Shown: piece after piece, positions 1-64,000 of the stretch
Position numbering within the stretch: position 1 is the stretch's first letter
How the letters are laid out: every line of letters starts with the position of its first letter
From: Amyelois transitella
Taxonomy: Eukaryota > Arthropoda > Insecta > Lepidoptera > Pyralidae
Reading direction: 5' to 3'
NCBI RefSeq assembly: GCF_032362555.1
Contig: NC_083519.1
Coordinates: 6,217,501-6,281,500, forward strand
DNA length: 64,000 nucleotides
Notes under the pieces: generated by a model
The model's input: only the letters and a program-made list of their open reading frames with translations
Database searches by the model: none
What the model was told of the DNA's origin: nothing
Program-made: the position numbers and the translations under genes

Positions 1-161
1 TTCAGCTTAAGTTTGCTATATCTTAAAACAATCAAATAATACCTAATTCCTAATTTGTCCTGAGACTTCTGTTACGGTAAACGAACTTTACAATACAACA
101 TTTTATTTAATAAGCATTATTCATGAATTTCAAGTTTAGGCAGGCGTTTATAATTTCATAC

Positions 162-1031
162 CTAAAAGTCCGATCAAGTTAATATGTTGTAGTTCTTGCA
201 GCAACTTAATTTCTCTTAAAGCTGTCCTGTTGATTCCATCTTGAGCCTCTAAACGAGACCCTATTTTTATCTTCTTTACAGCAACTATTTTATCAGTTTT
301 GACATCTCTAGCTTTGTACACTGTTGCAAACTGTGGATAAATGTAAACTAAATTTATTGTACAAATAGGTACACTGATTTAAAAATGTCTATATCAGTTG
401 TGGGGTAAGACAGAGCCAATAGTCTTCAAAAGACTGATAGGCCACATTCTGCTGTTTGGCTAAATGATAGATTCAAATAGTGACAGATTGCTAGCCCATC
501 GCCTAAAAGAAGAATCCCAAGTTTATAATAGGTTACATTACATTTACAAAAACCATAAAAAAATATTTAGGGAATGTTGTGATGTGAAAGAAGATGTAGG
601 TAGTTACAGGAATAGAAAAGGGTATGTTAAGATGGTTTGGCCATGTGGAGAGGATGAATGAAAGCAGGTTGACTAAGCAGATACACAAGAAGAGTGTGAA
701 GGGATAGGTCGGAGTGGTCGGTCGGACTAGACAAACGTATCTTGATCAAATTAAGGACGTCCAGGCAAAGGGTCAGGTCAAGAGTACCCGAAACCGCCGA
801 GCTTGTATGAAGAAAAGATGAAGCGAAGGAAGTATGCAGAAATCGTGGCAAGTGGAAAGATGTAGTCTCTGCCTACCCCTCCGGGAAGGCGTGATTTTAA
901 GTATGTATGTATAAAAATTTACACAAATGGAAAATAACATTAGATATTATTTTTATAGCAAAAGATAGCTATCTTACCTGGCCTTCTCCAAGAAAGTCGA
1001 TTTTTTCATAGCGTAAGGTTGGTTCGTCCAT
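162..1031 (-). CDS. Cdk7: Cyclin-dependent kinase 7, 5' exons only (partial)
   Basis: Two coding exons on the minus strand: exon 1 at 1031-978 (18 codons, ATG at 1031-1029, donor GTAAGA) and exon 2 at 330-162 (acceptor ...CACAG, donor GTATGA, ending in phase 1). The protein opens [18 protein letters not shown] and continues [20 protein letters not shown]. The glycine-rich loop is split by the intron, the VAVKK lysine is the ATP-binding lysine, and NRTALRE is the CDK7 form of the PSTAIRE helix. CDK7 is the catalytic subunit of the CDK-activating kinase in TFIIH, phosphorylating the RNA polymerase II CTD and other CDKs. The remaining kinase exons lie left of the window; none is visible in 1-161. 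The intron (331-977) carries two retroelement fragments. It is divergently arranged with DET1, about 1.6 kb away. Confidence 0.93.
396..528 (-). repeat. Short TATG-tailed retroelement, middle fragment
   Basis: Degenerate internal part of the short retroelement family seen many times in this window (reference copy at 33188-33444). It is recognised by 'cagagccaatagtcttc', 'tagcccatcgcctaaaag' and 'gaatcccaagttt'. It lies in Cdk7 intron 1, just before a LINE fragment. Confidence 0.8.
568..913 (+). mobile_element. RTE-type LINE, 5'-truncated 3' end
   Basis: The last ~345 bp of the LINE family whose full-length copy is at 45682-48980. It encodes the C-terminal block (RWFGHVERM-like, then the [14 protein letters not shown]-like block) with substitutions and indels. 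It ends in the family terminus 'cctacccctccggg...gcgtgatttt' followed by a TATG-rich tail. It sits in Cdk7 intron 1, antisense to that gene. Confidence 0.88.
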
Positions 1032-2651
1032 ATTTTAATATTACTCAACTGTTTTACTTAGCACTAGTAATATATCTTAAACAAAAATACATCTATATAG
1101 ACATAACGTTACTTTACAAAAGGTAGGACTTTATTTTTTATTCAATTTTACGCTAAAATATACCACATCTGCAAATTCAAAATCAAAACACAAAACTGTA
1201 ATTTCAAATCTTTATCATGACATTTCACTTGTCATAAATAACACGCGCTTGCTTGACTAGTGTTTAAGCCGCTATTAGACTATGCGATATTAAGGCTATC
1301 TTAGTCTTAAAACGAATAGTGTAATAACAGTTAGACTCTGAATTCGGACTGCAATACCGGGCTCGAGGAGTCTTAATATCGAATAGTGTAAAAAGACAGA
1401 CTGTTCAGGCTGCTCTCGTGTCTGCAGTGAGTGGACGTGTCCGTGCGCTACGAATGTGTATATCAAGAAAATGGCGTGCTCCACAGCAACAATAGGAGCT
1501 ATTTTTAAGTGTCCTTGATTTATATCGAGAGATGTCATATTTATTACTTATGGCAAAAAAACATAGATACATACATGACAACAATACATGAATATAGTCA
1601 CGTCTATATACCTTGCTGGGTGAACAGAGCCAACAGTCCTAAAGAGTCTGATAGACAACGTTCAGCTGTACTGTATGGGTTAATTATAGAATTGAGATTC
1701 AAATATTGAAAGGTTGCTAGCCCATCGTCTAAAAGAATCCCAAGAGTTGGAGTGGCCCTATTCTAACGTGGAGAACCAAATGGCATAAAAATTAAGGAAT
1801 TAGATTGCAGGGGTTAACAGTTTTTTTTATACAAGTAATCTTCCTTTATTGAATAAATTTGAGATAAAATCGAGGTCATCACGTCCTAGTCGGAGGTAGT
1901 TTAATGAGTCGGATGTTTCCAATATTGTTATAACTAGTCAAAGACATTGCAGCAAGTGCTACGACAATATTTGCAAGCTTCGAGATGCCATACAACCGTC
2001 TAAGTCGACAGATTGCGTGAGACTGAACAAGCGTTCGTTTGACTGGTATAATAGCGACCAGTCTAGTTAGACTCTCAGACAGACCTAGTGTCTCTATTTA
2101 GTTTGTGAGACAGACTTAATGTCGCGTGCTGAAAAACGAATAGTGAAATAACAGCAGAAGCTGAACAAATGTCTTATCTACTATTCTTTTTCCATTCAAC
2201 TCTTGAAACCGCAACAATCAACATTGCAACTGGCGGGACCAGGCGGCTACAGAAGCAGGGTCAATTTAAGTCGATACTCTAAGGATCAATTGGAGTCAAT
2301 GATGCATGACAATGCACTCCGTGCCTGGCTTCAAATTACAGAAATTGTACATAAAAATTTCATCATTTCACTGTCAATGTCATTGTTTGTTTTGTTGTCA
2401 TCTTAGCTCTCAAACTTTGGGTTTCTGATTGTGTTCAATATTTTATTTTTATAAAAATTGATAGAAATTGTGTAAAATTTTAAGCTAGGTCACATTTATC
2501 ATGACATGCTGATTCAGATCATAAATAAATCCAAGTACTTTAAAAAGTTTGCGTAAATGAATTTAAGTGTATTCTTGATTGAATAGAAATCATGCCAGTT
2601 GAACCAGTTTTCTTTCCATGATCAAAACTTAGAGACAAATAATTTGTCGAA
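1032..2651. other. Divergent intergenic region between Cdk7 and DET1
   Basis: No coding exon found. It must hold the promoters of Cdk7 (minus) and DET1 (plus). It contains one short retroelement (1585-1785). The phrase 'aaaacgaatagtg.aataacag' occurs at about 1310 and again at about 2135, so a second low-copy repeat is likely. No clear TATA box was found. Confidence 0.6.
1585..1785 (-). repeat. Short TATG-tailed retroelement, internally deleted copy
   Basis: It runs from 'agtcacgtctatataccttg' through 'gttgctagcccatcgtctaa' to 'gtggagaaccaaatggca', so both tail (left) and head (right) are present. The segment with 'cgccttttacgacatccatgg' is missing. It is divergent from the other copies and therefore old. 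Confidence 0.8.
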
Positions 2652-5600
2652 ATGGCTTCAACAAGTAATCAGAGTAATGTTTATTATGAAGACATTCCAC
2701 CTGGGACCCTCAACGAGGAGGAGTTCTTTTGCACAGAGCGTATTGTCCCTAGGAAAATAAAACCCCAAAACATTGTTGTGAGATTAATGGAAAGAGAAAT
2801 ATATGGATCGAAAAAGCCAGGTTCGCATTTCCATGTGGTGCGAGAGTTCTACCAGAATATATTTCCTAATTTGACAATAGTGAACGTTGAAAAACCTCCA
2901 TGTTTCCTAAGGAAATTCAGTCCGGATGGAAAGCATTTTATTGCCTTTTCTGCTGATCAAACTTCCTTAGAGGTAAGCTGTAATTTTGTTTATAAGTGTT
3001 GCAAAAGCTGGCCACTCTTCTTGCTGAATTTCTGCTAAGCACATATGAAATCATGCTTGTCTCTTGGTGGGGTAGACAGACACTTTTCATAATCCTTTTG
3101 TTTTCTTCATATTCATGCTTTTCTTCATGCAAGCTCTTTTGTTTTGGGTTCTCTTGACCTGGCCCTTTGGTAGACTTCAGAGCAGTTCTGAATTTGGTTA
3201 TTTGTTATGTAAACTCTTCACAAGTTTGTTGCAAGATAAGCAAAAAATTGGTAATAAATAGTATATAAAATATATATACTTTCAGATATATGAATACAGA
3301 GGAGCTGCAGCAGCTGGAGACCTTGTTGCGGGCTATCCTTCAGATTTGTTGAATGCTGATGCTGACATACATTACCGGATCAGAACCCATATTTTCTACC
3401 GTTTTTTCAAAGTGAGTTTGTATTAACAAGTTAAAATAATATAGGAACATTACAAAAAAATCACAATAATTTTGATCTTGTATTAAAATTAATAACAACT
3501 TGTGACCCGCCCTGGCCGCAATTTTAAATCTGTAATATCTTAGAAATATTCATTTAAATCTTGTGCTGTAAAGGACCATAGAGATCTATATTAAATCAAC
3601 AATGTATTTAAGCTTTTTAATTGGATAAGGATTAATGCTGTATTGGTTAAAATTGCTTCAAAATTTGCCATTATTTGTCGCAAAAATTAAATGACAAAAA
3701 AAATTTATTGTGGGATGTCCATGAGAGATAGACACATACCATGGCGGAGTTTTCTGTAGACCTTTTCAAAGTGTACAAATAATAAATACATTATTTTGAT
3801 AAATCTCTAGGGTTCAGCCTGCTTTGGCAATGTTAGGAGAAAAAATATGATAATTAAGGACATCACATTAGAAACCTCAAAAATAACAGTATTTCTTCAC
3901 TATTTAATGGATGTTATTATACATGTAAACCTTCCCCTTGAATCACTATCTATTGAAATTTATAGATTTTAGCATACAAAGGAACATAGGGACAGAGACA
4001 GTGACTTTGTTTTCTACTATGTAGTGATTCTGTTGTAAACTGACACATTTAGAAATATTTATTTTCTTCAGCCAAAATATACAGTGAATGTATGTCAGCA
4101 ACGTGAAGTACCAAGAAATGAGCGAAACTCTAATCATATGCCACCAATGGAGCAGCAGCTCAACAGAGAATGCAGCCTGTTCACTGAGGATGGCCGGTAT
4201 GTCATAGTGGGCTCTGCGGCGCACATCCCTGATGACCTCAGACCACACTTCTATCACATACACAGCAACAATGAGGCTGTTACGCCTACTATGAGGTTAG
4301 TGTAGTTAAACATCGTAGTGTGCTTGTTTCGCAAAGTTAAGGTGCAAAGTTTCATAATCTAATTCTTCTTATGATTTGGCTAGTTCTTGACTGTTAGCTA
4401 ACGCTAATATTTCATATTGAAGATCAAATAGTATCATCATTGAGTAAGATCCCATTACACAAGTCTCAAATTTTCATTGGAGCTCAGTGTGATTTTTCCA
4501 TTTACTTTGAAAATGCAATGAGTACTGGAGTAACACCTGTGGCTCTCCCCACTTAAAAGGGGATTCTAAAAAATTGTCTCTTGGTGCACCTCTAGTCCAC
4601 ATAAGGTAATTCATATAACCTATATGGCAAGTTTCAATTCTCTAAATCCAGGGATTTTGCCTGCATGTTGATGTTAGTCTGTCAAACAATTGAATGACTT
4701 CTTTTATATAAAAATTCAAGAAGATTGTATGAAATTTGCTTATGCCAAAGGTAAAAGTTATACTTGTCAAAGTTAATAGCTACTCAAAATTCCTCTGGTA
4801 CTTATAACTGAGTTTTATATGTTATCGGTGTTTATGTTTCAGGTCAGCATTGGAAGATTATTCCCTCCATCTGGTGGATTTGCACCAGGGCAAGTTATGT
4901 GATACAAAACATTTTAGGATTGATAAAATCTATCTCTCTCATAACCAAGGCATCTACCTGTACAAGGAAGTGCTGGCGGTGCTTTCCGTCCAACATCAGA
5001 CAATACATTTATTCCAAATTGTTGATGGAATGTTGATTGAGATGAGGAAAATAGGCAGATTCTGTTATGATGACGACCCATTTATTGTTAGTTCAGTGTT
5101 TGCACCACTTTTACACGAAAGACCCTTCCATGAAGAGACAATAAATAGTTTGAAACACAGACTGCTTGTTTTCCTATTCAAAAGAGCAAAGACGATTAGC
5201 GACGAGAGCAGAGATCCCCTTGAACTAAGGAAATTTTATAAATACTTTGACATGTTCAGGAGTCTGAGAATGTGGAAGATGCAACTGCTTGATGAAGACC
5301 ATCTCTTTATTAAGTATGCAAGTGAAGAAGTAGTCACGTTGAGAGTGGCCGAACCGAACAGCCAGTCATCATTCTTTGTGATATACAACATTAGTGAGAG
5401 TAAAATTTTGGAAGTATATGAAAACACTTCTGAAGGGTTGTTACAACTGTTTGAAAATTACTGTGATTGTTTTAGAAATGCCAGACTGTGCGCTGATTCA
5501 CAATTTACGTGCTCGCCGTCTAACAATCTGTATGCTCGCATGACACAGCAGAGGTTCAAGCAGACAATTGTAAGAGCTATATACGGCGGGCGCACAGAGG

Positions 5601-6149
5601 CTACTAAAAGAATATTGGCTCAGTTACCCATAAGTGCCCAATCATATAGCGGTTCTCCATATTTAGACTTGGGTCTTTTTAGTTATGACGATAAATGGGT
5701 CTCTGTGATGGAAAGGCCCAAAGCTTATGGTGAATATCCTATTAGGTGAGAAATGCTACCTTTTTGGTTTCATTATATTACACACACCAAGAAATGTAGT
5801 TACCTCCAGTGAAAAAGCGCTAACAGATACGTCATATTTTTCTGTTTTAGTTTTCAACAAGTTTCAAATATCGTGCCCAGAATCTCAAATATGACAGTCA
5901 GTCAACTAGGCAGTGCAGTGTCCTATTTTATTTATTTAAATTTGAATGTTTTCCAGGTTTTACGCTCGGGATTCGGGTCTATTGAAGTTCAAGATCTACG
6001 CCGGCGTGCTGGGCCAGTCGGTGCCCGCGAGCGCGCGGCGGCTGGTCGCGTTCACCTTCCACCCCACCGACCCCTTCGCCATCAGCGTGCAGCGAACTAA
6101 CTCAGAGTACATTGTCAATTTTCACATAAGGAACGCTGTGTACAGCTGA
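2652..6149 (+). CDS. DET1: DET1 homologue (CUL4-DDB1 ubiquitin ligase adaptor)
   Basis: Five exons: 2652-2972, 3286-3411, 4072-4295, 4843-5745, 5957-6149. They join in phase with GT-AG borders into 588 aa ending at TGA 6147-6149. Recognised by long blocks shared with vertebrate DET1: [77 protein letters not shown] and the C-terminal [19 protein letters not shown]. Human DET1 is about 550 aa. The extra length is partly an N-terminal extension rich in acidic residues before the conserved core, so the start at 2652 (first ATG of the frame) is plausible but not proven. By family, DET1 works with DDB1, DDA1, CUL4 and COP1 in the nucleus to ubiquitinate transcription factors. The last exon is GC-rich compared with the others. 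A candidate polyadenylation signal AATAAA is at about 6532. Confidence 0.95.
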
Positions 6150-6834
6150 TGTTTCAAAAGAATACTGCTTTATTGCAGAAGATCCTAGGGAACATATTTT
6201 CTATTACGTGCAGAATATGTAGGATTGTTTCAGCCTCTTAGAGATCGAGCATGCAGGCATATTTGCGCGTTACATACTTGGTATAAAAAGACGACGCGAT
6301 AAATCCTTACTCATTTTGATAACGCATCTTTCCAAAAGGGATAAAATAGGTACACAATTTTCTTCCTAAGAGTAATAGGACTGTAGTAATAGGCTTCTAA
6401 AATTGGTTGCTATACAATGAATCGAAAAGATATTTGTCACGATAGGTGTAATTTAAAAAAATGTATAGTAAATAAGTAAAAATATATTGAAACAAAATCG
6501 GTCCTTCGGCCGGTAAAATCAACGACTTATAAATAAACATAAAATCTAACGCCTATGCGGTTTGTCGATCTTACGTACAAAAACTGATATCAACCATTTT
6601 GAATTGCACACAGATTAAGATCGGTGCCATATTTTTGTGTGCATCTTATCAATTTTAAGACGGCTGTCTGACAAAAAGTGATATGTTGAACGCATGGCAG
6701 TCGGGTTTCCTTCCATTAAAACGTTTATTTTCAATGTGGTGTAAAATAATAAGAGAATGTGTATATATCTGACGAGTTACTACTATGTAGTAAATTGTAT
6801 TGACGTTAGTTTTATACTATAGGCAAGGGCACAG
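6150..6834. other. DET1 3' untranslated and intergenic sequence
   Basis: No open reading frame of note. AATAAA at 6532-6537 is a reasonable end for the DET1 transcript. The rest is AT-rich with nothing recognised, up to the left arm of the inverted-repeat element at 6835. Confidence 0.5.
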
Positions 6835-7580
6835 AATAGGCTATTACACTCTTTTTTGAAAACTGTTTTAAATCAATCCTGAGACTGTGTTATACCTATA
6901 GAATTTTTATTAAAATTTTTTGAAGCCGAAAAGTGCTCTAAAAACGATTTATTATTTATGATTTTGTATTTTCGCGCGAAAACGCCATCCGCCATGCTGG
7001 TTTGACTCGTGACGTCATACTTTTAGTAAACAATACAAAAAATAGGTTATGTTGGATTGGTTGTGTAATAATTTACCTATTATAATTGTGTATTGTAAGA
7101 GAATGTTTAATACAATAAATACTTACATCGCTGTTTTAACATTTCTTAATTCAGCAGAACAGAAATCGGGATTGGACGCAAAAAATTTCGCCACCATCAA
7201 CGTATTAATCCTCGGTAGATTTATATTGTCTGCTTTTACAAAACCGTCTTCCATGATTCTATTAAATTATTAAAGAGTAAAAACCCAAAAATGTGATAGA
7301 AATTTTAAAATTTCAAAATAAACAGAGCCTGACATCATCAATATGTTTTCGATTCGATATTTGTTTACTAAAAGTATGACGTCACGTCAGTACCCAACAT
7401 GGCGGATAGCGTTTTCGACTTTTGAAGAACAGATTAAAAAAGAGGATTTTTTAAATTGAATTATAAAATCCATATTGCACTTTTATGAATAATGATCGAT
7501 GTTTTTCTTTTATTTTTTACAAAATCTATAAGATACGTGCATTTTTATATTTTTTTTTACATGGTGTAAAATAGCCTATT
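6835..7580. mobile_element. Inverted-repeat (MITE/foldback-like) element with a candidate exon inside
   Basis: The ends are inverted copies: 'aataggctattacac' at 6835 and 'gtgtaaaatagcctatt' ending at 7580. A longer inner inverted block pairs about 6975-7034 with about 7357-7418 and includes 'gacgtcatacttttagtaaa' on the left and its complement on the right. Each arm therefore has a palindromic TGACGTCA site and a GCCATG/CATGGC block. The target duplication is unclear because the flanks are themselves palindromic. The centre is unique sequence with a possible coding exon on the minus strand (7127-7254). No transposase is visible, so it is a non-autonomous element or a decayed larger one. Confidence 0.65.
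7127..7254 (-). CDS. Candidate first coding exon inside the inverted-repeat element
   Basis: On the minus strand an ATG (7254-7252) opens 42 codons ending at a good donor (GTAAGT at 7126-7121). It reads MEDGFVKADN, then LPRINTLMVAKFFASNP, then FCSAELRNVKTA. From memory the 'MVAxFFxxNPxFxSAExRxVK' pattern resembles the N-terminus of insect SWIM zinc-finger/YqaJ-like proteins. That is recall, not a search result, and no downstream exon was found. It could be a captured host exon, the element's own gene, or chance. Confidence 0.3.
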
Positions 7581-8086
7581 ATTAAAATATGGGGAGCTTG
7601 GTTAATAAACGCAAAATAAACTGCCTGATTAATGTCAACCTTGTCTTATTTTTTACACCTACAAACTCATAGGTATAAGTAGTAAATCTACCCCCGATTT
7701 CATAAGATAAAAAAAGATGGAAAAACCAAGTGAGTATGTAGGTATTATGAGAGTTTCTAGCTTTAATACTTTGTAAGAACAATATATATAGCTACCACTT
7801 GATATTAGTTATAATATTGCGAAAGAAAATGAAAGTTGAAGGTTTTGAAGAATTCTTAAATTATATTTGAGCTTTTTAAAAAAATTATTTCATCTTCCAA
7901 CTTGTTTTTATCAACCTTTTTTATTTGGCGTTTTCTGTCAGTCATAATTCGGCAAGGCAACGGACAGGCCGTTGTCAACAAAATCGTACAATAAAATGGG
8001 TAATTTATGTTGATATTGCACACTACCCACTATGCATAACTCAAGTTACATATAACGCTGTTCTGTTCAACTCTCATGCAACAATC
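7581..8086. other. Intergenic, AT-rich
   Basis: No gene or repeat recognised. This is the presumed upstream region of the unrecognised gene starting at 8087. The reading frame of that gene is open back to about 7925 without an earlier ATG. Confidence 0.4.
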
Positions 8087-9527
8087 ATGCAGTGCCAACA
8101 ACCGCCATTTGGAATCGGTTTCCCTTATCCTGGTCAATATATTCCAAGCAATCCAGGTATTCAACACATTTTACTTTTTTCCCTCTTTTATATTGTCTAC
8201 TTATAATTGGTGCCAGATGTGGGTGATAAGTTATGGTTTAATTTTCCTTTACACAGAATCGCCTAAATTGTCTAGCCCCACTTATTTTTTCCTTTTAAAT
8301 TTTGCCCTTGATCTATGTATTATGGGCAAAATGAAAACGACAATAAGTAGGTATTTCATGTAAAATATTTACATAATCATAAAAAATTTTACTGTCGTTT
8401 TGTATCTTACACTACACTTACACTTAGATACAATTAAATATGAATATTTAGTAAGATTGAAATTCCAGTAAATCCATTCAACGGTTTAGCTCCAGATGTA
8501 ATTGGCGAAGGCGAAGTTAAATCCATAACTTTCCCGGACGGCACTATCCAGTATTACTTCTTGCCTATTAGATGGCCAACCGACATCTACTTGAAACGAT
8601 GGCCACCGCACCCTTTCGATGAAATGTATTGCAATTCTTACAGTAAACCTAATACAGGAGTTTGGATTATAAGAAATTTCTCTAACACGTATGTATACTT
8701 TGGGGATTTAATAATTTCAACATTTTATGTGTAAATAATGTAGCTGAGTAGCTTGGTACTCAGAAATATATTTTTTATAACAGAATAATATGTTTGCCCA
8801 ACCCAGAATTCCAAAAAAGGGGTCAAACTCAGACCCCATGGAAAATTCCGATGTACCCTTGTAGGAATGATGATCCTTACATTAAATGTTCCATAAGTTA
8901 CAGTTTGAATCATGCGAGCTGTACCATTAAAAATAAGTATAATGCACGACACATGAAGTAAACAATAAAGGCCCGGCACGTAATTCGTTTTTTATATAAC
9001 ACTCTTTAAGACAACGATGACATAGTCCTTCGTAAGGTACGCTTAGTCTCGAGATTGGCACATTCAGGTTCATATTATAAACCAACGTCAGGTGCCATAG
9101 ATAGACTCTGATACTAAATTAATATTACTCGATAAGCTAATAAATGAACAGCTACTAAAACAGCTTGTAAATACTATTCCTTTCAGGGTATCGCCCGTAT
9201 ATAATCAATATTGGCAAAGAACGAGCCTTGATCCTTTCTCTAAACCCTGTTTTGGGTTTGACGGCAGCGTTATACCAGGAGGTTTTCAGCTAAAGGCAGG
9301 TATTTCATTTAATTCATTATATAAAACAATAGCAAGAAAGATACTCAGTCAAATATTCAAAATTACTTACTGCTCGGTCTTAAATTGAAACTAAACTTTT
9401 CAAATTACTTATTGATCTACGTCCTACGTCCAAAAAATATAAATACCAAAACATGTTGAAATAAGGTTAGTTACTTTTATTTTCAGACGCAAGGTCCATA
9501 ACCATCATTACAGGAATATTTCCCTAA
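8087..9527 (+). CDS. Unrecognised gene, N-terminal exons
   Basis: Three exons join cleanly: 8087-8156, 8469-8688, 9187-9299 (GT-AG, phases 1, 2, 1). They begin MQCQQPPFGIGFPYPGQYIP and include SITFPDGTIQYYFLPIRWP and NQYWQRTSLDPFSKPCFGFD. The sequence is rich in Pro, Tyr, Trp and Phe, with no signal peptide, membrane segment or domain I recognise. From exon 3 the obvious next exon (acceptor at 9486) continues in phase and stops at TAA 9525-9527, giving a 147-aa protein. A long open frame immediately downstream (9552-10364) suggests that the normal product is longer. This may be a lepidopteran lineage gene; no function is proposed. Confidence 0.55.
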
Positions 9528-9551
9528 AAATAATTTTGACTGTTATTATAG

Positions 9552-10364
9552 TTTCACAATGACGGTTGGACATCAACTACGGACCTTCATTGCTTTTGTC
9601 CATACGTTCCTCCTGTCGCTTATACATGTTCGACTGCAGTGCAAGTAGAAACACCAAAGGATACGAATAATTGCTGCCAAATTGCAGACCACGATAATTC
9701 TTGTACCAAAGCACATTGTAGGCATACAAAAGAGTTTAATAATGGCAGAAGTAAATGTGACTGTAGAAACTTTGGTAAGAATACCGCTAGTCATATGTCG
9801 ATCGATAAACCGAAAAGAAGCTTAAGTCGTTCAAAAACAAGCCCAAGTACTTCAAAAGAAAGCGTTAAAATATCAAAAAGCAAGCAAAAGAAATCAAGTT
9901 CGCGTAAAGAAACAAAATATAGTGATATAATTTGCAAGTGTGCCTCGCAAAGTTCTGCAGAAACTCAATTTTATAACGTTAAAAAAAAATCTCAAAAAAG
10001 TAATCGACCCACTGGGAAGGGTAGCAAATTAGACGTAAATGAGGACGAGGATAAGTCTGAGAAAGCAAAGACGTACGACATGGGGTGTAAAGTGTGTGAC
10101 TTACTAAGAGTTACTGATAAGCTAGTGGCAACATATAACGACCAAGCTAGTGACGTCAAAGAGGTCGAGGGAGCAACGCAAACTGGATGTGGCCCGAGCT
10201 GCTCGTGGTCTTCCACCGATCTGAGAGGACACACATCGCGGTTTAAGAAGAAAAGGTTGCTCTGTCGAAACAAGAAGAGGGCTGCAAGGTCGACTGAGCA
10301 ACTCATAGGCGTCTACGATGCACCCAGTAGCGAATCTTATAGTTCAAAGTGTGAAACGAGCTAA
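9552..10364 (+). CDS. Cys- and Lys/Ser-rich C-terminal frame, probably the last exon of the preceding gene
   Basis: An acceptor-like 'attatag' ends at 9551 and is followed by 270 open codons ending at 10362-10364. The frame starts FHNDGWTSTTDLHCFCPYVP, then has Cys pairs (NNCC, CDC, CKC, CKVC, CGPSC) around a basic Ser/Lys-rich middle, and ends SSESYSSKCETS. It contains no ATG near its start, so it needs an upstream exon. Exon 3 (to 9299) leaves phase 1 while this exon needs phase 0. Either a GC donor at 'AAG|GCAGGT' (9296) is used, or there is a missed micro-exon, a frameshift, or an assembly error. A second frame (about 9514-9570, EYFPKNNFDCYYSF) also looks protein-like, which favours an indel here. 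AATAAA lies about 100 bp downstream. Confidence 0.5.
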   Translation, partial: FHNDGWTSTTDLHCFCPYVPPVAYTCSTAVQVETPKDTNNCCQIADHDNSCTKAHCRHTKEFNNGRSKCDCRNFGKNTASHMSIDKPKRSLSRSKTSPSTSKESVKISKSKQKKSSSRKETKYSDIICKCASQSSAETQFYNVKKKSQKSNRPTGKGSKLDVNEDEDKSEKAKTYDMGCKVCDLLRVTDKLVATYNDQASDVKEVEGATQTGCGPSCSWSSTDLRGHTSRFKKKRLLCRNKKRAARSTEQLIGVYDAPSSESYSSKCETS

Positions 10365-13300
10365 TCAAAACACATCAAATGTATTGTGGATTTATATTTT
10401 GTTATTATACATTTTATCGCTTATAATTACATGTATTTACAGTGTGGATAAAATAGTACATACAGCAATAAACAAAACCATAGTTCAGATTTTTGTATCG
10501 TTATTTTTAAAGTAATGACAAAACTATAACTGCAAACATATCAGTCCTAAGGCTTATTGTTAACCTTTGAGACTAGCACAGTTGTACGCCCATGCTTACA
10601 ATAAATCATAAAATCAAATGAGGAAGACTTTGAAATACTATACAAGTCATTTTCATTAAAATACGCTTTGGTAGAAAAGAAATGACTCGCATTATGAATC
10701 GATTTGGTAAATCATTACATACCGATTTGCAAATAGATCATAAATAAACCGTTAAAACAATTTAACACTTATACCTAGTATTGCGTAAGAATACATAGTA
10801 CTTGAACGGATACCTTCATAATATAGTCTTTGAACCAGATTTTTAGAAAACTCATATGTGTAATGTTGTCTCATTTGCTTTCCGTGTAAAAAAGTATCCA
10901 ATATACAACTATGATCTCAATTTTTACTAGTGAAATAATATATACACATAAATGGACATCTTAAAATATACGCAATTACTTTAAAACAATTTAGCTAAGA
11001 CTAAGCATGATAAGACAACATTAATCGCATAATAATAGAATTTTAGTCTAACAATAGTTAATTAAATACTTTCATGAACATATTTTTTATTATTCATTCT
11101 CTTCACAAAAGTCCACATATAAAATCTTTTGAAAGTATTCAAATTTGATACTCATCTGACATAAATATAGTGGGGAGATAAATTAGCTATGGATCAAGTT
11201 TGTACAAGGGATATAAATCTTATCAATCTATAACGATATTCACGACACAATTAGCCAATGAGATTCATTAATTTAGTAAATTTAACGTAAAAATTGTACG
11301 AATTTCATGTTTCATGGAAATTTATAAGAATAACATAGTAGGTTTACTGGTTACACCCCTGTTTATAAGGAATACAGTGTATGACTCTTTATTTTTAAGT
11401 GTTTAACTGGGTTATGTAGCGAACTTAAAAGCAATGCACGAAATGTTCAACATACGAAAAATACAACAAAATAATAGGAATCGACAACATTTCATAGCAA
11501 TTTTTTTTTTATTTAATTTGATACTTTTACCATAGTTAAGACACCCATGTTTTATTATATTTTTGTTTGAGGTTGTTAACATATCAAATTTTATGTTTGA
11601 AATTTGGCTCATTCTTAAAAGATTGTTGTAACGTATAAAAAATATCAACGTTTAAAAAAAACAAATCGTAACACTGACAACAGGTGTTTTGTATACAAAC
11701 ATGACCAACCTATGAATTTTTATTTTGTTTTCAGTTGTTGTTATGTAGATATATCATGTCGTGAATAAAAAAAAAATTACGAAAGAGGATGTTTAAGCTT
11801 GCAAATGTTATTTTCCCTGACAGTGACACTCAGTTGATGAATTGAAGCTAGCAGCAGAAGATTACGCTAAGTAACTAACTTTTCTACATCATAGAGATGA
11901 CTTCATAGCTCTGATAATAGATTTTAACTTTCTCAAAAATAAATTGAAAAAAAAAAAATACAATTTGATATTTTTGGAAATAGAATAGTAAAATGAACGG
12001 TTATTTTTGTTTAAGATCTTGAAAATATGAAATGTTGTCAATTGTTATCACATCATTAAAATAAATTACGTATAGCGCATTGGCGTAACGATGCAATTTC
12101 ATAAATGGACACATTTAAATATTATAATTCGCACGACTCCTATAAATTTACTAAAAATACCGAGAACGTGCCTCTCTACAATTTATTTTAGTACACACAA
12201 CCTGTAAGTTAGCTTACGCAACTCGTTTCTTATACGGCTAGAATATCTTAAAATTACAAAATGTGCAAAAATCAATGCATTGGTTATAAAGATGCACCCA
12301 GCCTGATTAGTCAAAAATACAAATGCACTGATATTTACAAATCAACATTTGGAATGAATCACCTCGTTCAATTTCAGCTGCACCACATTTTTACACTAAC
12401 CATTTTGATACAGTAAATATTAAAAATACTGACGTTAGAAAAATATATGGGTCGTTAAACATTACTGAGACTATATATGTACGTTGATCAAGTGAATCTT
12501 AAAGTTGATATCAATAATAAGTGGTTTAAATTCATAAAGATGTCCAGGCATTTAGAACAATACGAATAAAATCAATGCACCGCAACATAAACTTGAGTCA
12601 ATCTATGTGTTATCAGTCACCGTACACCGTTAAATAATATGAAATATTAACTATTATACAACGAATATTACAAACTTTACTTTGACTAGACAGCGCCATA
12701 GAACCGACATACGGCCAATAGCCATATTGGGTGGAATCTTTATGAGAATTATACAATAATTCGTAAATTTTAGGCCTTTGACAATTTGTTACAAAGCTTT
12801 TAGCGAAATATCCTCAGAGAAACGAAATGTTTGTGTTTCATTATATTTAATTCACTGTGTTATGGCATCATTATCACACTGGGTTTAATTTGTACGAGGG
12901 TAAATTATTCATCATTAGAGATCTTGTGCAGAAGTTAGTTTCTATAAGGATAAACAACCCTGTAAGACTTAACTCCACACGAAATGGATGATGAATCTGG
13001 TCGGTTCACAACTTCACACTAATCGCATAGAACTGGATCGCAAAATTTAATATAGTGCTTTTAGTTTAACGGTCTTGGATCTTTCGAAAAATAAACTGTG
13101 CCACCAAATTCTTTGCAGGTAGAAAAACACTATTATGTAAATGGCTTTTTTAATATACATACATACGTTATCTTGCCAAGGAACAATAAGCGCCTATAAA
13201 TATAGTAAAATTTAATTTAATGAAAAATATAAAGGCGTTCACATAGATAGATACCAACAAATTTCGTGCGGAGTACACACTAAAAGCCCTGTAATTTGCC

Positions 13301-13836
13301 TAGTATTACGCTAACACCGGATTCTTCTACGGCTTACCAATTTTACAGATTAACTAATCTAATTAGAGTTATTTCTTAAGCGAGGGTGTGTCTTTAAACA
13401 TATTCAAATAATTTAGTTCTTACATAATGTCAAGTAATGTAAAATACAGCTTGAAACCGTCACAGCACGTCGCCTAGTTATAAAATATACATACGCAGTC
13501 CTTTGTTATTCTGCCGGAACAATTACTGGAAAAAAAATTTGAATTTAGTTAACGTTAATCTCTTCGTTAATTTTGACTAGAGTGGTCAAGGGATAAATAT
13601 TGCGAAGATATTAGAATTCCATAGAAGTAATATACCGGAATAACTTTTCTGAACGTAAATAACGTAAATAGCCTATGCTAATACGGTAAAAGACAATGAT
13701 GTTGTCAAAGTACTGTATTACTATTATTTTATATGGACAAGATTGACTGACTGACAGACAACGCACATCCCGAACTGGTATTGAGCCATGAACGTGCACT
13801 AAAAGAGGATTTGGCGGAGCCGAGGGCGTGCGCCAG
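10365..13836. other. Gene-poor AT-rich stretch between two convergent genes
   Basis: No coding exon, structural RNA or mobile element recognised over 3.4 kb. The left end holds the 3' UTR of the gene ending at 10364, and the right part presumably the 3' UTR of Csk (minus strand). Small frames here have no sequence character of proteins. Confidence 0.5.
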
Positions 13837-25003
<11,167 letters not shown>

Positions 25004-27246
25004 GTCGCGCCGCCTCCCTACCAGAACTGTTTACACCTCATCATCTGTGAACAAAGATTTAAACATAAGTAAAAGGCGAATTATATGATGTTCAAAAAAT
25101 TCACAATATGTCGACCATTCAAACATTTTAAAATTCCAACTGATATTTCGAGATACCTAAATGAACGAGTACGAGTATACCAAACCCAAAATGGGATTTT
25201 CAATTGCTTTTTAACAATTTTAATGTTTTTAAATAAACTTTTATCATTAAACTTGTGTTGTGAGCTACTGAATAGAATGGATAGAAATACAATCACAACA
25301 GAACCAGAATCCAGGAGCAAATCAATTAATTAACAAAATATCAATGAAATTTAGTTTTATTGTTAGCCAACGTTGGTAAAGTAACCTAGGACATTTAGTA
25401 TGGTAGAGATCTGTTAACTAATAATGCCACGAAGGTCGTCAGTTGTTTCAGTTTACAAATATTTCAGACTACAGATTTTGAAAGTAACAAATTTAATCAA
25501 TTCTATCGGTAATTGAGCGAAGCGTAAATAATTTTATGAGAATGCTTGAAGCATATTAATACTCAATAGGTATCACGTCATGGTCGAAATAATAAAAATT
25601 AAACAAAGTTTTTTTACTTTCTACTAAATGTTACAGATTAAGACAGTTTAAATTTAGGTATTTAAGTTTTACCAAAAATACAGGGTAGAAACTTTACTAG
25701 CAAATGACTTTTTGACAATTGAAATATTTGGCTTGGTTCGTATGGAAGTCGCAAAAAAAAAGTTGGTCCTTAACGGTTATAAAAAGTATCGAGAACATAT
25801 AAAATATGCTTTTTCCACGATGTCGAGCAGAGAATGGGTTACTACCACGAAGTAACTTCTACTGTAAATACTGTCACGCGACAGTTTCCTAACTACATAG
25901 GGTTATATGTTTATAATGGCTTCTGATTTGGACATTAGTAAAATAAAAGCTCTTTTGATATAGTTCTACTTAATATGAACAGATAGGTAGGCAATTAATG
26001 AAGTGTAATGGCTCGTCTCCCACAATGTGGGTCAGATTGGCGCCACTACTCATCGGTTTGTTGACAAGCAAGTTTACGCTGCGCCTATGAATTTCCTTAT
26101 AAGGACGAACATATGGGAGACTACTTTTAAGTAAGTACTAGTTACCTATTTGTCTGATAATTTATCAATGGCTTACATCAAATGGACCCAACAAATTGCA
26201 TTACTCCTTACAGTCTAAGTCCTAATATGTATTGTAGGTAGGTCATCATTGCACTGATAAGGTTTATTATATTATTCAAATGAAACAATAAATAAAGTTA
26301 ACAATAAACTACATGAATAGAAAGACGTGCATGGACTTAACAATAAAGAAAGATATTTATATGCACGTTTACTATGCATGTACTTACATCACTTTGCAAT
26401 GAAGAATTCGAAGAATTGATTTAATTTAATTACATGAAGAGCCATAAACGTGTATTGTACTAGCATATTGTCCAAATAAATGACTCAAGCACTTGGGTAA
26501 AGTTCTCAATTAATTTTGTACTTAAAATTGTTAAAACACGGTAAAGATAGGACTGCTTCGCTGACTCACACGTGTCTTTTAACTATGTATGTAATGGACA
26601 AGCATCGTCGACGGACCATGACGGCTATCGTGACTCCTTGTATTGCGCGTGTACCTACTGTACAGCTTATGTAATATAGACAGGATGAGGTAATCAGTCA
26701 TGCCGATATTTAAAAAAATATTCACAAGATTTGATTTCCACAATCGAAGGCCTCAAATTAAGTGAGAGAATGAGTCGCGTTAAATGAACAGCAGAGTCAA
26801 AAGGAACGATTATTTAAAACAAACAGCCCATTGATCGTGTATTATGTTGAGCTAACTTTTGAATTACTTATAATCTAACTTTAATGTGCTGTCTTAGAAT
26901 GGTAGCTGGCGGATATGAAGCTTAATGACTATTGCAGCAGACTCCTTTCCTCTAACCGTCGACTTAACTGCGATCATAATCATAAAGCATGTTGGACATG
27001 GTTACTATTGCCGTTTACCGTACGCATCTTGGCACAAACTTGTCTGATTAAAATAATGTCTTGTTCCTTAGTTAGTTAGTTATGATTTATAAAAGAACGA
27101 TATTATATTTTTACTCTAAAAAGGCCATTTCAAATTAACGCATCGCTGCCCATACTCGAAGCTACAACGTAAGTATGGTGCAGCAAATTTATTTCATTGT
27201 TTTACCGTCTCTCTCTCCAATTATTTTACTCTTATTTTAATTACAT
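25004..27246. other. Upstream of Csk start: no feature found
   Basis: AT-rich sequence with no recognisable exon or repeat. It may contain Csk 5' untranslated exons, which cannot be identified by eye. Confidence 0.4.
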
Positions 27247-28410
27247 AGGGTAAGGTTGCTTAAGTCGTACCCCCTAAGGAAATGTTACTCTAATAATTAC
27301 TACAATTGAAATTAAACACAACTTCTTACATCTGTCGAATCTTTATTTAGTTGCCTGTCCATCAACGTTTATAGACACTAACAAATATTTCATCAAAATA
27401 GTTAAATTAACAATTTTAACAAACCTGCTTTCGGTACGACTAAGGCGCCTCAGTTCCTAACTCGTACCACCTATAGCCTAAGTCGTACTTAGAAAATAGA
27501 CTTCAATGAAGTCATAATAAACTATATAGAAATAATACTGAATAACAAGAGATCACTTGAAACATGTTTTGGTTATCAAGAAGTTATAATATCGAATCTA
27601 CTTACTAACACAGATATCACAAATATATTTTTTAATGGTACTACTTTCTACACCAGCGCATAGGTCATGTATTTTTTTATTTAATGCACTGGATCATGTT
27701 TTCTTCGCGATCTTCTTTACATAGTTGGCATAACCATGATGCTTTAGCTTTTATTTTTTTGCTTTTCTTTATTTCTTTTTTAATACTTTTATTAATTCCT
27801 TTTTCAATTTTAACTTTTTTCATATCTAGTACAGGCTTCTTCTTCTTCTTTATATTTTCCTTGGCTTCTATTATAGAGCCTGGTCCATATCCTCTTGCTT
27901 CCAAGTATTGTATTTTATCTTTTTCATGCTATGTAGTATTTATAACCTGATAAAAAAATAAATTAATTGTTAAATAATTTTCTTTATACCTAAGTCGTAC
28001 CGGTACGACTAAGGAATTTAGCACAGGTACGACTTAAGCAGAGGGGACTTCTGAATTTCAAATTAAAACAACTAACAAAACCTATAAATATCTCATGTTT
28101 GAGTATGCTTAAACTATTGCTAGATACGCACTCTAAATAGACATTGTCAAAGAAATAAATTAACTATCGCTATCCTGCCATAAATAGCTTATAAATGATG
28201 ATGCCAAAAATTGTAATGCAATACGTATAAAATACTTACTTTTTAAATATCTTCGTTTCACGAAGCCGAGCAGCGTTCCACTTGTTTGAATTTGTTTGCC
28301 TAACTAAATAGTTCAGATAAATGTCATCAGATGGTGCATTTTTTGTGTATCAAGTGAGAAATTACCGGGGTACGACTTAGGCGGTGGTACGATTTAAGCA
28401 ACCTTACCCT
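27247..28410 (-). mobile_element. Pogo-like DNA transposon remnant with PHD-finger gene end
   Basis: Terminal inverted repeats of about 26 bp begin 'AGGGTAAGGTTGCTTAAGTC' at 27247; the inverted copy ends at 28410 and the repeats continue as CGTACC. The dinucleotide TA stands at both outer edges (flank acaTA...TAcat), as for pogo/Tc-mariner insertions. Further TCGTAC/GTACGA motifs recur subterminally at about 27430-27490 and 27990-28035. In the interior, the minus strand encodes the end of a protein: a Lys-rich stretch, then WLCQLCKEDREENMIQC, a frameshift, then HDLCAGV...YICDIC. This is a PHD-like Cys-rich finger of the kind found at the C-terminus of some insect pogo-type transposases. No DDE catalytic region remains, so the copy is non-autonomous. 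Confidence 0.75.
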
Positions 28411-30797
28411 ACATCTTATTCTAATTATATACTAACTCTAATTTTAAATCCCAGGGAGTTCTGACATTTCGGAAGTGTTCCCAGTTTTAAAGCATTTAAG
28501 CGTTTGAAAAAAGAAACTTTAATAAAATTACTTAAAAAGCTAGAAATACCAAGACGTAAAAATAATGTGGTGATTTTAAATGGTAAGTCAACTTTTAATC
28601 ATCGTATCATTGAAGTTATATTATTGAAGTTATCTTAAACATCAGCAAGGAAATTATTTTTATTACACAGGGAACACTATCCACTTATCCATAGATCACA
28701 AACATTTTTTAAGAATACCATTTTAATGCACATCAATTAGTTCTATTTTCCAAAATATTCGCATTTTTGATGATTGTTTTTCTTATATGTATTATTATAA
28801 ATTTACGCATCCTATACTTATATGAATGTCAAAAATTGGCATATGTCAGAATTCCGTAGAATTAAAAATGAGACTAAAGTAAAACAGGACCAGGCGACAA
28901 AATATTGCACGAGTGATGCAACCGTGATAAACTGTTTTTCCACGGTCCGTGACTATTCGCATCGTCGCTCATCGGCTAGTACACATTCGTGTCCGATGTT
29001 CTCTGAATAGCACTGTGTTATTATCACGCAATTTAAACGTAACAATTCATGGTCAAATGAATCTGAACAGTGCAATAATACGACACTATTAGTGACATAA
29101 GACATGTCACAAATAGTATGCAACATTTTATTAAACTTCATAGTAACGGTGCGTCGTTACATAGAACTTAATAAGTACTACATAATAAGGCATCATAGTA
29201 AACGACACTTTAAAAACTTTTCAATTATTTTTAATTAAAACGTTTTAACTCCATTGTCTTAATTTCATATTTCACTGCAATATGTACAAAAACATGTGTA
29301 TATTTGTATAAAAATCAAATATCCAATGACCTGACAACCGGGAATTATGATGACATAAACTATGTGACGATTGTTGTGCAAAGTCGATCTAATCAATAAT
29401 CGGTTTTATGTGTTTTTAATGTTTCAAAATCTGTTCATAGTTCTGTATGACAAATAATAAAATTATGCAATTTATTACATTCTACAAATCATGAACAGTG
29501 TAGCGATATGACAATACATTTGTAAGCATTAAATTAACCCATGTAACGCTGCCAATAAAATAAATCAATCATTGACAAAGATAGATATCTCATAGCATTG
29601 TCACAATGAAGTCAAATTCAGGATCCTTACTCTTTAAAGTCATGTTCTGAGTCCATTTTTAAATGGAAGCTAGTGGTCCGCAAAACATGTATGCCATAAA
29701 AGTAAAAAAATTGGTAGAACTTACCCCGAATAAGTAATAATATTAACCTTGTAATGAACTGTACGAGATGACCAACTAAATGACACATAAACCAGCAGGA
29801 AAATAACGCTCAATAATGACAACACCACACAAGACTTTACAGGCTTCAGTTCTAAATATATAAATCATGTATATTTAATTCTGAAAATTTTATTGTAATT
29901 TGCAACAAAATATTTTGGATGTATCGTCAATAATTGAAAAGAATTTCTTAATTGCATAATTAAAGCATACAAATAGCTTTTGTTTTGCTTTACCCAAACC
30001 CAAATATCTATTCAAATGCTGTGTTCCAAATGATCAATATTAATATTAAAGAACAATTGAAAATGATGATTACTGCCTAGGTACTCTTTAATGGGAATCC
30101 CATGGAAGTGGGGTCGATTTTCAAATCGGTTATCAAGATTGTCACTGGAGGGTTAATTACGTAGCCGGCTTCCGTTGACAAGCAGGTATCCCACGACTGC
30201 CTAATTAAACGCTAGCAAACCTGCATTCTAATCAGGTTTATAATAAGAACGGTCTATATATAAGTGCCTTAGCATTATCATATAGTACAGTGGATTACAA
30301 AACGTTTCAATTATGTTGTTGCTTACGAGTATTAGTATAATTGGCTACGATGACTTTACACGGATATGCCATTGGTAGATTATAATAAGTAAACTGGTAG
30401 GGATAACAAATTCGTCAATAATTCAGTCATCATTTGTAGAGTAAACAAAAACCGTGATCGTGACCGAAGGATTCAATGTCGTATAGAGGCTATTCGAGAT
30501 GGATTTGTCGAACCTTGTTTGACATTAGCTCATCGAATTGGAATTTGCTATAGAGCTCTGTATGGCATCTGACAAAGAACACAATGACTAATTAGTGCCG
30601 CGTTAAAAATAATTCTTTAAACACTGCCTGCTAAATTAAAATGTTGTATTAATTTGAAGGAAAATGTTCCTCCAAAATTAATGACACAAATTATGTAAAT
30701 TGCTCGTGAATCATACGTAAGGTACATATGAAGTATTATATACATTGGCCAGACCATATTTGGTATCGATCAATTCAAATAGTCTTCTTTAATTGTC
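28411..30797. other. Gene-poor AT-rich stretch
   Basis: No coding exon, repeat or RNA gene recognised. Confidence 0.4.
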
Positions 30798-31043
30798 GCC
30801 ATGTCAATCACGTCTTTAATCCATTGCGGGGTAGACAGAGCAAACAATCTTGAAAAGACTGAAAAGCCACGTTCAGCTATATGGCCTTATAATGGAACTG
30901 AGATTCAAATATTGACAGGTTGCTAGCCCATCACCTACAAGATTAATCCCAAATTTATAAGCCTATACCTACGTCGCTTTTTTCCAACTTTCATGGGAAA
31001 TATATGTAGTGGTTCTATTCTCAAGTGCTGGAAACCACACGGC
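30798..31043 (-). repeat. Short TATG-tailed retroelement, full-span copy
   Basis: Runs from 'caatcacgtctttaatccat' to 'gctggaaaccacacggcacc' with all internal landmarks present but diverged. Confidence 0.85.
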
Positions 31044-33187
31044 ACCTCTTTTAATTAGTTTATAATAGTTAAAGATAAAGTAACTACCAGTAAAAGTAAG
31101 AAATGTATTAAGACATGAGTGGCGAATAAAACATTTTGCATATTAGCACTGTATATAAACGAATGATCGGAGTATTAGGATCTGTAAAGTACAAAAAAAA
31201 TATTCAGCTACTTAACTGATGAAAACGTATAATTAAAACATCAAAGCACATTCGTTGCCGCCAAAGCGGAAACACGAGCAACAAAATAATGTATTCGACG
31301 TTTCTGAGTAAGGTATGGAGTAGCAAGGCAAGGCGAGCGAGGCCAAGATTTGTTGCAGCGAAATCATAAACACAATACGAGCAACGAGATTGGCCGTCGG
31401 AGGATGCAGGCGCGTGCCGGGTTGAACGACCACAGCGACTCGACGCGTTTCACTTTCATCGCATCCAGCCACCGCACCGCGGACGCCTTGCGGCACTTGC
31501 AATCATGACACCTAATTACAATTTGCAGTCTGTATCTAAGCATACCCAGCATGTATAATATACACCCAAAAAGATCCTGACATATCCAGAATTACAGTTT
31601 ACTCTATCAGTAGAAACTTGCGAAGAGGCTTGCATTTAATCGCCTTCAACCAAAACGCTCACTGACTTTCCAAAACAAATGAAAATTATAAAATAGTTCC
31701 CACTTTGAGGGGATTTTAAGGAGAGACACAATTTGATAGTTCTTTAAGTCGGTTGAACTAAGGTAGGTACCATTAGTAAGAATAAGGCATTCAAGAACTA
31801 TTTAAACTAAAAAGAACTAATAAATTCAAGAACATTTTATTTTACTCTGTTTAGAAATCTAAACAGAGTAAAATAAAATGTTCTTGAATTTCGGAACATG
31901 ATGACATCAAAAAATATGGATGTTCAAGAGATCGATATACTATAAACATTTAAACGTAACAGTATGGCTACGATCTTACGACGATAACGTAAAGAGCCCG
32001 CGAATGCTCCATTTTCAAAGAACCGGTCGGACTGACTTTGTACAAATGTCAGATAAATACTCCAAATAATTACGATTACTATCACTAGTGTCATGAACCT
32101 CTTTACCTAGTGCATACAATATAAACAAATATTCAACTCATTGAATAATAAATTTAGGTGCCCTTGGTAATTCTTAGTAGTTAATAATTACTACTTATTG
32201 TATGATACGTATTCAATCTGTTTATTTACAAAGGACATTGGTATAAAGTAAAACGTGATGGTCGTTGACTTTAAATAAATGTAGGAAGTGAAACGCAGTA
32301 CTGAGTTCCAAGTTTACCACTGTGTTTATGTTACTGGCACCGTGTTTACATTTTATTTCAGTAAGAAACTGTAATTATAAAGATTTATAGAACATTCCTT
32401 TCTATATCTATGCATGGCAGGGAAATGTTGTACATAATTTTTTATTCTCATTGCAAGATAAGCTTCGTTGTGCAGCTTAGCAATAAATAATAGAAATGAT
32501 ACATGAGAACATTTTTCCATAAGGCCTAAATAAATTACTAACAAATTGGAGTTAAAAACTAACCTTTGTTCAATAGAAAAAAAAACGTATTTTGAGTGGA
32601 AATCTTATTTCCCGTTTAAATTGATTTTCCAAGCGGCAAACGCAGTTTACAAAGAAAATTACAGTACGGCCTTAATGCTAATAGGAATTACTTCCTTCCC
32701 CTCAAGAATGTCGGTATTAAAAAGACCAAAAGTTGTTGCCTTGCGTAGAATGATAAAATGTAAAATTTATACTTATATGTGCATACATATATATAAAACC
32801 TTCAGACCACTTTCAGCCTAAAGTGTCCAGAGACTTGAAATTGCATGCATGTAGATTCTTTGTGGTCTAGGGATGCACTAAAAGGTATTTCCAAAACTTA
32901 AAAACGGGAATTAACTGGACTTTACCTTCTTCTAGTAAGGCAAATATAAAGGCAAATTCGTGCTTTCCCCTGTCAACAGCGATGTCTATACGCCAGCCAT
33001 AAATAAACTGCTTCCGAAGGGTATTTTCATGCTTGGAAACCATTAATACTGCTTTGCCTGGGAGGGACTGAAGTTTCCATAAATCATAGAAGACGTAGTC
33101 GCTCCCTATTTTTATTGGTAGTAATTAGTTATTAGCGTTATATATTATTCAGTAAATAGATATTTCTACCTATTTCTTAAAAATAAA
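31044..33187. other. Intergenic, with a CpG-richer patch at about 31300-31510
   Basis: No exon identified. The patch around 31300-31510 is clearly richer in G, C and CpG than its surroundings ('ggcaaggcgagcgaggcc', 'ccaccgcaccgcggacgcc'). It could be a promoter or untranslated exon, perhaps for Csk on the minus strand. It also holds the palindrome at 31822. Confidence 0.35.
31822..31891. repeat. Perfect 34-bp inverted repeat with 2-nt centre
   Basis: The arm starting 'aaattcaagaacattttatt' (31822-31855) is mirrored exactly at 31858-31891. As a single strand it forms a 34-bp hairpin with almost no loop. It does not match any other repeat in the window. Confidence 0.93.
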
Positions 33188-33444
33188 CATACATACATAT
33201 AATCACGTCTATATCCCTTGCGGGGTAGACAGAGCCAACAGTCTTGTAAAGACTAACAGGCCACGTTTAGCTGTTTGGCTTTAAGATGGAATTGAGATTC
33301 AAATAGTGACAGGTTGCTAGCCCATCGCCTAAAAGAAGAATCCCAAATTTATAAGCCTACCCCTTAGTCGCCTTTTACGACATCCATGGGAAAGAGATGG
33401 AGTGGTCCTATTCTTTTTTCTATTGGTGCCGGGAACCACACGGC
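33188..33444 (-). repeat. Short TATG-tailed retroelement, full-length reference copy
   Basis: About 257 bp. Read on the minus strand, it starts with a small hairpin (GCCGTGTGGTTCCCGGCAC) and continues with 'ccatggatgtcgtaaaaggc', 'ggcgatgggctagcaacctg' and 'aagactgttggctctgtcta'. It ends 'gacgtgattatatgtatg' with a TATG tail. No ORF was found, and I see no convincing tRNA-type A/B boxes. Confidence 0.9.
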
Positions 33445-36400
33445 AAACAAAAGCTTAAAAATAAAATTTATACATATCATATGCTTTACATAAGACCAAG
33501 GCATGTACATTTTACAAGGCATTATTGCCCATATATACATACACCTAGAACCACAAAATGTGTCTACGATTGAATCGATTGTTCAAAAGCAATGGTAAAC
33601 AATTACATTGTACAATTTATAAATTTCAATGATGGTGGAGGAAAATAAATACATTTTTCCTTTTTTTACATATGGTGTTAATACACACACATAAGCTTGC
33701 TTCACATTTTTGGAGTTAGTAGGCACATTGTGCCATAACATACCACTACCCACGTCAACGACATCAAGGTAGACATGTAACAGCCTTGTAACGCATTATC
33801 CGGCCGGTGCTTCTACGACACCACTTGATGACACTATAGCCATTTCCTACTGATCAAATATCCCATAAATTAAGTTATAGTTACGCAAACATAAGTAAAT
33901 AAAGCTTTACCTTATCTTGTATTATAAACGTAGTTATGAAAATCAATTAATTAAAAATAAATTAAAATCAATTAATAATGGTTAATATTATGCATTGGAA
34001 GTATTTTAAATAAAGTACCTAATATGAAAAATAAAGTTACCAAAAATAACTTAAAAGCAACCAGACATCATATCTATCTGAACTAAAACAGAACCACTTA
34101 TGATAAAAAAAGCGAAGTACGAACTCATTATAAAAATAAAAAGGTGAAACAGACAAACTCAAATGGGTTTTCATACTGGTACATGAAAGAAATTTTAAAT
34201 TTTTAATGAGGTAAGTATTCGTACAATATTGATTTGTTAATGTCTACATGTCCGTAAAGAGAATCATATTGCAAGCGTCACGCTTAGATAGTTAACAAAG
34301 TTACTGCGCAATGCTAAAATAGAGCTATAAAACTAATGTTGCAATAAATGACATACCATGTGTTGTGACTTTCAGCATAATGGAATGGACATCACGTCTC
34401 AAATCCAACTTTAGTATACACGTAAGTATTCAAAATATGCACAGATTTTAACAGTAGCTGTATTCATCCATCCCATTGTTTACATCAAAATATTCATTAG
34501 TCGAGGAAGACGTCAACGTAGTTGTCTTTGTTTACACCAGCTATGTGCTACAGAGTAACACCATGTATAATAGAGCGAGACACAACACTAACAGTGGCGT
34601 GCAGAGCGACTGATCGCTAAACGCAAACTGTAGTCGAGAAATAAGTTAGCCAGCGGCTTACCGACCTGCCCACCGGCGAACGAATTTCCCTATTAGTAAA
34701 GGCATTACACAAACGACCGTCGACATCTATGCCATTTGTCTTAACTGCGTAATCGAAACCGGGGCCGTGAACATTTGCATATAGGTGTACATATATACAG
34801 CTACTGTCCTACGGAAATGATACGAGTATTCAAGAAGCGATTACGAAGGGGTACCTTCAAGGTTTCATGTGGCTTGAGATTCACAAACATGCTGTACAGT
34901 AAACATACCCATTTCATCCGAATTCTAACTAAATGCGAAAGTAAGTTTGTGTATAACTTTATCACAGTGAAACTGAAATGATTTAGATGGAACCTTTAAT
35001 AAAGACTTTGGAAACGGACAATGACTAGCATTATTACCGCTAAGGGTAAGGAATGGGCACAGTGCTGACGGGCAAAAAATAACTTTCTTCCTCCGATTTG
35101 AATTCACAATGCAAATATTGCATTTCGAATAATACATGGACACAGCTCCATATAGCCAACATTTACTGATTTAGTATGCATTGTCGAGTCACACAACATT
35201 AGCGACCACCACCAACATTACCTCTCTCTGCTATGCTAAGCGAGAAATGATGAAACAATTTGTTAGTGCAAGAACTTGCAATATGAGTTTAGTTGAGAAA
35301 TTAAAGATGATTTACATAGGTATTTATTTCATTGTAATTCACAAAAACAGCTGTCAAAATTTAATGGTACAACTAAGAAACTAACTTGTTACAAGAAATT
35401 GTATTTATAAAATAAAAAAAAATTCTGGAACTATGTAATAAGTTTGTGGCTATTGGCGATTTCCTGACGCAAATTCAATTCGCGTCGGGTCTGATTACGG
35501 CAACCTGATGCTGATCTGCTCACAGGAAACGCTCTACTGATACACCTCGCATGTAATTGACACGGGCGCACTCATTGCAGTACACTCACTCAACTGAAAC
35601 GAGTAATTACTTCAAAAGTTCTATTCGGCTCTAGTTGCCGTATGGTTTCCGGTACAGTTTTGTAGGACTATACATTTCAGTAAATGTCTAATAAGTTAAC
35701 TTCTCAGCCAACTTGCCAAACAGAGCTCATTCATAAATAGAGCATGTGTATTTTATATCTGGTAATTTTGTACATAAATGTACCACATTTTCAACCCTTA
35801 CGGAACAGACAAGGCAAATAGTCTCGAAAAGACGAAGAAAGGCAAGAAAATATTGGATTGATTAATGTGAAATTTTATTTAAGACATAAATCTTGTTATA
35901 AATAAGAAACTGAACTTATTATGTCTTTCAATTGATTGTTGCAATCTGCGACAAATGTTGGTTCTCCTTCAGTTAAGACCAAGTAAATACATAATAAAGA
36001 TTAGTGATTACTGCTTCTGTCAAACAAGTACCAGTAACCTATAAGATTTTTCCTTATGGAATAAGTAGCACTACCTTGGCAATACGATAGTTCAATAGCC
36101 AAGGCAGGGTGCTTAGTGTACTTTCTACGTAGGAATCAATGAAATTTTTCATGCCACTGATAAACAGGCGGAAAGTTAATAATGTTCTCTCATCTCATTT
36201 CATTTCATTTCATTTGAGGTTAAAGTTGGAAACATAAATAAATTATATTACTACAACAGAAATAAGCTTCAGGCAATGTTATTAATAATGGCTACATAGA
36301 TGCAGAACCATGACTCCACATCCGCGCAGTGGCAAAATGCAATACAATTAGTGGTATTTGTGGCAACTGGAGCGTGAGAGGAATTCGATGTACGGTAGCG

Positions 36401-36856
36401 TTCGCCCCGTGACCGACTGTTGTTGATGTCGTCGGAATGCCCTCTATTCAGGACCGTCCAACGCATCACTCTACATCCACACCGGCCCTTGACCCATTTA
36501 ACAAATGCTCTTGACTTAAGCTTTAATAAAGAAACCATAAGCTTCAACATTCTTACTTACGCAGATCTCAAACTTGCAAGTAATAATTATACAACGTTCA
36601 ACATCCTTATTTGCTCAGATCTCAAACTAGAAAGCAAAAATTATACATGCAATGTATTGGTTTTGAATTATTTTTTCTCCTGGCGTAAATCCCAGTTAAA
36701 TCTTGCCCCCATCTGGAGAGCTCAGGGTGGGCCTTTTGTCTATGATTCTGGATTGGGTTAGTCTGGTTTTCACACAAAGCGACTACCGTCTGACCTACAC
36801 AGCAGGTAAACGTAACCCATATTGGATCATGGTAAAAGCTAACACTAGATGAGTTT
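33445..36856. other. Gene-poor stretch with minor repeats
   Basis: No exon recognised. A weak short-retroelement trace is near 35797-35845. A CpG-richer patch at about 34520-34760 ('gtgcagagcgactgatcgct', 'cccaccggcgaacga') could be a promoter. A CATTT simple repeat is at about 36190-36215 and a 54-bp tandem pair at about 36543-36650. Confidence 0.4.
36543..36650 (+). repeat. Two tandem 54-bp units
   Basis: 'ttcaacattcttacttacgc' at about 36544 and 'ttcaacatccttatttgctc' at about 36598 start two similar units, each continuing 'agatctcaaact'. The plus frame is open through both (FNILTYADLKLASNNYT, then FNILICSDLKLESKNYT), but no start, splice context or homology supports a gene. Confidence 0.7.
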
Positions 36857-36937
36857 ACCTATTCCCTTAATAGCCTTTTACAACATTCAGACAGAGATGA
36901 ATTGGTCGTATTCCAAAATGCTGAGAACCACACGGCA
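36857..36937 (-). repeat. Short TATG-tailed retroelement, head fragment
   Basis: 'attcccttaatagcctttta' to 'gctgagaaccacacggcatg' matches only the head third of the family. Confidence 0.7.
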
Positions 36938-37189
36938 TGGAATATAGCCTTTAAAGGCAAACATGAGCCATTTTTAATTTAGCGATTAAACGACGGGCGA
37001 CGCTAGCGAGGGCATCCACAATGAGTCATGACTCATGGGCATTATAAGATCTTTACTGCATTTTCAAGTACATACTCATTTACTTGTAGTAGACTAATTT
37101 GGTAATGGAATAATATGATTCTATTGAGCTTTTCATTATTAACACAGGGAAAGAAATGAGGGTTACCAATGTACTTAGCCAAAAATACA

Positions 37190-37810
37190 TACATGTAGGT
37201 AATGCAACAACTTTCGAATTGCTGGACAGATTTCGATGAAATTTAAAAGGTGTGTAGATTATACATACAGATATTCACAATTAAGTAAATGAATCATACA
37301 ACCACTTTTCCCCGGAGGGAAGGCAAAGAATATACTAAATATTAAATCCTAACTGGGGCAACAGAGTATAAGTGTATTTTTTTTTTAATATTGGCTGTTT
37401 GTCTTTAGACACAATTCAGGACTGTGTTCATTGGAGATTGAGCTAATTGAAACTGGGCTTATTTTCATAGGACAATAATGTTTCAATCTATATAAAGAGG
37501 AAACTGATTGACTGAATGATTGGCATATCAATGTGCAGTCCTAACCTTGATGGATCTTGGGATTTTTTATTTGTGTGTACCTCTACACTAAAAGAGGAGT
37601 AGCGATAGGTTTAAGGCTTACTTAATCGAAGGTGAAGCGCAGTCAAAGTAATAGTAGATGGGAAAGGATGAAATTGTAAGAAATAAATTACTATTTAAGT
37701 GTATAGGAACGAACAGGCAAAAAACACAATAAGCTTGTCTCTTGTCAAACAGATATTTTTTTAAATTCACTTGTCCGCCGAATCTCTGGCGGGATAAAAG
37801 AGTTCCACGC
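37190..37810. repeat. Probable dispersed-repeat remnants
   Basis: Contains phrases typical of common lepidopteran interspersed repeats: 'gctggacagatttcgatgaa' at about 37224, 'agaggaaactgattgactga' at about 37495 and 'gccgaatctctggcgggata' at about 37776. Boundaries and family are not determined; assignment is from recall only. Confidence 0.4.
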
Positions 37811-38684
37811 ATGAGTTTTTATAGATATGGTTGTCGGTTTGTTACTAACATATGATTTTATTTATTTACAATTAGATTATTTAACCCTATTGCATGATTT
37901 TTCCTATTTTTTTTTAAGTAAATCAGGTTGATGTAATTAATGCTCTAGATTAAGGAAAAATATTTTAAAAAATCCTAGTATACATAAGAATTTGAATTAT
38001 TTAAAAAACAGAGATGAAAATTTACATTCAAATTGCATTGTTACATATATAGCTCAGTACTAAATAAGTCAAAAGATATTGTTTACTTTTTCTCTTTTAT
38101 TCTAAATGATAATTTAAAAACAATTATTATTTTTATTCAAGCACAAATTAACTCCACATCGATTAAATGAAATTGTGGAATAGCCTTTACATTTGGGAAA
38201 TTTACACCGAAGTGACCTTTCTTTTTTTTTATTGTAATTCTTCTTCTAGTAGACTGGTACTAGGGTTTTGTTGTACGCAATAGTCATTTATAAAGTTGCC
38301 AGCAACAACAAATTTAAAGTTTACAGTTTTTGAGTACCTTTTTTTCTTCACTAAATGTTATGATTGAAATTTCCATCATCATGCAAAGAAGGGTTAAAAC
38401 TATTAAAACGTGAAAATCCCTACATCAGCCCCCACTTGAGAGGGACTTCATAATCTACAGCAGAAAGGGATGTTATGTTAGTTGTAGTCTGTTGGGGCAA
38501 CTGGCATAATGCCTATAGCTAGTAAGAAATATAGTCATGGTGCTTTAGTAAAATATGTTTAACTTCTAGAACATTAACATTTGGAAAGCTGTGATGTTGC
38601 AGAGTTAAGCTCTTAGCATCAACAACTCTTCAATCTAAAGTTCCCTATGAGGCTGGCATAGTTACACAAAGTGAATTAAGACTC

Positions 38685-38933
38685 ATACATACATATGATC
38701 ACGTCTATATCCCTTGTGGGGTAGACAGAGCCAACAGTCTTGAAAAGACTGAAAGACCACATTCAGATGTTTGGCTTAATGATAGAATTGAGATTCAAAT
38801 AGTGACAGGCTGCTAGCCCATCGCCTAAAAGAAGAATCCCAAGTTTATATGTCGCCTTTTACGACATCTGTGGGAAATGGTAATGGAGTTGTCCTATTCT
38901 TTTTTTCTATTGATGCCAGGTACCACACGGCAC
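38685..38933 (-). repeat. Short TATG-tailed retroelement, full-length
   Basis: 'catacatatgatcacgtcta' to 'ccaggtaccacacggcac' with every landmark present. It is close to the reference copy apart from a few-base loss before 'gtcgccttttacgacatc'. Confidence 0.88.
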
Positions 38934-40448
38934 AACTAATTAAGACTTGTTAGAAAAATACTTGTAAAAATAAAACTCTTAGAGACCAGTTATGTTAAAC
39001 TTGATTAAGTAACAAAAACAAATGTGATTCTTCTTTGTGCTTATTTATAACTTACTGACTTAGATTATGGAAAGAAGATAAAAATTTAATGCATTGTAAA
39101 AACATGGAAATACTTATCTGTAAACACTCAAAAAGAAAATGACAGTCATGGAAAAATGTGAAATGAATGCCAGACCTAACTTAATAAGCTAGGTACTCTA
39201 GATAGAATAGGTATCAAATCAACACGCAAAGAGAAGAGGTACGTAGTTAGTTAGGTACTTATTGACGTTAATTATTCTACTAAATCTTGAAATTTTTTTT
39301 TTTTTATTTTCAATCATTAGGGTAGTAAATTCTAAGAGAAAATAAGTTGATAGGCAATTAGGCAGTTTGCTTATTGATAGTAATAGTAGTAGTTATTTCA
39401 CCACTATGTAAATTAGTGGAATTTAAATGAATCTGCACATTTATAGCATTATGACGAATGCAAACAATATAATATCCATCAATCCGCGAACTATGCCGTT
39501 CTCTATCCGCCTACAATCTGAGCAACCTCATCCCCAGATTCCTTGGTTCACAGATAAATCAAATAAATTACATCTAAGAAATATATATAGGTTAATATCA
39601 CTTACCAAACACATAAAACACAAGTTCTTACAATATTTGTTTAAACATTAACCGAAAAACAATATGAATCTTTTAAAATTACGAATTTCATAAACACACA
39701 ACACGATACGTCACTCAACAATCCGCCATTTTATAAATTTTGTGGTAGGGATGAGAAGTTGATCAATTTAATCGACTCAGTTTTCAAGCACAAATCATCG
39801 ATATGCAGTACTGAATCGATACAGAGAATCGATATGTCACCCTTGAAAATCAGCATTCTTTTTAAGTTAAGATATGAAGTAACATTATAAATGCAAACTT
39901 GAAAAAAATCGATTGAGAAATCGAATCTTTAGACCTCTACTTTTTTTGTGAATCGATACATCCGCGTGATACGATACGGATTGATTTAAAAGTCGATGTT
40001 TTTCGGAAAGAACGCCATCCCTATTTTGTAATATTCTCATTGATTTCTGAAAATCTAATGCAAAGGAATAAAATTTGTCCAATCAATTTAATTCTAACTG
40101 TCAATGTCATTGACAATTTAGGAACTTCTTTCTGCGTTGGAGCAAAGCAATGAAATAATATTCTATGGAGGTGCCCTAATTGTTCAACTTGACTCAGAAA
40201 TAAAAACTGATATATCTGTCTCTTTCTCACAACAGTGGTTTAACGTGAGAAAAAACGTTTACACTCTTTTATCAGCACCCTCTTCATTGGCTTCGATGTG
40301 TTTGTGCTGGAGCACCGCCATCTTAAGTAGCCCGCTTAGCTTACTCGTGGAAGTTATCACCGTGAGGATTTTACGTTTTTCCGAGGAAATCCCGTGTTTT
40401 TCTACTGTTTACCAAGTTGTGCTTATATTAATCGTTAATAAACAACAA
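38934..40448. other. Region upstream of the THAP gene
   Basis: No exon recognised. A run of 'atcgat' motifs is present between about 39770 and 39985. The reading frame of the THAP gene is open upstream to 40137 but has no earlier ATG in that stretch. Confidence 0.4.
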
Positions 40449-42516
40449 ATGAAGTATTCAATAGCATATTGTGGCTTATGCCAAAGCAAAAATAGGCCGA
40501 ATTTAACCTTTCACCGGTAAGTGGTTAATATTTGGTTAAATTATTGTCTATCATACAGTGTATTTAATGAAATGTGTTTAAAAACCTTATAACTTTTAAT
40601 CTTCTTTGTTGTGAGCTTTAAAAAATTGTAATATTCTCAATATTTCATTCACATCGAAAACATAAACACGTGTGCTAGTGTTGAACATCATCGAACATAG
40701 AATCTTATCGATAAACTAGCTGTGCCCGCGACTTCGTCCGCGTGGAATAGTTATTTGGACATCATGAAAGCCCTCAAGGACAAATAATTTTCCCCGTTTT
40801 TTTTTCACATTTTCCATTATTTCTTTGCTTCTTATAGTTGCAGCGTGATGTTATATAGCCTAAACATTTTTTATTTTTAAATTGTTATATATTCTATGAT
40901 GTTCATTGAAATTAAGTGATGTCCAAGACAATTTTGTTCACAATTAAGTACTCATAAGCAACAATACATTTATTTGGATAAAGATTAATATTATTACGTT
41001 GATACAACTCTTAACAAATAATGCATTAATTTCGACCAAATTTGGTTACCATAAGAACGGTTCTAGTGAGTTTATCTTAAAAGATAGACATATACTGTCG
41101 CGGACATTTTTTTAGATTATTACAAGAGGAATAATTCTTTCATATATATATTTTTGGTATCTTGAACCGTTTTTGCAGCGGAAGCCCTCAAAATAAGTAA
41201 TTTTCCCCGTTTTTTTCACATTTTCCATTATTTCTTCGCTTCTAATAGTTGCAGCGTGATGTTTTATAGCCTATAGCCTTCCTCGATAAATGGTCTATTA
41301 AACACAAAAATAATTTTTCAATTGGAACCAGTAGTTCCTGAGATTAGCGCGTAAACAAACTCTTCAGCTTTATAATAGTATGTATATGTATAGTATTAGT
41401 ATAGATAAGGGGCTAAGTTATGATATTGTATTTTTTTCTTGTTTTAGTTTACCAAGGAACGAATCTCGGCGAAGGGAATGGCTACAAATAATTGGCATAG
41501 AAAATATCCGGCCGGGAACAAAAGACATCTACCTATGTGTGCTCAATGCACTTTGAAGAGAGTGCATTCAATAAAACTTTAAATATAGTTAGATGGAGAG
41601 ATGATGCTATCCCAACAATATTTGCAAAGGTAAATAATGTGTCAATCTATTTTTTTTGGATCCAATGAAGTTATTTAAATTTTACCCTGTAACTGTTGAC
41701 CGATTATTCTGATTACCATATACTTCACAATTTCTATTTGACTGATATTATTATTTAGCATGACGTGTTGTGATTGTGACAAAAGTACATGAAGTCTCAT
41801 GTACTTTTGTCAACTCATAGAAAACATAATAAGCCTTTTTTCTGCAATTTTGTTCTGATACTTACTAATTTTCTTATTTCAATTTTGACTGAAATGTATT
41901 TTTATATTAATCGGAACAAATTTTGTTCTAGTACTCACAAAATATCTTATAAAAAGTAGTCGCAGGCCTCCATAAAAAAATTTTGAGTTGCAGGATGTCC
42001 ACATTTTAATCTACCACAATCACTGGATTATCACAACCTATCACAAACACTGGTGATGAGGCTGGTGGTGTGATGAGTGTTCCTTAATGTTATTATGATA
42101 TTTTTCTTTACAATGTTATAAAATGAAAAGATGTGATTGTTTTTACATGAATAAGCTCTAAAACTACGGGTCCAATTATAAAAATTATTTTAATGCTAGA
42201 AAGCTGCGTTATCCCCAAGTAACTTATTATGTGTGTACCATGGGCAAAAGCGTGGGTGTCTGTTGGTGTACAATAAAAACTTTTTAGTTACAAAAAAAAT
42301 ACTTATAGATTAACAATTTACCAAACATTTGAGTCCATGTTTCTATTTTACCTACCTATTATTACTTGTAACCATGTCATTTGTTAAATCTTCAATTTTT
42401 TTCTCTTTCAGGCAGACCATCCATCCCCATCTGCATTAATGGACATTACAACTACCACTGATCAACCACCAAACACCATTGATCAACCATCATGCTCAAG
42501 TAATCCTCCACGATAA
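40449..42516 (+). CDS. THAP-domain protein, small, with a frameshift in exon 2
   Basis: Three exons: 40449-40516, 41448-41629 and 42412-42516, stop TAA 42514-42516. Exon 1 gives MKYSIAYCGLCQSKNRPNLT with the first Cys pair of a C2CH THAP zinc finger. Exon 2 continues LPRNESRRREWLQIIGIENI, including the conserved Trp. In another frame it gives YVCSMHFEESAF, the second Cys and the His-Phe of the finger, then a NIVRWRDDAIPTIF motif. One extra base near 41531-41534 separates the two frames. With that base the product would stop right after NAL; without it all exon phases agree. THAP domains bind DNA, and many derive from P-element transposases. The C-terminal 35 residues are Thr/Pro-rich. It may be a pseudogene, a sequencing error, or a decayed domesticated gene. 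Confidence 0.6.
40712..41398. repeat. Common lepidopteran dispersed repeat, partly duplicated
   Basis: 'gtgcccgcgacttcgtccgc' at 40721 opens the element. A block with 'ttttccattatttctt.gct' and 'atagttgcagcgtgatg' occurs twice (about 40795-40865 and 41205-41270). It ends near 41398 with 'agtattagtatagat'. It fills most of THAP intron 1. Confidence 0.7.
41777..41812. repeat. 16-bp perfect inverted repeat with 4-nt loop
   Basis: 'tgacaaaagtacatga' and its exact complement flank AGTC, a compact hairpin in THAP intron 2. Confidence 0.9.
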
Positions 42517-42717
42517 TGTTTATATTTTAAGATTTTATAAAAATAGAATTGCTACTTTGTTAGCAAACAACATAAAAGAACTGACGGGTTTACATTGTGG
42601 TAAACGATTCTTTACATTTCTTTACATTCTTTACATAATCTGTCAAAATCGACAAAATCATCAAATTTTTGTAATGATGATTCTGTGGACGCAACACGTG
42701 ATTTAAACTAAACCTTA

Positions 42718-43965
42718 GGTCTGTTTGTATTAGTGTTGAGGTATCTTGTGCCGAACTTGAGGAACACATTGTTATTTGTATTTATAGTCCACTCAATAAT
42801 AGTTTTATTAATTTCCTGAATGTAATAAATAAATAATAATAATTTTATTTATTTTTTCACAAAATTTTTACATTTGGTGCATGCAAGTAACAGGGTTAAC
42901 ACTTATACTACTACTTTTAATAAAATAGGTAATTACTGTAAATTTTGTGAAGACTGGCGCTTGAAATAGGCTTAAACTGCCTGTCGTACAAGACACCAGG
43001 TCTCCACATCCTAGATAAGGCTTCTATTATAATTTTAACAAATTGTGACATATATCTTTGAACTCAGTTCACACACATATAATTATATCTATAGAACCGA
43101 GATGCTTGCGTTGGGTGTATAAGATAAACAATATAGGAACATACAATATAAAAAAAAAATATTTAAGGGCATACATAGGTACATATAGACACAAACGCAT
43201 ATATAAATATTCGTGCATAAGAAAGTGATTTTTTTTTCTTTATTTAAATTTATATTTCTCTTGCGTTGGGGAGCCTTATGCCTTATTTTTATTTTATTTT
43301 ATTTTTGTTAATATGTGTTTTGGTTTTTTTTTTCATTATTTTAATGGTGTCAAGAGGTGATCTATATCATATTCATTTAGATGGAGTAAATAGTTAAATT
43401 ACTTATCTTTTAATTGTTTGTTAGTGTACTTAATAATATTTAATCTGTTTTGAAGGATGGTATATATTCTTGGGGCTAGAAAGTTGTATAATCTTTGAGC
43501 AAAGCGAGTCTTACATAGGGGTACATTAAACCGATATCTTCTAGTGTCAGACAGTAAGGTTTGTGCAGAATGACGGTGAAACCTGCGAACAACATTATAC
43601 TTATATGAAGAGCTTGCGTAAGCTTAGGGTCTTAGTTTTGAAATGAAGTAGCGCAGTTGGATGACGAATTGGCACAGACATGAGTACTTTCAAAACTGCT
43701 CTTTGTGCTCTTTCCACTGGTAGAAAGTGTTCCTGCGCTGCAATGGAGGAAGTTCTAAGAGTAGTTGCAAAAAGTAATAAGAAAGTAATTGTTTGCGGTG
43801 ATTTTAACATTGACCTATTAGTTAGCTCCACAGTGACAACACAGTTTCGTAACCTACTTAAATGTTTTAACTTAGACAATGCGTTCTTGGAACCAACCCG
43901 CTTCATTGCCACATGCTAAATGTATTGATAATGTTTTTAGTGAAAAGAAACCAAATAATAAAAAA
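42718..43965 (+). mobile_element. LINE endonuclease fragment split by another LINE
   Basis: The plus strand encodes ISVEVSCAELEEHIVICIYS at 42731-42790, continuing to about 42832. It resumes at about 43741 with EEVLRVVAKSNKKVIVCGDF, then NIDLL and FNLDNAFLEPTRFIATC. Together they read as one APE-type endonuclease of a Jockey/CR1/I-like LINE (GDFN motif). The gap is filled by a minus-strand LINE. Frameshifts occur near 43917. A 5'-truncated RTE-type copy begins right after it. Confidence 0.75.
42833..43740 (-). mobile_element. 5'-truncated LINE inserted in the endonuclease fragment
   Basis: On the minus strand, reading down from about 43735: HFLPVERAQRAVLKVLMSVP, then HPTALLHFKTKTLSLRKLFI, a frameshift, then NVPLCKTRFAQRLYNFLAPR. 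This is the end of a reverse transcriptase ORF of a CR1/R1-like LINE. A long 3' UTR follows and an (AAT)n-type tail at about 42822-42850. It is older than the RTE insertions by its indels, but younger than the LINE it interrupts. Confidence 0.7.
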
Positions 43966-45681
43966 TAGAGGGGTACAACAACAGTAAAAAGAGAAAACGA
44001 GGAGTTCTGGAATAGTGTAAGAGAAGTATTAAAAGTTACCAAGCCAAATGAAAAGATTATTATGCTACGTGTTATTTTAATGGATGGGTGGGGTTGTACA
44101 GCGTAATGGATATGAAAGGTGAAGGTGTTTGTTGCGTTTGGTGACGAAAAGATGAATGATAATGGAAGAAGTGTATTAGAAATTTGTCTAGAGTGGGATC
44201 TTTTTGTGTCGAACTCAATGTTTCGACATAAAAAGATCCACACCTACACAAGAGTGGAAGGTATTTTAAAAAGTATGATAGACTTTGTGATTGTAGATAA
44301 AAGTTGAAGAAAAATTGTAAAAGTAGCTGTTGAAGTGTGTAGTGTAAGTATAAGAAGAAAAAAAAACAAAATCACAAAAGTGCGTGGATGAGTAAAGATG
44401 TGCAAGACTTGTGCGAGAAAAAAAGAAAGCATGGCTGGATTTGTTTGCAGTAAAAGCTAACTTAAGAATGCAAAAGGTCATGGATGAAGATGTGAATGAA
44501 GCACGTAAGGAATATAAAAAAATAACAAGATTTGGTTAAGAAAGCTGTGAATAGAAAGAAAGAAGAGTATAAAGAGGAATTTGATAAAAGGCTATCATAA
44601 GACTTTCAGTCAAATCTGAAAGTATTCTGGAAATCCGTAAGATCAGTCCGAGGAAAAACTATAACCAGTGAGATGACTAGGATCAGTTGCCAGGATGGTA
44701 GCGTTGTGAAAGGAGAAGAATGTGTGCTAAAGATATGGAAGGACTATTTTGAAAGTTTATTTGAAAAAAAGGAAGGAAATTATAAAGATTTCTGATTTAG
44801 CGAAGAAAAAGAGAATGAGATGGAAGGCGAAATTGAAATGTTCGAAATTGTGGAAGCACTTAAGAGAAGAGTATGAAAGCGGGTAAGGCTGCTGGGTATG
44901 ATAGTGTCGGTCGAGATGCTAAAAGCAGGAAAAGGCGTAGTAGCTAGTCAGTTGTACTGCCTTTTCAATTTGTGTTGGAGAAGCGGCCGAGTACCAAAAG
45001 ATTGGTGTAAGGATGTTATCGTACCCCTATTCTATAAAGTCTATTGCTCATTCGTAGATCTGGAAAAGGCCTATGACAGAGTTAAGAGGAATGAATTTGG
45101 TCAGCACTTTCTATACATGGGGTGAGCAGTTTTTTAATACGAGCACTGAAATCCTTATATGAGGATTCGAGTGCTTGTGTCAGGATAAACGGAGCGCACA
45201 CTGAGTGGTTTAAGATTGAGAAAGGCGTTAGGCAAGGATGTGTTGCGTCACCGCAACTGTTCTGTTCTGTGGCTGTTCAACCTATTTATGGATAGTTTGA
45301 CAGATTTGAAAGAGCCTGAAATTGGTTTAAGGATGAATGAGTTACTAGACAAATGTCTGCTCTATGCCGACGATCAGGTTATACTGGCGTCATTAGCGGA
45401 AGAATTACAGGAGATGGTAAACTGTATGCGTGAAGCTTTAAAAGAGAAAGGAATGAAAGTGAACGTAAGTAAAACTAAAACACTGGTTTTTGAAATGGAG
45501 AAAGAAATGACAGCATGTAATATTTTGATTGGAGGAGAAAAAGTTGAGCAAGTGAAAGAGTTTGTATATCTAGGATCAAAGTTTACATCAGATGGCAAGT
45601 GTGATAGTGATATTGAAAGGAGAGTGAACGCGGGGAACATGGTGAATGGAGCTTTGCATGCCTTTATGAGCAGTCAGAAAC
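43966..45681 (+). mobile_element. Decayed RTE-type LINE copy, left part
   Basis: It starts at the codons for RGTTSAKSENEEFWNSVRE of the family and runs to the MSSQK codons. Many stops and frameshifts are present. Two internal deletions are visible: near 44306 (between the VIVDE and VKVAVEV codons) and near 45035 (between VPLY and KVYCTFVDL). It is interrupted at 45681 by the full-length copy and continues at 48993. Confidence 0.9.
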
Positions 45682-48600
45682 ATACATACATACATACATA
45701 AAATCACGCCTCTTTCCCGGAGGGGTAGGCAGAGACTACCTCTTTCCACTTGCCACGATCTCTGCATACTTCTTTCGCTTCGTCCACATTCATAACTCTC
45801 TTCATTCAAGCTCGGCGGTTTCGGGTACTTTTGACCTGACCCTTTACCAGGACGTCCTTAATTTGATCAAGATACGTTCGTCTAGGTCTTCCCACTCCGA
45901 CCTTTCCCTCCACACTCTCCTTGTATATCTGCTTAGTCAACCTGCTTTCATTCATCCTCTCCACATGACCGAACCATCTTAACATACCCTTTTCTATTCC
46001 TGTAACTACATCTTCTTTCACATCACAACATTCCCTTATCACGCTGTTCCTTATCCTGTCACTCAATTTCACACCCATCATACTCCTTAACGCTCTCATT
46101 TCCACTGCATTTATTCTGCTTTCATGCTTCTTTTGCCATACCCAACTTTCACTCCCAAACATTAATGTCGGGACCAACACGCCCCTGTGCACAGCCAGTC
46201 GAGCCTTTTTGGATAGTTTCTGACTGCTCATAAAGGCATGCAAAGCTCCATTCACCATGTTCCCCGCGTTCACTCTCCTTTCAATATCACTATCATACTT
46301 GCCATCTGATGTAAACTTTGATCCTAGATATACAAACTCTTTCACTTGCTCCACTTTTTCTCCTCCAATCAAAATATTACATGCTGTCATTTCTTTCTCC
46401 ATTTCAAAAACCAGTGTTTTAGTTTTACTTACGTTCACTTTCATTACTTTCTCTTTTAAAGCTTCATGCATACAGTTTACCATCTCCTGTAACTCCTCCG
46501 CTGATGACGCCAGTATAACCTGATCGTCGGCATAGAGCAGACATTTGACGAGTAACTCATTCATCCTTAATCCACTTTTAGACTCTTTCAAATCTGTCAA
46601 ACAGCTATCCATAAATAGGTTGAACAGCCACGGTGACGCAACACATCCTTGCCTAACGCCTTTCTCAATCTTAAACCACTCAGTGTGCGCTCCGTTTATC
46701 CTGACACAAGCACTCGAATCCTCATATAAGGATTTCAGTGCTCGTATTAAGAGACTGCTCACCCCATGCATAGAAAGTGCTGACCACAATTCATTCCTCT
46801 CAACTCTGTCATAGGCCTTTTCCAGATCTACGAATGTGCAATAGACTTTTTGACTCTTGGCCAAAAACTTTTCGGCTATGCACCGCAAGGAAAAGACCTG
46901 ATCAGTACATCCCATTCCCTTTCGAAATCCCGCTTGAGCATCCCATATTTTGTCATCAGTTTCATTCCTGACTCTATTAATCAATACCTTAGCATACAAT
47001 TTGCCGACGACGCTAAGCAGGCTTATACCACGATAATTTTTGCAGTCCAGCTGTGACCCTTTTCCTTTGTAAAGTGGCACGATAACAGCCTTACACCAAT
47101 CTTTTGGTACTCGGCCGCTTCTCCAACACAAATTGAAAAGGCAGTACAACTGACTAGCTACGACGCCTTTTCCTGCTTTAAGCATCTCGACCGACACTCT
47201 ATCACACCCAGCAGCCTTTCCCGCTTTCATACTCTTAAGTGCTTCCACAATTTCGAACATTTCAATTTCGCCTTCCAACTCATTCTCTTTTTCTTCGCTA
47301 TAGCAGAAATCTTTCTTATTTCCTTCCTTTTTTTCAAATAAACTTTCAAAATAGTCCTTCCATATCTTTAGTACACATTCTTCTCCTTTCACAACGCTAC
47401 CATCCTGGCATCTGATCCTAGTCAGCTCTCTGGTTATAGTATTTCCTCGGGCTGACCTTACGGATTTCCAGAATACTTTCAGATTTGACTGAAAGTCTTC
47501 TGATAGCCTTTTATCAAAATCCTCTTTATACTCTTCTTTCTTTCTAATCACAGCTTTCTTAACCAAATCTTTCATTTTCTTATATTCCTTACGTGCTTCA
47601 TTCACATCTTCATCTATAACCTCTTGCATTCTTAAGTTAGCTTTTGCTGCTAACAAATCCAGCCATGCTTTCTTCTTTAATCGCACAAGTTCTTGCACAT
47701 CTTTACTCATCCACGCATTTTTGTGATTTTTTCCTTTCCTTCTTCTACTTACACCACACACTTCAACAGCTACTTTCACAATTCTTTCTTTAAATTCCTT
47801 CCATCCATCTTCAATATCGCTCATTTCATCTAAATCTTCAAATTCATCCTTCAGTCTATTAATATACTTCTTACCTACATCCATATCTTGCAAATTTTCT
47901 ACTTTTACTCTTTCCAAAGCGCTGGTTTGCTCCCTTACCCTGTGCCGCCAGCGATTGAAGATACCCCTTATCCGGGATATCACCAGTAAATGGTCCGAGT
48001 CAATGCCAGCACCGCGATATGCACGGGTATCCAGCACTTTGTTCTTCAATCTTTCATCTACAATCACAAAGTCTATCATACTTTTTAAAATACCTTCCAC
48101 TCTTGTGTAGGTGTGGATCTCTTTATGTTGAAACATTGAGTTCGACACAAAAAGATCCCACTCTAGACAAATTTCTAATACACTTCTTCCATTATCATTC
48201 ACCTTTTCGTCACCAAACGCACCAAGCACCTTTTCATATCCATCACGCTTTACACCCACCCATCCATTAAAATCACCTAACATAATAATCTTCTCATTTG
48301 GCTTGGTAACTTTCAATACTTCTCTTACACTATTCCAGAACTCCTCGTTTTCGCTTTTTGCTGATGTTGTACCCCTCGAACCCACATCCCAAGGTGCATA
48401 AACACCTAGAACGAAGATCCGAGTGATTCCAACTTTCAGCCTAATCCATAGAAGACGAGGGCTGACACACTCATACTCATTCACGCACTCAGCCATTCGT
48501 GCAGAAAGAATTAGACCGACCCCTTGACAGCCTCGGCTGGTACTGGAAATTCCAGACCAATACGCCGTGTAAGGGCCGTGCTGCGTCGCGTCGCATCCTT

Positions 48601-48980
48601 TCCGCTTCGTTTCATTCACGCACAACACATCCAAACGTCTTTCATCCATCATCTGGCATACTTCCTCAATCTTATCCTTCATTCCTCCTCTTACATTCAT
48701 CGTCGCAAAGCGGCTTTCAGCAGACCGCATACCGCTCCCGCCGGGAACGAGACGTGATGGGGTGCGGACACCATCGCCGCCATTTATATGCTTTTTAAGG
48801 TTCATAATGCGATTCCCACGAGACGCTAGGGAAAAATTTTGTCCGCCCCAGCAGAGCCCCGCATGCCAGGGTAAGGCTAGCCATTACCTGGGGGTCGCCC
48901 AACCCCATGGCGGAAGTGGCACGCTCGAGACTAGGCTCGCCCCTAGCCATGCATCCATCGGCGCGGCAGACCTTAGATTG
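45682..48980 (-). mobile_element. Full-length RTE-type LINE (3.3 kb) with 12-bp target duplication
   Basis: On the minus strand: 5' UTR 48980-48806 (GC-richer), one long ORF from 48805, then a very short 3' end and a TATG tail at 45682-45700. The 12-bp sequence 'gcagtcagaaac' flanks both sides (45670-45681 and 48981-48992), proving insertion into the older copy. Single ORF, about 3.3 kb size, negligible 3' UTR and a tandem tail all fit the RTE clade; formal placement needs a tree. Confidence 0.92.
45806..48805 (-). CDS. RTE-type LINE polyprotein: endonuclease and reverse transcriptase
   Basis: 999 codons. An APE-type endonuclease occupies about residues 33-290: MNVRGGM strand, CVNETK (catalytic Glu), VLGVYAPWD, GDFN at 177-180, SDHLLVISR. 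The reverse transcriptase is about 500-800: AGCDRVSVEML, YRGISLLSVVGKLYAKVL, CTFVDLEKAYDRV, GVRQGCVASPWLFNLFMD, and YADD at 758-761. The C-terminal domain has [19 protein letters not shown] and [14 protein letters not shown]. The other copies here read ...RRACMKR and go on for about 34 more codons to a stop inside the 3' terminus (45706-45704). In this copy the TGC is TGA (45808-45806), so the last part is lost. Otherwise I see no frame break. Confidence 0.9.
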   Translation of the reverse strand: MNLKKHINGGDGVRTPSRLVPGGSGMRSAESRFATMNVRGGMKDKIEEVCQMMDERRLDVLCVNETKRKGCDATQHGPYTAYWSGISSTSRGCQGVGLILSARMAECVNEYECVSPRLLWIRLKVGITRIFVLGVYAPWDVGSRGTTSAKSENEEFWNSVREVLKVTKPNEKIIMLGDFNGWVGVKRDGYEKVLGAFGDEKVNDNGRSVLEICLEWDLFVSNSMFQHKEIHTYTRVEGILKSMIDFVIVDERLKNKVLDTRAYRGAGIDSDHLLVISRIRGIFNRWRHRVREQTSALERVKVENLQDMDVGKKYINRLKDEFEDLDEMSDIEDGWKEFKERIVKVAVEVCGVSRRRKGKNHKNAWMSKDVQELVRLKKKAWLDLLAAKANLRMQEVIDEDVNEARKEYKKMKDLVKKAVIRKKEEYKEDFDKRLSEDFQSNLKVFWKSVRSARGNTITRELTRIRCQDGSVVKGEECVLKIWKDYFESLFEKKEGNKKDFCYSEEKENELEGEIEMFEIVEALKSMKAGKAAGCDRVSVEMLKAGKGVVASQLYCLFNLCWRSGRVPKDWCKAVIVPLYKGKGSQLDCKNYRGISLLSVVGKLYAKVLINRVRNETDDKIWDAQAGFRKGMGCTDQVFSLRCIAEKFLAKSQKVYCTFVDLEKAYDRVERNELWSALSMHGVSSLLIRALKSLYEDSSACVRINGAHTEWFKIEKGVRQGCVASPWLFNLFMDSCLTDLKESKSGLRMNELLVKCLLYADDQVILASSAEELQEMVNCMHEALKEKVMKVNVSKTKTLVFEMEKEMTACNILIGGEKVEQVKEFVYLGSKFTSDGKYDSDIERRVNAGNMVNGALHAFMSSQKLSKKARLAVHRGVLVPTLMFGSESWVWQKKHESRINAVEMRALRSMMGVKLSDRIRNSVIRECCDVKEDVVTGIEKGMLRWFGHVERMNESRLTKQIYKESVEGKVGVGRPRRTYLDQIKDVLVKGQVKSTRNRRA

Positions 48981-48992
48981 GCAGTCAGAAAC

Positions 48993-49526
48993 TATCCAAA
49001 AAGGCTCGACTGGCCACAGCCAGTATAGGGGCGTGTTGGTCCCGACATTAATGTATGGGAGTGAAAGTTGGGTATGGCAAAAGAAGCACGAAAACAGAAT
49101 AAATGCAGTGGAAAAGAGAGCTTAAGGAGTATGATGGGTGTGAAATTGAGTGACCGGATAAGGAACATCGTGATAAGGAAATGTTGTGATGTGAAAGAAG
49201 ATGTAGTTACAGGAATAGAAAAGGGTATGTTGAGATGGTTCGGTCATGTGGAGAGGATGAATGAAAGCGGGATGACTAAGCAGATATACAAGAAGAGTGT
49301 GGAGGGAAAGGTCGGAGTGGGAAGACCTAGACGAACGTATCTTGATCAAATTAAGGACGTCCTGGTAAAGGGTCAGGTCAAAAGTACCCGAAACCGCCGA
49401 GCTTGCATGAAGAGAGTTATGAATGCGGATGAAGCGAAAGAAGTACGCAGAGATCGTGGCAAGTGGAAAGAGGTAGTCTCTGCCTACCCCTCCCGAAAAG
49501 AGGCGTGATTTTATTTATGTATGTAA
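48993..49526 (+). mobile_element. Decayed RTE-type LINE copy, right part
   Basis: Continuation of the copy at 43966-45681 after the nested insertion: LSKKARL codons, then VPTLMYGSESWVWQKKHE and the C-terminal domain, open to the family stop at 49506-49508 (one frame change near 49105). It ends with 'aggcgtgattttatttatg' and a short TATG tail. Confidence 0.9.
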
Positions 49527-50072
49527 TTATATTTGATTTCCAAACACTTTATCAGAATGACATAGGTAATAGATACAATATTGTTGGACCTTAGATTATA
49601 GCCAAGATAGTAAGGATTCCCGATGTAAATATTTTTTTTTTTAATAAATTTAATTCGGAAATAAACATCTTAACTCACTCATCCATCGATAAAATATTAT
49701 CGACTAAATGAACATCTCTAGTCCGCCATGTTTGTATCCGTGTTTGTTTATTTAGGTATGCAGGAAAAGTACATGCATAGGGCACTTCCATAGGATTGTT
49801 CTTCTGAGGAGCAAAGACATTGAATATATTTTTATTATACCTTTTTGACTGACAATGATTTAAAGTGAGTCAATAGTGGTAGATCAAAATATGTCAAACC
49901 TAAATAGAATTTATCTGTCTACGAAAATTATCATCTTTATTTAAATTCAGCTATTTATTAAAAATTTAAATAAGCATATAATTGGCAAAGTTTCAGTGCT
50001 ATCTTTGACACATAATTTGAATGAAATGTTATATAAAATTCCTAAATAAAAGTTAACACAAGACTCAAAAGT
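49527..50072. other. COX16 upstream region
   Basis: AT-rich, with no other gene recognised. It must contain the COX16 promoter; no clear core element could be assigned. Confidence 0.45.
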
Positions 50073-51267
50073 ATGACTGCTAAAGAAGGCAAGATTTTTG
50101 CTTCGTTTGATTCCTTTCGGAATTATATTTCAGTGATTAGTAAGAGGAAATCTTTTAGATATGGTCTGCCTTTTATATTACTAGTAATAGGAGGATCATT
50201 CGGTCTTAGAGAATTTGCACAAGTAAGGTTATGTATCAAATGTGTTGTATATATACTTGTTTTTACTGCTGCTCCCCACGAGTTCGTCTGTCATTTATAC
50301 ATACATACATAAAATCACGCCTCTTTTCCGGAGGGGTAGGCAGAGACTACCTCTTTCCACTTGCCACGATCTCTGCATACTTCCTTCTCTTCATCCACAT
50401 TCATAACTCTCTTCATGCAAGCTCGGCTGTTTCGGGTACTCTTGACCTGACCCTTTACCAGGACGTCCTTAATTTGATCAAGATATGTTCGTCTTGGTCT
50501 TCCCACTTCAACCTTTCCTTCAACACTCTCTTTGTAATCTGTCATTTATGTCTATAAAATTTCAGGTACTTATTATGTTATTCCAATTTCTAAGCTATAT
50601 TACAGAAAATTTTTATGAAAATCCATGTAGAAGTTTTTGGATGAAAGAGACATACAAACACATCCATACATCTTAACAAACCTTGCTTCTATATTATTAG
50701 TAGGGTTCAATTATAAGGCTATGTTACATACAAACACAAGCTGCAGTGAGAAAGCCTCTGATCCGTTGTCTCTGGTTGAGGTAGAGGTTTTATTGTAGTC
50801 TTTGGGTCTGTGGTTTTCCAAAGCTCATACTCTTTTGTGTGCCCTCACTAAATGCCTGGTTGACACCACAAGCAAGCAGAGCTGGCACCATCCTTGCACA
50901 ATGTATTGTCAATGTGATACTGTAAGGAAATGCTGCTGTCATTTTTCATTTCCTCTGTAGCCATAACTTTTGAAGGATATGGGCCAGCAACCTTTCACAG
51001 CTTGAATCTCAAATCCATAATAAACCCATACAATCTTTGCATAAGTGTTTTAACAAAATTGTTCTTTACAGATATCAATTCTCCCAAGTCAAAGGAGTCA
51101 GTAGAGAAGAAGCTCAAAAAATGGGCCTCAATAAAACTAAAAATGTTACATTAGAAGACACATATGAAGAAATAAAGAATCTTGATATTGATAATTGGGA
51201 AAATAAACGAGGGCCCCGTCCATGGGAAGAACCCACCAGTCAAACCAAAAAGGAAATGAAAAAGTAG
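50073..51267 (+). CDS. COX16: COX16, cytochrome c oxidase assembly factor
   Basis: Exons 50073-50227 and 51072-51267 join in phase 2 into 116 aa. Recognised by [20 protein letters not shown] followed by RYQFSQVK and the C-terminal [11 protein letters not shown], matching human COX16 ([30 protein letters not shown]). The hydrophobic stretch (residues about 31-46) is the single inner-membrane helix. COX16 assists copper/COX2 assembly of complex IV in mitochondria. The donor is the second of two adjacent GT sites ('AAG|GTTATG'); using the first (50223) would put a stop in exon 2. The intron contains an RTE LINE fragment and another dispersed repeat. Confidence 0.93.
50299..50537 (-). mobile_element. 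5'-truncated RTE-type LINE in the COX16 intron, with 12-bp target duplication
   Basis: 239 bp of the family 3' end in reverse orientation ('acataaaatcacgcctcttt' onward). 'tctgtcatttat' is duplicated at 50287-50298 and 50538-50549. Sequence is close to the full-length copy, so a fairly young insertion. Confidence 0.93.
50570..50703 (+). repeat. Dispersed repeat 3' end ('atattattagtaggg')
   Basis: 'gaaagagacatacaaacaca' and the end 'ctatattattagtaggg' resemble the 3' end of a common lepidopteran repeat also seen at about 61895-62045 and 41290-41398. Left boundary not defined. Confidence 0.5.
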
Positions 51268-52490
51268 TTGAAATTATAATTATCTTAATAGGTAGGAATA
51301 ATCAAAATGTTATTCAGATAAATAAATTACATATTTTAATTACTATTGCAATTTAATAGCCCCTTACAAAACAAAAAGTTACATGGAAAATCTAAATTTA
51401 GACTTATTGATTAAATGACAAATCTATAAATGACACATACATTCACGTCTATATCCTTGCGGGGAAAACAGAGCCAGCAGTCTTGAAAATACCGAAAGGC
51501 CACATTTAGCTATATGGAATGACTCACCAAAACACCTCTTTAAATATATTTAATTTCAAAATATTGTGCAAGACTTCATGAGCGCACTGTTCCTGACTGA
51601 ATTTTTAGAAATTCTATTCTAGTGTCTCCCAACTGCTAAATTTGTCAAGGTAGCATAATTCAGGGTAGGGAGGCACACTATTATTTTACCATCAGTTTCA
51701 AAGATACTTACAACTTCTTTGTCTACTTAGTCTTAAAGGTAACTATTATTCCAAATTGTATGCTGTGTTTACTTACAATGATCATCAGCCGTCCGACATC
51801 AGGCTTCCTAAGTAACTAACATTGCTAGTGTTTCGGCCTGATCGTTTGTTGGAAAATCGCCAATACCGTTCATTGACACCAAAAACCGGGGCTATGGCTT
51901 GGATGGATCATATACATATAAACAATTGTACATGAGTCATCGACCAGCTTTGTCTGGCATGCTCTCGTAAGGCGATGATCCCAATTGGGTTGGTTCCCAG
52001 TTCCTTTGTTATAGGATCACATAGTTCATCTAGCAGTCAAGAGTTATTTCTTGACTCCCACTCCACTACGAGGGCACACTGACAAAAACTATTTCAATGA
52101 GTGAGACCCGATCGACACCATGTTGATACATTATCATACCTACCTACCCATGGTGCGAACTACCTCACGAAACTTTTAAATTTTTTACATAAGAAACTAC
52201 CTAATTTTGAATAATCTCAAAAACTACTGGACCGATTTTGATGATTTCTGGCACAGGGAGAGACAAAACACCACGGGGAGAAGCTCCGTGCAAATCCTAA
52301 TACCCTACCAGACCCAGACCCTACCCAGATAGGGTATACCCTATACCATACATGGTCATACAAGTGATTTAAATTATGTATGTATAGGTATTAAACTCAC
52401 TAACTAAAGGTAGGTAGGTACCTATGTAGGTAGGTAGGCAGGTATTTGGAAGCAAATCGAATAGGGGTTCGATTCGACATCATCTTCAAT
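51268..52490. other. Intergenic with repeat fragments
   Basis: Contains a short-retroelement tail fragment (about 51432-51518), a trace of a dispersed repeat at about 52195-52310 ('aactactggaccgattttga'), and a TAGG-type microsatellite at about 52405-52445. No gene recognised. Confidence 0.5.
51432..51518 (-). repeat. Short TATG-tailed retroelement, tail fragment
   Basis: 'cattcacgtctatatccttg' to 'aaggccacatttagctata': only the tail-proximal third. Confidence 0.75.
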
Positions 52491-52756
52491 ACATACGTCA
52501 CGTCTATATCCCTTGCGGGGTAGACAGAGCCAACAGTCTTGATAAGATTGAATGGCCACGTTCAGCTTTTTGGCTTAATGATAAAATTGAGATTCAAATA
52601 GAGACGGGTTGCTAGCCCATCGCCTAAAAAATAATCCCAAGTTTGTAAGCCCTTACAAACCCTTTGTATCCCTTAGTCGCCTTTTACGACATCCATGGGA
52701 AAAGGATGGGAGTGGTCCTATTCTTTTTTGTATTGGTGCCGGGAACCACACGGCAA
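52491..52756 (-). repeat. Short TATG-tailed retroelement, full-length
   Basis: 'tacgtcacgtctatatccct' to 'gccgggaaccacacggcaaa', with a small local duplication around 'ttgtaagccc.tacaaaccc'. Confidence 0.88.
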
Positions 52757-53700
52757 AATGAAAACACCTACCACCCACCTAACTCATTTTTTACCTAATT
52801 ACGTAGGTAGGTAATCCTATCTAGTTATTTAATTTACATTATGCATTCAAATTACGGAATTAAACTTTATAAATAATACTTGATGCATCGGTACAATATC
52901 TTAACCCTTACAGTTCACAATACGCAAAATATATGATTCTCTAGTATAGCAAAGGCCAAACACCTACCTTCCAATTAATTATTATTTTCATAAATCTGAT
53001 GTAAGATTAGATGGTGGTTGTAGTATTATTATAGTAAGAAGAGCAACTTTTTGGAAAACACAGTTAGCTTAAGTAGAACTAGATACCTACCTACAAATTC
53101 AAACAATGATTGATTATTGTCTATGTGTAGGTAAACAAAGTTTGCTATGGTAGGTATTTTGCTCTATTAGTAGGTACTTATGTATTTTTGCCCAAGGATT
53201 TGTGTTCATGTCCATTGAAGAAAAGAACTACCTACATATTGTCTTTATAATAAATTACTACAGTAGAAGTAGGTACCTACTAGTATTTCTAATCTATTTA
53301 CCAAATACAAAGAGAACACACACGTTCCTAAGAATTCCTATAAATAGGTGCTTTTCCTTGAATTCTTTGTTGTGCGCATTATAATCCAAGTACGCACACG
53401 GAAAAGCATTTAGTACCTACTACTCGTAAATAATTTTTGTTTACAAATCTTTTCGTGACTACGGTATTCATTTTATTTAAAGAAAATACTGAAGTAAAAT
53501 TTGGCCCTTCGCGTGTCTAATGAAGACTTCATATTAAAAAAAGTCAAAGTTTAGGATTTTGGAAGCAAAGTATAAAGTCAAGTAAAGTATAAATTGTCAG
53601 GAAACTACGCTTAAAATGAAATATCGAAAAACATATGCAATGTTGTGAAAATAAATAAACAAGGGATTTTTATTATCAGCGGTTTAATTGGCATTTTCCA
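52757..53700. other. Upstream of the polyubiquitin promoter, AT-rich
   Basis: No exon or clear repeat. Many 'ggtagg'/'cctacc' stretches resembling the nearby microsatellite. Confidence 0.4.
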
Positions 53701-53733
53701 GATTTCACAAAGAAAAAAATCATGACGAATACT

Positions 53734-53902
53734 TTCTAGAAGTTTAATATCTAGCGTTTCATCATAATTTCATATGAGTGAATGAAACACATTGTCTAGT
53801 CGGGCGACCTCGGTTGAGCTCGGCAATTCTCGTTAACAAAACATTGATCGCAAAACCAACGCAAAACAAGCTTCTATAAAAAGAACGGCGCCCCTATTGG
53901 TT
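53734..53902 (+). promoter_or_regulatory. Polyubiquitin promoter candidates
   Basis: TATAAA at 53875-53880, followed by ATTGG (inverted CCAAT) at about 53896. TTCTAGAA at 53734-53741 is a minimal heat-shock-type dimer (TTCnnGAA). Spacing to the splice donor at 54038 leaves a 5' untranslated exon of about 100-150 nt. Heat-shock control of polyubiquitin is known in insects; here it is only suggested, because a third correctly spaced unit is not seen. Confidence 0.55.
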
Positions 53903-53904
53903 GC

Positions 53905-54037
53905 GCATTTAAACTTTGTGACTGATTCGAAGAACATAGAACGTGTGACTCTCTCTTCAGAGCTGTTATTTGAAACAAAATATTATTTTAAGTGAAAATT
54001 TATCAGATTGGACTAAATTCTAGTGAATTATCAAACG
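53905..54037 (+). other. Polyubiquitin 5' untranslated exon (start approximate)
   Basis: The first exon ends at 54037 with donor 'acg|gtaagt'. The transcription start is inferred about 30 nt after the TATA box. The intron then runs 54038-55557 and splices six bases before the ATG ('gttacag|gaaaa'). A 5'-UTR intron just before the coding region is the usual layout of animal polyubiquitin genes. Confidence 0.7.
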
Positions 54038-54639
54038 GTAAGTTTAAAATTATTTTTATCTTGGATCTATCTATAAATAATGAACTAATGTTATTATGAC
54101 GAAATAAGTGGACGCCATTTTGTCAGTATGTTTGTAATAGAGTTCAGTTTTGATATTACTTATATTATCTACTTAAAAAAATTATCTACCTCTCCAGAAT
54201 TTCTTAATATAAAATATCTATCAAATGATTGGGTCGTTTTAAGCAGATTCTGTATTCAATATTTCTAGTCCACAGGTAAAGGTTACATTTATAACAACGC
54301 ACTTCGTACAGGTTTACGTAGGTACCAAGCTTATTGAGGACATTACTTACATCCTCACAGGCAGGAATTTGCGTAATTATTGCGTTGTACACAATAAAGA
54401 TTGCGTTTCTGCTTTTGATTTAATAGATTTTCTGATGATACTGACGTTGTTTGACTACTAATATAATTGACCTTAATACACGTCTAATTTTAGCCAAACC
54501 CATAGAGTATACACGCTATGGTCATGTCCTGTTAAAATTTACATAGGTATTATATCTTCGTTTGCCTTTCCTCATGTTTATAGTTAGGTACATACCTTAA
54601 TATGTATGTGTTTTGTACTTGCACATTCATTCCACATAT

Positions 54640-54730
54640 AATCACGTCTTTATCCGTAACGGGGTAAAGAGCCACCAATCTGGATAATGATTGAACCGAG
54701 GTTCTAATACAGACGGGTTTATAATACAAA
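54640..54730 (-). repeat. Short TATG-tailed retroelement, decayed tail fragment
   Basis: 'cacatataatcacgtcttta' and 'cggggtaaagagccaccaat' identify it. In the polyubiquitin intron. Confidence 0.65.
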
Positions 54731-54927
54731 GATATATTTCACCTTTTCAAAACTTGTACGAATAGGTCCAAATAGAACGAATAGACCAAATAGAAGATAC
54801 CTGTTATGTTATGTTTATCGGAAAATTATAATAAAGATAAATGGAATAAGTAGGGTGTCTAGTTTATTATTCAAAATATTTTTGTATTACTGCACGCAAA
54901 AAGAATGGTATACCTACAACACAGGTT

Positions 54928-54985
54928 TTTTTTAACGGCCAAGTGCGAGTCGTACTCGCGCACGAAGGGTTCCGTACCATCATCA
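54928..54985 (+). repeat. Common lepidopteran repeat fragment
   Basis: 'cggccaagtgcgagtcgtac' then 'gcgcacgaagggttccgtac', a phrase frequent in moth and butterfly genomes. In the polyubiquitin intron. Confidence 0.65.
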
Positions 54986-55159
54986 CGTTTGTATAACAAC
55001 GCCATCTAGCGCAAATCGATATAACTACAACGCGGTCAATGCATGTCACGTTTGATGTTCAGGGAAATTTATCGATAAAGAATACTTTTATTGTGTGGGA
55101 GCCCCCCTTTAATAACTTATTGGTATATGTATAACTTTATTGTTATTTAATTATAATTA

Positions 55160-57620
<2,461 letters not shown>

Positions 57621-58246
57621 AAAGTAATTGTAACTATTATAATTATTGCGTACGAGTAATACAAATGATATGAAGCAAATTATCTTTAATCTTTTATTTC
57701 TTTTCCATTTTAAATAACTAAATTATGCCCTGGATTTTCTTTCCTCGGAATTATTTAGAATCTATTGGGACATCTCCATCCATTGAGAGTAAAGACAAAT
57801 TCGTCCGTTTTCGTCAAGAGTAATGAATTTATATCAATAGAGGGAAATTTAGGTAGGTTATATCTCAACTAGGTGGATGCAATAGTACCAGGGTACCTAG
57901 CCAAATTAGAAACCATAAGTTAGGTAGGTACCTGCCTTGCTTATGTTATGATTATATGTAGGAATGTTACCTCTGGCCGTGAAAATCGGTCTAGCCAAGT
58001 ACTTAGTACACAGTGGTGACATTTACATCCAATTTATCTCTTGTCAATATGCATACTGGACTCAAGGCTCTCCTGGAGAAGCGCCCCATGGCCTAAATAG
58101 TTTAATTATTGCAGTTCTCTTGCATGTAGTAATCTAGAATTAGGTACCTACCTAAGGGGTTTATTCAGTAATTAATATTGTACACCCTTCCTGATGATAG
58201 ATTGTTCTGATATTTGGACACTCGTAGTTTTGGTGACAATATACTA
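57621..58246. other. Polyubiquitin 3' region and intergenic
   Basis: No further gene. A canonical AATAAA close to the stop was not found, so the poly(A) site is undetermined. Confidence 0.4.
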
Positions 58247-58552
58247 TAAATGTTAAGATGGTTCGGTCATGTGGAGAGAATGAATGAAAGCAGGTTGACT
58301 AAGCAGATATACAAGGAGAGTGTGGAGGGAAAGGTCGGAGTGGGAAGGTCTAGACGAACGAATCTTGATCAAATTAAGGACGTCCTGGCAAAGGGTTAGG
58401 TCAAGAGTACCGAATACCGCCGAGCTTGCATGAAGAGAATGTGGATGAAGCGAAGGAAGTATGGAGAAATCGTGGCAAGTGGAAAGATATAGTCTCTGTC
58501 TACCCCTTCAGGAAAGCGGCGTGATTTTATGTATATGTGTATGTACACTATA
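58247..58552 (+). mobile_element. RTE-type LINE, 5'-truncated 3' end
   Basis: About 300 bp from the RWFGHVERM codons to 'gcgtgattttatgtatatg'. Flanked by 'actataa' on both sides (about 58242 and 58555), a likely short target duplication. Several indels. Confidence 0.88.
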
Positions 58553-58566
58553 ATAACAACTTAGTA

Positions 58567-58845
58567 TACATACATATGGTCACGACTATATCCCTTCCGG
58601 GGTAGACAGAGCCAACAGTCTTGAAAAGACTGAATGACCACATTCAGCTATTTGGCTTAATGATAGAATTGAGATTCAAATAGTGACAGGTTGCTAGCCC
58701 ATCGTCTAAAATAGAATCCCAAGGTTGTAAGCCTATCCCTTAATCGCCTTTTACGACATCCATGGCAAAGAGATGGAGTGTTCCTATTCTTTTTTGTATT
58801 GGTGCCGGGAACCACACGGCACTGCCGGGAACCACACGACACAAC
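58567..58845 (-). repeat. Short TATG-tailed retroelement, full-length with doubled head end
   Basis: 'tacatatggtcacgactata' to 'gccgggaaccacacggcac'. The last motif is then repeated ('gccgggaaccacacgacac'), so the head terminus occurs twice in tandem. Confidence 0.88.
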
Positions 58846-59092
58846 AATAATAATATTTAACGCAATTGCGGCTAATTGTGCTTTTGAATATCGAGGCATA
58901 GACTTTACGCACACAGACGCCGCACCCCGCTGACTGCTGCAAATTCACTGTTCGGTATCTACCCTACACTCTACCCCTCCACCAAAGCGTGGAGGCTTTG
59001 GTATATCTATCCCCTATAGTGCTGCCAACTCTACGTCATTTCTAGCTAAGATTTCCTGATATTTAATTTGTTATAATTTATTTTATTTAAAC

Positions 59093-59442
59093 TGTAAGGC
59101 CACATTCAGCTGATAGGAAGTGAATAATGACAGGTTGTTAGTTCACAGCCTAAAAAAATGCCAGTTTATTAGCTGTTCCCTTAGGACCCCTGCAGCGTTC
59201 CGCCGACTACGCCTGAAATATGTAAAATGACGAGCTGTCAACTAAACCATGACCCTCTTGGCACGCTGCACGGGCCCTTAGTCTCCTTTAACGACATCCA
59301 TTGAACAATATGGAGTGGTCCTATACATACATACATAAAATCACGCCTTTTTCCCGGAGGGGTAGGCAGAGACTATCTCTTTCCACTTGCCACGATGGTC
59401 CAACGTGGTCCTATTCTAAAGTGAAAGGAACCACACGACACT
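59093..59442 (-). repeat. Short TATG-tailed retroelement interrupted by an LINE fragment
   Basis: An old copy ('taaggccacattcagctgat' to 'aaaggaaccacacgacac') carrying unrelated sequence at about 59180-59270 and the LINE insertion at 59325-59404. Confidence 0.8.
59325..59404 (-). mobile_element. 80-bp RTE-type LINE end with 10-bp target duplication
   Basis: 'catacataaaatcacgcctt' onward matches the family terminus. 'gtggtcctat' occurs on both sides (59315-59324, 59405-59414) and belongs to the interrupted short retroelement. Confidence 0.9.
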
Positions 59443-59972
59443 GAAAATGTATTTAAGAAAGAAAAAAAGTCTTTATTTGGCGCAAAAGGTACATAACATT
59501 TAATTGTTCATAATCTTAGAAATAAAAAAAATTACATGATGTGACCAAAAGAGTTTCCACCAGCATATGCATGTGTACGATGAGGTTACACAATGCGCTG
59601 ATTTTCAGTGAAACCTAGTACGGAGGAGGCTTTGCCATTTAATATAAAGGATACATATTAAAAATGTCAATACAAAATAACAATTATTTAATTATCCATG
59701 TATAAATCAAATCCCTGACAAATAAAATTGCTTGTCTGTTGCATTAAAAATTAATATCTGTTGTCTGTTGTGTTTGTCAGATAGTTGTCAATGTTGTCAT
59801 GATGATTATATTTGATGGGAGGGAATACATAAACACCCTACAAACTTTAGATTTTCACGGATTTTCCATTCTATTTGCAGATTTGGTTGTGTATCACAAA
59901 AATAAACAACTTATTGATACTTTTTATCTGTGTTTGTTTGGTTGATTACATTTTTTTTATAAGTTTTCTAAA
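59443..59972. other. Upstream of the ADAM17-like gene
   Basis: No exon or repeat recognised. Presumed promoter region of the gene at 59973. Confidence 0.45.
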
Positions 59973-62900
59973 ATGGTGTCCATCAAGAGGCTTTTAGCCA
60001 TTACATTGTGGTTGTTTATATGTATTTTGTATGGCAAATGTAAGTTATGAATTGTAACTGTTTCGCCTATGGGACAAACATAGTCTATTACTCTAACAGA
60101 TACAGGCTCGACCTTTTAAACAGTTAATGAATTGGGCAATTATAGCTGTCCTATCTACTAAATTTTGATAGTGTGAACTGATACTTAGAATCACAAAATA
60201 TCATAGATGCTGGATTAATGTGATTTTAAAAATGCTTAAATTAAACACCATTATGTCAGCTCAACTAATTCTTATGGTTTTCTTTTGTAGGCTCTATCCA
60301 CAAGAATTTAAAATACTTTGAGACTTTGCATGCCTCAAGTTTTACACACCACATTGAGAAACGAGGTGCAAAGGTGTCTAATCATCCATACAATACTATC
60401 AAAGAATTACACTTCAAAACTCATGGGAAACAGTTTCGTCTGATTCTACATCCACACAGCTCTGTTTTGCATTCTAATTTCAAAGCTTATGAAGTTGATG
60501 GTGATGGAAAAGAAAGTACAATTCATGTTGGTAAGTTTTTGTTTGGATATTTTATTTTTTGTCATTTCATTATCCTCCTCTCCTGGCATTGAGAATGTTC
60601 TTTTTTTCTCAGATTTTTTCAAGGTATCTTTGCAATCAGTAATTGATGCAGCTTTTTGGTGTTGTTTTAATGGCAAAGCAACTAAGAACTCTTAATGATT
60701 GATAGCATGGATAAATACTGAATTATTACATACATACATACATGCATATGGTGCAGTAGACAGAGTCAACAGTCTTGAAAAGACTGAATGACCACGTTCA
60801 GCTATTTGGCTTAATGATAGAATTGAGATTCAAATAGTGACAGGTTGCTAGCCCATCGCCTTAAAAAAGAATCCCAAGTTTGTAAGCTTATCCCTTAGTC
60901 GCCTTTTACGACATCCATGGGAAAGATATGGAGTGGTCCTATTCTTTCTTGTATTGGTGCTGGGAACCACACCACACTGAATTATTATTTTTAATGTACT
61001 AATGTAATTTCATCATAACAGATCGTGATAATTTCTACACTGGCCGAGTATTTGGAGAAACTGCTTCTGATGTTAAGTTGCACATGGAAGATGGCATGAT
61101 AACAGGTGCCATTCATCTGCCAGAAGACACATATCATATAGAGGTAAACTACACTAATTTATTGAGTAAGGAAAGAAGTTCAGCAATGTTTAATCACTTA
61201 AACCTTGTAAGAAAAGGTCATTCATGAGAAAGTTACAATGGTCTAGTTATAGAAACTTATTTAAGAAAATTGTTTTATTAGAATGTCTGTGATGTCAAGT
61301 TATATGGTTTGGGGCTATTCCAGAAAATAAGACCCATCTCATTATGTGGATGTGGAATAATGTGCATGTTGTAAGATTCACGAAATCACCAGAGCAGTTA
61401 GTCTTTTTCACAACTTTTTGAGGTCTAATAGCCATCCACCTGAGCAAATTTAAAATACAACTAAGAATATATAATGTATAACATTGTAAATTTACTCTTA
61501 CAGCCATCTTGGCGTCATTTGCCGCACCTAGACGACCGGACTATGATCACGTATCGCGCCTCTGACATACAGTTTAGCTGGTCTGATACGGCAGATGTGC
61601 ATGGCAAGCCACGAGTTTGTGGCTATGTAAAAGATGGACATGGTATTTCAATGGAAACTTATATTTTTAAATACATTACACACATTATTAGGTCTTCATT
61701 ACTTATTGGGTAGACATAACTAACATGCCATAGCTATGATTCAAATAGTGACAAATTGGTAGCTCATCACCTAAGAGAACAATTTGTCTTACTAAAACAA
61801 AATGATGGCTTTCCAATGTTTCTCTACAAGAAGTGATGAAAAAACACCTCAAAGTTGAGGAGCAAATATCAAATCAAAAAATAAACAACAACACAATTAC
61901 ATTCGATTTTTCATTTGAGCCATTCTTAAATATTTGCCCATATACTAGTTTTCGCATGCAAAATTTCATAACAATCAGTTCAGTAATTTTACTGTGTGTA
62001 TGAATGAGGTAACAAACAAACTTATCGCATTTATAATATTAGTATCACTCCTCTGTTCCCGGAAGGATTGTCAGAGTTTACATCTTTATATGATTTCTTT
62101 ATAATTATATTGCTTCATCCACATTAATCATACTTTTTAAGAAAACTGTTCTTCACTCGTTATGTAAATATGACTAGCAAAGAACAGTTTTCATAACAAT
62201 TTAATTTTAGAATTAGATGTTGACGAAGAACAAGATGAGGATGATGAAGTGGATTTGGAAATAGAACAAGAACAAATGGAAAAGTATAAATATTTGAATC
62301 AGTCTTTGTTTGATGAGAGTGGATCGAAAATGAAGATACGGGTTAAAAGGCAAAGTGATTATGAATATACACCAACAAAAACTAGATGCCCCCTACTCCT
62401 CGTGGCAGATTACAGATTCTTCAACGAAATGGGGGCCAGCAATACAAAAACAACCATAAGTTATTTAGTAAGTGTAACAGATCTCATTATGTTTTGTTAT
62501 TTTATGTACGTGGTTTTATAAATATGTAAAAATTTGATATGTTCCAGATAAGTCTCATTGACAGAGTGCACAAAATATACAATGATACTGTATGGCAAGA
62601 TCGTCAGGTATGTTTAGAGTTTGTAGAGATTATTAGCTTTTTAAGGTATCATTAATTTTATTAAGGTAACAATAATTTTTGCGAATTACTGGTCATTGAA
62701 TTAACCTTGAATGCGTGTGCTTGAGTGCGTTTATCTAATTAAACAACCCAAATGATTGAAATTTAAAATCCTTATACTCTTCTTGCTATATATTTTCTCT
62801 CCTGTTTGATGTAGGATATGGACGGGTTCAAAGGAATGGGGTTTGTGATAAAGAAGATCCTGGTGCATTCTGAGCCGACGCGGGTGCGAGGTGGCGAGGC

Positions 62901-63372
62901 GCACTACAACATGGTGCGGGAGAAATGGGACGTCAGGAATTTGCTTGAGGTAAGCTATATTGTTTGTGCAAGATTTTAATTAACATAATCGTCTGAGTGT
63001 ATTCCCAGTTGCACACAATTTTGTCAAGACTTAATTTATAATTGTCAGTTTAGTTCAGATTAAATGGAATCCTGTTTTGGTATTTTATTCCAAGTGATAG
63101 ATATGGAATGAGTAGGAATTGAGATTTTTAAATATATTCTAAGGAATATTTGGAGCCTTTTTTTTTTCCTGAAGATCTAGTTTAACTTTATTCCAAAATT
63201 TTGTCAAAATTGGTGTTGATTGATATGTTGTAGGTATTCAGCCGCGAATACTCGCACAAGGACTTCTGCCTGGCGCACCTGTTCACCGACCTCAAGTTCG
63301 AGGGCGGCATTCTCGGACTCGCGTACGTCGGTTCTCCTAGGAGAAACTCCGTTGGTGGAATTTGTACACCCG
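59973..63372 (+). CDS. Tace: ADAM17/Tace-type metalloprotease, N-terminal part
   Basis: Eight in-phase exons: 59973-60039, 60291-60530, 61022-61143, 61504-61642, 62211-62467, 62548-62607, 62815-62949, 63234-63372. They give 386 residues and continue beyond the window. Residues 1-22 are a hydrophobic signal peptide ([16 protein letters not shown]). The prodomain includes YTGRVFGE, a PSWRHLP motif and the Cys-switch PRVCGYVKD (about 180-187). An acidic stretch follows, then the furin site RVKR (about 233-236). The protease domain begins [12 protein letters not shown] and includes [36 protein letters not shown] and [18 protein letters not shown]. All of these match ADAM17 rather than ADAM10. The HExGHxxGxxH zinc site, disintegrin and membrane parts lie to the right. 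ADAM17 sheds membrane-bound ligands and receptors at the cell surface. Confidence 0.93.
60727..60980 (-). repeat. Short TATG-tailed retroelement, full-length
   Basis: Tail 'catacatacatacatgcata' to 'gctgggaaccacaccacact'. It lacks the 'cacgtctatatcccttg' segment next to the tail. Located in intron 2 of the ADAM17-like gene, antisense. Confidence 0.88.
61708..61790 (-). repeat. Short TATG-tailed retroelement, decayed fragment
   Basis: 'gattcaaatagtgacaaatt' and 'tagctcatcacctaagagaa' show a badly decayed middle part, in intron 4 of the ADAM17-like gene. Confidence 0.6.
61895..62160. repeat. Dispersed repeat 3' end and RTE LINE trace
   Basis: The first part ends 'tttataatattagtat' (about 62045), like the repeats at 41398 and 50703. 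It is followed by a weak reverse-oriented match to the RTE-type LINE terminus ('ttcccggaaggattgtcaga', 'ttcatccacattaatcatac'). Confidence 0.5.
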
Positions 63373-64000
63373 GTATGAAAAAAAGATCTTACAAAAAGTA
63401 ATCATCGCAATAATTCTGTGTAGTTGTGTGTCTCTGGTTACCATTCTCTGAACTGTTCTCTGTTATCACGATTCAGAAGAAGGTAAATAATGATTAGGTT
63501 TTCGGAGTAAAAAAATATGAATCTGGATGAAATTTGGTCCGGGCATGAATCTGATGTGTGGAAGGTCTATCACCTTAAGGACAGACTGATGTCATTTGAA
63601 ACCATTGACAAATTAGTCACTGACGTGAATAATTACTGAGTCGGTACTCCAGCTTTGAAACAGTAAAAAAAAACAGAGCCAGCAGTTTTCACGTCGTGGG
63701 AAAGAATCTATAAATTAGTTTTTTGTTTTTACTATTTTTTTATGGTCTTTTTGAGCACTGCTCGGTCAACCAGGTACTATTAATAACACTAATTAATTAT
63801 TAGCGGGCTTACAACAACCATATACATGTAATAAGTGAATACATTGCAGCCGTTTAACGCAAGTTCACCGTACAGGACAGCTACATTTATTATTGGTAGG
63901 CGTTGGTAAAAGGTTTTAGATTGAACGTAGTATTACGCCAGTCGCATGAAAAGGGTTAAACGGAAAGACTCATCTAAACAGCTCAGAACATGTTGTCGCA
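63373..64000. other. Intron 8 of the ADAM17-like gene
   Basis: No further exon of the gene is visible before the window ends, and no repeat is recognised. Confidence 0.5.

What the first reader, a model, noticed from the sequence alone, without database searches (positions are those of the whole stretch)
45670..48992. Full-length RTE-type LINE inserted head-on into an older copy of itself, with a perfect 12-bp target duplication
The older plus-strand copy breaks in the SQK codons at 45681 and resumes in the same codons at 48993. The intruder is flanked by 'gcagtcagaaac' on both sides and is complete from 5' UTR to TATG tail. This fixes the exact termini of a family otherwise seen only as 3' fragments, and shows recent activity.
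Basis: seen in the sequence. Interest (0 to 1): 0.72.

Follow-up and report, generated by a model that had tools for sequence, protein, structure and literature searches.

The report
Nested moth LINE, one of many
A young RTE-type jumping element in a moth-like genome landed backwards inside an older relative, which is ordinary for so abundant a family; but it is not the complete element, and its start point turns out to be one of two recurrent 5' ends of the family, the longer of which shares about its first 90 to 110 bases with short repeats in the same genome.

Summary
The insertion is real. 45682-48980 is a minus-strand RTE-type LINE inside a plus-strand relative, with GCAGTCAGAAAC on both sides; the joined flanks align across the junction. 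The host copy is older (4.8% from the intruder; intruder 0.15% from the majority of 19 young copies). Two claims fail.

(1) The intruder is not complete. In 26 of 30 genome copies that match its first 300 bp, a common ~118-bp head lies directly upstream. In 60 copies sampled without regard to the 5' end, 40 carry this head, 15 start within 4 nt of the intruder's start with different flanks, and 5 are other. So the family has two discrete 5' ends and the intruder is the short form. Short and long copies share a polymorphism and show no fixed substitution.

(2) The family is not one of 3' fragments: 700 places carry a 5'UTR 27-mer. Self-nesting recurs (3 of 88 copies). The intruder's ORF also stops 34 codons early.

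The unexpected part is the head, shared with ~250-bp repeats that also resemble the LINE's tail. Second start site versus reverse-transcriptase stop remains open.

The parts
45670..45681 (+). left copy of the 12-bp target-site duplication GCAGTCAGAAAC (within host SSQK codons)
48981..48992 (+). right copy of the duplication; GCAG at 48981-48984 is also the family's own 5' sequence (CTGC in sense), so the element may reach 48984
   Evidence: reading
45682..48980 (-). intruder: short-form RTE-type LINE copy, 3,299 bp, lacking the ~118-bp head of the long form
48806..48980 (-). 5'UTR of the intruder, 175 bp
   Evidence: (ORF start 48805)
45806..48805 (-). ORF of 999 aa, ended by an in-frame stop that is absent from the 18 other copies aligned
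47981..48706 (-). endonuclease region (Exo_endo_phos / Exo_endo_phos_2 matches, residues 34-275)
46316..47056 (-). reverse transcriptase domain RVT_1, residues 584-830
   Evidence: (E 6.9e-40)
45704..45805 (-). remaining codons of the family ORF behind the early stop, up to the family's own stop
45682..45703 (-). very short 3'UTR (22 nt behind the family's own stop) with TATG microsatellite tail
43968..45681 (+). host copy, 5' part: RTE copy that starts at intruder position 604, with two internal gaps relative to the intruder and several indels
48993..49525 (+). host copy, 3' part with TATG tail
50297..50541 (-). 3' fragment of the same family with its own duplication TCTGTCATTT(AT), in the intron between two COX16 exons
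569..912 (+). 3' fragment of the family
58250..58545 (+). 3' fragment of the family
59323..59396 (-). 3' fragment of the family
33187..33444 (-). ~258-bp SINE-like repeat: LINE head at its 5' end (90%), LINE tail at its 3' end (81%)
38684..38931 (-). SINE-like repeat, as above (78% / 79%)
58566..58820 (-). SINE-like repeat, as above (89% / 75%)

Best explanation
An RTE-type LINE transcript of the family's short class, starting at (C)TGC|CAATC, was inserted by target-primed reverse transcription, antisense, into an older copy that lacks the 5' 600 bp and was already decaying. Shown: antisense insert, duplicated target, intact 3' terminus, rejoinable flanks, host about 30 times more diverged than the intruder, a recurrent short 5' end in independent insertions, and no fixed substitution between the short and long copies compared. 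Inferred: TPRT itself; that the short class starts at a second initiation site about 115 nt inside the long element; that the head (shared with SINE-like repeats) carries or marks the first initiation site; and that the intruder was made from a source element other than itself.
For: Duplication and rejoined flanks. Relative ages. Domains. Long head in 26 of 30. 5' ends of 60 places not chosen by 5' end: 40 long, 15 short within 4 nt, 3 truncated elsewhere, 2 with a diverged head. Genome-wide: 700 places with the 5'UTR 27-mer against 449 with the head-end 27-mer, both at <=3 mismatches, controls 0; 158 places match a pattern that excludes the intact long form, and in the 100 listed T is at -3 in 94, G at -2 in 98 and C at -1 in 100. 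Duplications of 8-12 bp at 8 of 16 other short copies whose two ends were compared, one of the 8 (L043) doubtful. No fixed substitution between 5 short (intruder included) and 26 long; site 1153 segregates T/G in both. 0 of 20 copies lacking the exact 5'UTR 27-mer reach positions 200-600, so 5' stops between the 5'UTR and position 600 are not common.
Against: No transcript data, so a start site is not shown. A predicted hairpin in the head ends at -3, which leaves a reverse-transcriptase stop possible. Of the 16 short copies compared, 7 gave no 3' end in the fetched stretch, 1 (L089) showed no duplication above 4 nt, and the one of L043 consists of tail-like TATG letters and may be a match to the tail. 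Two of the three short copies fetched whole (L060, L062) have extra letters between duplication and element (read by eye).
Confidence: 0.85

Rival explanations
1. The short 5' end is a reverse-transcriptase stop, not a start site: first-strand synthesis on the long RNA halts at the base of a hairpin at the end of the head (AGGGAU...AUCCCU, 3' arm ending at -3).
For: The head folded alone, or its last 45 nt with 40 nt downstream, has this hairpin; the observed starts (-3, with a templated-looking C at -4 in 48 of 100) lie within two nucleotides of its base; common source for short and long.
Against: With 60, 120 or 180 nt of downstream RNA the best fold of the whole no longer holds this hairpin, and a stop at its base would leave ends at -2 rather than -3/-4. 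The 5'UTR just downstream folds far more stably (-69 kcal/mol for 178 nt) without a matching pile-up of ends: 0 of 20 probes; and 3 of 60 copies end elsewhere between -112 and +18. Odds lowered from 0.3 after one search corrected the position of the hairpin.
Confidence: 0.25
2. The short form is the ancestral complete LINE and the long form is a chimera: a SINE-like head was joined upstream of CTGCCAATC, by insertion next to a SINE-like repeat or by template jumping, and now dominates. Not exclusive with the best explanation.
For: The head matches separate ~250-bp repeats at 78-90%, the match by eye ends about 10 nt from the short start, and the short start is a discrete end.
Against: Two older copies (L102 96%, L127 92.7% over the 5' 400 bp) already carry a diverged head, so the join is not very recent. 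The reverse, a SINE-like repeat made from LINE ends, is equally possible. The search for older copies did not complete (last tried).
Confidence: 0.35
3. The intruder is a full-length element and CAATC is the family's true 5' end.
For: 15 of 60 copies start there.
Against: 40 of 60 start at about -118 with flanks of their own; several such copies have duplications there.
Confidence: 0.05
4. Inverted structure produced by recombination or by misassembly.
For: Inverted homologous copies can do this in principle; no reads were at hand.
Against: Exact duplication, intact tail, insert and host 3-6% different in all four segments, and the same target stretch uninterrupted in other copies (L006, L007: one block).
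Confidence: 0.02

Closest known systems
Lepidopteran RTE elements HmRTE-e01 and BmRTE-d01 to d25 (Tay et al. 2010, PMC2887409)
   Same: One ORF with endonuclease and RT, 5'UTR, extremely short 3'UTR made of a microsatellite, target duplications; HmRTE-e01 has 990 aa and a 20-bp duplication with a known empty allele.
   Different: Tay et al. report around 2 to 4, at most 22, full-length copies per element in Bombyx, and in the parts I read no second 5' end is described. Here 700 places carry the 5'UTR 27-mer, there are two discrete 5' ends, and the longer has a head shared with short repeats.
HaRTE1.1 with SINEs HaSE1/HaSE3 in Helicoverpa armigera (Wang et al. 2012, PMC3272025); Metulj SINEs with a suspected RTE partner (PMC6685494)
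   Same: SINEs whose 3' tail matches an RTE LINE.
   Different: In the passages I read only the 3' tail is shared. Here three short repeats in the window resemble the LINE at the 5' ~90-100 bp and the 3' ~50 bp. I could not compare with the published sequences themselves.
Trypanosomatid L1Tc/ingi and their short partners with the common 77-nt 5' end Pr77 (PMC4035085, abstract; PMC8190864, start of abstract in listing)
   Same: LINE and short relatives share a 5' end.
   Different: Pr77 has promoter activity and holds an HDV-like ribozyme; no such ribozyme was detected here. Different hosts; relation of the elements not tested.

Membership tests
RTE clade (non-LTR retrotransposons) | Single ORF with N-terminal endonuclease and RT | tested here: met
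   Exo_endo_phos_2 just above cut-off (27.6 vs 27.4), Exo_endo_phos below cut-off, RVT_1 E 6.9e-40
RTE clade (non-LTR retrotransposons) | No RNase H domain | tested here: met
   no such Pfam match at E 0.01
RTE clade (non-LTR retrotransposons) | Very short 3'UTR ending in a short tandem repeat | tested here: met
   22 nt with TATG repeats
RTE clade (non-LTR retrotransposons) | Target-site duplications | tested here: met
   intruder 7-12 bp; 8 of 16 short copies 8-12 bp, one of them doubtful, 7 not readable, 1 none
RTE clade (non-LTR retrotransposons) | RT groups with RTE-1, JAM1, BovB in a tree | not testable with these tools
   no reference RTE sequences were at hand; the solved-structure search gives LINE-1 ORF2, R2 and similar RTs
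Full-length member of this family | Starts at the 5' end of the majority form | tested here: not met
   lacks the ~118-bp head present in 40 of 60; it has the recurrent short end (15 of 60)
Full-length member of this family | ORF as long as in intact young copies (1,032-1,033 aa) | tested here: not met
   999 aa; 10 of 18 others have 1,032-1,033, the other 8 have 64-877
tRNA- or 5S-derived SINE (for the ~250-bp repeats sharing the head) | tRNA- or 5S-related 5' region | tested here: inconclusive
   no tRNA or 5S match in Rfam for one such repeat at E 1 nor in the window at gathering scores; A/B boxes not tested
HDV-like ribozyme at the LINE 5' end | Nested double pseudoknot at the 5' end | tested here: not met
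   none in Rfam up to E 10 for one long and one short 5' end and for the intruder's 5'UTR; own permissive descriptor 0 hits for either end, while 15 of 60 shuffles gave at least one

The most novel reading that the evidence does not exclude
An RTE LINE with two working 5' ends that shares both termini with SINE-like parasites: a head at the 5' end gives the long RNA and an internal site at TGCCAATC gives the short RNA, from the same sources, and both are mobilised at roughly 2 to 3 long per short. Promoter modules would then be exchanged between LINE and SINE, and the 5' terminus of a LINE would not be a fixed property of the family.
Probability: 0.35. Interest if true: 0.5.

Novelty: new variant of a known kind. 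Interest (0 to 1): 0.36.

Why it matters
The nested insertion itself is routine: nested-insertion chronology is an established method (used in PMC4016481, passages), and this family is abundant. What matters is the correction that a clean target duplication and a microsatellite tail do not prove a full-length LINE, and the two discrete 5' ends among hundreds of copies. These give a natural experiment on where LINE RNAs start and on how LINEs and SINE-like repeats come to share 5' sequences. The family is young and large enough to test this by 5'-end sequencing.

Tried and rejected
HDV-like ribozyme as the cause of the sharp 5' ends: suggested by a CTAAGGGA motif in the head (resemblance recalled), rejected. 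Early stop as a mark of an active truncated lineage: L010 and L018, which looked identical at the 3' end, share the stop letter, but L010 lacks the intruder's four other private letters and has 8 mismatches over 1,800 bp. More diverged copies of that list also seem to show it (L011, L013, L017 by a short context match), and this search favours rare words because common ones are skipped; I read it as recurrence, not shown. The two pattern counts meant to settle it did not complete. Relatives in viral contigs: none (one scan; genome contigs not scanned). Head motifs in the literature: none of four words is printed in a paper of the held library. Searches for a LINE with a SINE-like 5' end or alternative starts gave nothing fitting (no paper; read as listings, from which PMC4016481 and PMC6685494 were then read in passages). 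Host-copy target duplication: not resolved. First upstream comparison was wrong because minus-strand loci are not turned; redone. The random control counted the real site among its draws; redone exhaustively. I first placed the hairpin arm at -4 by eye; one search puts it at -3. Count of all exact 26-mers, count at position 420 and search for older copies with L145 did not complete (last tried), so the age of the head rests on two copies. Selection: the 19-copy alignment comes from copies 100% identical over 300 bp, so its 0.15-0.2% divergence is a young-biased figure; the 60 places were exact to a 27-mer, also young-biased. Two of the 20 whole copies (L054, L055) did not reach the 3' end and were dropped. 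Only substitutions, not indels, were compared between short and long. The probes assume no large indels.
Full report
OBSERVATION. The window holds GCAGTCAGAAAC exactly at 45670-45681 and 48981-48992 and, on the other strand, inside the insert's own copy at 46216-46227: 3 matches where shuffles give 0.29 at up to one mismatch. Between the first two lies 45682-48980, 3,299 bp, whose reverse complement matches the flanking plus-strand copy. Joining the flanks with one 12-mer gives a single alignment block across the junction, insert positions 2132-3294. Over all 60,541 site pairs of this spacing in the window, only the reported one shares 12 nt or more; the next shares 9.

ANATOMY. On the minus strand the insert has a 175-bp 5'UTR, a 999-aa ORF with endonuclease and reverse transcriptase matches (among solved structures LINE-1 ORF2 and R2 lead), and a TATG tail. 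An in-frame stop ends the ORF early; in-frame codons continue behind it to a second stop 22 nt before the end of the tail. In an alignment of the intruder with 18 other copies, none of the 18 has that stop and 10 of 18 have ORFs of 1,032-1,033 aa. This is the layout described for lepidopteran RTE elements by Tay et al. 2010 (PMC2887409; I read the abstract, part 1 of 3 of Results, the Discussion and found passages).

HOST COPY AND AGE. The host begins at intruder position 604 and has internal gaps. It differs from the intruder at 107 of 2,216 aligned bases (2.9-6.3% by segment), with 34, 31 and 42 differences at codon positions 1, 2, 3, close to what an unconstrained copy gives. The intruder differs from the majority letter of 19 copies at 5 of 3,275 positions, all private to it among those copies. 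So 'older' and 'recent' hold. With a Heliconius rate of about 2.9e-9 per site per generation (recalled, from no call) this would be at most about half a million generations for the intruder and some 17 million for the host; rough figures only.

THE GENOME. The window is G000:C15:6217501-6281500 of a 327-Mb genome in 33 contigs, and the 12-mer occurs 2,410 times against 19 for its reversed control. A query of the first 300 bp of the intruder lists 40 places, each at 100% (40 of 882 candidates were scored). A 27-mer of the 5'UTR at up to 3 mismatches occurs 700 times, control 0. So the family is not one of 3' fragments only, and the intruder is one of hundreds of copies reaching the 5'UTR.

THE 5' END. 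In 26 of the 30 loci fetched, the same ~118 bp stand directly upstream of the intruder's first base; beyond them the flanks differ. To avoid choosing by 5' end I took the first 60 exact places of the 27-mer (positions 19-45) in genome order out of 100 listed and fetched their 5' junctions. Result: 40 reach the 5' end of the head (-112 to -121), 15 start at -1 to -4, 3 start at -26, -42 and -53, and 2 (L102, L127) carry a diverged head that I did not trace to its end. The flanks of the 15 differ from each other. Genome-wide, 449 places match a 27-mer at the end of the head against 700 for the 5'UTR. A pattern that excludes the intact long form finds 158 places; in the 100 listed, T, G, C stand at -3, -2, -1 in 94, 98 and 100, and -4 is C in 48, A in 38, T in 13, G in 1. 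The family thus has two discrete 5' ends, and the intruder is the short class.

TERMINI AND DUPLICATION. Long copies show duplications bordering the head and the tail, for example L052, L056, L058, L066 (read by eye). Of 16 short copies whose ends I compared, 8 show shared stretches of 8-12 bp, one of which (L043) is tail-like and doubtful; 7 gave no 3' end in the stretch fetched; 1 showed none above 4 nt. In several the letters (C)TGC stand between duplication and CAATC, so they belong to the element. In the intruder the target ends in CTGC as well; 12 bp is therefore an upper bound and 7 bp the unambiguous core.

SHORT VERSUS LONG. Over the body, 5 short copies (intruder included) and 26 long copies show no fixed substitution. 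The polymorphism at 1153 (T/G) is 3/2 in short and 12/14 in long, and mean divergence from the majority over the first 1,800 bp is 0.19% and 0.18%. I conclude that both classes come from the same sources. Either the RNA has a second start, or reverse transcription stops at one place. The head folded alone has a hairpin whose 3' arm ends at -3, which allows the second reading; but it is lost when 60 nt or more of downstream RNA are folded with the whole head, and its base does not quite fit ends at -3/-4. The much more structured 5'UTR shows no comparable pile-up: of the first 27 places of the 12-mer on C1, 7 have the exact 27-mer, and of the other 20 none reaches positions 200-600. I favour the start site.

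THE HEAD. The 118-bp head matches 11 places in the window. Three of them pair with a match to the LINE tail to form repeats of 248-258 bp (33187-33444, 38684-38931, 58566-58820; heads 78-90%, tails 75-81%). RTE-tailed SINEs are known in Lepidoptera: HaSE1 and HaSE3 (PMC3272025, passages) and, as a suspected partnership, Metulj (PMC6685494, passages); PMC8010984 (abstract and one section) describes further tRNA- and 5S-derived families, one with a LINE-like tail. In those passages only the tail is shared. Sharing of the 5' end has a parallel in trypanosomatid Pr77 (PMC4035085, abstract; others in listing). Rfam finds no tRNA, 5S or ribozyme here. Which side gave the head to the other is open; two older LINE copies, 96% and 92.7% over 400 bp, already have one.

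NESTING IS ORDINARY. Among 88 distinct copies (30 + 60, two in both lists), the 40-60 bp of 5' flank of 3 (L023, L024, L091) lie in another copy of the family, two of them antisense; two weaker matches were left out, an 18-bp match of TATG tail letters (one copy, L048 = L112) and an 18-bp match in L128.

VERDICT. A sound catch of a nested LINE, wrongly taken as complete. The more interesting property, two recurrent 5' ends with a head shared with SINE-like repeats, was not visible from the window alone.

Noticed in passing
50073-50228 and 51073-51264 (+): Two exons of the cytochrome c oxidase assembly gene COX16 (Pfam PF14138). The nested LINE ends about 550 bp upstream of its ATG, and a 3' fragment of the same LINE family (50297-50541) sits in the intron between them.
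   Followed up: partly
43743-43916 (+): Directly upstream of the host copy a reading frame weakly resembles an endonuclease of another LINE (E 0.01, below cut-off), so the host copy may itself lie in a different retroelement.
   Followed up: partly
59275-59396 (-): A 74-bp LINE 3' fragment borders a piece of the SINE-like head (matches overlap at 59323-59324), as if it had inserted into a SINE-like repeat.
   Followed up: no
58729-58840 (-) and L061: The first bases of the head (GTGTGGTTCCC) are repeated in tandem at the 5' end of one SINE-like repeat and of one LINE copy, perhaps template jumping at the 5' end.
   Followed up: no
L060, L062 (5' junctions): Two short-form copies have about 8-18 extra letters between the target duplication and the element that contain a second CAATCTA, resembling the element's own first bases (read by eye).
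   Followed up: partly
L091 (G000:C2:446581-446781), L024: Further antisense self-nested insertions of the same family.
   Followed up: partly
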